37,581 bases of DNA from a virus. This document shows positions 1 to 37,581 of the stretch, piece by piece. Position 1 is the stretch's first letter; every line of letters starts with the position of its first letter. The stretch is from the IMG/VR virus record IMGVR_UViG_3300012351_000018, positions 1 to 37,581 of that record. One strand, given 5' to 3'. The position numbers and the translations under genes were made by a program. The notes beneath the pieces were generated by a model. The model searched no databases. It was not told where the DNA came from and worked only from the letters and a program-made list of their open reading frames with translations.

Positions 1-27
1 CGCAAGGGCCGGACGAGGACGGTCTGA
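1..27 (+). CDS. 3' end of head-tail adaptor gene (partial, cut by the contig start)
   Basis: Reading from base 1 gives the residues RKGRTRTV and a TGA at 25-27. This is exactly the C-terminus of the adaptor gene that ends at 37394. It is therefore not a separate gene but the tail of that gene, split by the arbitrary linearisation of a circular assembly. The next start codon (29) follows one base after the stop, showing that adaptor and neck genes are translationally linked. Confidence 0.93.
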   Translation, partial: RKGRTRTV

Positions 28-28
28 A

Positions 29-412
29 ATGGTCGAGTTCAACGTCCACCCACACGGCCCAGTGTTCGACGGCCGCGCCTCGGTGGCAGTCCGCGCGTAC
101 GAGGCGGAGGTCCGGTACCGGCTGGCCGAAACCGGCAAGGATATGGTCCTTCAGATGCTGGGAGAAGTCCTTCAGAACCCGACCGGTTACTACGAATCCC
201 GAGTGCGCGTCGAAGGGCGTCCCGGAATGGTGGACGTGGTGACGGACGGCGGAGTGATCTACGGCCCGTGGCTAGAGGGTACGAGTTCCCGCAACGACAC
301 GACGCGATTCAAGGGGTACGCGACCTTCCGCACGGTCCGGGAAAAGCTCAACTCCGGGGCCGTTGACCTCGCGCTCAGGTTCCTTCCCAGCTACCTGGGA
401 CGGATGAATTGA
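29..412 (+). CDS. Neck / head-tail connector protein (HK97 gp10-like family)
   Basis: A 127-residue virion assembly protein. It has the look of the small neck proteins of actinobacterial siphoviruses: a short beta-strand start ending in HGPVFDGRA, a conserved LQNPTGYYESRV stretch near residue 50, then GPWLEGTSSRN and FKGYATFR near residue 85. LEGTSS-type motifs are typical of HK97 gp10-like connectors. It lies directly after the head-tail adaptor (stop at 27, start at 29) and overlaps the tail terminator start at 412, which is the usual order adaptor, neck, terminator. Assignment rests on motif memory and gene order. A damaged second copy of its 5' end is at 37396-37581. Confidence 0.75.
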   Translation: MVEFNVHPHGPVFDGRASVAVRAYEAEVRYRLAETGKDMVLQMLGEVLQNPTGYYESRVRVEGRPGMVDVVTDGGVIYGPWLEGTSSRNDTTRFKGYATFRTVREKLNSGAVDLALRFLPSYLGRMN

Positions 413-864
413 TGGACATCTCGGGAATCGTAGACGCGGTCGTATCCCACGCCTCCGCCCTGGGGCTGTTCGAAACGGTGAACGGCCACGAACCGAAGAA
501 CGCTCCGGGCAACGGGATCACGTGCGCGGTTTGGGCGGAGCGGGTCGGCCCCGTACCGGCAGCGTCGGGACTCCAGATCACCACGGCCTATATGGTGCTG
601 AACGTCCGGCTGTACACGAGCATGACCCAACAGCCGTACGACGGCATTGATCCGGCCATGCTCTCCGCCCTCGATGCGCTGTTCACCGCATACTCGGGCG
701 ACTTCGAACTGGGTGGCAGGGTGCGAAACGTGGACCTTCTCGGCATGTTCGGGGACTCGCTCAGTTCCAAGGCGGGCTACATCAACCAGGATCGGACCAT
801 TTACCGCGTCCTGACTATCACTCTCCCCCTGGTGGTCAACGACACCTGGAGTCAGGCGGCATGA
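412..864 (+). CDS. Tail terminator protein
   Basis: 150 residues starting MDISGIVDAVV. The ATG at 412 overlaps the previous stop (TGATG). A TTG three bases upstream is open but not preferred. The size, the N-terminal helix followed by beta strands, and the place between the neck protein and the major tail proteins fit the tail terminator family, a ring protein that stops tail tube growth and joins the tail to the head. The segment YMVLNVRLYTSM and the late segment RTIYRVLTITLPL look like the paired beta strands of this family. Function inferred mainly from gene order and size. Confidence 0.7.
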   Translation: MDISGIVDAVVSHASALGLFETVNGHEPKNAPGNGITCAVWAERVGPVPAASGLQITTAYMVLNVRLYTSMTQQPYDGIDPAMLSALDALFTAYSGDFELGGRVRNVDLLGMFGDSLSSKAGYINQDRTIYRVLTITLPLVVNDTWSQAA

Positions 865-888
865 TGAACTTCCTCGATTTGAAGGGCG

Positions 889-1647
889 GTGATCCCCATT
901 TCTAAGTCATCCGGGCTAGGGGACAATTTCTACATTAGCGGCTTTGATCTGTCCGGGGACGTCAACGCCCTGGGGACGGTCGCCAGCCCGCTGGCCACGC
1001 TGGACGTCACCTCGATCAACGAGTCTGCCCATGAGCGGCTTGGCGGTCTTCGGGACGGCCAGATGGACTTCACCACGATCTTCAACCCGTCCCCCGGGCA
1101 GGAAAACCTCACACTGTCCAACCATCCTCGTACCGACGTCATCGCTAGCTACTTCGTGGCCCCCCAGACGCTCGGTGGCGTCGTCGCCTCCCTGAACGGG
1201 AAACAGATCGACTACGCTCCGACCCGATCTAACGACGGACTCCTCACCAGCACGGTCAGTGTGCAGGGGAACGCGTTCGGGCTGGACTGGGGCAACAAGC
1301 TCACGGCTGGCAAGCGGACGGACACCGTGGCCACGCTCGGCACCGGGGTGGACTTCACCGCGTCCACCAGCTTCGGGTTTCAGGCGTACCTGCACGTGTT
1401 CAGCTTCGCCGGGACCGACGTCACGGTGAAACTCCAGGACAGCGCGGACAACATCACGTTCGCTGATGTGGCTTCGGGCGCCTTCACCCCGATCACCGTC
1501 ACGACTCCGCAGGCTCAGCGCCTGGCCGTGGGCGGCACCGCTACGGTCCGCCGTTTCGTGCGCGTGACCACGGTTACCACGGGAGGATTCTCTTCCCTCG
1601 TGTTCGCTGTAGCGATCACCAAGAACACTCTGGCGGTGCAACTGTGA
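889..1647 (+). CDS. Major tail protein-like structural protein (first of two)
   Basis: 252 residues from a GTG at 889, preceded at very short distance by GAAGGG. No other good start is in frame nearby. The N-terminal half (GLGDNFYISGFDLSGDV, then LDVTSINESAHERLGGLRDG) matches a class of tail-tube-like proteins in Streptomyces phages and prophages. The DVT(S/G)I/VxxxAHERL motif recurs in the second tail protein at 2084, so the two share ancestry. The C-terminal half (about residues 150-250) is Thr/Val-rich and looks like an added beta-sandwich domain that could sit on the tube surface. The gene overlaps the next by 4 bases (GTGA at 1644). Confidence 0.7.
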   Translation: MIPISKSSGLGDNFYISGFDLSGDVNALGTVASPLATLDVTSINESAHERLGGLRDGQMDFTTIFNPSPGQENLTLSNHPRTDVIASYFVAPQTLGGVVASLNGKQIDYAPTRSNDGLLTSTVSVQGNAFGLDWGNKLTAGKRTDTVATLGTGVDFTASTSFGFQAYLHVFSFAGTDVTVKLQDSADNITFADVASGAFTPITVTTPQAQRLAVGGTATVRRFVRVTTVTTGGFSSLVFAVAITKNTLAVQL

Positions 1648-2081
1648 ACCAGCAACCGTTCCGCCTCGATCCTGTCGGCCCTGTGGGCATGTACCAGACC
1701 TACGGAGCGCGCGCGTCCCAGGACACCGGGGTCATCACCGCATGCCGCGAGGCGGGCTGCCAGGCGTGGCAGCGAGGGTGGGAAACCACGGTGGACGAGG
1801 CGACCGCGCTCGGCCAGAACCAGGCCAAGTACATCCGCACCGCCTCGGGCCGAACCTTCACTGAGAAGCGGACGGGCGAGGGTCTGACCGTGTTCGTGTT
1901 CGAGTCGTTCCAGAGATGCTTCACCGAGCACCGGACGCGGCCTGATCTCTTCACCCGTCGCCACGGCGACTGGAGAGGCAATCCTTCCGGGCGGAGTTAC
2001 ACCTTTGCCCGTCCCCAGGATTGGATGGATGATATGCGCAACAACCAGGACAAGATCGATCAAGCGATTAAGAGAGGCTGA
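1644..2081 (+). CDS. Conserved tail-region protein of unknown function
   Basis: 145 residues starting with GTG inside the previous stop (GTGA). The opening (QPFRLDPVGPVG) and the later HRTRPDLFTRRHGDWRGNP are hallmarks of a hypothetical protein repeatedly found between the two major-tail-like genes in Streptomyces phages. There are three cysteines (ACREAGCQAW and QRCFTEHR) with a nearby histidine, which could bind a metal, but no complete zinc motif is evident. No membrane segment or signal peptide. Position implies a tail role; biochemical function is not known to me. Confidence 0.6.
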   Translation: MNQQPFRLDPVGPVGMYQTYGARASQDTGVITACREAGCQAWQRGWETTVDEATALGQNQAKYIRTASGRTFTEKRTGEGLTVFVFESFQRCFTEHRTRPDLFTRRHGDWRGNPSGRSYTFARPQDWMDDMRNNQDKIDQAIKRG

Positions 2082-2083
2082 CC

Positions 2084-2497
2084 ATGGCGAAAGTTACCGG
2101 TCTGGGTAGCGCGGTCATCGTTGATGACACGACGCCCACCCCGCAGACCATCAGCAACGATGTCACGAACTACCAGTTTTCCACCCCGATGGCTGTTCAG
2201 GACGTCACGGGCGTTGACAAGTTCGCACATGAGCGCCTGCTGCTCCTGGCGGACTACAGCGTGACGCTCAACGGCGTGTACAACTCTGCGGCCAACCAGA
2301 GTCACGACGTGTTCAAGACCATTTCCAGCACCCGGGTAAACCGCACGGTCAAGATCCAGCCCACCTCTGCCGGAACCCCGTTCCTGTCCGTGGTGTGCCT
2401 GCTGACCGACTACGCTCTAACCCGGAGCAACACCGGAGAACTGACGTGGTCCGTTCCTGGCGTGCTGGCAAACGGTGTCGCACCTACGTGGTCATGA
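2084..2497 (+). CDS. Major tail protein (tail tube subunit, second of two)
   Basis: 137 residues, ATG at 2084 three bases after the previous stop, with the Shine-Dalgarno sequence AGAGAGG inside the upstream coding end. The protein begins MAKVTGLGSAVIVDD and carries DVTGVDKFAHERLLLLADYSV at about residues 45-65, a signature of the small major tail protein of actinobacterial siphoviruses. It ends with a strand-rich LTWSVPGVLANG. It lies just upstream of the tail assembly chaperones and tape measure, the expected place for the tube subunit. It shares the DVTG-VDK-AHERL motif with the gene at 889, so one of the two is probably the true tube and the other a decorated or accessory form. Confidence 0.8.
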   Translation: MAKVTGLGSAVIVDDTTPTPQTISNDVTNYQFSTPMAVQDVTGVDKFAHERLLLLADYSVTLNGVYNSAANQSHDVFKTISSTRVNRTVKIQPTSAGTPFLSVVCLLTDYALTRSNTGELTWSVPGVLANGVAPTWS

Positions 2498-2522
2498 TCC
2501 ACCCCTACCGAGAGGCAGCCTG

Positions 2523-2915
2523 ATGGGCTTCACACCTAAGCGCAAGCATTACCGGCTCAAGTTCGAAGACCCGGATCTCGATGGCCTGGAAGTCCTGATG
2601 TCCTCCGCGACGCTCAAGGATCTTCTGGCTATCCAGTCCCTCGACTTGTCCAATTCGGAAGCCAGCATGACTCCTGTTCTGGAAGTCCTGTCCCGGGCGA
2701 TCATTTCCTGGAACGTGGAGGACGAGGAAGGCAACGCCGTCCCGACCACCGTGGAAGGGATCGAGAGCCAGGAACTCCCGTTCGTCATGGACCTGATCAC
2801 CGCTTGGACCCAGGCGGTTTCGTCGGTGGCGCCCCCTTTGCCCGGAGGCTCGAACTCTGGCGATCCGTCCCCGGAGGGATTGCGCCTGACGGAAGCATCG
2901 TCACTGAGCCTCTAG
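2523..2915 (+). CDS. Tail assembly chaperone, short form (gpG-like)
   Basis: 130 residues starting MGFTPKRKHYRLKFEDPDL, after the ribosome site CCGAGAGGCAG. This is the zero-frame product of the tail assembly chaperone pair found in front of nearly every siphovirus tape measure gene. These chaperones coat the tape measure protein during tail assembly and are not in the finished virion. The C-terminal 25 residues (after VAPPLP) are Ser/Gly/Pro-rich and read through the region where ribosomes slip into the T frame. Identification is from position, length and the frameshift arrangement. Confidence 0.85.
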   Translation: MGFTPKRKHYRLKFEDPDLDGLEVLMSSATLKDLLAIQSLDLSNSEASMTPVLEVLSRAIISWNVEDEEGNAVPTTVEGIESQELPFVMDLITAWTQAVSSVAPPLPGGSNSGDPSPEGLRLTEASSLSL

Positions 2916-3085
2916 AACTGAAACGGGCGTCGTTCATCCTGGGAGCTCTGGAAAGGTTCGGAGGCTACACCCTTCAGACACTGCTGAACGAAGACTCGGA
3001 ACTGTTGCAACTCATGCGGATCGAAGAGATGGGAAGGGGTGAAACAGATGGCGAACGTGGTCGACATCATCATTACGAGCCGTAA
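2523..3085 (+). CDS. Tail assembly chaperone, frameshifted long form (gpGT-like)
   Basis: Made by -1 frameshifting at 2834-2840. The first 106 residues are shared with the short form up to VAPPL; reading then continues as ARRLELWRSVPGG for 81 more residues and stops at 3085, giving about 187 residues. The downstream frame has no convincing start of its own. Its protein-like content (RASFILGALERFGGY, LLNEDSELLQL) and tight fit against the tape measure start support a fused product. The long form recruits the tape measure in lambda-like systems. The stop overlaps the beginning of the tape measure gene by 38 bases. Confidence 0.8.
2834..2840 (+). other. Programmed -1 ribosomal frameshift site CCCTTTG
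   Basis: In the chaperone frame the codons read GCG CCC CCT TTG CCC. The heptamer C CCT TTG fits the canonical X XXY YYZ pattern (P-site tRNA CCT to CCC, A-site TTG to TTT). A one-base backward slip enters the frame that continues to 3085. I could not identify a clear stimulatory hairpin, but the following 40 bases are very GC rich. Confidence 0.75.
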
Positions 3086-5060
3086 CCTTGCGCGTCCCGG
3101 GTTCGAAGCCGCTACCGCAGACGCTCGTGGCCTTGAAGGCACCATGGGCAAGATGAGTAAGGCCGCTATGGCTGGCCTGGCGGGCATCGGTTACGAGTCG
3201 GTCAAAATGGCTTCCAGTTACCAGACGTCCACTACCCAGCTCGTGACATCCGCAGGTGAGTCTGTCGATCACATCGATATGGTCCGCAAGGGCATGCTCG
3301 ACATGGCCGGGCAGGTGGGCGTCTCGGCACAGGACTTGTCCAAGTCCATGTACTTCGTGGAAGCGGCCGGATACCACGCTGGCGACGGGCTGACTGTTCT
3401 CAAGGCAGCGGCTCAGGGCGCTGCGGCCGAAGGCGCCAACACAACCGATGTGGCCAAAGCACTGACGGACATCCTGGTGGACTATCACCTGAAGGCGTCC
3501 GACGCGGCCAACATCACGTCCAAGATGGTGGAAGCCGTTGCCCACGGCAAGACCAATCTCCAGGACTTCTCCAAGTCGTTCGCCAACATCGTTCCGGCAG
3601 CGTCTGCGGCTGGCATTTCGTTCCAGGATGTCATGGGCGCCCTGTCGAACATGACGAACCACGGCTTCACTGCACAGAGAGCTTCTTTCAGCCTCGCGCA
3701 GGCTCTCCGTTCGCTCCTGAACCCGACAGCGAAAATGAAGGGTGCGTTCGAGGAATTCGGAGTTTCCTCTAAAGTCTTGCAAGAGAAGCTGCACGGGCCG
3801 AACGGTCTGACGGACGCTATGGAATACCTCTCCCAGTCCGCCAGTAAGGCGGGCAAGGAAGGTACTCCGGAGTTCGCGGCTGCTCTCAAGATGCTCATGG
3901 GCACCGCCCCCGGAGCGAACGCGGCGCTGTCCACGGTGGGCAAGAACATGAAGGCCACGGCCACCACGATCCGGGCGGTGGGCGGGGCCACCTCGGATGC
4001 GGACGGGAAGGTCAAGGGTTTCGCACTCGTCCAGAAGTCCCTGGGCCAGCAGACGAAACAGTTGCAGGCCGGGTTCCAGTCGCTCCTGATCGAGCTGGGC
4101 CAGAAGCTGATCCCCATCCTCACCGTGGTGGTCGGCTGGTTCGCTAAGCATCAGACCGCGACGATGCTGCTGCTCGGAGCCGTAACGGGGTTGATGGTGG
4201 CTCTCACTGTCTACGCCGTAACCGTTAAGACTGTCGCCATGGTGACAACTATCTGGAGTACGGCTCAGCGCATCCTTAACGGTGAAATGGAGATGAATCC
4301 TATTGGCCTCGTCATCATCGCTATTGCTGCTCTGGTGGCGGGAATCATCATCGCCTACAAGCACAGTAAGACGTTCCGGGACATCATCCGGGATGTAGGC
4401 CACGCTGCCACTACAGCGTTCCGGGCGGTAATCCACGCGGCCGAGGCGGCTTTCAACTGGATCAAGGATCACTGGCGGCTCCTGGCCAGCATCCTTACCG
4501 GCCCCATCGGGGCGGCAGTGATCTACATCGTTTCCCACTGGCATCAGATCACCAGCGTGGCGAGAAGTACCGTGGGGGCTATCCACCGTGCGTGGAACAG
4601 CCTCGTGAGCATCCTGGAATGGCCGTTCACCCAGGCGTGGAGCTACATCCGAGGCATCATCGACCAGATCGATTCGTTCGTCACCAGCCTCCCCAGCCGA
4701 GTGGGCAACGCGGTCAAGGGCGCGGGTTCAAGCATCCTGAGCAGCTTGAACCCGTTCGCTCACGGAGGCGTCGTCGGGGCCGTGCGCACTGCTGCCACGG
4801 GCGGTGTGCGCAATGGCATGACCCTAGTCGGGGAACACGGGCCGGAGCTTGTGAGCCTGCCGGGTGGGTCCACGGTGCACAGCAACCCCGACAGCGGCCG
4901 GATGATGGCGGGTATGGGTGGCGGAGGTTCGGCCCCTATGCTGGTGGTTCTCCAGATGGACGGCCGCGCCGTGGCCGAAGTCATCGTGGACCCCCTGCGC
5001 CGTAGGATTCGCCACATTAGTGGAGGCAGCGTGCAGGCCGCACTCGGGCACGGAGGATAA
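3048..5060 (+). CDS. Tail tape measure protein
   Basis: About 671 residues. I chose the ATG at 3048 (MANVVDIIITSRN) after GGAAGGGG; an in-frame GTG at 3039 is possible. N-terminal half is an alpha-helical tape measure domain: GYESVKMASSYQTSTTQLVTSAGE, SKSMYFVEAAGYHAGDG and VMGALSNMTNHG repeats typical of the TP901-type tape measure core (residues about 30-290). Two long hydrophobic stretches lie near residues 345-440 (MLLLGAVTGLMVALTVYAV, IGLVIIAIAALVAGIII). A C-terminal FAHGGVVG and GEHGPELVSLPGGSTV motif is common in actinophage tape measures. It sets tail length and helps DNA enter the cell. At 671 residues it is short, implying a short flexible tail. Confidence 0.93.
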   Translation: MANVVDIIITSRNLARPGFEAATADARGLEGTMGKMSKAAMAGLAGIGYESVKMASSYQTSTTQLVTSAGESVDHIDMVRKGMLDMAGQVGVSAQDLSKSMYFVEAAGYHAGDGLTVLKAAAQGAAAEGANTTDVAKALTDILVDYHLKASDAANITSKMVEAVAHGKTNLQDFSKSFANIVPAASAAGISFQDVMGALSNMTNHGFTAQRASFSLAQALRSLLNPTAKMKGAFEEFGVSSKVLQEKLHGPNGLTDAMEYLSQSASKAGKEGTPEFAAALKMLMGTAPGANAALSTVGKNMKATATTIRAVGGATSDADGKVKGFALVQKSLGQQTKQLQAGFQSLLIELGQKLIPILTVVVGWFAKHQTATMLLLGAVTGLMVALTVYAVTVKTVAMVTTIWSTAQRILNGEMEMNPIGLVIIAIAALVAGIIIAYKHSKTFRDIIRDVGHAATTAFRAVIHAAEAAFNWIKDHWRLLASILTGPIGAAVIYIVSHWHQITSVARSTVGAIHRAWNSLVSILEWPFTQAWSYIRGIIDQIDSFVTSLPSRVGNAVKGAGSSILSSLNPFAHGGVVGAVRTAATGGVRNGMTLVGEHGPELVSLPGGSTVHSNPDSGRMMAGMGGGGSAPMLVVLQMDGRAVAEVIVDPLRRRIRHISGGSVQAALGHGG

Positions 5061-5065
5061 GGCAG

Positions 5066-7657
5066 ATGGCGAATACCCCTGGCCTACTGGTTGAGATGCT
5101 GGTCGGTGCCGTGTGGACGGACATCACGAGTTTCGTCATGGTCCGCGACGGCGGAGCGATCAGCATTTCCCGTGGGCAGACGTCCAACGGCGACACTCCC
5201 GACCCCGGTAGCTGCTCGTTTCAGCTCAACAACCGCGACGGCCGTTTCTCCCCCAGCAACCCCATGGGACCGTACTACGGTCAGTTCGGCCGAAACTCCC
5301 AGCTCCGCGTGTCCGTGCTCAAGGCGGACGGAATCACCCGGTCGTTCCGCTTCTGGGGGTCCATCCCCGAGTTTCCCGAGGGCTGGGATCTCACGGAAAA
5401 AGACATCTGGGTGGACATCACCGCAGCGGGCATCCTGCGGCAGCTCCGCCAGGGTTCGGCCCCGCTAGGGTCCACGCTGTACCGCGGACTGACCGGTGAC
5501 ACCGTGGTGGGGCTCAAGGCGTACTGGCCGATGGAAGACGGGGCCCAATCCACCTCGATCGCGTCCGCCATTGGCGGCCCGTCCATGGTCATCACGGGCT
5601 CTCCCAACCTCGCGTCCGACACCGTGTTCCTGTGTTCCAATCCGCTGCCGGTGACGAACGGGTCCACGATCCGAGGCGTCGTTCCCACCTACACGTCCAC
5701 GGGTCAGACCCAGATTCGATTTCTTCTCGACCTCCCCACCCCGCTGGCGAACAACACCCAGATCATCAAGGCGCACGGCACAGGCAGCGTCCCGTTCTGG
5801 GCCGTCACGTACAACACGGGCGGAGGCTTGTCCCTCCGGGGGCTGGACACGGACGGGATCACTGTTCTGTTCGACACCGGCCCAGTGTCGTTCAACATCG
5901 ACAACTCGCCCCGCCGTGTGTCCATGGGGCTCACCCAGTCCGGCGCCAACGTCAACTGGATTCTGGCGACGGTCGATGTATCCAACGGGGTCAACTCCCA
6001 GTTGACCGGTACTTTCACCGCCGCCACCGTGGGTCTGATCACCAGTATTCAGACGACTCCTGGCCAGACTGCCACCGATACGGTAATCGGGCATATCTCT
6101 CTCCAGGCAGCGGTGACGGCCTTCAATGACCTGGGGAACGCTGTAACGGCTTTCCTCGGGGAATCGGCCGGTCTGCGGCTCAACCGCCTGTGTGATGAGC
6201 GGGGGGTGGACTTCGAATTCTTCAACCCGCTGTCTGCGGACCGTATGGGCCCCCAGCTCCCTAACGCCTTCCTCGATCTCATTCAGGAATGCGTGGACGT
6301 GGACGGCGGCATTCTCCTCGAACGGGAACTGGCTTTCGGTCTGGCCTTTCGGTCCCGCCTTGCGATGCTCGACGCCGATCCCGGTCTGATCCTCTCTTAC
6401 ACCCACGGGGACATGGCGGATATCCCCGCTCCCGTACCCGACGACTTGAACCTGCGCAATGACATCATCGCGCAACGCCCTAGCGGTTCCTCGGCCCGTT
6501 CCACGCTGTCTACCGGACCGCTGTCGGTTCTCGATCCCCCGAACGGTGTAGGGCTGTACCAGGACAACCCGACGCTTAACGTGGAACTTGACGCCGATCT
6601 CCAGTACCACGCGGACTGGCGACTGCACATCGGAACCACTCCCGATGCCCGATACCCCGTTCTGACAGTGAACCTGGCTCGTACCGAAATCACCACCTCC
6701 CAGCGGAACAACGTACTAGGAGTCCTTCCCGGTATTCGCGTCAAGGTGACCGGGGCTCCGATCCGGCTGGGTCAGGTTATTGATCAACTGGTAATCGGAA
6801 TCCAGGAAACGATTAACCTGTTCACCCATATCGTCAACTTCACCGGTATCCCGTACAGCCCCAATCTGGTGGCCAAAGCGGGCGACCTTACCGTCCTGGG
6901 ATCGAAGGCGGATACGGCGGGCAGTACACTGAACGCAAGCGCTACCAGTGCAGCCACGACGTTCAGCGTTGCCACGTCCACGGGACCCACATGGACCACC
7001 GATGTGTCCCAGTACCCGTTCGACCTCACGGTGTCCGGCGAACAGGTAACAGCCCTGAGTACGGGGACGGTACTGAACGCTAACCCTCTGCTCCTCACCG
7101 ACGCGGGTGGCTGGCTGGCCCTGGGAGGATCGTCGTTCACCCGGGACACCGCCGTCGTCAACACGGGCAGCGGGGCCGTAGCGTCCCTGAAACTCATCCC
7201 CGATGGGGTGACGGCGGTAGGCGGAGTGTTCGACGCCATGACGGCCGTGGGAAGCATCACCGTGGGCAACACGTACCGGGCGTCCGGCTGGTTCCACAGC
7301 GTGCTGGGATTCGCGGACCTTGAAATGGCGATCGACTGGTACAACTCGTCTAGCGTGTTCCTGTCCACCAGCGTCGGGCCGTCCCAAACGGTAGCGGCCA
7401 ACACGTGGACGTTCATCGGCCAGAGTTTCGTAGCTCCGGCCAGCGCGAGCCGCGCCGTGGTCCGGGGCCGCTTCGGTACCGCTCCCACAACCGCCAACAT
7501 TCTGCGCTGGTGGGACATCTTGCTGTTCGACGCGGCCACATCGACGGGAACGTCGCCCCAGACCATTTCGGTGATCCGTTCCGTCAACGGTGTGGTCAAG
7601 GCGCAGACGTCAGGCGCTACGATCAGTCTCACTGCCCCCGCTGTCGCTGCTCTCTGA
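5066..7657 (+). CDS. Minor tail protein (tail tip, with lectin-like jelly-roll segment)
   Basis: 863 residues, ATG at 5066 with AAGGCAG upstream. The N-terminal 130 residues (LVEMLVGAVWTDITSFV, SCSFQLNNRDGRFSPSNP, FRFWGSIPEFPEGW) are the conserved start of a large minor tail protein in Streptomyces siphoviruses. Residues about 150-345 (LKAYWPMEDGAQS through TVIGHISLQ) look like a LamG or concanavalin-type sugar-binding fold. A middle part (ERGVDFEF, DADPGLILSYTHGDM) and a C-terminal beta-rich segment follow. It probably combines distal-tail and baseplate functions and may touch the host surface. It is the only large tail gene after the tape measure, so this phage has an unusually economical tail tip. 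Confidence 0.85.
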   Translation: MANTPGLLVEMLVGAVWTDITSFVMVRDGGAISISRGQTSNGDTPDPGSCSFQLNNRDGRFSPSNPMGPYYGQFGRNSQLRVSVLKADGITRSFRFWGSIPEFPEGWDLTEKDIWVDITAAGILRQLRQGSAPLGSTLYRGLTGDTVVGLKAYWPMEDGAQSTSIASAIGGPSMVITGSPNLASDTVFLCSNPLPVTNGSTIRGVVPTYTSTGQTQIRFLLDLPTPLANNTQIIKAHGTGSVPFWAVTYNTGGGLSLRGLDTDGITVLFDTGPVSFNIDNSPRRVSMGLTQSGANVNWILATVDVSNGVNSQLTGTFTAATVGLITSIQTTPGQTATDTVIGHISLQAAVTAFNDLGNAVTAFLGESAGLRLNRLCDERGVDFEFFNPLSADRMGPQLPNAFLDLIQECVDVDGGILLERELAFGLAFRSRLAMLDADPGLILSYTHGDMADIPAPVPDDLNLRNDIIAQRPSGSSARSTLSTGPLSVLDPPNGVGLYQDNPTLNVELDADLQYHADWRLHIGTTPDARYPVLTVNLARTEITTSQRNNVLGVLPGIRVKVTGAPIRLGQVIDQLVIGIQETINLFTHIVNFTGIPYSPNLVAKAGDLTVLGSKADTAGSTLNASATSAATTFSVATSTGPTWTTDVSQYPFDLTVSGEQVTALSTGTVLNANPLLLTDAGGWLALGGSSFTRDTAVVNTGSGAVASLKLIPDGVTAVGGVFDAMTAVGSITVGNTYRASGWFHSVLGFADLEMAIDWYNSSSVFLSTSVGPSQTVAANTWTFIGQSFVAPASASRAVVRGRFGTAPTTANILRWWDILLFDAATSTGTSPQTISVIRSVNGVVKAQTSGATISLTAPAVAAL

Positions 7658-7669
7658 GAGGTACCCACC

Positions 7670-8164
7670 ATGGCAGGCACTTTCTTCCCCGTGTGGTCTG
7701 CTGGACAGACCATCACTGCGGCCGGTCTGAACGACATCCCGCCCATCGTGGCGTGGAAGACTACCCAGCTTGCACGGTCGTCTGTCACGCCTACTGCTGA
7801 CCCTGATCTGGTCATGGACCTCATTCCCGGGACGTACGCCATCGAGGCGTTCGCCAACTACACGTCCACGGGCGGCGGCCATTTCCGGGCGGGATTCTCC
7901 TACTCCGGTACTCAGGGCATCAATAACTGGATGGGTATCGGCCAGGGAACGGCGGCGGTAACCGACTTCCGGGGCATGGGCAAGTCCATCGACGGGACCA
8001 ACCAGATTTGGGGAGACAACGGGGCGAACTTCCAAGGCGTTTTCTTCAATGGGATGATCGAGGCGTTGACGTCCGGGACTCTGAGTTTCCTATGGTCCAT
8101 TGACTCGGTGGGTACCACTACTCTCCGCCAGGCGAGTTGGCTCAAGCTCACCCAGGTTGCGTAA
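7670..8164 (+). CDS. Tail-associated or receptor-binding protein, paralog 1
   Basis: 164 residues, ATG at 7670 after TGAGAGG. It opens with AGTFFPVWSAGQTITAAGLNDI and ends WLKLTQVA. The opening is the short segment that begins many phage fibre and collagen-like tail proteins (a leader attaching to the tail followed by a trimeric beta domain). The rest is beta-rich with aromatic residues and resembles a small TNF-like or C1q-like head. Its neighbour at 8191 is a paralog with the same plan. Inferred host-recognition role from position after the minor tail gene and before lysis genes; no direct functional motif is visible. Confidence 0.6.
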   Translation: MAGTFFPVWSAGQTITAAGLNDIPPIVAWKTTQLARSSVTPTADPDLVMDLIPGTYAIEAFANYTSTGGGHFRAGFSYSGTQGINNWMGIGQGTAAVTDFRGMGKSIDGTNQIWGDNGANFQGVFFNGMIEALTSGTLSFLWSIDSVGTTTLRQASWLKLTQVA

Positions 8165-8190
8165 CCCTCTACCGCTGAAGGAGTACTGTC

Positions 8191-8733
8191 GTGACGGGAA
8201 CCGTATTCCCCACGTGGACCGCTAACCAGATCGTTCCCGCCCGGGGTCTTAACTCCATTTCCTCGATCTCCGCGTGGAAACTCGCGGACACTTCCAAGAT
8301 AAGCAACGTCACTGTTGCCGCTGACCCTGATCTAGTAGTAGACACGGGCATCGGCGTGTACATCCTGGAAGCGTTCATAAACTTCTTCGCCCCCAGCGCG
8401 GCAACAGCAGGGGGTTCGGCAGGGGATATCAAAGTAGGATTTTCGCTCACCACGTCCACTACCCTGGTCTTCAGTAACTGGATCGGACAGGGCCAGGGAA
8501 CGGCCGCACTGACGGACTTCCGTGGGATGGGTCGGTCCGTGGACGGGACAACCCAGCCTTTCGGAGGAGCCGGGGTTGCGGGATCAGGGAACTTCCAAAC
8601 CGTCTCGTTCAACGGCATGTTTCAGCCTGCGGTACCAGGAACCCTGAGCCTCGTGTGGGCCCAGAACATTTCGAACCCGTTGGCCACGGTTGTCCGTCGC
8701 GGAAGTTGGCTCAAAATCACCCAGGTGGCGTAA
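8191..8733 (+). CDS. Tail-associated or receptor-binding protein, paralog 2
   Basis: 180 residues from a GTG at 8191 after GAAGGAG. It shares with the preceding gene the leader (FPxWxAxQ), the central GQGTAAxTDFRGMGxSxDGT, a GNFQ-or-NFQGVFFNGM-like strand, and the ending SWLKxTQVA. It differs by an Ala/Ser/Gly-rich insertion (about residues 68-78, PSAATAGGSAGD) and by different strands, as expected from tandem duplication followed by divergence of binding loops. No SD-less overlap with its neighbour, so the two can be made at different levels. Confidence 0.6.
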   Translation: MTGTVFPTWTANQIVPARGLNSISSISAWKLADTSKISNVTVAADPDLVVDTGIGVYILEAFINFFAPSAATAGGSAGDIKVGFSLTTSTTLVFSNWIGQGQGTAALTDFRGMGRSVDGTTQPFGGAGVAGSGNFQTVSFNGMFQPAVPGTLSLVWAQNISNPLATVVRRGSWLKITQVA

Positions 8734-8796
8734 GATCTATCCTCGTTCGGGGCAGCGAACCTTGATCAAGACGCTGATGGACAACTGGGAGAAATC

Positions 8797-9045
8797 ATGG
8801 CCAACACTGTCAACTCGACCACGTACGACTTTACGTTCACCTCGGAGGACTCCGACGAGGGGACCGACACCGGGGAGTGGTCGGTGGACGCGATCCAGAC
8901 CGGCATGACCGACGACATGGCTAACGCGCTGCTCACTGCCGTTCTCAACCTCGGCTGGGGCCCCGATGCGGACGTGACTGTCAGTTGCGTTAAGCACGTG
9001 ACGACCGACAATGTCACTAGCTCCCAGGGCGGCCCGTTCGCCTAG
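8797..9045 (+). CDS. Small acidic protein of unknown function
   Basis: 82 residues, ATG at 8797 preceded by GGGAGAAATC. Very acidic N-terminal half (SEDSDEGTDTGEW). One cysteine (VSCVKHV), no membrane segment, no signal peptide. It is the last rightward gene before a short convergent minus-strand gene; their stop codons overlap at 9042-9045. No family recognised. Position suggests a virion or late-accessory role. Confidence 0.6.
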   Translation: MANTVNSTTYDFTFTSEDSDEGTDTGEWSVDAIQTGMTDDMANALLTAVLNLGWGPDADVTVSCVKHVTTDNVTSSQGGPFA

Positions 9046-9209
9046 GCGGCGGCAGCCTCGCCCGGGGGAACAGGGGCAGGGAGAGTAGCAGGCACAGGAA
9101 GCACCGTGGCCGGGGGTCGCGGTGCTTCCGCATTTTCTGCGGAGTAGACCGAGAATAGGGCCGTGGCCAGGACAAATGCTGCTACCGCGATAGGTCGTGC
9201 TGCCTTCAC
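9042..9209 (-). CDS. Small exported Pro/Ala-rich protein (antisense in the late block)
   Basis: A 55-residue gene that is easy to miss. On the minus strand, GAGGAGACGG lies seven bases before a GTG at 9209-9207, then MKAARPIAVAAFVLATALFS gives a good signal peptide or membrane anchor (basic n-region, hydrophobic core), followed by AENAEAP as a possible cleavage region. The mature part is Pro/Ala/Val-rich (VLPVPATLPAPVPPG) and ends in Ala residues. It converges with the plus-strand gene at 8797, overlapping stops by a few bases, and sits beside the lysin gene. Strong SD plus a clean signal peptide argue it is real. Function unknown; an envelope-acting accessory or lysis modulator is possible. 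Confidence 0.6.
   Translation of the reverse strand: MKAARPIAVAAFVLATALFSVYSAENAEAPRPPATVLPVPATLPAPVPPGEAAAA
9097..9129. terminator. Stem-loop inside the antisense gene, possible terminator of the tail operon
   Basis: Perfect arms GGAAGCACC (9097-9105) and GGTGCTTCC (9121-9129), extended by a further G-C pair, with a loop of about 13 bases. It follows the last rightward tail gene by about 50 bases. There is no U tract, which is common for actinobacterial terminators. It lies within the coding part of the minus-strand gene, so it could also be coincidental coding structure. Confidence 0.4.
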
Positions 9210-9230
9210 GTTCCGTCTCCTCGATGTAGT

Positions 9231-9262
9231 GAGGCCACGTTCCCTTCCCAGAACGTGGCCTC
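9231..9262. terminator. Perfect 12-bp hairpin between antisense gene and lysin
   Basis: GAGGCCACGTTC (9231-9242) and GAACGTGGCCTC (9251-9262) are exact reverse complements with an 8-base loop. No gene covers this stretch. It ends about 120 bases before the lysin start and 20 bases upstream of the antisense gene start, so it could terminate rightward tail transcription, insulate the two divergent genes, or bind a dimeric protein. No T run on either side. Confidence 0.6.
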
Positions 9263-9307
9263 GGATACGCAGTGTACCCGCCGGTACTAGATTCCGTTGG
9301 CCTGGGG

Positions 9308-9338
9308 TTGGACTAAACCAGTACAGGGGTTACCCTGT
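9308..9338 (+). promoter_or_regulatory. Possible lysis-gene promoter with inverted repeat
   Basis: TTGGAC (9308-9313), a 17-base spacer, and TACCCT (9331-9336) resemble a sigma-70-type promoter facing the lysin. The -10 region lies within an inverted repeat ACAGGG-GTTA-CCCTGT (9323-9338), which could be an operator. The stretch 9263-9381 holds no gene. Confidence 0.3.
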
Positions 9339-9381
9339 GCTACAAGCAAAAACCCCCATTTGCCGGATTGAGGCAGGCTTC

Positions 9382-10284
9382 ATGACCACGATCATCAATG
9401 GCGTTGACTACGCTTGGACCCACCCTGGCGGGGCAGCGCTCAAGGCAGCGGACATGCACTTCGCGTGCAGGTATCTCAGCCCGGACATCAAGAAGAACAT
9501 TTCCCGCACCGAGGCGGACGATCTCGCTTACCACGGTCTGTGGTCGGTAGTCGTGTGGGAGTCAACCGCCTCCCGTGCAGGCGCCGGACGAGCGGCCGGT
9601 ATCGCGGACGCTCAGACAGCGCTGATCCAGGCTCGCACGGCCGGTCTGCCGGAGGGCCGACCGATCTACTTCGCAGTGGACTTCGACGCCAACCCGGCGG
9701 CCGTGGCCCCGTACTTCCAGGGTGTGGCCTCGGTCCTCACCCCGGCCCGTACGGGCGTGTACGGCGGATACCGCGTCGTTAAGGCGCTCATGGACGGCGG
9801 AGTGGCCAAGTGGGGCTGGCAGACCGTCGCATGGTCTGGTGGCCTCTGGGACGCCCGTACGCACATCCGCCAGGACGGTCACACGGTCACCATCAACGGC
9901 GTGAGCTGTGACAAGGACTTCGCCTACGCGGCGGACTACGGGCAGTGGATGCCCGGCAAGACACCCAACACGACTACGGAGAATCCCAACATGGCAGTAA
10001 GCGCAGCCGATGCAGCCGAGATCGCTCAGGCCGTTCTGAACGCGACGGTCACTAGTTCGTTCCGCAAGGACGCGAAAGGCAACCCGGTCAAGATCCCGGT
10101 TTCGTCCTACCTCGATCACATGGACGGCCACTACGACGCGGTCATCAAGGCGATTGCAGCCCTGGCCGGGAAGAACGTGGACACTGCCGTCGTCGTCAAG
10201 GCCGTTCAGACCGCGATCGCTGCGTCTGTCATCAAGGTCCACGTGGACGTCACGGAGCCTGTCGTTCCCGGGGGTGCCGCGTGA
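9382..10284 (+). CDS. Endolysin, DUF1906 glycoside-hydrolase-like domain
   Basis: 300 residues. Although the frame is open upstream to 9163, the start is the ATG at 9382 after GAGGCAGG. Residues 1-200 form a TIM-barrel-like DUF1906 domain, seen in many Streptomyces phage lysins: VDYAWTHPGG, ADMHFACRYLSPDIKKN, SVVVWE, IYFAVDFDANP, GVYGGYRVV, and DFAYAADYGQW. The acidic residues in VVWE and AVDFD are candidate catalytic ones. The remaining 100 residues (MAVSAADAAEIAQAVLNATV onward) are helical and Ala/Val-rich and may bind the wall or multimerise. There is no signal peptide, so release should need the holin encoded directly downstream (4-base overlap). Confidence 0.85.
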   Translation: MTTIINGVDYAWTHPGGAALKAADMHFACRYLSPDIKKNISRTEADDLAYHGLWSVVVWESTASRAGAGRAAGIADAQTALIQARTAGLPEGRPIYFAVDFDANPAAVAPYFQGVASVLTPARTGVYGGYRVVKALMDGGVAKWGWQTVAWSGGLWDARTHIRQDGHTVTINGVSCDKDFAYAADYGQWMPGKTPNTTTENPNMAVSAADAAEIAQAVLNATVTSSFRKDAKGNPVKIPVSSYLDHMDGHYDAVIKAIAALAGKNVDTAVVVKAVQTAIAASVIKVHVDVTEPVVPGGAA

Positions 10285-10526
10285 AGGCTCCCGCGATCGA
10301 GGCCAAGGTGAAAATGTCCACCTTGGCGGCGGCCATGGCCAGCGTCGCGGTAGCGCTCCTGAACGACATCGAGAACAACCACGCGCTTCTGGGGCCGATC
10401 CCAGGAGTGTGGCAGTCAGTGATCCTGATCGCTGTGCCCCCGCTGGGTACCTTCCTCGCGGGGTACGCGGCCCAGCACACACCCCGAACCACCCCGAGCG
10501 AGCACGCGGGAAACGTGAAGGGATAG
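10281..10526 (+). CDS. Holin
   Basis: 81 residues starting at a GTG that overlaps the lysin stop. Two predicted membrane segments: MSTLAAAMASVAVALL (residues 12-27) and SVILIAVPPLGTFLAGYAA (about 46-64). The tail is polar (HTPRTTPSEHAGNVKG). Small size, two segments, hydrophilic C-terminus and coupling to the lysin gene make a pore-forming holin the natural call. AGYAA-(P/Q)HT is recurrent in Streptomyces phage holins. Confidence 0.78.
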   Translation: MKAPAIEAKVKMSTLAAAMASVAVALLNDIENNHALLGPIPGVWQSVILIAVPPLGTFLAGYAAQHTPRTTPSEHAGNVKG

Positions 10527-10532
10527 TGAAAA

Positions 10533-10838
10533 ATGAATCAGGCTGCGACCGATCCCCTGACTTATCTGGTAAATGTGGGAGTACTTGGCGTCGTCCTGGT
10601 TCTCTGGCTCACCGGTATGATCACTGGGAAGAAGGAACTAGACCGGGCTACTGACAGGGCAGGCGAATGGCGATCACAGTACGAGCGGGAAGTAGCGGCC
10701 CATCGGCTCACACTTCAGGCACTAGAACGGGAGCGGGACCGTATGGACGCGACTACGGAGTCAGGGCGCACCGTCACCGCGCTCCTGGCCGTCCTCGCTC
10801 CCCATTCGATCCCCTCGTCCGGGGGTGGCGCGTTGTGA
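10533..10838 (+). CDS. Single-span membrane protein with coiled coil, second holin or holin partner
   Basis: 101 residues. One membrane segment (TYLVNVGVLGVVLVLWLTGMI, residues 9-29) is followed by a charged helix rich in Glu/Arg (GKKELDRATDRAGEWRSQYE, LQALERERDRMD) that should form a coiled coil, and a short Gly/Ser tail. Proteins of this build follow the holin in many actinophages and are often listed as holins or lysis accessory proteins. It could be a pinholin, an antiholin, or a tail-side accessory; the sequence does not decide. Confidence 0.55.
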   Translation: MNQAATDPLTYLVNVGVLGVVLVLWLTGMITGKKELDRATDRAGEWRSQYEREVAAHRLTLQALERERDRMDATTESGRTVTALLAVLAPHSIPSSGGGAL

Positions 10839-11056
10839 TCCATCGGAGGCTTCGGAAGAAGAAGGGCAAGGCCGTTGACAGGGAACTGCAAGCGGCCAAA
10901 CTCCTGACCTCCGTTTCCAGCCTCCGGGCCCAGCGCGAGTACCGTACCTCCGTGGATCGCCTCGCACAGTCAAAGAAGGTCGCATCCACCCTGGCGTTCC
11001 AGAACGCCATCCTGGAACGCACCGCGCAGGCTTCCCACAACGGACGCAGGCGCTGA
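10835..11056 (+). CDS. Small basic protein ending the lysis operon
   Basis: 73 residues. The true start is the GTG at 10835, overlapping the previous stop (GTGA); the frame is open further upstream only as a shadow. Strongly basic N-terminus (IHRRLRKKKGKAVDR) and a helical body with Arg/Gln/Ser (SSLRAQREYRTSVDRLAQ), ending HNGRRR. Similar small basic helical proteins occupy the same place after holins in many Streptomyces phages. No function is known to me. It is the last late rightward gene, followed by a strong terminator. Confidence 0.6.
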   Translation: MIHRRLRKKKGKAVDRELQAAKLLTSVSSLRAQREYRTSVDRLAQSKKVASTLAFQNAILERTAQASHNGRRR

Positions 11057-11084
11057 TAAGCTCATAGTGGTGAGTGGGTACAGA

Positions 11085-11118
11085 GAAGGGCCAGGAGAGT
11101 CAAATCCCCTGGCCCTTC
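11085..11118. terminator. Bidirectional terminator between late rightward and early leftward blocks
   Basis: GAAGGGCCAGG (11085-11095) and CCTGGCCCTTC (11108-11118) form an exact 11-bp stem with a 12-base loop. It lies in the only gap between two converging gene blocks (rightward stop 11056, leftward stop 11130), so it can end transcription from both sides. Confidence 0.8.
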
Positions 11119-11129
11119 GGCGTGTGCGG

Positions 11130-11303
11130 CTACTTCTTGCGGTGCGTCGCTTCGTAGTTGGCGATCGCGGGGTACCTTACCGGCTCGTGTACCGCTCCGG
11201 ACCACTGGGCCTCGAATGAGTCCGCGAGATCCTGGCTCTCCTCCGCAGAGGGGTGCGGCCCGGGGCCGATAGGTTCCGGTGAGGGTGCGGCGTGCTTGGC
11301 CAT
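11130..11303 (-). CDS. Small hydrophilic protein, last gene of the leftward block
   Basis: 57 residues (MAKHAAPSPEPIGPGPHPSA through ANYEATHRKK). ATG at 11303-11301 with GAGGAG seven bases upstream (11309-11314). The sequence is Pro/Ala/Glu-rich in its first half and has a likely helix near EESQDLADSFEAQW. No cysteine, no membrane segment. Codon use matches its neighbours. Unknown function; phage-specific accessory protein. Confidence 0.7.
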   Translation of the reverse strand: MAKHAAPSPEPIGPGPHPSAEESQDLADSFEAQWSGAVHEPVRYPAIANYEATHRKK

Positions 11304-11313
11304 GGTTGCTCCT

Positions 11314-11463
11314 CTAACGGGCGTTGACTCTCTGGCATACGCGGATGGTCGTCGGTGTCGTTCGGGGGCCCACAGCGGCCCCCTGTTCCTGTACCGCTGC
11401 GATCCCCAGGGCTGTTCCCCCGATCAGTACCGCAGCGGTAACCGTCATGGCCCAGCCTTTCAT
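11314..11463 (-). CDS. Small membrane or exported protein (49 aa)
   Basis: MKGWAMTVTAAVLIGGTALG opens the protein: a single hydrophobic segment at residues 5-23, then AAVQEQGAAVGPR and a short polar tail with one cysteine (IRVCQRVNAR). ATG at 11463-11461 after GGGGGAG. It could be a signal-peptide protein or a single-span membrane protein with a periplasm-facing tail. It follows another membrane microprotein (11472-11591) by a few bases, so both are probably made together. Confidence 0.65.
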   Translation of the reverse strand: MKGWAMTVTAAVLIGGTALGIAAVQEQGAAVGPRTTPTTIRVCQRVNAR

Positions 11464-11471
11464 GGCTCCCC

Positions 11472-11591
11472 CTACGGGGCCCCGGTCACATGAGCGGCCG
11501 GGGCCGGGTTGATGGTCTGGTAGGTGGTGTGGTGCGGAAGGACGATCAGGAGAGCGAAGAGGAACGCCATCATCGGTATAAGCGGGTTCAT
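11472..11591 (-). CDS. Tiny membrane protein (39 aa)
   Basis: The peptide starts MNPLIPMMAFLFALLIVLPH, a strong hydrophobic helix of about 17 residues, followed by a short hydrophilic end (HTTYQTINPAPAAHVTGAP). ATG at 11591-11589 with GAGAGGGGC about 9 bases upstream. The stop is 8 bases before the next start. Size and composition are those of phage membrane microproteins, a class that includes superinfection exclusion and lysis modulators; nothing specific points to a role. Confidence 0.6.
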   Translation of the reverse strand: MNPLIPMMAFLFALLIVLPHHTTYQTINPAPAAHVTGAP

Positions 11592-11606
11592 GTCGTCCAG
11601 CCCCTC

Positions 11607-11909
11607 TCATGCAGCCATCAGGATGCGGGCCGCAGCGGTGTGGTAGCAGCGGATTCCCCTCAGACCAGCCTTGCAGTTGCAAGCGTTCGCGGTGGTGAGG
11701 TGCAGCTCGGTGCCGTCCGTGGACACGGTCCGGAAGATGATGCTGCGGAGGGGGACGATTCCGCCATCGGTGATTAGTTCCGCCGCGTCCTCAAGCTGAG
11801 AAGCCTTGAACTCTGCCAGGTCCGGCAGGGGCTTCGGTGCCGGGAGAACCTCGGTGCCGCGGCGACGGTTCCGGATGATCTGGCGTTCGGTGCGGGATTT
11901 GGCGTTCAT
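11607..11909 (-). CDS. SWIM-type zinc-finger protein
   Basis: 100 residues. The C-terminal part carries ACNCKAGLRGIRCYHTAAA: Cys-x-Cys, seven residues, Cys-x-His, i.e. the CxCx(n)CxH pattern of the SWIM zinc finger, which binds DNA or proteins. The N-terminal 35 residues are basic (SRTERQIIRNRRRGTEVLP) and could contact nucleic acid. The middle has a small beta region (IIFRTVSTDGTELHLTTA). ATG at 11909 after GAGGGGAAAACGAA. It has its own promoter directly upstream (11942-11970). SWIM proteins occur in many actinophage early regions; the cellular role is not known to me. Confidence 0.72.
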   Translation of the reverse strand: MNAKSRTERQIIRNRRRGTEVLPAPKPLPDLAEFKASQLEDAAELITDGGIVPLRSIIFRTVSTDGTELHLTTANACNCKAGLRGIRCYHTAAARILMAA

Positions 11910-11941
11910 TTCGTTTTCCCCTCGTCGTTTTCTTCTCTTAC

Positions 11942-11970
11942 AGAGTACACGACGTGACTATGATTGTCTA
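11942..11970 (-). promoter_or_regulatory. Leftward promoter TAGACA-17-TACTCT
   Basis: On the minus strand, TAGACA (11970-11965), exactly 17 bases, then TACTCT (11947-11942), with the SWIM gene starting about 32 bases after the -10 box. A terminator for the preceding gene lies just upstream (11982-12011), so the gene needs its own promoter. Box and spacing match the promoter at 12347-12375. Confidence 0.6.
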
Positions 11971-11981
11971 CCCCTGCCTAG

Positions 11982-12011
11982 AAAAAAGTCCCCGCCGGAA
12001 CGGGGACTTTC
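11982..12011 (-). terminator. Rho-independent terminator after the 12017 gene
   Basis: Minus strand: AAAGTCCCCG, loop TTCCGG, CGGGGACTTT followed by further T residues (six Ts in a row including the stem end). Stem of 10 bp with a 6-base loop immediately downstream of the TGA of the gene at 12017-12289. It is the most classical terminator in the window. Confidence 0.88.
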
Positions 12012-12016
12012 AGGGT

Positions 12017-12289
12017 TCAGCGGGTCGCGCCCTTTACAGCGTCTCCCAGCCACATCAGCGCAGTGTCTGCGTCTTCCATCTTGAAAGCGCGCAGCGCCCT
12101 CGCCAGGTTGTCCGCCACACCCCGGCGGTACTTGGGGCCGTAGACGATGGACGAAAGGAGATCGTATCGGACCGTTCCCAGGATCGCGGCAGAGGTGACG
12201 TCCGTGCCGTACTCGGAGGACTTGACCGTGGCGGGCATGACCGCCGCCTGGCGGGCGAACCACTGCTCTACCTGGTGGGATGCGATCAT
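12017..12289 (-). CDS. Hypothetical early protein (90 aa)
   Basis: The ATG at 12289 (MIASHQVEQWFARQ) is chosen because GAGGAG lies 9 bases upstream; an in-frame GTG at 12298 directly abuts the SD and is unlikely. The protein looks helical, with AAVMPATVKSSEYGTDVTSA and an Arg-rich helix (RRGVADNLARALRAFK). No cysteines and no membrane segment. It has its own promoter (12347-12375) and terminator (11982-12011), so it is a monocistronic unit, which suggests a dosage-sensitive early function. No family recognised. Confidence 0.7.
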   Translation of the reverse strand: MIASHQVEQWFARQAAVMPATVKSSEYGTDVTSAAILGTVRYDLLSSIVYGPKYRRGVADNLARALRAFKMEDADTALMWLGDAVKGATR

Positions 12290-12346
12290 TGGAACCACTC
12301 CTCAGAGCGTCGGGGCCGGGCCGGTTGCCCTGTCCTTCTGAGTAAA

Positions 12347-12375
12347 ACTCTACACCCCGTGGCCAGGGCTGTCTA
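12347..12375 (-). promoter_or_regulatory. Leftward promoter TAGACA-17-TAGAGT
   Basis: Minus strand TAGACA (12375-12370), 17-base spacer, TAGAGT (12352-12347). The first three bases of the -35 box are also the stop codon of the upstream 44-residue gene. The predicted start of the transcript is followed by CTCAGAAGGACAG, a 12-base match (TCAGAAGGACAG) to the start region of the rightward promoter at 23544. The downstream gene begins about 50 bases after the start point. Confidence 0.68.
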
Positions 12376-12507
12376 CCTCTGTCCTGAGAAGATTTCGACG
12401 GCCAGGAGGAACAGGAGCGCGGCTCCCATGGCCACCCAGACAGTCACGGCCAGGACGTTGACCGCGTGCCGCTTGAATGCCCACACGAGCGCTCCGATCA
12501 GCATCAT
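12373..12507 (-). CDS. Tiny membrane protein translationally coupled to an Xre regulator
   Basis: 44 residues (MMLIGALVWAFKRHAVNVLA, then VTVWVAMGAALLFLLAVEIF). Two hydrophobic stretches separated by KRH; the second (residues 18-38) is a strong membrane helix. Its ATG overlaps the TGA of the upstream Xre-type gene (CGATGATG), so both are made from one message. A regulator plus a coupled hydrophobic microprotein is an arrangement seen in some immunity or toxin-antitoxin pairs, but no family is recognisable and this is speculation. Confidence 0.6.
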   Translation of the reverse strand: MMLIGALVWAFKRHAVNVLAVTVWVAMGAALLFLLAVEIFSGQR

Positions 12508-12740
12508 CGGTCCATCCCCAGGAGCCGTTGCGGGGTGAGCTTGAGGACGAGGCAGAGATCGGGGATAGCGTCTGCGGACGGCCGCCGGAGGCCAGCCTCC
12601 CAGAACTGGATCGCGTTGGCGGTCAGCCCCATGTGCGTGGCCAGGTCTGCCTGACTCATCCCGTGAGCCACCCGGGCGTCCCGGACGATCACCCCCATAC
12701 GGCGGTAGAACTGTCGCGTGTCGTAGTCAACGGCCTTCAT
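12504..12740 (-). CDS. Xre/Cro-type helix-turn-helix regulator
   Basis: 78 residues with a complete HTH_3 fold: VIVRDARVAHGMSQADLATH (helices 1-2), MGLTANAIQFWEAGLRRPSA (recognition helix), and LCLVLKLTPQRLLGMDR (closing helix), the pattern of Cro/CI-type DNA-binding domains. No C-terminal dimerisation or cleavage domain, so it is Cro-like in size rather than a full CI repressor. ATG at 12740 after GAGGCAG. Candidate targets are the early promoters, several of which share GCTTGACAGCC around their -35 box and one of which holds the inverted repeat AGGGCT-TGAC-AGCCCT. No promoter was obvious immediately upstream; the gap holds a terminator for the preceding gene. Confidence 0.85.
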   Translation of the reverse strand: MKAVDYDTRQFYRRMGVIVRDARVAHGMSQADLATHMGLTANAIQFWEAGLRRPSADAIPDLCLVLKLTPQRLLGMDR

Positions 12741-12780
12741 GCGTCTGCCTCACAGTCTGTGGTATTGCGGGCCGGAAAGG

Positions 12781-12814
12781 GACCCCCGTGTCTGGGTAGA
12801 CAGACACGGGGGTC
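12781..12814 (-). terminator. 14-bp perfect hairpin terminator after the SSB-like gene
   Basis: GACCCCCGTGTCTG (12781-12794), six-base loop, CAGACACGGGGGTC (12801-12814). It starts ten bases after the stop of the leftward gene at 12824. On the minus strand it is followed by CCCTTTCC, a short pyrimidine run. Confidence 0.82.
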
Positions 12815-12823
12815 GAATGGAGA

Positions 12824-13405
12824 CTACGCGAACGGGTTGGTCCCCTGGTGGAGCGGGGCCGGTCCGGCCACGGCGGCCGGGTACTGCGGTGCGACGGGAG
12901 CCGCAGGGGCCGCAGGGGCCGCAGGGGCCGCAGGGGCCGCAGGGGCCGCAGGGGCCGCAGGCTTGTGGGTGCCGTTGATGTACCGAAGGGCTAGCTGAAC
13001 GTCGTCGGCAGTAGGCTCCAGCAGACCCCAGGGGTTGCCCGCGCCTGCCGCCTCGTTGGGCTTGAACAGTCCGAGTCGGCCGAGTACCGGCTGGCCCGTG
13101 GCGATGTTCCCGCGAAGCTGGGTGATCATGCGCTCACCGCTAATGTACATACCCGGGAACACGTTGGTGGCGAACCCTGCCGGTACCGCGTCGATCGTTT
13201 CGACGTCCGCCGTCAGACGGTCGTACATCTGCGGGGGCTGGCCAGGCTTCGAGAAGCGGGTGTTCATCAGGTTCTCTTCGAGCTTGACAGGCTTCACCAG
13301 GAGAAGAATGCCGTTGAGTCCGACCATTTTGGGGAAGACTGACGGGGGTGCGACGGCCACGGTGAAGGGGTTCGGACCGGTGGCCGTAGCGAACGGGGTA
13401 GTCAT
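12824..13405 (-). CDS. Probable single-stranded-DNA-binding-type protein with (AAP)n linker
   Basis: 193 residues. The first 130 residues ([20 protein letters not shown], then [49 protein letters not shown]) are beta-rich with a core like that of an actinophage ssDNA-binding family. Then comes a PAAPAAP-type linker (residues about 148-170) and a short end with GTNPFA. The GTNPF ending repeats the TGPNPF at the N-terminus. A globular core, flexible Pro/Ala linker and conserved tip is the SSB plan, though the tip here is not the acidic DIPF type. It sits downstream of nuclease and helicase genes, has a strong promoter and a transcript beginning with a hairpin, all consistent with an abundant replication protein. 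SSB identity is inferred. Confidence 0.55.
12901..12961 (-). repeat. 9-bp tandem repeat coding the Ala-Ala-Pro linker
   Basis: The unit CCGCAGGGG (plus strand) is repeated six times exactly, with a partial seventh (12901-12961). Each unit encodes Ala-Ala-Pro in the minus-strand SSB-like gene. Because the unit is a multiple of three, slipped-strand changes alter only linker length, so copy number should vary between relatives. Confidence 0.92.
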
Positions 13406-13491
13406 TGTGTTTTCGCTTTCTCTCGTGTCGTTTCGGTTTCCGGAGGGAGAGGGGAAGGTCTAGAAGCTTGCCCCTGCGCTGTCCGGTGGTC

Positions 13492-13530
13492 TAGCAGAGA
13501 GCGAGGGCCCTCACCGCCCGCTCTCTGCTA
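13492..13530 (-). promoter_or_regulatory. 12-bp hairpin at the extreme 5' end of the SSB-like transcript
   Basis: TAGCAGAGAGCG (13492-13503) and CGCTCTCTGCTA (13519-13530) are exact complements with a 15-base loop. The predicted leftward transcript start from the promoter at 13538-13566 falls at about 13531, so this stem would be the first thing transcribed. It may protect the message from decay, or belong to the same class of 5'-end elements as the RNA elements at 18007-18055 and 23584-23696. The stretch 13406-13590 holds no gene; apart from the hairpin and the promoter it is leader sequence with a poor SD (GAGAGAAAG). Confidence 0.65.
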
Positions 13531-13537
13531 CGTCTTA

Positions 13538-13566
13538 TTTATCTCACGCATGTCTGCGGCTGTCAA
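13538..13566 (-). promoter_or_regulatory. Leftward promoter TTGACA-17-GATAAA
   Basis: Minus strand GCTTGACAGCC with TTGACA at 13566-13561, a 17-base spacer and GATAAA at 13543-13538 (an overlapping ATAAAT is one base further). It faces the SSB-like gene, about 130 bases away. The extended -35 context CGCTTGACA matches the promoters at 18089 and 23544. Confidence 0.68.
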
Positions 13567-13590
13567 GCGCTGCCCGCGAGTGACTTCTCG

Positions 13591-15102
13591 TCAGACGTTC
13601 CGAAGTGCTGACCGGCCGATCCCGGCCAGTTCCAGCAGGAAGTCCTCGTCCTCCGGCCAGACTTCAAGAGCGAAGGCGTACAGCTCGGCCGCCGCCTGCG
13701 GTGCCGCCACGGCGCCCATGAGGCTCCGGGCCTTGTCCCTGCGCGGGTCCGCCACGGGCGCTGTGAACGCCTCGCTGTGAGGCTGCACGGCCAGAGGAGC
13801 GGGTTCGGCCGCCTCGATCGCCTGAGGCTCCACCGCAACCACGCGGAGGCTATCGAGGTCGAGTACCTCCGCGTGGTTGCGGACCTTTCGAGCGTCCCGG
13901 ACGGAGCGGGCAAGGGCGCAGTTGGCCCAGCCCTGCGAGATGTCCACCCGGTACAGCGTGCAGGTTCCCTGCCCTGCTGGCATGTGCATCACGATGGCGA
14001 AGTCGGTGCGCACCTCCGGAGCGGGAATCCACTGACGCGAGCCCCAGTCGAAGACACCGTTCTCGTTGACCCCGTGCGCATAGCAGGCAAGCTGCATGCC
14101 GATGTCCAGCCAGCCGTACGAGAGATCCTGGCCAGTCTTGACATCCCCGATGACGTGGTCACCGTTGGGGAGCCGGAAGACCCTGTCCAGGGTCCCCGTG
14201 ACGTCCAGCGAACGCACCATCGTGGTCCGTTCCACCATCTCCGGCAGCGGGACCAATCCCGCCCCCTCGATGGCTTCCAGGTACGCATTCAGGTCGCGAC
14301 GGATGGCGTCCGGCAGACCGGCCCACTCCGCCTCGTCCATCAATCCCATGTCGGCACGCTCGGTGTGCGTGTGCATCATCGTGCCGTGGGCGGCAGCGTC
14401 CTTCGATCCGGCGGCATCCTTGATCGAGGTGGCCAGGCCGTCAAGGAACGCCTTGTCCCGCTTAGCGTCCTTGCCTGCGGCCAGGGCGGACATTTGGGGA
14501 TTGTTGCCCGCTCCTACCAGTAGGACACGCTGCTGCCACTGGGACAGCCCCCATTGGTCGCTGAGCATCTTCACGAACGTGGTCACACGCTGGCGTCCGG
14601 CGACGGCCCCGGTAGCAGGGTCCGGGATCTTGTACCGGCCCCATTGGTCGAAGTCGGTCTGCTCCGGCCCCGGCCGCAGGCCGCTTTCTCCGCCCCGGAC
14701 CGTGGGTGTCTGGGAAACCGGGACGGCAGCGGCGAACGGGGCCGGTACGGGCGCCTCTGAGGGCTGCACGGTGCCTCGGTCGTTGGGATCGAGCGGGGCT
14801 CGGTGCGGGTTGGGTCCACCGTGCACGGTCATGACCGTTCCGTTCTCCGCGGTGCGGACGTCCGCTTCCTCTGCCGCCTGCGCTTCCCGGTCGGCGTTAA
14901 CCGTGGCGTTACGGGCAGCGTCCGCGTTAGTCGGTCCCCCCTCTGCGGTGCGGACGTCCACTTCCTCAGCCGGAAGGTCGCTGCCGCCCTGGCATCGGAA
15001 GTCCCGGGGGCCGTGGGAGCGGATACGGCCGTTACTCGTCAGGTTGTACTCGTCCCCACACACGCGGCATGTCCCGCGACCGAGGTTGCGTCGTTCAGCC
15101 AT
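13591..15102 (-). CDS. PD-(D/E)XK nuclease, RecB/Cas4-like, with N-terminal zinc ribbon
   Basis: 503 residues. N-terminus: CRVCGDEYNLTSNGRIRSHG then RCQGG, giving C-x2-C ... H ... C, a likely zinc ribbon (residues 18-40). Residues 45-140 are low-complexity with a duplicated block (AEEVDVRTAEGG and AEEADVRTAENG). The nuclease core is at about 260-345: H at HGTMMHTHTE, VTGTLDRVF (motif D), VIGDVKTG (motif (D/E)XK) and MQLACYAHG (QxxxY), the signature of RecB-type exonucleases. It probably supplies 5' exonuclease or recombination function during phage DNA replication, next to the SF2 helicase and an SSB-like protein. Its start overlaps the stop of the gene upstream. Confidence 0.85.
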   Translation of the reverse strand: MAERRNLGRGTCRVCGDEYNLTSNGRIRSHGPRDFRCQGGSDLPAEEVDVRTAEGGPTNADAARNATVNADREAQAAEEADVRTAENGTVMTVHGGPNPHRAPLDPNDRGTVQPSEAPVPAPFAAAVPVSQTPTVRGGESGLRPGPEQTDFDQWGRYKIPDPATGAVAGRQRVTTFVKMLSDQWGLSQWQQRVLLVGAGNNPQMSALAAGKDAKRDKAFLDGLATSIKDAAGSKDAAAHGTMMHTHTERADMGLMDEAEWAGLPDAIRRDLNAYLEAIEGAGLVPLPEMVERTTMVRSLDVTGTLDRVFRLPNGDHVIGDVKTGQDLSYGWLDIGMQLACYAHGVNENGVFDWGSRQWIPAPEVRTDFAIVMHMPAGQGTCTLYRVDISQGWANCALARSVRDARKVRNHAEVLDLDSLRVVAVEPQAIEAAEPAPLAVQPHSEAFTAPVADPRRDKARSLMGAVAAPQAAAELYAFALEVWPEDEDFLLELAGIGRSALRNV

Positions 15103-15316
15103 TGTCCTGTTCCTGCCCTTCAGACTGGCGCCACATAGCGGCCAGCGTAGCTGTCAGTGCGGGTCCCGCGTGCGGGTTCGTGTCCCCTGCCCTGGCCCAC
15201 ATGTCCAGAAGGACACGCGGCTCAGGGTACGTCTCGTGTTGAACGATCCCGAGGAACGCGATCTGTTCCCAGAGATCCATGAAACAGTTCTCCTGTTCCG
15301 GTACCTGATCACTCAT
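15095..15316 (-). CDS. Small acidic protein (73 aa) before the nuclease
   Basis: I chose the ATG at 15316 (MSDQVPEQENCFMDLWEQIA), which follows GGAGGGGC; the frame is open further upstream but without a ribosome site. The protein is acidic with three Trp residues (DLWEQIAFLG, MWARAGD, MWRQSEGQEQDNG). Its 5' end overlaps the upstream membrane gene by 8 bases and its 3' end overlaps the nuclease gene, so it is embedded in a tightly coupled operon helicase, membrane protein, this gene, nuclease. No family recognised; may be a nuclease or helicase partner. Confidence 0.6.
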   Translation of the reverse strand: MSDQVPEQENCFMDLWEQIAFLGIVQHETYPEPRVLLDMWARAGDTNPHAGPALTATLAAMWRQSEGQEQDNG

Positions 15317-15485
15317 CACTGCCCCTCCACCCTGGCGCGTACTCGTCCATGTATGCCGCCCACTCCAGCTCATGCCGCCGTTCGACAGCCCAGAAGATGA
15401 TCGCGGCGATGAGCATCAGGGCTGAGACTGCCGTGCACACGATAGCTATCAGCACGTACTTGCCTTCCGGAGTCTGAAAGATCAC
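15309..15485 (-). CDS. Single-span membrane protein (58 aa)
   Basis: A GTG start overlaps the helicase stop (GTGA at 15485). The protein reads MIFQTPEGKYVLIAIVCTAV and continues with SALMLIAAIIFWAVERR: one long hydrophobic segment of about 24 residues (10-34), followed by a charged cytoplasmic tail (HELEWAAYMDEYAPG). No signal-peptidase site. Translationally coupled at both ends. It is unusual to find a membrane microprotein inserted between a helicase and a nuclease gene; it might tether replication proteins to the membrane, but that is a guess. Confidence 0.65.
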   Translation of the reverse strand: MIFQTPEGKYVLIAIVCTAVSALMLIAAIIFWAVERRHELEWAAYMDEYAPGWRGSDE

Positions 15486-17158
15486 TGGTTGGTTCTTCCT
15501 GCGAAGGGATCGAAGATCTGCGAGGCTTTCGCCTTACTGATCATTTCACCGACCAGACCCTTGTTGGCGCCCTCGGGGACGACGCACCCCAGTGCTCGCG
15601 CGTAGTTGAGCTGAGCCTCGGACGCCTCTCCCTTGCGCCACCGTGCACCGCGGCGGGCCAGGTAGGCTCCCAGCTCCTCCGCCTCCGCCTCCGCCCATGC
15701 CATGGCGGTTTCCAGCGGCATACCGAGGTAGTCCGTACCGGTCCACTTCAGCGGGTTGCCCTTGGGATCGAGAGGAGCCACGCACACGTCCCAGGTACCG
15801 GGTTCACCGGCCCTGGTAGGCCACAGGAAGACGTATCCGCTGGGTCCGCACGGGACGAACCACACGCCCTGCGGGGTCTGCCCCCAGGCGGAGGAGGACG
15901 AGGCGAACAGGTCGAAGTCCTTGCCGGAGCCTACCGCCAGAAGTTCCTTCGGTTCAGGCTTCGGGCAGGTGCACGCTCCGCGAGGCAGTCCGCATTCCTC
16001 GCACAGGCACTGGCAGGGGAGGCAGCCACAATCGTCGCACGGCCCCCGTTGCTTGAAGAATCCCTCTTCTAGGTCGATCAGGGTGGCCAGCTTGTTGGAC
16101 TGGGAAGCTCCCACGACATCGAGAACCAGGGCGTCAGTCTTCCCCGGGAAGGGCCGCAGCACCCGGCCTACCATCTGCACATAGAGCGGGTTGGACTGGG
16201 TGGGCCGCACGATGACGGCGCAGGATGCCCACGGGGCGTCGAAGCCTTCCGTCAGGACCATGCAGTTGCTCAGTACCCGGATCTCGCCACGCCGGAAGGC
16301 GTCGTAGATCCGGAGCCGTTCCGCCCGGGGCGTCTCTCCCGAGATCACCGCAGAGGAGATCCCCCTGCGGGTCAGTTCCTGCGCCATGATATGGGCCGTG
16401 GCCACGGTCGGGGTGAATGCCACCCCCGGGCGGTCCTCGGCGTGCTCCAGGTAGGCGTCGGCGGCCACGGTCAGAGCGCTGGAGTGTTCGAGCGCGTCCC
16501 CCAGGTCGCCGGTCTGGAAATCTCCGCGCGACTTCTTGACCGCAGATAGGTTCAGGTCGTCCACCTTGACGGATCGGCCCCGGGGCGCCACCAGGAATCC
16601 GTGTTTGACCGCGTAAGCCAGCGTCTTGGAATAGACGACGTCATCCCACACGGACCCTAGTCCGATGCCGTCCGAGCGTGCGAGCGTCGCGGTGAACCCG
16701 ACGTGGTGAGCGCCCTTAGTGGCTTCGTAGATGCCCCCGTAGACCGGAGCGACACCGTGGTGACATTCATCAGTGATGACGAGTCCTACCCGGGGTCCAC
16801 GGCCGTACAGGAGCTCCTTCAACCGGGTCCCTCGGGCGAGAGTCTGCACGCTGGCCACGACCACATCAGCGTTGACGTCGTTGTTCTCCGCCTTGACCTT
16901 TCCCACCCAGAGGTGGGGCGCCACGGCCTTGAGCTTGGACATAGCCTGATCGGCCAGCTCGTCACGGTGGACGAGGACGACGACACGGCCTCCGCGCTCC
17001 TGGTGGAACTTCGCGGCCAGGTGCGAGAAGACCACTGTCTTCCCCATCCCCGTGGGGAGTACCACGGCGGGCCGCCGGACCCCGTCCGACCAGGCAGAGG
17101 TCACCGCGTCGATGGCCTCACGTTGGTACGGACGGAGCGTAAGCAGTTCCTTACTCAC
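15482..17158 (-). CDS. Superfamily 2 DNA helicase (DEAD/DEAH-type, RecG/UvrB-like core)
   Basis: 558 residues. Q-motif-like LRPYQREAIDAV (8-19), Walker A VLPTGMGKTVVF (about 34-45), motif Ia VLVHRDELADQA, motif II VITDECHHG (DECH box), motif III GFTATLARSDG, then the second RecA domain with VLTEGFDAPW and motif VI QMVGRVLRPFPGK. After the helicase core is a cysteine-rich insert (CDDCGCLPCQCLCEECGLPR, ending ACTCPKP) that probably binds two zinc ions, and a C-terminal accessory domain. It uses ATP to unwind or remodel DNA at phage forks. GTG start overlaps the preceding stop by 4 bases. Helicases of this type are standard in the replication module of Streptomyces phages. Confidence 0.92.
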   Translation of the reverse strand: MSKELLTLRPYQREAIDAVTSAWSDGVRRPAVVLPTGMGKTVVFSHLAAKFHQERGGRVVVLVHRDELADQAMSKLKAVAPHLWVGKVKAENNDVNADVVVASVQTLARGTRLKELLYGRGPRVGLVITDECHHGVAPVYGGIYEATKGAHHVGFTATLARSDGIGLGSVWDDVVYSKTLAYAVKHGFLVAPRGRSVKVDDLNLSAVKKSRGDFQTGDLGDALEHSSALTVAADAYLEHAEDRPGVAFTPTVATAHIMAQELTRRGISSAVISGETPRAERLRIYDAFRRGEIRVLSNCMVLTEGFDAPWASCAVIVRPTQSNPLYVQMVGRVLRPFPGKTDALVLDVVGASQSNKLATLIDLEEGFFKQRGPCDDCGCLPCQCLCEECGLPRGACTCPKPEPKELLAVGSGKDFDLFASSSSAWGQTPQGVWFVPCGPSGYVFLWPTRAGEPGTWDVCVAPLDPKGNPLKWTGTDYLGMPLETAMAWAEAEAEELGAYLARRGARWRKGEASEAQLNYARALGCVVPEGANKGLVGEMISKAKASQIFDPFAGRTNQ

Positions 17159-17973
17159 TTCAGGTGACCCTTCAGGTGGTTCTCAAGGTTGGTCCGGCTG
17201 GTGAACTTCCAGTGGCACGACCAGCATTCGTACGCAGGGTCCCCCATGGCAGCGGCTGACAGGCGCAGGACTTCCGCCTCGTACGCCTTTCCAGCGCTTG
17301 CCGTACGGGGTACCTGTAGCTCCGCGTACTGCCGGACCTGTGCGCGGGTCGCCTCGACACCCATACGCCACCCCTGCGCCACGGGGGAGCCCCAGTAAGA
17401 GAGGAGGCTCTCCGGGATCGGAACGCCCATGTACACGCCGTGCGTGTCGCCACGGGTCTCCGAGCAGTCATCGCACGTGTCATCCAAGCCGCGACCGTGC
17501 TTGCAGGTGGCCTGCCCGCCCGGCGTGTACGCCTCTTCAAGTGCCAGGTCCATGCCCGAGTCGTGGGGGACGTGTGCTTCCTGCGCCTCGTCCATGCAGG
17601 GGCACATCGCGTGCATCATCGGGTTGATCTTCTTGCTACGGGCGGAGGCTGCGGCTTCCAGGGCATCGGCCAGACTCAGCCGACCCGCGTCCGCCGGGCG
17701 GTCGATACCGTAGTAGTCCAGAAGCGCTTGGGCCTGCGTCATCCGCCCCACGTCCGCCGGACGCTCAATTCCGTGGGTCTCCTTTAGCCACCCCCAGCCA
17801 GCCACGGTGATGATCGGAAGGTGCCTGCATCGGGGATCGCTTACGTGAGCGATGAGTCCCTGTCGAAGCAAAGCGTCCTCTGTACTTTTCACACAGAGGA
17901 CGCTCCCTCGGCTACTGCCGGAGGAGTCACGCAGCGCCTCAGCCATCTTCGGACTGAGCTTGATCTCGTTCAT
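17155..17973 (-). CDS. Protein with C-terminal classical C2H2 zinc finger, first gene of the leftward early operon
   Basis: 272 residues, ATG at 17973 after GAGGGGCAGG. The last 25 residues hold YECWSCHWKFTSRTNLENHL and KGHLK: Cys-x2-Cys-x12-His-x3-His with the Phe and Leu of the classical finger, a eukaryote-like spacing. The N-terminal 65 residues look like a winged-helix reader (MAEALRDSSG, EDALLRQGLIAHV, HLPIITVAGWGWL). Near residues 65-110 a short block repeats (THGIERPADVGRM and YYGIDRPADAGRL). A middle Cys/His-rich part (MHAMCPCMDEAQEAH, ATCKHGRGLDDTCDDC) may bind more metal. A DNA-binding regulator or adaptor for the helicase just downstream (GTGA overlap) is the most natural idea. 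Confidence 0.7.
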   Translation of the reverse strand: MNEIKLSPKMAEALRDSSGSSRGSVLCVKSTEDALLRQGLIAHVSDPRCRHLPIITVAGWGWLKETHGIERPADVGRMTQAQALLDYYGIDRPADAGRLSLADALEAAASARSKKINPMMHAMCPCMDEAQEAHVPHDSGMDLALEEAYTPGGQATCKHGRGLDDTCDDCSETRGDTHGVYMGVPIPESLLSYWGSPVAQGWRMGVEATRAQVRQYAELQVPRTASAGKAYEAEVLRLSAAAMGDPAYECWSCHWKFTSRTNLENHLKGHLK

Positions 17974-18006
17974 TTTCCTGCCCCTCGCTTCGGTTTCCGT
18001 TTCCAG

Positions 18007-18055
18007 GGGGCCGGGACTTGCGTTGCCAACCCGTGGCTTTCGCCGTCCCGGCCCC
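18007..18055 (-). ncRNA. Structured leader RNA element, copy C
   Basis: Minus strand. Outer arms GGGGCCGGGAC and GTCCCGGCCCC (11 bp, exact) enclose a core with a GGC-GAAA-GCC hairpin, then ACGG, then TTGGCAACGCAA. The core matches the two copies at 23584-23696: (G)RCGAAAGYCAC, 4-6 bases, TGGCARCGCAA, while the outer arms differ completely in sequence but still pair. It begins about 4 bases after the predicted transcript start of the promoter at 18066-18094 and ends about 35 bases before the first gene. I do not recognise it as a described RNA class. Confidence 0.72.
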
Positions 18056-18065
18056 TCTGAGAAGA

Positions 18066-18094
18066 ACTATCCTCCACTAGACATGAGTTGTCAA
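18066..18094 (-). promoter_or_regulatory. Main leftward early promoter TTGACA-17-GATAGT
   Basis: Minus strand CGCTTGACA with TTGACA at 18094-18089, a 17-base spacer and GATAGT at 18071-18066. It drives the helicase/nuclease operon. Its -35 box overlaps, on the other strand, the -35 box of the rightward promoter at 18088-18116. Confidence 0.78.
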
Positions 18095-18116
18095 GCGGAG
18101 ACACGGCGTGTACTGT
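18088..18116 (+). promoter_or_regulatory. Rightward early promoter TTGTCA-17-TACTGT, leaderless
   Basis: TTGTCA (18088-18093), 17 bases, TACTGT (18111-18116). Only six bases (GGGGCC) separate the -10 box from the ATG of the HTH gene at 18123, so the predicted start point is at or next to the A of the ATG and the message would be leaderless, which actinobacterial ribosomes accept. The palindrome TTGTCAA supplies both opposing -35 boxes, so the two promoters should compete. Confidence 0.68.
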
Positions 18117-18122
18117 GGGGCC

Positions 18123-18386
18123 ATGACCACCACAGACAAGATGCTCACCAGGACCGAGGCAGCAGCCCGCCTGGGAGTCTCCATGCGCACCCTAGACCGC
18201 TACATTCGGCAGGGGCGGGTTACCGCTCACAAGTACACGACCGCACCGAACGCCTACAACGGCCCCGGTACGGTCCGTGTCTCAGAAGCATCGCTCACCG
18301 CCTATCTCGCTGCGGCGCAGATGACGCCCGAGGGTAGCAGGGGTGATGATGTGTCACCTCTCTCCGGGGCCCGTGAGGACTCCTGA
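18123..18386 (+). CDS. MerR/excisionase-like helix-turn-helix protein
   Basis: 87 residues. The motif MLTRTEAAARLGVSMRTLDR and YIRQGRVTAHKY (residues 7-38) is the winged helix of the MerR/Xis-type HTH_17 family. It is followed by VRVSEASLTAYLAAAQ and a polar tail. The ATG is essentially at the predicted transcript start, with no SD. As the first gene rightward from the divergent promoter, and one that overlaps the leftward promoter's control region, it is a candidate switch or autoregulator. There is no integrase in the window, so an excisionase role is less likely than transcription control. Confidence 0.8.
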   Translation: MTTTDKMLTRTEAAARLGVSMRTLDRYIRQGRVTAHKYTTAPNAYNGPGTVRVSEASLTAYLAAAQMTPEGSRGDDVSPLSGAREDS

Positions 18387-18425
18387 GAAGACCCCCCCGG
18401 ACCATCTTTACCGAGAGGCAGGCAG

Positions 18426-21017
18426 ATGGCAGTCACCCCCGATCACCGGGATTACCTCCGGCGGTCCGGCGCGATCACCGATGCGGTGATCGATTCCACA
18501 GGGATCATGTCTACGGCGGACGGCATTGCGTTCCCCTGGCAGGGTCCCGGGCTGGAAGAAGGCGCGTACCAACTCCGCCCGGACAACCCGGTCACGGACG
18601 ACCGGGGCCGGGTTATCAAGTACGTCGGCCCGTCCGGTGTGCAGCTCCCGTTCAACAGGCTCCGCGACCACGACGACGACGGCCCCCTGGTCATCGTGGA
18701 AGGCACTAAGCAATCCCTGGCCGTTCTCTCCCACGCCCCGCATCACTACTCGGTGTACGGCCTGGCGGGGTGCCGGGCGTGGTCCGGCCTGCCGCTGTCG
18801 TGGACCGTTGGCCGCGACGTCGTGGTGATGTTCGACGGCGACATGGCCACGAACCGCGACGTTCACGACGCCGCTACAGCGCTTCGCGAAGAACTGGAGA
18901 TGGCCGGGGCCGAGGCGGTCATGTTCGCCCGGTTTCCCTCCCACGGGAAGCAGGGCGTGGACGATGTCCTGGCAGCCATGCCCGAGGCGGACCGGAAGTC
19001 TTCCCTGTCCCGCTGGCTTGGCAAGGCCAAGGTTTCTCCGGGCAAGGCGCCCTCGCGGAAGAACGACAGTCCATTCTTCGACAAGAATGGACTCATGGTT
19101 CAGACACTCGCCACCGACATCCTCTCCGCTCAGCCTGCGGCGCTCACGCTCGAACAGCACGTGTCCATCTACCGCGACGGGGTGTACCGCCCGGACCCGA
19201 TGGCACTGATGTCTGAGGTATCGCTCCGGCTGGGGGAGCAGCACAGGTCCACCCACACCACGTCCACCGAACAGGCGGTCAAGGCATCCCTGTACCGGGA
19301 CGGCAGGCTTCTTCCGGAGCGGACGGACGAGCCGCTGGCCAACTTCCAGAACACCATGGTGGACCTGCGCACCGGGGTGGCTATGCCCCACGACCCCGCC
19401 TACATGTCCCGTATCCAGCACCCGGTCAGGTGGGACCCCGACGCGGCGTGCCCGGTGTACGAGCAGTGGCTCATGGAGGTGATCCCCGATCAGGCAGACG
19501 ACCTGGAAGAGGTCGCGGGGACGATGCTCGATCCCTCCCGTACTCCCAGTAAGGCGCTGTTCGCCTACGGGCCGTCGCACAGCGGCAAGTCCACGTTCCT
19601 GCGGCTCCTGGTTCAGGTGGCCGGGAAGAGGAACACAAGCGCGGTCACGCTGCACGCCATGGCGGAGGACAGGTTCGCAGCGGCGAACGCCTACGGGAAG
19701 TGCCTGAACTCCTCCGCGGACCTATCTCCCAAGGACGTCTCCGACCTGAGTACGTTCAAGATGATGACGGGTGAGGACCCGATCACGGCTAACCGCAAGT
19801 ACGGGACCCAGTTCGACTTCACGAACACGGCACTGTTCGCGTTCAGTGCCAACGAGCTTCCTGCGGTCAACGAGAGCAGTCGCGCCTACGCCAACCGCAT
19901 GAAGCCGTTCCACTTCCGGCACAGCTTCGCCGGTCGGGAGGACCCTTCCCTGGAAGCCAAGCTCCGTGAGGAGTTGCCCGGCATCGTCCAGCGGTGGGTG
20001 AAGGCGTACCAGCGCTTCCTTCTGAGGGGCAACTACCAGCCGACCGACACCGGGGTCAGCTCCGAGTTCGAGCGCGGCAGCGACCGCGTGCGGCAGTGGG
20101 TGGCGGAGATCCTGGCCGTGGTGGCGACTAATGGGCGGAAGGTTCTGCCACCCACCGAAGCGACAACAGCCACCCAGCTGTCCGCCCTCTTCTCGGCGTG
20201 GGCTAGGGACAACGGGGGTCACTCGATCGGCCGAAACAAGCTCATGGCACGTCTGACCAGCATCGATGGCGTAGAGCGTGTCCGAATTGCCCCGACTAAG
20301 GCATGGGGCTTGAACTTGATCGTTAGGCCGGAAGGGGAACAGGGGTTCGAACCCTCTCACCAGGGGGTGGCAGTAGTGGCGGAAACGAGCTATTCCCTCA
20401 CACGCGGGACTTTGGTCAAGGAAGAGTCAAGAAATGGCAGAGGCTCAGATGGATTTTTTCTGACACTTCCGCCACCGGCAGCAGAAACCAACCAGGAGAG
20501 TGCACACCGTGGAACCGATCTTGATCACCCTGCACCTGTACGCGGAGACGAACCGGCCTCCGGCTCTCCCCTGGCCCCGGGACGCGATCACCCGGCGAGC
20601 CAAAGCGATCCAGCGTCGGATCGAGTTCGATCTGTACAACGCCCGTCTTCCCTCCCTTTCGCTCTCGCAGGACCCGAAGTACGCGAACCGGGGCGGGCTG
20701 CTGCTCCCGATCCCGACCTGGGAGAAGGCGGTGGAGATCGAGTTGGAACGGATCGGGATCACCCCGCCCCCGGCGGCCGTAGTGCCGGACGGGTGGACGA
20801 CGGCACGGGCGTACGCGGAGACGTACAGCCGGAACCAGGAGCCGGGGTATCTGGCGGCGGTAGCCCTGCACGCATCCAAGACCGATCCCCTGCCAGCGGG
20901 GCCGTACAAGACGCGCCTGCCCGAGGTGTGGGCGAAGTCCTTCCTGAAGGTCCGGCCGTGACCCCGGACTACCGCGTCAACCCGTTCCTTCCCTTCGTCC
21001 CCGCGCAACGTGTATAG
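18426..21017 (+). CDS. Primase / D5-type SF3 helicase (C-terminal end uncertain)
   Basis: ATG at 18426 after CCGAGAGGCAGGCAG. Residues about 1-200: TOPRIM/DUF3854-like primase part with PLVIVEGTKQSLAVL, VYGLAGCRAWSG and VVVMFDGDMATN. Residues about 300-560: D5_N and SF3 helicase with QNTMVDLRTG, Walker A YGPSHSGKSTFLRLL, MMTGEDPITANRKYG and sensor FAFSANELP. Protein-like sequence continues to about residue 680 (GLNLIVRPEGEQGFEP ... GSDGFF). After that the frame stays open for another ~185 codons but reads as Pro/Gly/Asp/Arg-rich sequence opposite a real gene at 20509. The T6 run at 20454-20459 is the suspect: one T fewer gives TTT TTC TGA and a stop at once. The genuine protein may therefore be about 678 residues. 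Confidence 0.88.
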   Translation: MAVTPDHRDYLRRSGAITDAVIDSTGIMSTADGIAFPWQGPGLEEGAYQLRPDNPVTDDRGRVIKYVGPSGVQLPFNRLRDHDDDGPLVIVEGTKQSLAVLSHAPHHYSVYGLAGCRAWSGLPLSWTVGRDVVVMFDGDMATNRDVHDAATALREELEMAGAEAVMFARFPSHGKQGVDDVLAAMPEADRKSSLSRWLGKAKVSPGKAPSRKNDSPFFDKNGLMVQTLATDILSAQPAALTLEQHVSIYRDGVYRPDPMALMSEVSLRLGEQHRSTHTTSTEQAVKASLYRDGRLLPERTDEPLANFQNTMVDLRTGVAMPHDPAYMSRIQHPVRWDPDAACPVYEQWLMEVIPDQADDLEEVAGTMLDPSRTPSKALFAYGPSHSGKSTFLRLLVQVAGKRNTSAVTLHAMAEDRFAAANAYGKCLNSSADLSPKDVSDLSTFKMMTGEDPITANRKYGTQFDFTNTALFAFSANELPAVNESSRAYANRMKPFHFRHSFAGREDPSLEAKLREELPGIVQRWVKAYQRFLLRGNYQPTDTGVSSEFERGSDRVRQWVAEILAVVATNGRKVLPPTEATTATQLSALFSAWARDNGGHSIGRNKLMARLTSIDGVERVRIAPTKAWGLNLIVRPEGEQGFEPSHQGVAVVAETSYSLTRGTLVKEESRNGRGSDGFFLTLPPPAAETNQESAHRGTDLDHPAPVRGDEPASGSPLAPGRDHPASQSDPASDRVRSVQRPSSLPFALAGPEVREPGRAAAPDPDLGEGGGDRVGTDRDHPAPGGRSAGRVDDGTGVRGDVQPEPGAGVSGGGSPARIQDRSPASGAVQDAPARGVGEVLPEGPAVTPDYRVNPFLPFVPAQRV
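20509..20961 (+). CDS. Hypothetical replication-module protein (150 aa)
   Basis: GTG at 20509 (MEPILITLHLYAETNRPPAL) with CAGGAG about 11 bases upstream; a GTG at 20500 is too close to the SD. Codon use is strongly GC at third positions, as in surrounding genes, which marks this as the real coding frame of the stretch. Features: LPWPRDAITRRAKAIQRRIE, a YANRGG turn, a helical EKAVEIELERIGI, then a Pro-rich part and AEVWAKSF-like end. No cysteines, no membrane segment. The whole gene lies inside the open tail of the primase/helicase frame. No family recognised. Confidence 0.68.
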   Translation: MEPILITLHLYAETNRPPALPWPRDAITRRAKAIQRRIEFDLYNARLPSLSLSQDPKYANRGGLLLPIPTWEKAVEIELERIGITPPPAAVVPDGWTTARAYAETYSRNQEPGYLAAVALHASKTDPLPAGPYKTRLPEVWAKSFLKVRP

Positions 21018-21018
21018 T
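21013..21018 (+). promoter_or_regulatory. Possible -10 box TATAGT for the lipoprotein gene
   Basis: TGTATAGT occurs in the 100-base gap after the 20509 gene, 42 bases before the lipoprotein GTG. No good -35 box lies 17 bases upstream (TCCCTT). An independently expressed lipoprotein inside a replication operon would fit a moron-like gene, but evidence is one box only. Confidence 0.35.
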
Positions 21019-21059
21019 AGCCAGTGATGGACAACCCACGACATCTAGGCAGGCTCACC

Positions 21060-21521
21060 GTGAAACCGATCATCGCACTCGTCCCCCTGCTGCTCCTGGC
21101 CGGAGCCGCTACTGCTTGCGGCTCCCCCTCGTCTGCTCCCGGTCCCTCCGCCCTGGTGAAACTCCAGGAGTGGAAGGACCGGGGCGGGACCGACATCGAG
21201 AACGTCTTGAGAGCCGAGCTGGACGCGGTCACCTACGACGCTCGCCTCGGGAACCTCACCGCTATGGCGGGCGCCTGCGGAGACCTGTTCGCTGGCGTGT
21301 CCAACGCGCAGGCTTACGCGGACCTGCCCGACGCTGAGATGCAGTACCACTGGGGCCGCGCCCTGGATTCTCTGAAGGACGCCGCGGTGCACTGCGGAGT
21401 CGGGGCGGTCACCGTGAGCCCTTCCGCTCTGAGCTATGCGGCGGACGACATCGACTCCGCCACCGAAGACGTTGCCGCGGTCGCGGCCCGCGCTGACGAG
21501 ATTGCACGGGCCGCGTCATGA
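21060..21521 (+). CDS. Lipoprotein
   Basis: 153 residues from a GTG at 21060 after TAGGCAGGC; the frame is open to an ATG at 21027 but the later start gives a textbook signal: KPIIALVPLLLLAGAATACG, a Lys, a hydrophobic core and a lipobox ending at Cys 20, then a Ser/Pro-rich linker. The exported part is helical and acidic with two more cysteines (AGACGDLF, VHCGVGA) that could form a disulfide. So the product should be lipid-anchored outside the cell membrane. Phage lipoproteins of this kind commonly block infection by a second phage; that role is inferred. It sits between replication genes, overlaps the DNA polymerase start (ATGA), and looks like an inserted accessory gene. Confidence 0.78.
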   Translation: MKPIIALVPLLLLAGAATACGSPSSAPGPSALVKLQEWKDRGGTDIENVLRAELDAVTYDARLGNLTAMAGACGDLFAGVSNAQAYADLPDAEMQYHWGRALDSLKDAAVHCGVGAVTVSPSALSYAADDIDSATEDVAAVAARADEIARAAS

Positions 21522-23236
21522 CCGACTCGCCCCGGGAAGTCGTGTTCGACCTGGAAGGCGCCTCGGCTGACCAGTTGTACAAGGGCGGTCACGAGGGTCC
21601 GTTCGTCCGGCTCCTGGGGACCCGTTCCCAGTTCTTCGAGAGCGTTGACTCCGGGGACGGGAAGGCCGCAGCGGTAGACGAGATCCAGGGAGCCGACGTC
21701 AAGATCGGGCACAACATCCTGGCGTTCGACATCCCCGCCCTGGCACGGCATGAGGGCGGGGACTACGCGAAGCTGTCGGATGGAGCCGTTGACACAATCA
21801 TCCTGGCACGGCTGTCGGACCCTCCCGGGGCTCGCGGCCAGAAGCCGTGGTCCACCCCCGGGTACTACTCGCTGGACGCTGTAGCGGCCCGCTTGGGCGT
21901 TCCCGGGAAGACTGACGACATCGGGGATCTCGCCAAGCGGCACGGAGGTTACGACAAGATTCCTCTGGACGATCCGGAGTACCGCGACTACCTGCGCGGT
22001 GACCTTGCCGCCACCCGCGCCGTGTACGAGGCGCTGAAACCCGCTCTCACCCCGTACGCCCGGCGGGAGATGAAGGTCGTATCTCTCCAGAACCGCATGA
22101 CGTTCAACGGCTGGCGGATCGACACCAGCCTCCTAGCGGACCGCGTCCGCATCGAGGAGGAGAGCCGTCGCAGCGCTCTGGAGTCACTGCACGACGGCTA
22201 CGGCCTCCCCCGCACCGGGGGCAAGTCGCCTCTGGGGTCCAAGGCGGGCAAGGAGTGGTTCGCCTACATGTTGGAGCGTGACGGCATCGAGCCGGTACCC
22301 ACGGCCAACGGTGCGGTATCGGTGTCCGGGGACGCTCTGACCGCCCTCGGTGGCCGCGACGGAGTCTCCCCGCAGGCGTCCGCGATGCTGGGGCTCATGA
22401 AGGAGGTTGCGGGCCTCACCGCCAAGTATCAGGAGATCAGTAACCACCTGATCGGGGACCGGGTACACGGCGGGATCGGTGCCGATCAGGCGTCCGGCCG
22501 CTGGGCCATGACCAAACCGTCACTCACCAACATCGGTAAGCGCGGGGCTAAGAAGGTGGCACAGCGGGAGGTCTTCCTCCCCGAACCCGGCCACGTCCTG
22601 ATCACGTTCGACCTCGATCAGGTGGACATGCGCGCGATCGCTGCGCTGTCCCAGGACCGGGCGTACATGGAGCTGTTCGGCCCTGGCCGCGACGCGCACA
22701 GCGAGATCGCGGAACTCGTGTTCGGCCGCAGCGATGGTGAGTGGCGGGACCGGTCCAAGCGGTGTGGCCACGGCTGGAACTACGGCATGAGCGTCAACGG
22801 CCTGATCAGGTCCGGTGTCGATCCCCAGGTGGCTCAGCAGTTCGACACCCAGATGACCAACCGTTTCCCCGTGCTGTGCTCGAAGCGCGAGGAGTGGCGG
22901 GCCACGGGAGAATCCGGAGCGCTCCTGGACAACGGCTTCGGCCGGATGATGCGCTGCGACCCGAACCGGGCGTACACCCAGGCGCCAGCCCTGATGGGAC
23001 AGGGCGGGGCACGCGATCTGATGTGCGAGGGTCTGCTCCGCCTCGATCCCCAGATTCACCCGATGTTGCGTGCCGTGGTGCATGACGAGATTGTTTGTAG
23101 TGTTCCCGTTAAACGGCTTGAATCGGTCAAAGCTCACATCCTTGAAGCCTTGACTTTTGAGTGGCGAGGGGTGGCAATCACTGCTGGGGCGAGCAAAGCC
23201 GCTGCGAACTGGGGTGCTTGCTATGCAAAGGGGTAA
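21518..23236 (+). CDS. Family A DNA polymerase with 3'-5' exonuclease domain
   Basis: 572 residues; ATG overlaps the lipoprotein stop. Exonuclease motifs: VVFDLEGA (Exo I), KIGHNILAFDIPAL (Exo II), YLRGDLAATRAVY (Exo III, YxxxD). Polymerase motifs: A ITFDLDQVDMRAIAALSQD, B RDRSKRCGHGWNYGMS, C AVVHDEIVCSVP. Motif A has Asp in place of the usual Glu (DLDQVDMR versus DYSQIELR), and motif B has His at the position of the Phe/Tyr that governs ddNTP discrimination. No 5' nuclease domain. It is short for Pol I but usual for actinophage replicases. It is the replicative polymerase, working with the primase/helicase upstream. Confidence 0.93.
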   Translation: MTDSPREVVFDLEGASADQLYKGGHEGPFVRLLGTRSQFFESVDSGDGKAAAVDEIQGADVKIGHNILAFDIPALARHEGGDYAKLSDGAVDTIILARLSDPPGARGQKPWSTPGYYSLDAVAARLGVPGKTDDIGDLAKRHGGYDKIPLDDPEYRDYLRGDLAATRAVYEALKPALTPYARREMKVVSLQNRMTFNGWRIDTSLLADRVRIEEESRRSALESLHDGYGLPRTGGKSPLGSKAGKEWFAYMLERDGIEPVPTANGAVSVSGDALTALGGRDGVSPQASAMLGLMKEVAGLTAKYQEISNHLIGDRVHGGIGADQASGRWAMTKPSLTNIGKRGAKKVAQREVFLPEPGHVLITFDLDQVDMRAIAALSQDRAYMELFGPGRDAHSEIAELVFGRSDGEWRDRSKRCGHGWNYGMSVNGLIRSGVDPQVAQQFDTQMTNRFPVLCSKREEWRATGESGALLDNGFGRMMRCDPNRAYTQAPALMGQGGARDLMCEGLLRLDPQIHPMLRAVVHDEIVCSVPVKRLESVKAHILEALTFEWRGVAITAGASKAAANWGACYAKG

Positions 23237-23471
23237 GGATGACCCTTATGCTCCCGGGTTCCACACGGACACCGATCCGATGGACCTGCACGTGGCCTTG
23301 TCCCGTGGCCTCGATGACGGGCCGGTCCACTTGTCGTGGCGTGACCGCATCGAGGCGACACGTATACTCACGGCCCGTGGGGAGTCGGCCAGGTCCATCG
23401 GTCTGAGGCTGGACATCGACGGCCGCTCCGTCCGCCGTTACCGCGTTCTGATCCGCGAAAGGGGGTGCTGA
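23223..23471 (+). CDS. Small helix-turn-helix protein
   Basis: 82 residues from an ATG at 23223 (MQRGKDDPYAPGFHTDTDPM), which overlaps the polymerase end by 14 bases; an internal ATG at 23280 is an alternative. The C-terminal half reads DRIEATRILTARGESARSIG then LRLDIDGRSVRRYRVLI, a clear homeodomain-like or sigma-region-4-like HTH as in resolvase-type DNA binders. SD is weak, suggesting coupled translation. Likely a DNA-binding regulator of the promoter region that follows. Confidence 0.7.
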   Translation: MQRGKDDPYAPGFHTDTDPMDLHVALSRGLDDGPVHLSWRDRIEATRILTARGESARSIGLRLDIDGRSVRRYRVLIRERGC

Positions 23472-23473
23472 TC

Positions 23474-23533
23474 ATGTGCACGAATCCTGACTGCCGGAAG
23501 ATGGGCTGTTCTTCCACCCCGAAAAAGTCCTAG
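23474..23533 (+). CDS. Possible 19-residue Cys-containing microprotein
   Basis: ATG at 23474, eight bases after a strong GGGGG ribosome site: MCTNPDCRKMGCSSTPKKS. Three cysteines and two C-terminal lysines. It begins three bases after the stop of the HTH gene. The strong SD and tight spacing argue for translation; the length argues for caution. It may be a leader peptide or a small zinc-binding peptide. Confidence 0.35.
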   Translation: MCTNPDCRKMGCSSTPKKS

Positions 23534-23538
23534 TAGAC

Positions 23539-23554
23539 AGGGCTTGACAGCCCT
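23539..23554. promoter_or_regulatory. Candidate operator AGGGCT-TGAC-AGCCCT
   Basis: A perfect inverted repeat centred on the -35 box of the promoter at 23544. The half site AGGGCTGTC(A/T)A recurs on one strand at the leftward promoter at 12370-12375 (AGGGCTGTCTA) and partly at 13561 (GGCTGTCAAGC). The small Xre regulator at 12504-12740 is a possible binder. Confidence 0.45.
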
Positions 23555-23572
23555 AGCCATGAGGCGTAGTAT
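23544..23572 (+). promoter_or_regulatory. Strong rightward promoter TTGACA-17-TAGTAT
   Basis: TTGACA (23544-23549), 17 bases, TAGTAT (23567-23572): the best sigma-70-type match in the window. Predicted start about 23579, five bases before the first structured RNA element. It drives the resolvase, the small-paralog array and probably terminase genes. Confidence 0.85.
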
Positions 23573-23583
23573 TTAGATCAGAA

Positions 23584-23636
23584 GGACAGAGGGGCCGACG
23601 AAAGTCACTGGTTGGCAGCGCAAGGCTCCTGGGTCC
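23584..23636 (+). ncRNA. Structured leader RNA element, copy A (tandem)
   Basis: Outer arms GGACAGAGGGGCC (23584-23596) and GGCTCCTGGGTCC (23624-23636) pair with two mismatches and one G-U. The 27-base core has a GAC-GAAA-GTC hairpin followed by ACTGG and TTGGCAGCGCAA. The core matches copy B nearly base for base and copy C on the leftward early transcript, whereas the arms have diverged with pairing kept, the mark of a selected RNA fold. Confidence 0.72.
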
Positions 23637-23643
23637 GGCTCAA

Positions 23644-23696
23644 CGAGGTAGCGGCTGACGAAAGCCACTAGATGGCAGCGCAAGGTCGCTACCTCG
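23644..23696 (+). ncRNA. Structured leader RNA element, copy B (tandem)
   Basis: Outer arms CGAGGTAGCG (23644-23653) and CGCTACCTCG (23687-23696) are exact complements. The core reads CTGACGAAAGCCACTAG then ATGGCAGCGCAAGG. Compared with copy A the small hairpin has an A-C mismatch (GAC/GCC). Only seven bases separate copy A from copy B. No gene lies in 23534-23779; this leader holds the promoter, both elements and the hairpins at 23700-23755. Confidence 0.74.
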
Positions 23697-23699
23697 GAA

Positions 23700-23755
23700 G
23701 GCCCAGGGCATAAGACTGGGCCCCCTGGGAGGAAAGAACACTACCCAGGGGGCCC
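23700..23755 (+). terminator. Attenuator: two mutually exclusive hairpins
   Basis: GGCCCAG (23700-23706) pairs with CTGGGCC (23716-23722). The second partner overlaps the 5' arm of a 12-bp stem, GGGCCCCCTGGG (23718-23729) with CCCAGGGGGCCC (23744-23755). Forming the first hairpin prevents the second, as in an antiterminator/terminator switch. There is no U run after the large stem, so it could instead act on translation. The SD of the resolvase gene lies 8 bases later. Confidence 0.6.
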
Positions 23756-23779
23756 CGACCAACCGAGAGGCAGGCTCAG

Positions 23780-24199
23780 ATGGCATCTTCACAGTACAGG
23801 CTAGGCGCAGACTTTGAAAACCGTACGCGGGATCGTTTCGAGGAAGCAGGGTATTACGTGGTCCGCTCGGCTGGCAGCCGGGGCGTGGCCGACCTCGTGG
23901 TCTTCGATGTGACAGCAGACCGCGTCAGCCGTTTCCCTGCCCCCCTGATGATCCAGTGCAAGCGCGGCCGTAACGGCCTGGGGGTAGAGGCGTGGAACCA
24001 CTTCTATGCCATTGCGGACGCGGCAGGATGCGTGCCGGTTGTGGCTGAGAAGAAGGAGGGCCGGACCCTGGAGTCCGACTTCTGGGAAGTGACCGGGTTC
24101 CGGACCCCGCGAGGGAAGCATAAGCCGTGGATTCCGTGGATTCTTAGGGGAGCGACCCCGACACTGTCAGTAGCGGAAATCATGGAGGAGCGGTCATGA
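23780..24199 (+). CDS. Holliday junction resolvase (Hjc-like PD-(D/E)XK nuclease)
   Basis: 139 residues, ATG at 23780 after CCGAGAGGCAGG. Catalytic pattern: RLGADFENRTRDRFEEAGYY (Glu of motif I), then RSAGSRGVADLVVF (Asp), then PLMIQCKRGR (Q-x-K), and a later WNHFYAIADAAG helix. This is the archaeal-type Hjc/RuvC-replacing resolvase fold often found in Streptomyces phages. It would cut branched replication or recombination intermediates before packaging. First gene of the transcript carrying the tandem RNA elements; its stop overlaps the next start by 4 bases. Confidence 0.85.
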   Translation: MASSQYRLGADFENRTRDRFEEAGYYVVRSAGSRGVADLVVFDVTADRVSRFPAPLMIQCKRGRNGLGVEAWNHFYAIADAAGCVPVVAEKKEGRTLESDFWEVTGFRTPRGKHKPWIPWILRGATPTLSVAEIMEERS

Positions 24200-24381
24200 C
24201 CCTCGCGGACCTCGACCCAGAAGCACGCGCGTTAGTCCATGAACTGGCAGAGCAGCAGCGCAGGGACACCGAAGAGGGATACGTACGAGTACGCGACGCC
24301 TACGGCTGGGCATACGCCAACGGCTGGCGTTGCGGCAGGAACCGGCTGGCAGACCTGATCGACCCCGAGGTGGCGAAATGA
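24196..24381 (+). CDS. Small early protein of a tandem paralog array, member 1
   Basis: 61 residues, ATGA overlap with the resolvase. It ends RLADLIDPEVAK, the C-terminal tag shared by the next three genes. The body is helical and acidic (DPEARALVHELAEQQRRDTE, VRDAYGWAYANGWRCGRN). Members 2-4 share an AHxLxEKIR helix that here is replaced by AEQQRRD. No known domain. Confidence 0.7.
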   Translation: MTLADLDPEARALVHELAEQQRRDTEEGYVRVRDAYGWAYANGWRCGRNRLADLIDPEVAK

Positions 24382-24572
24382 ACGACTACGGCAAGTACGC
24401 GCTGATGCACGCGAACGGCGCAACGTGGGCTGAGGTATTCGACGCTCACGCGCACGATCTGTCAGAGAAGATCCGTGAGGACAATCCCATCGGGCATCGG
24501 AAGTGGTCGGGAGCAGCAGCGTATGCATGGTTCCAGGCCGCAGACCTGATCGACCCCGAGGTGACGAAGTGA
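24378..24572 (+). CDS. Tandem paralog array, member 2
   Basis: 64 residues, ATG at 24378 overlapping the previous stop (ATGA). HAHDLSEKIREDNPIGH in the middle and FQAADLIDPEVTK at the end. The DNA coding the last ten residues is nearly identical to that of members 1 and 3, indicating recent duplication or gene conversion. Confidence 0.7.
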   Translation: MNDYGKYALMHANGATWAEVFDAHAHDLSEKIREDNPIGHRKWSGAAAYAWFQAADLIDPEVTK

Positions 24573-24805
24573 GTGCACGCGAAGAACTGTTTGAGTCCAT
24601 GACCGGAGGAGGCTGGAACCTCGCCCCCGGAGAGGCTGACTCAACGAACGCGCTGATCGACGCCTTCGCACACGAGCTAGCGCAAAACCTGCGCGACTAC
24701 ATGGGCGGCCCAGATAGCTACCCCGGGGAACCAGAAAGAATCTTGCGGTACGTCCGAGGGTGGCACGACGCAGCCAACATGATCGACCCCGAGGTGGCGA
24801 AGTGA
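24569..24805 (+). CDS. Tandem paralog array, member 3
   Basis: 78 residues from GTG at 24569 (GTGA overlap). Middle helix FAHELAQNLRDYMGG, end WHDAANMIDPEVAK. Longer N-terminus (SAREELFESMTGGGWNLAPG) than member 2. No cysteines or membrane segment. Confidence 0.7.
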   Translation: MSAREELFESMTGGGWNLAPGEADSTNALIDAFAHELAQNLRDYMGGPDSYPGEPERILRYVRGWHDAANMIDPEVAK

Positions 24806-25020
24806 GCGCGTTCGACAATTTGGTTGAACTCTTTCGGGCGGGTGGTCCGCACAAGGCTTTCTCGGCGGAAGAGTGTGTGCGCATCGCGCTGGACGAGCAC
24901 GCGCACGGTCTGGCAGAGAAGATCCGAGCGGAGGCTCGCAAGGTAGGTGAGGCCGGGGGACCGTACACCTTTGGCCTCAACAAGGCAGCGGACATGATCG
25001 ACCCGGAGGTAGAGAAGTGA
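24802..25020 (+). CDS. Tandem paralog array, member 4
   Basis: 72 residues from GTG at 24802 (GTGA overlap). Middle helix EHAHGLAEKIRAEARK is close to member 2, end LNKAADMIDPEVEK. One cysteine (EECVRIAL). Followed by a membrane microprotein, again with a 4-base overlap. Confidence 0.7.
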   Translation: MSAFDNLVELFRAGGPHKAFSAEECVRIALDEHAHGLAEKIRAEARKVGEAGGPYTFGLNKAADMIDPEVEK

Positions 25021-25100
25021 ACGCATACGGCATCATCGCAATCGTCCTGGCAGCGCTCAGCGTGATCATGTGGGCTACGTCGTTCCTGTTCGAGGACTAG
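25017..25100 (+). CDS. Tiny membrane protein (27 aa)
   Basis: GTG at 25017 in a GTGA overlap. The peptide (MNAYGIIAIVLAALSVIMWA, then TSFLFED) is almost entirely one membrane helix with a short acidic end. Its position at the end of a strictly coupled gene string makes translation very likely despite its size. Role unknown. Confidence 0.55.
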   Translation: MNAYGIIAIVLAALSVIMWATSFLFED

Positions 25101-25109
25101 GGGCAGGCC

Positions 25110-25223
25110 ATGAGGCAGACTTTGCGGGTCTGGTGGCCTGTGGCAGAGCACGAAGAGACTGACGACGAGGCTCCGCCCCAGTGGGACGAGCAACCCGCCA
25201 GGGAAGGCGGGCACCCACACTGA
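25110..25223 (+). CDS. Small acidic protein (37 aa)
   Basis: ATG at 25110 after GGGGCAGG. MRQTLRVWWPVAEHEETDDE, then a Pro/Glu/Gly-rich end with histidines (REGGHPH). No membrane segment. Good ribosome site and close spacing to the preceding gene support it. Ends the operon just before a hairpin. Confidence 0.5.
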   Translation: MRQTLRVWWPVAEHEETDDEAPPQWDEQPAREGGHPH

Positions 25224-25228
25224 CGGAC

Positions 25229-25261
25229 CGGCCCCCCAGACCTGTAGTGGTTCCGGGGCCG
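25229..25261 (+). terminator. Possible terminator of the small-paralog operon
   Basis: CGGCCCC (25229-25235) and GGGGCCG (25255-25261) form a 7-bp GC stem with a 19-base loop right after the TGA at 25223. It may end part of the early transcript before the terminase genes. Downstream a weak promoter-like pair TTCCGG-17-TACTTT (25251-25279) could restart transcription; both calls are tentative. Confidence 0.4.
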
Positions 25262-25320
25262 TCGCGTGTGCGGTACTTTGAGACTTAACGGAACCCGGTA
25301 CACGAACCCGAGGCAGATTA

Positions 25321-25872
25321 ATGGTACTGATCAGAGGTATGAACGATGACGGGTCGGAGCCACCCGTCTCCCGGAAAGCGGCTGTGGCCAGGCGAGGCAA
25401 GGCAGAGGTCGAGCCGGTAGCGGAACCCGAGGCTCCCAAGGAGCGCAAGCCCAAAGGCCGCATCCTCCCGTGGCGGAAGCTGGATCTCATCCGGGAACTG
25501 GCCGAACCCAAGCGCACCCAGCGGCAAATGGCAGCAGACCATGGCGTCACCGAACCCGCTATCACGCTGTTCAAGCAACGGCACGCGCTGGAGATCGCCA
25601 GGGTTCGGGAGAACATGGCGGACAAGTTCGCCGGTCTGTGGGTCGCGGACAAGATGAACCGCATCGCGGTGTATGAGGCGGACATCGAGGCCATCGAGAT
25701 GATGGCGCAGCGGGACGGCGCCACGATGGCGCAAGCGGACATGCTCCGTGTCAAGGGTTCGTTCCTTCGGGCTGTGGCTGAGGAGCTGGGCCAGCTTCCC
25801 GCCCGGGTGAACGTCACCGTGACCCCGGTCGAACACGTGATCATTGGCGTAAACCCGGAGGACTTGAAGTGA
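25321..25872 (+). CDS. Terminase small subunit
   Basis: 183 residues, ATG at 25321 after CCGAGGCAG. N-terminal 50 residues are charged and disordered-looking (Glu/Lys/Pro). Then a HTH: LDLIRELAEPKRTQRQMAAD and HGVTEPAITLFKQRH (residues about 55-90), the DNA-recognising part, followed by a long helical segment (MADKFAGLWVADKMNRIAVY, DIEAIEMMAQRDG) for oligomerisation. Location about 700 bases upstream of the large subunit fits. It should recognise phage DNA for packaging. No cos or pac site could be identified by eye nearby. GTGA overlap with the next gene. Confidence 0.75.
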   Translation: MVLIRGMNDDGSEPPVSRKAAVARRGKAEVEPVAEPEAPKERKPKGRILPWRKLDLIRELAEPKRTQRQMAADHGVTEPAITLFKQRHALEIARVRENMADKFAGLWVADKMNRIAVYEADIEAIEMMAQRDGATMAQADMLRVKGSFLRAVAEELGQLPARVNVTVTPVEHVIIGVNPEDLK

Positions 25873-26048
25873 ACGTAAGCCGTGTGCGTGTTCTGCTCGA
25901 TGGTGCGGACGTAAGCTACCTGACTGCCTCGGTTGTCGCGGAGGCTTCGGTTACGGAGCCGCTGTCGGTCACCCTGAAGATGCGTGCCTCGCACGTCACC
26001 GTGGAAGATGACGGCACCGTGGTGTACCACCTGGGGGCCACCCGATGA
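25869..26048 (+). CDS. Small hypothetical protein (59 aa)
   Basis: GTG at 25869 overlapping the terminase small subunit stop. The sequence alternates in beta-strand style: NVSRVRVLLDGADVSYLTAS, VTLKMRASHVTVEDDG, VVYHLGATR. No known domain. Coupled at both ends (next ATG overlaps its stop), so expressed with terminase genes. Confidence 0.6.
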   Translation: MNVSRVRVLLDGADVSYLTASVVAEASVTEPLSVTLKMRASHVTVEDDGTVVYHLGATR

Positions 26049-26242
26049 ACGCCCGGAGCCGGAGAGCCTTCATCGAGCATCTGCAGCGGATCATCGCCAA
26101 GGGGTGTGAGGACTTGGGCGGTGAGTGGGAGGGTGTCCACGCTCCCCGAAAGCTCCGGTGCGCCAAGGGCCATGAGGCCACTACCCGCCCCCACGACATC
26201 CGTAAGGGGTGGGGAGTATGCCGGACGTGCGCGGGACAGTAG
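26045..26242 (+). CDS. Small protein with zinc-ribbon-like ending
   Basis: 65 residues, ATGA overlap. Basic helical N-terminus (NARSRRAFIEHLQRIIAKGC), then KLRCAKGHEATTRPHD and GWGVCRTCAGQ: Cys, His and a terminal CxxC suggest one zinc site. Could bind nucleic acid. Lies between the two terminase genes; function not recognised. Confidence 0.62.
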   Translation: MNARSRRAFIEHLQRIIAKGCEDLGGEWEGVHAPRKLRCAKGHEATTRPHDIRKGWGVCRTCAGQ

Positions 26243-26403
26243 AACGGTGGCGCGTGTACCGGGACTACCGCTACGGGTGGGTGGCCGCTCTCGGTCTGGG
26301 GTGGCCCAAGGAGTTCGCCACGTGGCGCGAGGCGTTCGTCTACGCGGACATGTGGGCACGGTACGCGGAGCTTGAGCGCAGGTACAAGGAAGGCAGGCTG
26401 TAA
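26218..26403 (+). CDS. Small aromatic-rich protein (61 aa)
   Basis: ATG at 26218 after GGGGTGGGG, overlapping the previous gene by 25 bases. RWRVYRDYRYGWVAALGLGW then EFATWREAFVYADMWARYAE: many Tyr, Trp and Arg residues, as in small phage proteins that resemble a swapped beta-hairpin plus helix. No function known to me. The TAATG junction couples it to the next gene. Confidence 0.6.
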   Translation: MPDVRGTVERWRVYRDYRYGWVAALGLGWPKEFATWREAFVYADMWARYAELERRYKEGRL

Positions 26404-26504
26404 TGAGGGTCCGGATCGTCAGTTACTTCGGTAAGTGGTACTGGTGGGAGGAAGGGGAGAACGGTCGCCTGTCCCTCCGGAAGGCCAAGTGGCTGAATGA
26501 CTGA
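26403..26504 (+). CDS. Tiny Trp-rich protein (33 aa)
   Basis: ATG at 26403 overlapping the TAA of the previous gene. MRVRIVSYFGKWYWWEEGEN, then GRLSLRKAKWLND. It resembles the N-terminal part of the preceding gene in being a short Trp/Tyr beta-hairpin, perhaps a fragment of a duplicated relative. Tight coupling supports translation. Confidence 0.5.
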   Translation: MRVRIVSYFGKWYWWEEGENGRLSLRKAKWLND

Positions 26505-26545
26505 GACATCTAACCGTCACGTCTACCTAGGCAGGGGGTGACTTC

Positions 26546-27875
26546 ATGACTAATGGCAACAGGCACGTCTACCGTCCTTACGGGACAGCCCTGGAACTGT
26601 TCAGGTATCGCGGGCCGGAGATTGTTCTCTCCGGCCCCGCTTGAAGCAGGTACGGGCAAGAGCCGTGCAGCGCTGGAGAAGCTGCACATGATGATGGTTT
26701 CTAACCCGGGCGCTCGGGCGGTGATGCTGCGCAAGACTGCTGTCTCTCTGACGTCCACTGGCCTGGTGACATTCCGTGAGCACGTTGCCAAAGAGGCGAT
26801 CGAGTCCGGCGAGGTGGTGTGGTACGGAGGGTCTGCCCAGGAAGCGGCCCAGTACCGCTACGCCAACGGATCGATGATCACTGTCGGGGGTATGGACAAA
26901 GCCACCCGGATCATGTCCTCGGAGTACGACGTGGCCTACGTGCAGGAAGCCACCGAGCTGACGGAGGACGACTGGGAGGCGATCACTTCCCGCCTGCGTA
27001 ACGGGACGATCTCGTTTCAGCAGTTGATCGCGGACTGCAACCCGGACGTCCCGCACCACTGGCTCAAGAGGCGGGCGGACCGAGGCCAGACATTCATGCT
27101 CAATTCCACCCACAAGGACAATCCGCGCATTTACAACGGGCCGGAGCTGACCGCGTACGGGGCCGAGTACATGGCCAAGCTCGATGCCCTGACAGGCGTC
27201 CGCAAGCTCCGGCTGCGGCAGGGTGTGTGGGCCGCTGCTGAGGGTCTGGTGTACGACGACTTCGACCCTGCGGTGCACATTCACAAGCGCATCGGGGAGC
27301 CTCCGGGTACGTGGCGAAGGTTCTGGGCCGTGGACTTCGGGTACACGAACCCGTTCGTCTGGCAGGCGTGGGCGGTCGATCCTGACGGCCGCCTCTACCT
27401 CTACAAGGAGATCTACCAGACGCGCACCCTGGTGGAGGATCACGCCAAGGCCATCGTTTCGTCCTTCCGGGGCCGGACCCGTGAGCCTGACCCCGAGGCG
27501 ATCATCTGTGACCACGACGCTGAGGGACGCGCCACCCTGGAACGTCACCTGGGCCGGAGCACGATCGCGGCTAAGAAGGATGTGTCGGTGGGCATTCAGG
27601 CAGTGCAGGCCAGGCTCCGTGTGCAGGACGACGGCAGGCCGCGGCTGTACCTGTGCCGGGATGCTGTCGAGAAGCGGGACGAGTTGCTGGCCGAGGCCCA
27701 CAAACCGACCTCCACCCTGGAGGAAGTGACCGGGTACGTGTGGGACAGCACGGGTAATCGAGGCGTCAAGGAGGCACCTCTCAAGGAGAACGACCACGGC
27801 ATGGACGCCCTTCGGTACGTTGTAGCTCATATAGACTTGGGCCGAAAACCGCGATACCGATCGTTTCAGTACTGA
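26546..27875 (+). CDS. Terminase large subunit, reading frame interrupted before Walker A
   Basis: The natural start is ATG 26546 (after GCAGGGGGTG): MTNGNRHVYRPYGTALELFR, YRGPEIVLSGPA, then TGA at 26642. The rest of the protein continues one base later as EAGTGKSRAALEKLH to 27875. Joined, it gives SGPAEAGTGKS, an intact Walker A, in a protein of about 443 residues. Further motifs: YDVAYVQEATEL (Walker B), IADCNPDVPHHWLK, and nuclease VDFGYTNPF, ICDHDAEGR, NDHGMDALRY. Neither half alone is a working motor: the downstream frame's own ATG (26553) gives an unrelated N-terminus. The break is either a one-T sequencing error (GCTTGA for GCTGA) or a +1 frameshift at CCC GCT TGA. Everything else looks functional. 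Confidence 0.88.
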
Positions 27876-27888
27876 AAGAGGCAGGCAG

Positions 27889-28053
27889 ATGCGGAACCAG
27901 GGGCAGGAACAGGATCACGGCCGCGTGTGCGGATCGTGCAACGGTGATGGTGGAAAGACTGAAACCACCCAGGAGCAGATTGACGGCCGTACCGTCACCC
28001 GGCAGACGTGGCACACGTGCGGTTCCTGTCGCGGATCGGGCAGCGCACGATAA
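27889..28053 (+). CDS. Small protein with DnaJ-type zinc finger repeats
   Basis: 54 residues, ATG at 27889 after AAGAGGCAGGCAG. Two CxxCxGxG units: VCGSCNGDGG (13-22) and TCGSCRGSGS (43-52), separated by about 20 residues containing QIDGRTVTRQTWH. This is the DnaJ central-domain zinc site reduced to one pair of motifs. Such proteins often follow the terminase in Streptomyces phages. It may bind unfolded protein or terminase; unproved. Confidence 0.7.
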   Translation: MRNQGQEQDHGRVCGSCNGDGGKTETTQEQIDGRTVTRQTWHTCGSCRGSGSAR

Positions 28054-28073
28054 GGGCTGATAGCCTCGGGACA

Positions 28074-28108
28074 GATGGGTGCGGGCATGAGCTGTCCCCG
28101 CACCCATC
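28074..28108 (+). terminator. Terminator after the terminase module
   Basis: GATGGGTGCGGG (28074-28085) and CCCGCACCCATC (28097-28108), exact 12-bp stem, 11-base loop, 20 bases after the last stop of the module. It separates the terminase region from the portal operon, so the head genes should have their own promoter or rely on antitermination. The remaining gap to 28164 has no clear promoter. Confidence 0.83.
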
Positions 28109-28163
28109 ACCTATTGGACAGATCGTGCACATAGAGCCATACTGAGCGTCGGGAGGCTAACCC

Positions 28164-28448
28164 ATGGCAGTGATGACGCATGACAGCGATCAGAGGGTGC
28201 AGACCCGCATCCTGGCCGTTCTCACGGCCCTCTTTGGAGTTGTCATGGCTACCGCCCGGCGGGTTGCCGAACCTCACACGGCCTCGATCTCCAACCTGAA
28301 GGCCATGCCCCTCACTGTGGGCGGAGTGTTCTGCATCGACTTCGCAGGGTTCCACCTCCCCCACGGCTGGGGCTGGCTCATCACCGGACTTAGCCTGATC
28401 ATCCTTGAGAGCGTCATCGCTGATGATTCCGGGCTGGGTGCTAAGTGA
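28164..28448 (+). CDS. Small membrane protein preceding the portal
   Basis: 94 residues, ATG at 28164 after GGGAGG. Membrane segments: RILAVLTALFGVVMATARRV (about 15-34) and a C-terminal pair around PLTVGGVFCIDFAGF and WGWLITGLSLIILESVIA (about 70-88). No signal cleavage. A membrane protein at this site is common in Streptomyces phages of this type; role unknown. Stop overlaps the portal start by 4 bases. Confidence 0.65.
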   Translation: MAVMTHDSDQRVQTRILAVLTALFGVVMATARRVAEPHTASISNLKAMPLTVGGVFCIDFAGFHLPHGWGWLITGLSLIILESVIADDSGLGAK

Positions 28449-30031
28449 AGTCAAGCCTGAGGCGACTCCTGAACCAGAGCAAGAACCCGCCCATCCCCCT
28501 AGGTGACAGTGCCAGCCGCTCGCGCGGCCTGAGCTTCAACCTGGGTGCGGGACGAGGCGACCGAGAGACGTTCATGCGGCAGTACGGCATGAGCGGGACC
28601 CTCTACGGCATCATCAGTCTTCTGGCCGAGTCCTCCGCCACCCCGACGTGGCGCCTGTTCAAGAAGCCTCCCGTGGACGGCCGTCGCCGTTACACCCCTG
28701 CGGACGGCAGCAGTGACCAGCGCATCGAAGTGGTGCAGCACGCGGCCATTCAGCTCTGGAACTGTCCCAACGACTTCCACTCCGGGTTCGAATTCCGGGA
28801 AGGCTCGCAGCAGCACGAGGAACTTACCGGGGAAACGTTCTGGGTTCTGGACACCGAGGTCGGGTTCCCTACGTCGATGTGGTACGTGAGGCCGGACCGC
28901 ATGGAACCGATCCCGCACCCTGACAAGTACCTCGTCGGCTGGATCTATACCGGCCCCACGGGCGAACAGGTACCGCTCAAGACCTCCGAAGTCATCCTGG
29001 AGAAGCGACCTGATCCCCTCGACCCCTACCGTGGTGCAGGCCCGGTCGCCTCGATCATGCCCAACATTCAGCAGCAGCGGTACGCGACCGAGTACCAGAG
29101 AAACCTGTTCCTGAACGGGGCGGACCCCGGTGGCGTCATCACGGTGCCAAACCACATGAATGAGCGCGAGTTCGATGAGTTGATCGACCGCTGGCGTGAG
29201 TCGCATCGGGGTGTGGCGCGGGCTGGCCATGTCGGCGTTCTAGAGGACGGTATGACGTGGATGCCGTCCACGACCACAAACAAGGACATGGAGTACGCGA
29301 ACCTGCGGCTGTCCAACCGTGACGAGTTGCGCGAAGCGTGGCGCATCCACAAAACCATGATGGGCACGTCCGACGACGTCAACAGGGCCAGCGCTCAAAC
29401 GGGTGAGGAAGTGTTCGTCGCCTGGCAGCAGGTACCGCGCCTCAACCGTCGCCGGGACACGCTGAATTCTAAGCTTCTGCCCCTGTTCGGCCAGTCGGGC
29501 GTCGGGGTCGAGTTCGACTATGACGATCCCAGCCCGATCAATGCCGAGAGCGCGGCACTGGAGATGAGCCAGAAGGCGACAGCGGCTCAGACCCTGGTCA
29601 GCGCTGGGTTCGATCCGGCTGACGTCCTCGAAGTCGTGGGCCTGCCCAAGATGAACTTTGTGTCGGTCGCTCCGCCCCCGAAGCCTGCTGCCCCAGTCCC
29701 CGACGCGGCACCGACCCCGGAGCCTGGGCAGGCGGACGGCATAGGCAGCATGGACGGGATGGACGAGATGCAGAACAGCCTCTCGGACTTCCGCAAGCTG
29801 TCCAAGAAGAGCGTGGACTATCGGGACGCCACGGAGCCTGGCAAGAGTTGCGGCACGTGCTCGATGTTCCAGGCTCCCCATGGCTGTTCCCTGGTGAACG
29901 GCCTCATCTACCCCAGCGATGTGTGCGACCGCTGGACTGCAAAAGAGACGAAGACTTCTGAGCTAAGCTCTCTGCTACGTAGAGTGCTCAGCGATGGGTA
30001 TGTGCCAATCGAAACAGGAGGCCGCTCGTGA
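28445..30031 (+). CDS. Portal protein (HK97 family)
   Basis: 528 residues, GTG at 28445. HK97-type portal hallmarks: YGMSGTLYGIISLLAESSAT (clip/wing start), LWNCPNDFHSGFEFRE, FWVLDTEVGFPTSMWYVRPD, QRNLFLNGADPGGVI, MEYANLRLSNRDELREAWRI and the MMGTSDDVNRASAQT stretch. The last 100 residues hold Pro/Ala-rich linker and a four-Cys cluster (CGTCSMFQAPHGCSLVNG, then SDVCDRW) that may bind metal. It forms the dodecameric vertex through which DNA is packed. Coupled to the protease gene by GTGA. Confidence 0.92.
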   Translation: MKSSLRRLLNQSKNPPIPLGDSASRSRGLSFNLGAGRGDRETFMRQYGMSGTLYGIISLLAESSATPTWRLFKKPPVDGRRRYTPADGSSDQRIEVVQHAAIQLWNCPNDFHSGFEFREGSQQHEELTGETFWVLDTEVGFPTSMWYVRPDRMEPIPHPDKYLVGWIYTGPTGEQVPLKTSEVILEKRPDPLDPYRGAGPVASIMPNIQQQRYATEYQRNLFLNGADPGGVITVPNHMNEREFDELIDRWRESHRGVARAGHVGVLEDGMTWMPSTTTNKDMEYANLRLSNRDELREAWRIHKTMMGTSDDVNRASAQTGEEVFVAWQQVPRLNRRRDTLNSKLLPLFGQSGVGVEFDYDDPSPINAESAALEMSQKATAAQTLVSAGFDPADVLEVVGLPKMNFVSVAPPPKPAAPVPDAAPTPEPGQADGIGSMDGMDEMQNSLSDFRKLSKKSVDYRDATEPGKSCGTCSMFQAPHGCSLVNGLIYPSDVCDRWTAKETKTSELSSLLRRVLSDGYVPIETGGRS

Positions 30032-31248
30032 CGCGGAGTGCACGGCCAATGCGATCCACGCGGCGGCTTCAGAATCTCCAGGGGGGACCTACTCGCTGGT
30101 GGAAGATCGAGAACCGCAAGACGGACGGCGCGCCGTCGCTCATTAGCATTTACGATGAGATCGGCATGTTCGGCGTCTCAGCCGGAGAATTCCTCGCGGA
30201 GCTAGCAGGGGTGGACGGGGACCTGGACGTCCACGTCAACTCCCCGGGTGGCGATGTGTTCGACGCTATCGCCATTTACAACAGCCTGAAGGCGCGTCGC
30301 GGCACCGTGGCCATCACCATTGACGGCCTGGCAGCCTCGGCCGCATCGTTCATCGCGCAGGCTGCCTCGCCCGGCATGCTGGAGATGGCACCGTTCTCCA
30401 CCATGATGATTCACGACGGTTTCGCGGCTGGCATCGGGAACGCTGCCGACATGCGTGACCTGGCGGACCAACTCGATTCCGCCTCGGACAACATCGCGGC
30501 TATCTACGCGGAGCGCTCCGGCAAGTCCGCTGCGTACTGGCGTGCCAAGATGAAGGCGACCACGTGGTACAAGGACTCGGAGGCCGTTGCCGATGGCCTG
30601 GCGGACCGTGTACGCGGCCAGGAGAATCCCAAGAACACCTGGGACATGTCCGTGTTCAACGTGGACACTGCCGGTGACAAGCAGCTCGGTGATGGCTGGG
30701 TCGAGGGTGCGGACGGCAAGGTCCGCTTTGACCCCGATGGTGATGGGGACGACGACTCCACCCCCGAGGGTGACACCGACAATGACTACTTCGACAAGGA
30801 CGGGAATCCGATCAAGCCCATCCCCCCGCGCCCCGGTTCCAAGAAGTCGAAGAAGGCCAAGGCGGAGAAGGCCATCGTCAATGCCGACGTGGACAACTCC
30901 CCGTGGGATGCTGCTAAGGCATGGCACGGCGGCACCACGGCGGACAACCCGGAGGCTTTCTACCGGGGTATCGCTGCCGGTGAGAAGAACACTGGGGACC
31001 CTGCGACCCAGGCTCATTGGGCGCTGCCCTACCGCTACACTCCTGACTCCCCGCCCAACGCGGCCGGGGTGCGCAACGCTCTCGCACGGCTTTCCCAGAC
31101 CGAGGGGCTGAAGAACGCTTCGGAGGCCAGGGCAAAGCTGGAAGGGTTGATGAAGAAGATCAATCCGGACTACGCTCCGGGTGACACGCTGGACACCCAG
31201 TTGCTCTCTCAGGCACTGGTAAACGCCTTGAAAGGAGGCAACTGCTGA
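30028..31248 (+). CDS. Head maturation protease (ClpP-like)
   Basis: 406 residues from GTG at 30028. ClpP-type fold in residues 35-210: DVHVNSPGGDVFDAIAIYN (oxyanion loop), IDGLAASAASFIAQAA (catalytic Ser nearby), FSTMMIHDGFAAGIG (catalytic His), and a later Asp. Residues 235-275 are very acidic (DPDGDGDDD and following, Ca-binding-like), then Lys-rich, and a C-terminal helical domain (AHWALPYRYTPDSPPNAAG) of a type seen joined to actinophage proteases. It trims the capsid delta domain. The acidic linker may separate protease from a scaffold-like part. TGATG overlap with the capsid gene. Confidence 0.88.
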   Translation: MTRSARPMRSTRRLQNLQGGPTRWWKIENRKTDGAPSLISIYDEIGMFGVSAGEFLAELAGVDGDLDVHVNSPGGDVFDAIAIYNSLKARRGTVAITIDGLAASAASFIAQAASPGMLEMAPFSTMMIHDGFAAGIGNAADMRDLADQLDSASDNIAAIYAERSGKSAAYWRAKMKATTWYKDSEAVADGLADRVRGQENPKNTWDMSVFNVDTAGDKQLGDGWVEGADGKVRFDPDGDGDDDSTPEGDTDNDYFDKDGNPIKPIPPRPGSKKSKKAKAEKAIVNADVDNSPWDAAKAWHGGTTADNPEAFYRGIAAGEKNTGDPATQAHWALPYRYTPDSPPNAAGVRNALARLSQTEGLKNASEARAKLEGLMKKINPDYAPGDTLDTQLLSQALVNALKGGNC

Positions 31249-32672
31249 TGGCCAACCTTCCTATCCCGGGCGACTCCGATGGCCTCATGGATGTTCTCGG
31301 AGACGTCAACCGACTTCAGGACTACTTCTCCCAGTCCGCCGTCAAGAACGGTGACACGAAGAGGTTCCTCGACGCCTACGCCGGTCACTACGTCAAGAAC
31401 AACCCCGAGGCTGTCACCGAGGTCCGCGACCAGGTTCAGTCCGTCCTGTTCGACATGGTCCGCTCCGGTGGTGCCAAGGGCAGTGACAAGCTCGGTGGCA
31501 AGCTGAACGCCGACCTCTCTCCCGAGGGAACCGCTGCGGTTTCCCAGGGCCGTGGCGCGGTGTACAACAAGTCGTCCATCGGTGCCAAGCTGGAGAACGC
31601 GCTCACCAAAGAAGAGCGTCTGTCCAACATTGGTGAGTACTGCAAGGCGATCTTCGAGCTCCGGTCCCCGAGCACTCGCCCGGGTCGCGCGGAGTTGGTG
31701 GACAAGCTCGGCCGTATCCAGGAGTTCCAGAACAGCTTCGGTTCGGAAGAGCCGGGGGCCGGTGGCTTCCTGATCCCCGAGATCATGCGCTCGGAGCTGC
31801 TGCAACTCGCTCTCGAAGAGTCGATCGTCCGCAGTAAGGCGACCGTCATCCCCATGAGCACGCTGCGTGTCCCGATCCCGACCGTGGACGAGACCAGCCA
31901 CGTTTCGTCGCTGTTCGGTGGCGTGCAGTTCTACTGGACGGAGGAGGCTGCGTCTCTCACCGAGTCCACCGCCACCTTCGGCAAGGTCGTCCTGGACGCT
32001 AAGAAGCTCACTGGCTTCTTCAAGGTTCCGGCCGAGCTGCTGGACGACGCTCCGGCGTTCGCTGGCTGGTTCGACGCGCGTGTGCCGAAGGGTCTCGCGT
32101 GGTTCGAGGACGTCTCGTTCATGACCGGTACCGGTGTGGGCGAGCCTGAGGGCTTCATCAACTCCGAGGCGTCCGTCCAGGTCGCCAAGGAAGCGGGCCA
32201 GGCCACTAAGACCATCGTGTGGGAGAACATCGTCAAGATGTACTCGCGCATGCTGCCGACCTCGCTCAAGAACGCCTATTGGATCGCGTCGATCGACACC
32301 TTCCCGGAGCTGGCCACCATGGCACTCTCGGTCGGTACCGGTGGCGGTCCGGTCTGGATCGGTGGCTGGAGCCAGCCCGGTTCCGAAATGCCTCCCATGA
32401 CCATCCTTGGCCGTCCGGTCATCTTCACTGAGAAGACCCCGGCCCTGGGTACCACGGGTGACATCAACTTCGTGGACCTCTCGTACTACCTGATCGGTGA
32501 CCGGCAGCAGGTCCGCGTGGACTCGTCCGAGCACTTCCTGTTCCAGAATAATCAAGTGGCCTACAGGATCATCGAAAGGGTAGACGGCCGCCCGTGGCTT
32601 CAGTCTCCCCTGACGCCCCACAATGGATCTTCGTCCACCTTGTCCCCATTTGTCCAGATCGCGACTCGCTGA
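31248..32672 (+). CDS. Major capsid protein (HK97 fold, with N-terminal delta domain)
   Basis: 474 residues, ATG at 31248 after AAAGGAGG. About 120-165 N-terminal residues (helical, charged) form the delta or scaffold domain removed during maturation. The mature part starts around EEPGAGGFLIPEIMRSELLQ, followed by VPIPTVDETSH, VQFYWTEEAASLTESTATFG, LTGFFKVPAELLDDAP, a P-domain, and the FLFQNNQVAYRIIERVDG ending. All are HK97 capsid landmarks. Codon use is noticeably more biased than in neighbours (AAG, CTC, GGT, CGT), as expected for the most abundant virion protein. Confidence 0.95.
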   Translation: MANLPIPGDSDGLMDVLGDVNRLQDYFSQSAVKNGDTKRFLDAYAGHYVKNNPEAVTEVRDQVQSVLFDMVRSGGAKGSDKLGGKLNADLSPEGTAAVSQGRGAVYNKSSIGAKLENALTKEERLSNIGEYCKAIFELRSPSTRPGRAELVDKLGRIQEFQNSFGSEEPGAGGFLIPEIMRSELLQLALEESIVRSKATVIPMSTLRVPIPTVDETSHVSSLFGGVQFYWTEEAASLTESTATFGKVVLDAKKLTGFFKVPAELLDDAPAFAGWFDARVPKGLAWFEDVSFMTGTGVGEPEGFINSEASVQVAKEAGQATKTIVWENIVKMYSRMLPTSLKNAYWIASIDTFPELATMALSVGTGGGPVWIGGWSQPGSEMPPMTILGRPVIFTEKTPALGTTGDINFVDLSYYLIGDRQQVRVDSSEHFLFQNNQVAYRIIERVDGRPWLQSPLTPHNGSSSTLSPFVQIATR

Positions 32673-32692
32673 TCTTTCCAAGCGTCTCAATG

Positions 32693-32721
32693 GATTCTAG
32701 GCATGCGAGTGTGCTAGAATC
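32693..32721. promoter_or_regulatory. Inverted repeat and -10 box before the HNH gene
   Basis: GATTCTAG (32693-32700) and CTAGAATC (32714-32721) are exact complements with a 13-base loop. The right arm contains TAGAAT (32715-32720), a good -10 box, exactly 7 bases before the ATG at 32728, which would give a leaderless transcript. No clear -35 box. It could alternatively be the capsid-gene terminator. Confidence 0.5.
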
Positions 32722-32727
32722 GTAAGC

Positions 32728-33222
32728 ATGAGAGGCAATGGCAAGAAATGCGAAGATGGTTGCCAGTGCGGGAAGCACTCCCGTTCTGGCAACCACGGAC
32801 ACGGGAGCCAAAAGATCACTCTGGTGGACTGGAGCGATCCCGAAGCGCGCAAGGCGTACAACAGGGCCAAGGCGAGAGAGGCTTACGCCGCAGACCCGGC
32901 CAAGTTCAAGGGCCGGACGTACAGGAATCACCTGCGCGTAACGTACGGACTAACGCCCGAGAAGTTCCAAGATCTACTAACTGAACAGGGTGGAAACTGT
33001 TACCTGTGCGAGGAACCTCTCGACACTACCCCCCAAAACCGGGGGGTGTACGTAGACCACGACCACACATGTTGCCCAGGTAAGAAATCGTGCGGCAAGT
33101 GTGTTCGGGGGCTTGCGTGCCACCAGTGCAACACGGGTATTGGAATGTTCGGGGACGACCCCGAGCTAATCCGAACAGTGGCCCAGAACCTTCGTGAGGC
33201 GAACAACCGTCTCAGGGGGTAA
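32728..33222 (+). CDS. Endonuclease VII-type HNH nuclease (homing-like insertion)
   Basis: 164 residues, ATG at 32728 with no SD. N-terminal 90 residues are basic and Gly/Lys-rich with a CxC (CEDGCQCGKHSRSGNHGHGS). Then YGLTPEKFQDLLTEQGGNCY, LCEEP, a YVDHDHTCCPG active site, CVRGLACHQCNTGIGMFGD and a helical end: the recombination endonuclease VII family of HNH nucleases, with paired CxxC zinc ligands and DHDH catalytic His. It breaks the head gene order between capsid and the next structural gene and has its own start region, as freestanding homing endonucleases do. No intron or intein boundary is visible. Confidence 0.88.
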   Translation: MRGNGKKCEDGCQCGKHSRSGNHGHGSQKITLVDWSDPEARKAYNRAKAREAYAADPAKFKGRTYRNHLRVTYGLTPEKFQDLLTEQGGNCYLCEEPLDTTPQNRGVYVDHDHTCCPGKKSCGKCVRGLACHQCNTGIGMFGDDPELIRTVAQNLREANNRLRG

Positions 33223-33262
33223 CCTGGGGAGTGTCCAGACTCCGACTGGTTAACCGGAGGGA

Positions 33263-33336
33263 GCTGCACGGGGAAGGGAGTCCCCGCCGGACCACGCAAA
33301 ATCGGTCCGGACACTGGTTCGATGCCAGGTGCAGCA
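33263..33336 (+). ncRNA. tRNA-like cloverleaf structure (74 nt)
   Basis: Acceptor-like stem GCTGCAC (33263-33269) with GTGCAGC (33329-33335); D-like GGGGA/TCCCC with loop AGGGAG (33270-33285); a 7-bp stem CCGGACC/GGTCCGG with a 10-base loop (33287-33310); T-arm CTGG-TTCGATG-CCAG (33314-33328). TTCGATG fits the TTCRANN T-loop consensus. The anticodon arm is too long, has a 10-base loop and no U33, the T stem has 4 bp, and linkers are missing, so it is not an ordinary tRNA. The 205-base gap 33223-33427 also contains GGAGT/ACTCC, a GGTTAACC palindrome and GTCAGG/CCTGAC (33375-33396). Confidence 0.55.
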
Positions 33337-33427
33337 CTAACCGAGTAGGGACCTGCCGGGGCCCGAGTGAGCAAGTCAGGCATTGGCACCCCTGACCCAA
33401 GACACGCCGTAGCAAAGGAGTTCCAGC

Positions 33428-33877
33428 ATGGCTGGAATGGAAGGTCTCGGCCGCACCCACAACGCGATCAGCGTTGCCTCGGGAAAGCCGTTCAACATGG
33501 AACAGTGTTCCGCCGTATCTCTCCTGGTGACTTCGACCGGTGCCGCGAGCATCGCTGTTGTCGCTTCGAAGGTTCTGGGCGGCCCCACCACCACGTTTAC
33601 CATCGCTAACGGCTTCGGCCAGACCGCGCGTTGGTACCTGTCCACCGCAACGGACGGTACCGCTGGGTGGACTAAGCAGAATGCGGTGTGGACCACCAAC
33701 TCTCTGGCACTTGCCCCTCTCACGGGTCAGATGTCGATGGTGGACATCTTCACCTCGCAGATTGCGGACACGTTCAAGTACCTCACCGTTACCGTGACCA
33801 ACGGGTCCCTTGTGGTCATCACCCATGACCTCGTGGTTCAGCGCACCCCGGGTAACCTCGTTCCCCTGGGAGCGTGA
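33428..33877 (+). CDS. Beta-rich virion protein (head decoration-like)
   Basis: 149 residues, ATG at 33428 after AAAGGAG. Sequence alternates Thr/Val/Ala strands (SAVSLLVTSTGAASIAVVAS, TTTFTIANGFGQTARWYL, YLTVTVTNGSLVVITHD). It has no Cys cluster or signal. Position just after the capsid gene (ignoring the HNH insertion) and jelly-roll-like composition suggest a decoration or fibre-like head protein. It is the first of several beta-rich small structural genes; function inferred. Confidence 0.55.
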   Translation: MAGMEGLGRTHNAISVASGKPFNMEQCSAVSLLVTSTGAASIAVVASKVLGGPTTTFTIANGFGQTARWYLSTATDGTAGWTKQNAVWTTNSLALAPLTGQMSMVDIFTSQIADTFKYLTVTVTNGSLVVITHDLVVQRTPGNLVPLGA

Positions 33878-33880
33878 GTC

Positions 33881-34372
33881 ATGGCTGAGTTCATCAAGGG
33901 CCAGCAGCTCCGTACCCTCGTCAAGGGCAATCAGGTAGTGAAGACTGCCCTGACCCTTCCCGCGACGACTACGGGTACTCTCTTCACCGTGTCGGGTGGA
34001 GCGGTTCTGGTGACTTCCTTTTTCGGGGTGGTTTCCACCGCGACAGGAGCTACCGCGACCACGCTTTCCATCGGCACGGCTCCCACTGTGGGAACGGCCA
34101 AAACCGCAGGTCTGGCTACGGCTCAGGCGATCACTTCGCTTGAAGCGGGTACCTGGATCGGACTCCAGCCCGCATCGGTGGTTACGAACACGTACACCAT
34201 CGGAAGCCTCGCGGTAAGCGGTGCCACGTCGGCGGGTAACGTGATCTTTGATGTCCCCGACTTCACTGTCGCGGCCGGGACTATCACGTGGACCACCAAC
34301 GCCACCGACACCGGGGCCGTGTCCTGGTACATCACGTATGTGCCGCTGGACACTGGCGCGTCCGTCGCCTAG
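33881..34372 (+). CDS. Beta-rich virion protein
   Basis: 163 residues, ATG at 33881, four bases after the previous stop. Starts MAEFIKGQQLRTLVKGNQVV, then repeated Thr/Ala/Gly strands (TTTGTLFTVSGGAVLVTSFF, ATGATATTLSIGTAPTVG) and ends with ITWTTNATDTGAVSWYITYV. The composition is that of a phage surface beta-sandwich. Probably co-expressed with the preceding gene and followed by a terminator. No homolog recognised with certainty. Confidence 0.55.
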   Translation: MAEFIKGQQLRTLVKGNQVVKTALTLPATTTGTLFTVSGGAVLVTSFFGVVSTATGATATTLSIGTAPTVGTAKTAGLATAQAITSLEAGTWIGLQPASVVTNTYTIGSLAVSGATSAGNVIFDVPDFTVAAGTITWTTNATDTGAVSWYITYVPLDTGASVA

Positions 34373-34391
34373 CAGGACGTGACAGACTGAG

Positions 34392-34423
34392 CGGGCCGAT
34401 GTTCCACGTGGAACATCGGCCCG
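34392..34423. terminator. 32-base perfect palindrome: terminator with a parS-like core
   Basis: Arms of CGGGCCGA (34392-34399) and TCGGCCCG (34416-34423) flank TGTTCCACGTGGAACA (34400-34415), so all 32 bases are self-complementary: a 14-bp stem with an ACGT loop, followed by TTT. The inner 16-mer matches the ParB-binding parS pattern TGTTNCACGTGNAACA exactly. The element lies in the 71-base gap between two head genes. Confidence 0.82.
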
Positions 34424-34443
34424 TTTCGGGAGAGGAGATCGGA

Positions 34444-34749
34444 ATGCCGAAGGGAACTACCGGCGGGGCGTCCAACGCTTGGGAGGACGCTGAGAAGGAG
34501 CTCGTGACGCTCACCCAGAGCATCATCGCTCCCGTGGAAGCCGCTGTTGAGAAGGTCGCGGCCAAGCGTGCTGCCAAGAAGGCCGCTGCTCGGGAGCCTG
34601 CCAAGGCTGCCGCCTCGGAGCCTGCCAAGAAGGACGCAGGCGCTGTAGAGGCTCCGTCCACCGAAGCCGCAGAGAAGGCCGCTGCTCCGGACAAGGCTGA
34701 AGTCCAGTCGTCCATGTCCGACAAGTTCAAGGACGTCCAGGAGGACTAA
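34444..34749 (+). CDS. Ala/Lys/Glu-rich helical head-region protein
   Basis: 101 residues. Start ATG 34444 (MPKGTTGGASNAWEDAEKEL) after GAGAGGAG; the frame is open upstream only through the palindrome. The middle is a charged helix of Ala, Lys and Glu (AAVEKVAAKRAAKKAAAREP), like a histone-H1-type tail or scaffold. The end is MSDKFKDVQED. It could bind DNA or act as scaffold. Unusual among beta-rich neighbours. Stop and next start overlap (TAATG). Confidence 0.6.
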   Translation: MPKGTTGGASNAWEDAEKELVTLTQSIIAPVEAAVEKVAAKRAAKKAAAREPAKAAASEPAKKDAGAVEAPSTEAAEKAAAPDKAEVQSSMSDKFKDVQED

Positions 34750-34967
34750 TGGCTGGCGACGGGGTGACCGGGTGGGATCTCTACTCCACCCTGATTCAGC
34801 AGGCAGAGTACATCGACTACTACCGGTCAATCCCCCCGGTCGCCTGCCCGAACGACGGGGAGCCGCTGCGACTCGGCCCCCCGAACCAACCTGGAGTCTG
34901 GTACTGCCCCTACGACGGGTGGAAGTACCCGAATGACTGGGACCCCGAGACTATGAGCGGAATGTAA
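34749..34967 (+). CDS. Small zinc-ribbon-like head-region protein
   Basis: 72 residues. PPVACPNDGEPLRLGPP and GVWYCPYDGWKYPNDW give two CPxDG knuckles, close to a zinc ribbon lacking one cysteine on each side. Tyr/Trp-rich. Common in the head operon of Streptomyces phages without assigned function. ATG overlaps the previous stop. Confidence 0.62.
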   Translation: MAGDGVTGWDLYSTLIQQAEYIDYYRSIPPVACPNDGEPLRLGPPNQPGVWYCPYDGWKYPNDWDPETMSGM

Positions 34968-34976
34968 GGAGGCCAC

Positions 34977-35258
34977 GTGACTACTACTCGGACCACGACA
35001 GCCACTGTGTCTAGCGTGGCTTCGTCCGCCACGAGCGTGAACCTGTTCGCCACGGCTAGCAACACTCGCATGCGCACCATCTTCAACGACAGTACTTCGA
35101 TGCTGTTCGTCAAGTTCGGGGCGGTAGCTTCCGCCTCCGACTACACGGTACAGATCGCTGCCGGGGCGTTCTTCGAATTCCCCTCCCCGCTGTATGCCGG
35201 ACAGGTTGACGGAATCTGGGCATCCGCAAACGGCAACGCTCGTCTAACCACTTGGTGA
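34977..35258 (+). CDS. Small beta-rich structural protein
   Basis: 93 residues from GTG at 34977 after AAGGAGG. Thr/Ser-rich N-terminus (TTTRTTTATVSSVASSATSV), then LFATASNTRMRTIFNDSTSM and a strand-rich end with FEFPSPLYAGQVDGIWASA. The plan (leader, FNDST, FKFG, VDGIWA) is that of a short phage capsid-surface or base-fibre protein found in several actinophages. Function inferred from neighbourhood. Confidence 0.55.
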   Translation: MTTTRTTTATVSSVASSATSVNLFATASNTRMRTIFNDSTSMLFVKFGAVASASDYTVQIAAGAFFEFPSPLYAGQVDGIWASANGNARLTTW

Positions 35259-35262
35259 CATC

Positions 35263-35865
35263 ATGCCGCTGTTCGCAAAGGACGTTTCGTATCCCACTAC
35301 AGTTACCGGGACCGTCACCACGATCCCCAGCGGCACCCAGACAGTTACGGGTTCCGTCGTTGCCCTCCCCGCGATTCCGGCGGGGAGCAACTTCTACCTA
35401 ACATCGCTTGTCGATGTCATCGGGGTAGTGGCCGCTAACAACTACCTGTCGATCTTCAATCCCGGGGGCAGCGGCAAGACCATCACTATGTACGCCCTGA
35501 GCATCGTCCCGTGGGCCGGGGCAGCCACCTCGGTGTCAGTTTCCATGAACATCTTCCGGGTGACGGCCGCCAGTGCCGGGACCCTGGTGGCTGCGGCCAA
35601 CCTGTCCAAGTTCACCAGCACGTCTCCCAACTCGATCGCGGAAGTACGGTCAGGCAACCCGACCGTCACCACGACCGGTCTGTCCCTCGGAGGCGTTCCC
35701 CCGTCCATCACCTCGTCTGGTTCGGGAGCCAGCCCCAGCGGAGGCGGGGCGGGACCGTCCGGTGCGAGTTTCATGCTGGCTGCCGGTGAGGGTCTGGTTC
35801 TCAAGACCACGGCGGGCAGTACAGCCCAGCTCTGGAACTTCAACCTGATCTGGGCTGAGGCGTAG
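35263..35865 (+). CDS. Beta-rich structural protein (200 aa)
   Basis: ATG at 35263 with weak SD, probably coupled to the preceding gene. Strands through most of the length (TTVTGTVTTIPSGTQTVTGS, NNYLSIFNPGGSGKTITMYA). A Gly/Ser/Pro loop (SGSGASPSGGGAGPSG, about residues 152-167) precedes a closing strand LWNFNLIWAEA. Looks like a virion jelly-roll protein, perhaps a head fibre. The Gly/Ser loop is a likely surface-exposed segment. Confidence 0.55.
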   Translation: MPLFAKDVSYPTTVTGTVTTIPSGTQTVTGSVVALPAIPAGSNFYLTSLVDVIGVVAANNYLSIFNPGGSGKTITMYALSIVPWAGAATSVSVSMNIFRVTAASAGTLVAAANLSKFTSTSPNSIAEVRSGNPTVTTTGLSLGGVPPSITSSGSGASPSGGGAGPSGASFMLAAGEGLVLKTTAGSTAQLWNFNLIWAEA

Positions 35866-35897
35866 GCTTCGACTCCCGACAACAAGGAGGTCTGAGC

Positions 35898-36233
35898 GTG
35901 CCCCTCTACAATTCCTCGGGTCTACCGGCAGGCGACGTGACCGTCACTAACGGGAACCTCGTCATCGGGACGGCCGGGAAAGGCTTGCAGGTCAAGGAAG
36001 GCGCCAACGCCAAGATGGGCACGGCTGTTCTGAACGGGATCACCGAGGTCACTGTGCCCACGACCGGCATAGGCGCCTCGTCCAGAGTCTTCCTGGCCGT
36101 AGAGTCACCCGGCGGGACCGTGGGCGGTCTGGCCTACGTGTCGTCGCGGATCGCGGGGACTTCCTTCGGCATCAAGAGCCTGACGATCGGGGACACGTCC
36201 ACCGTTGCCTGGTTGATAGTGGACCCCGCCTGA
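35898..36233 (+). CDS. Small beta-helix-like structural protein
   Basis: 111 residues from GTG at 35898 after AAGGAGG. NGNLVIGTAGKGLQVKEGAN then AKMGTAVLNGITEVTVPTTG is the repeated motif found at the ends of phage head or tail fibres (the GTAGKGLxVKEGxNAKMG block is widespread in Streptomyces phages). Ends with IAGTSFGIKSLT and VAWLIVDPA. Probably a virion surface trimer. Gap 36234-36323 holds a small CGGGC-ACA-GCCCG hairpin and the next RBS. Confidence 0.65.
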   Translation: MPLYNSSGLPAGDVTVTNGNLVIGTAGKGLQVKEGANAKMGTAVLNGITEVTVPTTGIGASSRVFLAVESPGGTVGGLAYVSSRIAGTSFGIKSLTIGDTSTVAWLIVDPA

Positions 36234-36323
36234 TCTGGGCTACTCTGTGTCTAACAACTTCATCATCTCCTGACCTCGGGCACAGCCCGTAGGACAGAAA
36301 GCGAGTCAAAGGTAGGAGACGCT

Positions 36324-37394
36324 GTGACCATCAATTCCCCGTGTTATACAACGCGCGAGGAAGTCAAATCTGCGCTGGACATCAAGCAGACTGCCCGTAA
36401 TAACGTCCAGGTAGACAGGGCTATCCAGGCTGCCTCGCGTGCCATTGACGGGAAGATGAACCGCGTCTTCTACCCGACCATCGCCACTAAGTTCGTGGAC
36501 TGGCCGAACTTCCAGTACGCCTACCCGTGGCGCATTTGGCTTGATCAGGCAGAGCTCGCAGACGTGACCGTGAACGTTCCGGTCGTCACGAGCGGCGGGA
36601 ACCTGATCAGCAACGCAGACATTTTCTGGGGCCACCCCCGGTACTCCCCTCCGTTCACCTACCTGGAGCTGAACAGGTCGAGTAGCGCGACGTTCGGCCA
36701 GGGGAACACTCCGCAGCGGGACGTCTCGATTACCGGAACGTTCGGGTTCGGCATCGACACACGCCCCGGAGGCGCCCTGGCGGTCGCCATGACCGATACC
36801 ACGGGCACAACTCTCACCGTGACCAACGGGGCGGCCGTAGGGGTAGGTGACGGCCTTCTGATCGGCACTGAGCGTCTGCTCGTCACCGACCGCGCCAACG
36901 TGACTAGTGGCCAGGTACAGCAGGGCGCGGGCGCGGGAACGGTATCCAACGCGGACAACCTTCTCACTGTCACGGACGGCACGAAGTTCTTCCCGGACGA
37001 GGTGGTCACCCTGGGCGGTGAGCGCATGCTCGTCCTGGACGTGACAGGGAACGTCCTCACGGTCAAGCGGGCCTGGGACGGAACAGTCCTGGCCGCTCAC
37101 TCCGGGGCCACGATCTTCGTCAGCCGCGTCCTCACCGTGGCCCGGGGCGTCCAGGGAACGACCGCTGCCACCCACCTGATCTCGACCCCCATCAACGTCC
37201 ACCTCGTCCCCTCCCTTATCCGGCAACTCGCGGTAGCCATGGCCATTACCGAAGTCACCCTGGAGTCGGGCGCCTACGCCACGTCGCAGGGGACGGGAAC
37301 GGCCAAACAGACGAACATCGGCATGGGCCTGTACGCGCTGATGGAATCAGCCTTTGCGGAGTTCGGCCGCAAGGGCCGGACGAGGACGGTCTGA
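36324..37394 (+). CDS. Head-tail adaptor (gp6-like) with inserted beta domains
   Basis: 356 residues from GTG at 36324 after TAGGAGA. N-terminus YTTREEVKSALDIKQTARNN and QVDRAIQAASRAIDGKMNRV is the helical adaptor domain that docks under the portal. Residues about 150-300 hold two related beta modules (TLTVTNGAAVGVGDGLLIGT / ERLLVTD and LLTVTDGTKFFPDEVVTLGG / ERMLVLD), clearly an internal duplication. The C-terminal helix (IRQLAVAMAITEVTLESGAY ... MESAFAEFGRKGR) closes the adaptor fold. The gene continues across the contig junction only as its duplicate last codons at 1-27. Confidence 0.82.
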   Translation: MTINSPCYTTREEVKSALDIKQTARNNVQVDRAIQAASRAIDGKMNRVFYPTIATKFVDWPNFQYAYPWRIWLDQAELADVTVNVPVVTSGGNLISNADIFWGHPRYSPPFTYLELNRSSSATFGQGNTPQRDVSITGTFGFGIDTRPGGALAVAMTDTTGTTLTVTNGAAVGVGDGLLIGTERLLVTDRANVTSGQVQQGAGAGTVSNADNLLTVTDGTKFFPDEVVTLGGERMLVLDVTGNVLTVKRAWDGTVLAAHSGATIFVSRVLTVARGVQGTTAATHLISTPINVHLVPSLIRQLAVAMAITEVTLESGAYATSQGTGTAKQTNIGMGLYALMESAFAEFGRKGRTRTV

Positions 37395-37581
37395 AATGGT
37401 CGAGTTCAACGTCCACCCACACGGCCCAGTTTTCGACGGCCGCGCCTCGGTGGCAGTCCGCGCGTACGAGCCGGAGGTCCGGTACCGGCTGGCCGTAACC
37501 GGAAAGGATATGGTTATTCAGATGCGGGGAGAGGGCCTTCAGAACCCGACAGGTTACTACGAATCCCGTGCGCGCGTCGAA
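37368..37581. repeat. Terminal overlap of a circular assembly (repeat of 1-214)
   Basis: 214 bases aligned without gaps to 1-214. The first 63 are identical; 12 mismatches follow, densest at the extreme end. This is what an unpolished read end produces when a circular or circularly permuted genome is assembled. The unit genome is 37,367 bp. Confidence 0.93.
37396..37581 (+). CDS. Neck protein gene, damaged duplicate of 29-214 (partial)
   Basis: The same start and first 62 codons as the gene at 29-412, but with 12 substitutions, which change residues such as AEAEVR to AEPEVR-like and MLGEVL to MRGEGL. The left copy encodes the conserved family residues, so this copy is the erroneous one. It is an assembly overlap, not a second gene. 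Confidence 0.92.
   Translation, partial: MVEFNVHPHGPVFDGRASVAVRAYEPEVRYRLAVTGKDMVIQMRGEGLQNPTGYYESRARVE

Follow-up and report, generated by a model that had tools for sequence, protein, structure and literature searches.

A structured leader RNA at the start of two early transcription units in actinobacterial-type phages

Phage lambda carries a small conserved hairpin (nut/boxB) near the start of both of its early transcription units, and the hairpin is recognized through its loop. Stabilizers at the 5′ end of mRNAs, such as the ompA leader, likewise consist of a hairpin at the 5′ end of the message and depend mainly on the stem. The put RNAs of phage HK022 suppress pausing and termination without phage proteins by way of the β′ zinc-binding domain, and to our knowledge, very few structured RNAs of phage leaders that act on RNA polymerase have been described. 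Each put is about 70 nt long and forms two stem-loops; putL is found immediately downstream of PL, and the distance from the transcription start to putR is about 270 nt (PMC9378689).

The DNA analyzed here (the window) is a 37.6-kb metagenomic virus record that encodes a family-A DNA polymerase, primase, helicase, exonuclease, terminase, portal, capsid, tape measure, and endolysin. Because the GenBank phages nearest to the window infect Streptomyces and other actinobacteria, the host of the four phages found to bear the element described below is probably a Streptomyces-like or other actinobacterium. The element occurs on a replication unit (helicase and exonuclease) and on a resolvase-to-terminase unit. 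The rightward unit is preceded by a sigma70-like promoter, TTGACA-17-TAGTAT (23544..23572, +; predicted +1, A at 23580), and its first gene encodes a Hjc/RusA-like Holliday-junction resolvase (23780..24199, +; PHROG 244, with Pfam Hjc barely above the cut-off). The leftward unit is preceded by TTGACA-17-GATAGT (18066..18094, −; predicted +1, A at 18058), and its first gene (17155..17973, −) encodes a 272-amino-acid protein with a weak C-terminal zinc-finger match under the Pfam cut-off and with homologues in phages both with and without the element. The +1 positions were predicted from the conserved CTC/A spacing of sister promoters (slash, predicted start), in which the start is an A eight bases past the −10 hexamer in a context that is mostly CTC/AGA. 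The two promoters are two of the three sigma70-like sites found in the 8-kb region, where shuffled sequences gave an expectation of 0.7. The promoter family is represented in the window at 12375-12347 (−), 18094-18066 (−), and 23544-23572 (+) and also occurs in the related phages G001, G002, and G004; its conserved first transcribed stretch, CTC/AGAAGGACAGGG, is present with and without the RNA element and may be a signal in its own right.

Each copy of the element is about 50 nt long and consists of an outer stem, P1, of variable sequence, enclosing a nearly invariant 27-nt core with the consensus GRCGAAAGYCAC-NNGW-UGGCARCGCAA. The original prediction placed two tandem copies after the rightward promoter and a third on the opposite early transcript, and all three were recovered where they had been proposed. 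Copy 1 (23584..23636, +) combines a lower stem (23584-23587/23633-23636) with P1 (23590-23596/23624-23630) and a core at 23597-23623; copy 2 (23645..23695, +) has a P1 of 12 pairs (23645-23656/23684-23695) and a core at 23657-23683; and copy 3 (18005..18057, −), which follows the TTGACA-17-GATAGT promoter, has P1 at 18057-18045/18017-18005, such that the stem begins at +1/+2, and a core at 18044-18018. Copies 1 and 2 are spaced 60 nt apart and are 86% identical over 36 nt. Copies 2 and 3 folded much more stably than shuffled sequences (z = −5.7 and −5.5, respectively), and the effect was weaker for copy 1 (z = −1.8). Short core words in the window alone gave three matches against 0.7 and 1.4 expected, which is weak evidence, and the case for the element is therefore made from copies in other phages and from covariation in P1.

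A strict core pattern applied to 2.9 million viral contigs recovered three further real copies and one chance match, and looser core patterns on viral contigs added no copies. The further copies occur singly in G001 (L003/L008), G002 (L004/L010), and G003 (L005), phages that are related to the window: the DNA polymerases of G001 and G002 are about 81% identical to that of the window, and the helicase of G003 is 79% identical. With a covariance model, the six copies scored 66-77 bits, and the next best score in 753 kb of related phage sequence was 14. In all five leaders of the four phages, the element is on the sense strand directly after the promoter, within +1 to +10 of the predicted starts; pairing begins at +1 or +2 in the left copies and at +5 to +10 in the right copies. 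Thus, the expectation that related phages would carry further copies just after promoters, with compensatory changes, was borne out in G001, G002, and G003. We conclude that, with respect to predicted starts, the element is the 5′-terminal part of two early transcription units in the sense direction.

Alignment of the six copies required no internal gaps and yielded 23 invariant columns, 22 of which lie within the 27-nt core. In this sample of four phages, all metagenome records and some of them fragments, and with left-hand copies that are alike in P1 and so not fully independent, two-sided compensatory changes were found at 8 of 13 P1 pairs. The covariation score of P1 was 0.474 versus 0.169 for shuffles, a value reached by 0 of 500 shuffles, and 96% of the P1 cells were paired, versus 78% in shuffles. 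Shifting the P1 partner by 1 to 3 columns reduced pairing from 96% to 29-45% (about 44% for one base). Because pairing is conserved and is lost when the partner is shifted, the pattern points to a transcribed RNA rather than to a protein site in duplex DNA, and because the 22 core columns are invariant while P1 varies freely, the core is presumably recognized by something. The covariation support covers P1. Pairs within the core show next to no variation: energy favors two inner helices, CG/CG and GYCA/UGGC, around the 5-nt loop CNNGW, and these hardly change among copies. A competing inner fold, the GNRA hairpin GRC-GAAA-GYC within the core, is an alternative to GYCA/UGGC; the two deviations from the consensus, in copies 1 and 3, each turn it into a full Watson-Crick stem, but it has an A-C mismatch in four of the six copies. 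We conclude that P1 is, as judged by compensatory change, a real RNA stem.

Rfam 15 (4227 models), searched with permissive settings on short stretches, gave no match to the element and only chance-level matches otherwise, mostly to the neighboring hairpin or to microRNA models; with its covarying P1, the element thus stands as the unrecognized structured RNA that had been proposed. Among 84,980 bacterial and archaeal genomes, scanned with exact patterns that would miss diverged cores, the strict core pattern found no copy, and loosened patterns gave 20 matches, none of which combined a promoter with a convincing P1. The best of the 20, in Mycolicibacterium, was rejected, as it lies antisense inside a predicted membrane-protein open reading frame. 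The covariance-model genome search, which covered 395 genomes of the class of that match, returned the same match and two others in long open frames, which were also rejected, and L006, L088, L089, and L090 were set aside as chance pattern matches. In 50,697 phage and 72,556 plasmid records, the matches found by blastn were all partial and insignificant. Streptomyces phage Dagobah and Thermobifida phage P1312 (40 of 60 kb searched), the two nearest GenBank phages by terminase, contained no copy, and a search by left promoter sequence found no further element-bearing phage, only the element-free sister G006. Literature searches found no description of the element. We conclude that the element looks like a new, narrowly distributed family of phage leader RNAs.

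Sister phages indicated that the element can be absent. G002 carries the element on its left unit and lacks it on the right, and G004 lacks it at both tandem right promoters, its left unit being outside the contig. Both units of G005 and G006 are element free with orthologous genes, and the left promoter of G006 is orthologous as well. Equivalent leaders that lack the element but belong to the same promoter family, such as those behind the right promoters of G002 and G004, have almost no structure (−0.3 and −3.3 kcal/mol). By comparison of these phages, the element is an optional module of otherwise conserved leaders.

The original prediction also described alternative hairpins downstream of the tandem pair, and these were found: a short hairpin, GGCCCAG...CTGGGCC (23700..23722, +), which was identified by sequence, overlaps a strong GC hairpin 5′ of the resolvase gene (23718..23755, +), such that only one of the two can form. 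The GC hairpin, which has no U tract, is kept in five sister phages with or without the element and was thus seen in all six phages for which the region was available, with a different sequence each time followed by mostly similar bases. Because it is kept in phages without the element, the GC hairpin is not the dedicated partner of the element. The left leaders contain no hairpin between the element and the start codon. The density of strong hairpins in left units was 0.72, 0.48, and 0.48 per kb with the element and 0.21 and 0.79 per kb without it, such that the two sets overlap.

Several other features were observed in the window and its relatives. Upstream of the portal gene is a promoter, TGGACA-17-CATA(C/A)T, that is conserved across sister phages (window 28074-28143, +; G001 13563; G002 23175; G004 8488) and that, in the window, has a strong hairpin immediately 5′ of it; the right unit probably ends, and late transcription begins, in this region. 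Near the end of the portal gene, G001 and G004 contain, relative to the window, several hundred extra bases between two conserved parts (L058, about 10028-9565; L064, about 2029-2729), which might reflect an insertion or a split gene. At window 12010-11930 (−), a promoter-like site, TAGACA...TACTCT, directly follows a classic terminator whose T tract is long (GAAAGTCCCCGTTCCGGCGGGGACTTTTTTC). The right unit of G001 (L057/L058) contains, about 2.3 kb past its promoter, a perfect 22-bp hairpin, GGGCATGGAAGATGCCGCGGGT...ACCCGCGGCATCTTCCATGCCC, which greatly exceeds the unit's other hairpins in strength. The start of a cytosine-methylase-like gene (RVLDLFCNAGG / LALDLFCNAGGAGTG) adjoins the left promoter in G003 (L062 from about 2120, +), where it looks almost leaderless, and lies between the polymerase and resolvase genes in G006 (L067 7157-7810, +), as a mobile gene near element sites.

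An RNA with a recognized core in a variable stem, always in the sense direction and at the starts of early transcripts, is presumably bound by something during its synthesis. One way in which such binding could matter is if the element is a cis-acting structured leader RNA that modifies elongating polymerase, either directly or through a bound protein. The element would fold while emerging from RNA polymerase, and the invariant core would bind the transcription complex, contacting the host polymerase directly, like put, or by way of a host or phage protein, like nut. Polymerase would then disregard pause and termination signals, both within the untranslated leader and beyond it, and the two rightward copies would make the effect stronger or more reliable before the strong hairpin at 23718-23755 is reached. 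We rank polymerase modification first because it best fits an element that has an invariant core, occurs on both units, and is duplicated in tandem; it is a tentative choice that falls somewhat short of probable and leads its rivals by a small margin. The strong hairpin between the tandem pair and the first gene also speaks for polymerase modification, as does the failure to find cellular copies, but element-free sisters keep the promoters, the first genes, and the leader hairpin, and hairpin density does not clearly follow the element. Moreover, the left leaders have no hairpin before the start codon, and the hairpin in the right leader lacks a U tract. The narrower proposal, that the RNA, without any protein, contacts actinobacterial RNA polymerase during departure from the early promoter and confers termination resistance as an unrelated put-like invention, is unlikely. 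Polymerase modification alone also does not account for the strict 5′-terminal placement, because an antiterminator need not sit at +1. A 5′-end stabilizer fits that placement about as well as antitermination: the element could hide the 5′ end from enzymes that sense it or that degrade RNA 5′ to 3′ (RNase E, RNase J, and pyrophosphohydrolase) and so prolong the life of early mRNAs, in which case the core would be a compact nuclease-blocking fold or would bind a protective protein. Stems that pair from +1/+2 in the left copies, five leaders all within +1 to +10, and unstructured element-free equivalents, which imply that the element specifically alters the 5′ end, are consistent with such a shield, and optional presence suits a module that tunes fitness. 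A plain hairpin would suffice for shielding, however, leaving the invariant 27-nt core superfluous; in the right leaders, at least four bases at the 5′ end are unpaired, and the second of the tandem copies lies away from the terminus. We regard shielding as somewhat unlikely; if true, it would show how phages protect messages in RNase J hosts.

Other readings leave polymerase and the 5′ end aside. Hairpins that bind proteins usually look like this, with a small invariant core set in a variable stem, and the product of the left unit's first gene has a possible C-terminal zinc finger; the element could be the site for a phage or host RNA-binding protein that controls the translation or timing of both units rather than elongation. 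The family of that gene is also found in G005 and G006, however, both of which are element free, no candidate protein tracks the element, and the ribosome-binding site is tens of bases away, outside the element; control of this kind is distinctly unlikely. The original prediction also likened the arrangement to a riboswitch, and a ligand-binding riboswitch, tandem in the right leader, would be in keeping with the invariant core, the tandem copies, and the two hairpins, only one of which can form at a time, that follow the tandem pair in the window. That comparison fared poorly, as the copies have no common expression platform, whether a shared hairpin or a sequestered start, and in the left leaders and in G001, the element is not coupled to an alternative hairpin. 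No metabolic theme links the genes, no Rfam riboswitch matched, and ligand sensing is improbable. Least credible of all is that the element acts as DNA, for example as a site for a repressor or for replication initiation, and resembles an RNA by chance: its location at a promoter would suit an operator, but the arms keep pairing rather than sequence through compensatory changes, and the orientation is always with transcription. The small size of the element and its sharp division into core and stem make it readily tested by mutation. We conclude that the element is, on comparative sequence grounds, a real and new structured leader RNA of actinobacterial-type phages whose function we infer.

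Like HK022 put, which acts in cis, the element is a phage leader RNA on both early units of the window, where it lies downstream of both early promoters; G001, G002, and G003 carry single copies. Unlike put, with its two stem-loops, each copy is one stem-loop of about 50 nt with internal loops, located at +1 to +10, and an unfiltered cmsearch of HK022 20-36 kb with the element model gave no match (best, 8.6 bits; E 1.5). The element resembles lambda nut/boxB in being a small conserved hairpin near the starts of early units but has a larger core; the analysis identified no N-like protein, and inspection by eye revealed no boxA-like signal. As in stabilizers of the ompA type, a hairpin stands at the 5′ end of the message, but the element conserves its core, whereas those stabilizers depend mainly on the stem. 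Three features favor put-like antitermination: both early units carry the element, its core is invariant, and one copy is repeated in tandem. It is disfavored by the lack of a match in HK022, by one stem-loop instead of two, and by sister promoters, operons, and hairpins that are element free. If it acts on polymerase, the element would bring a leader-RNA mechanism to a different, actinobacterial polymerase. We conclude that the element is outside the put family by the features tested, that put-like antitermination is possible, and that the element may work like put.
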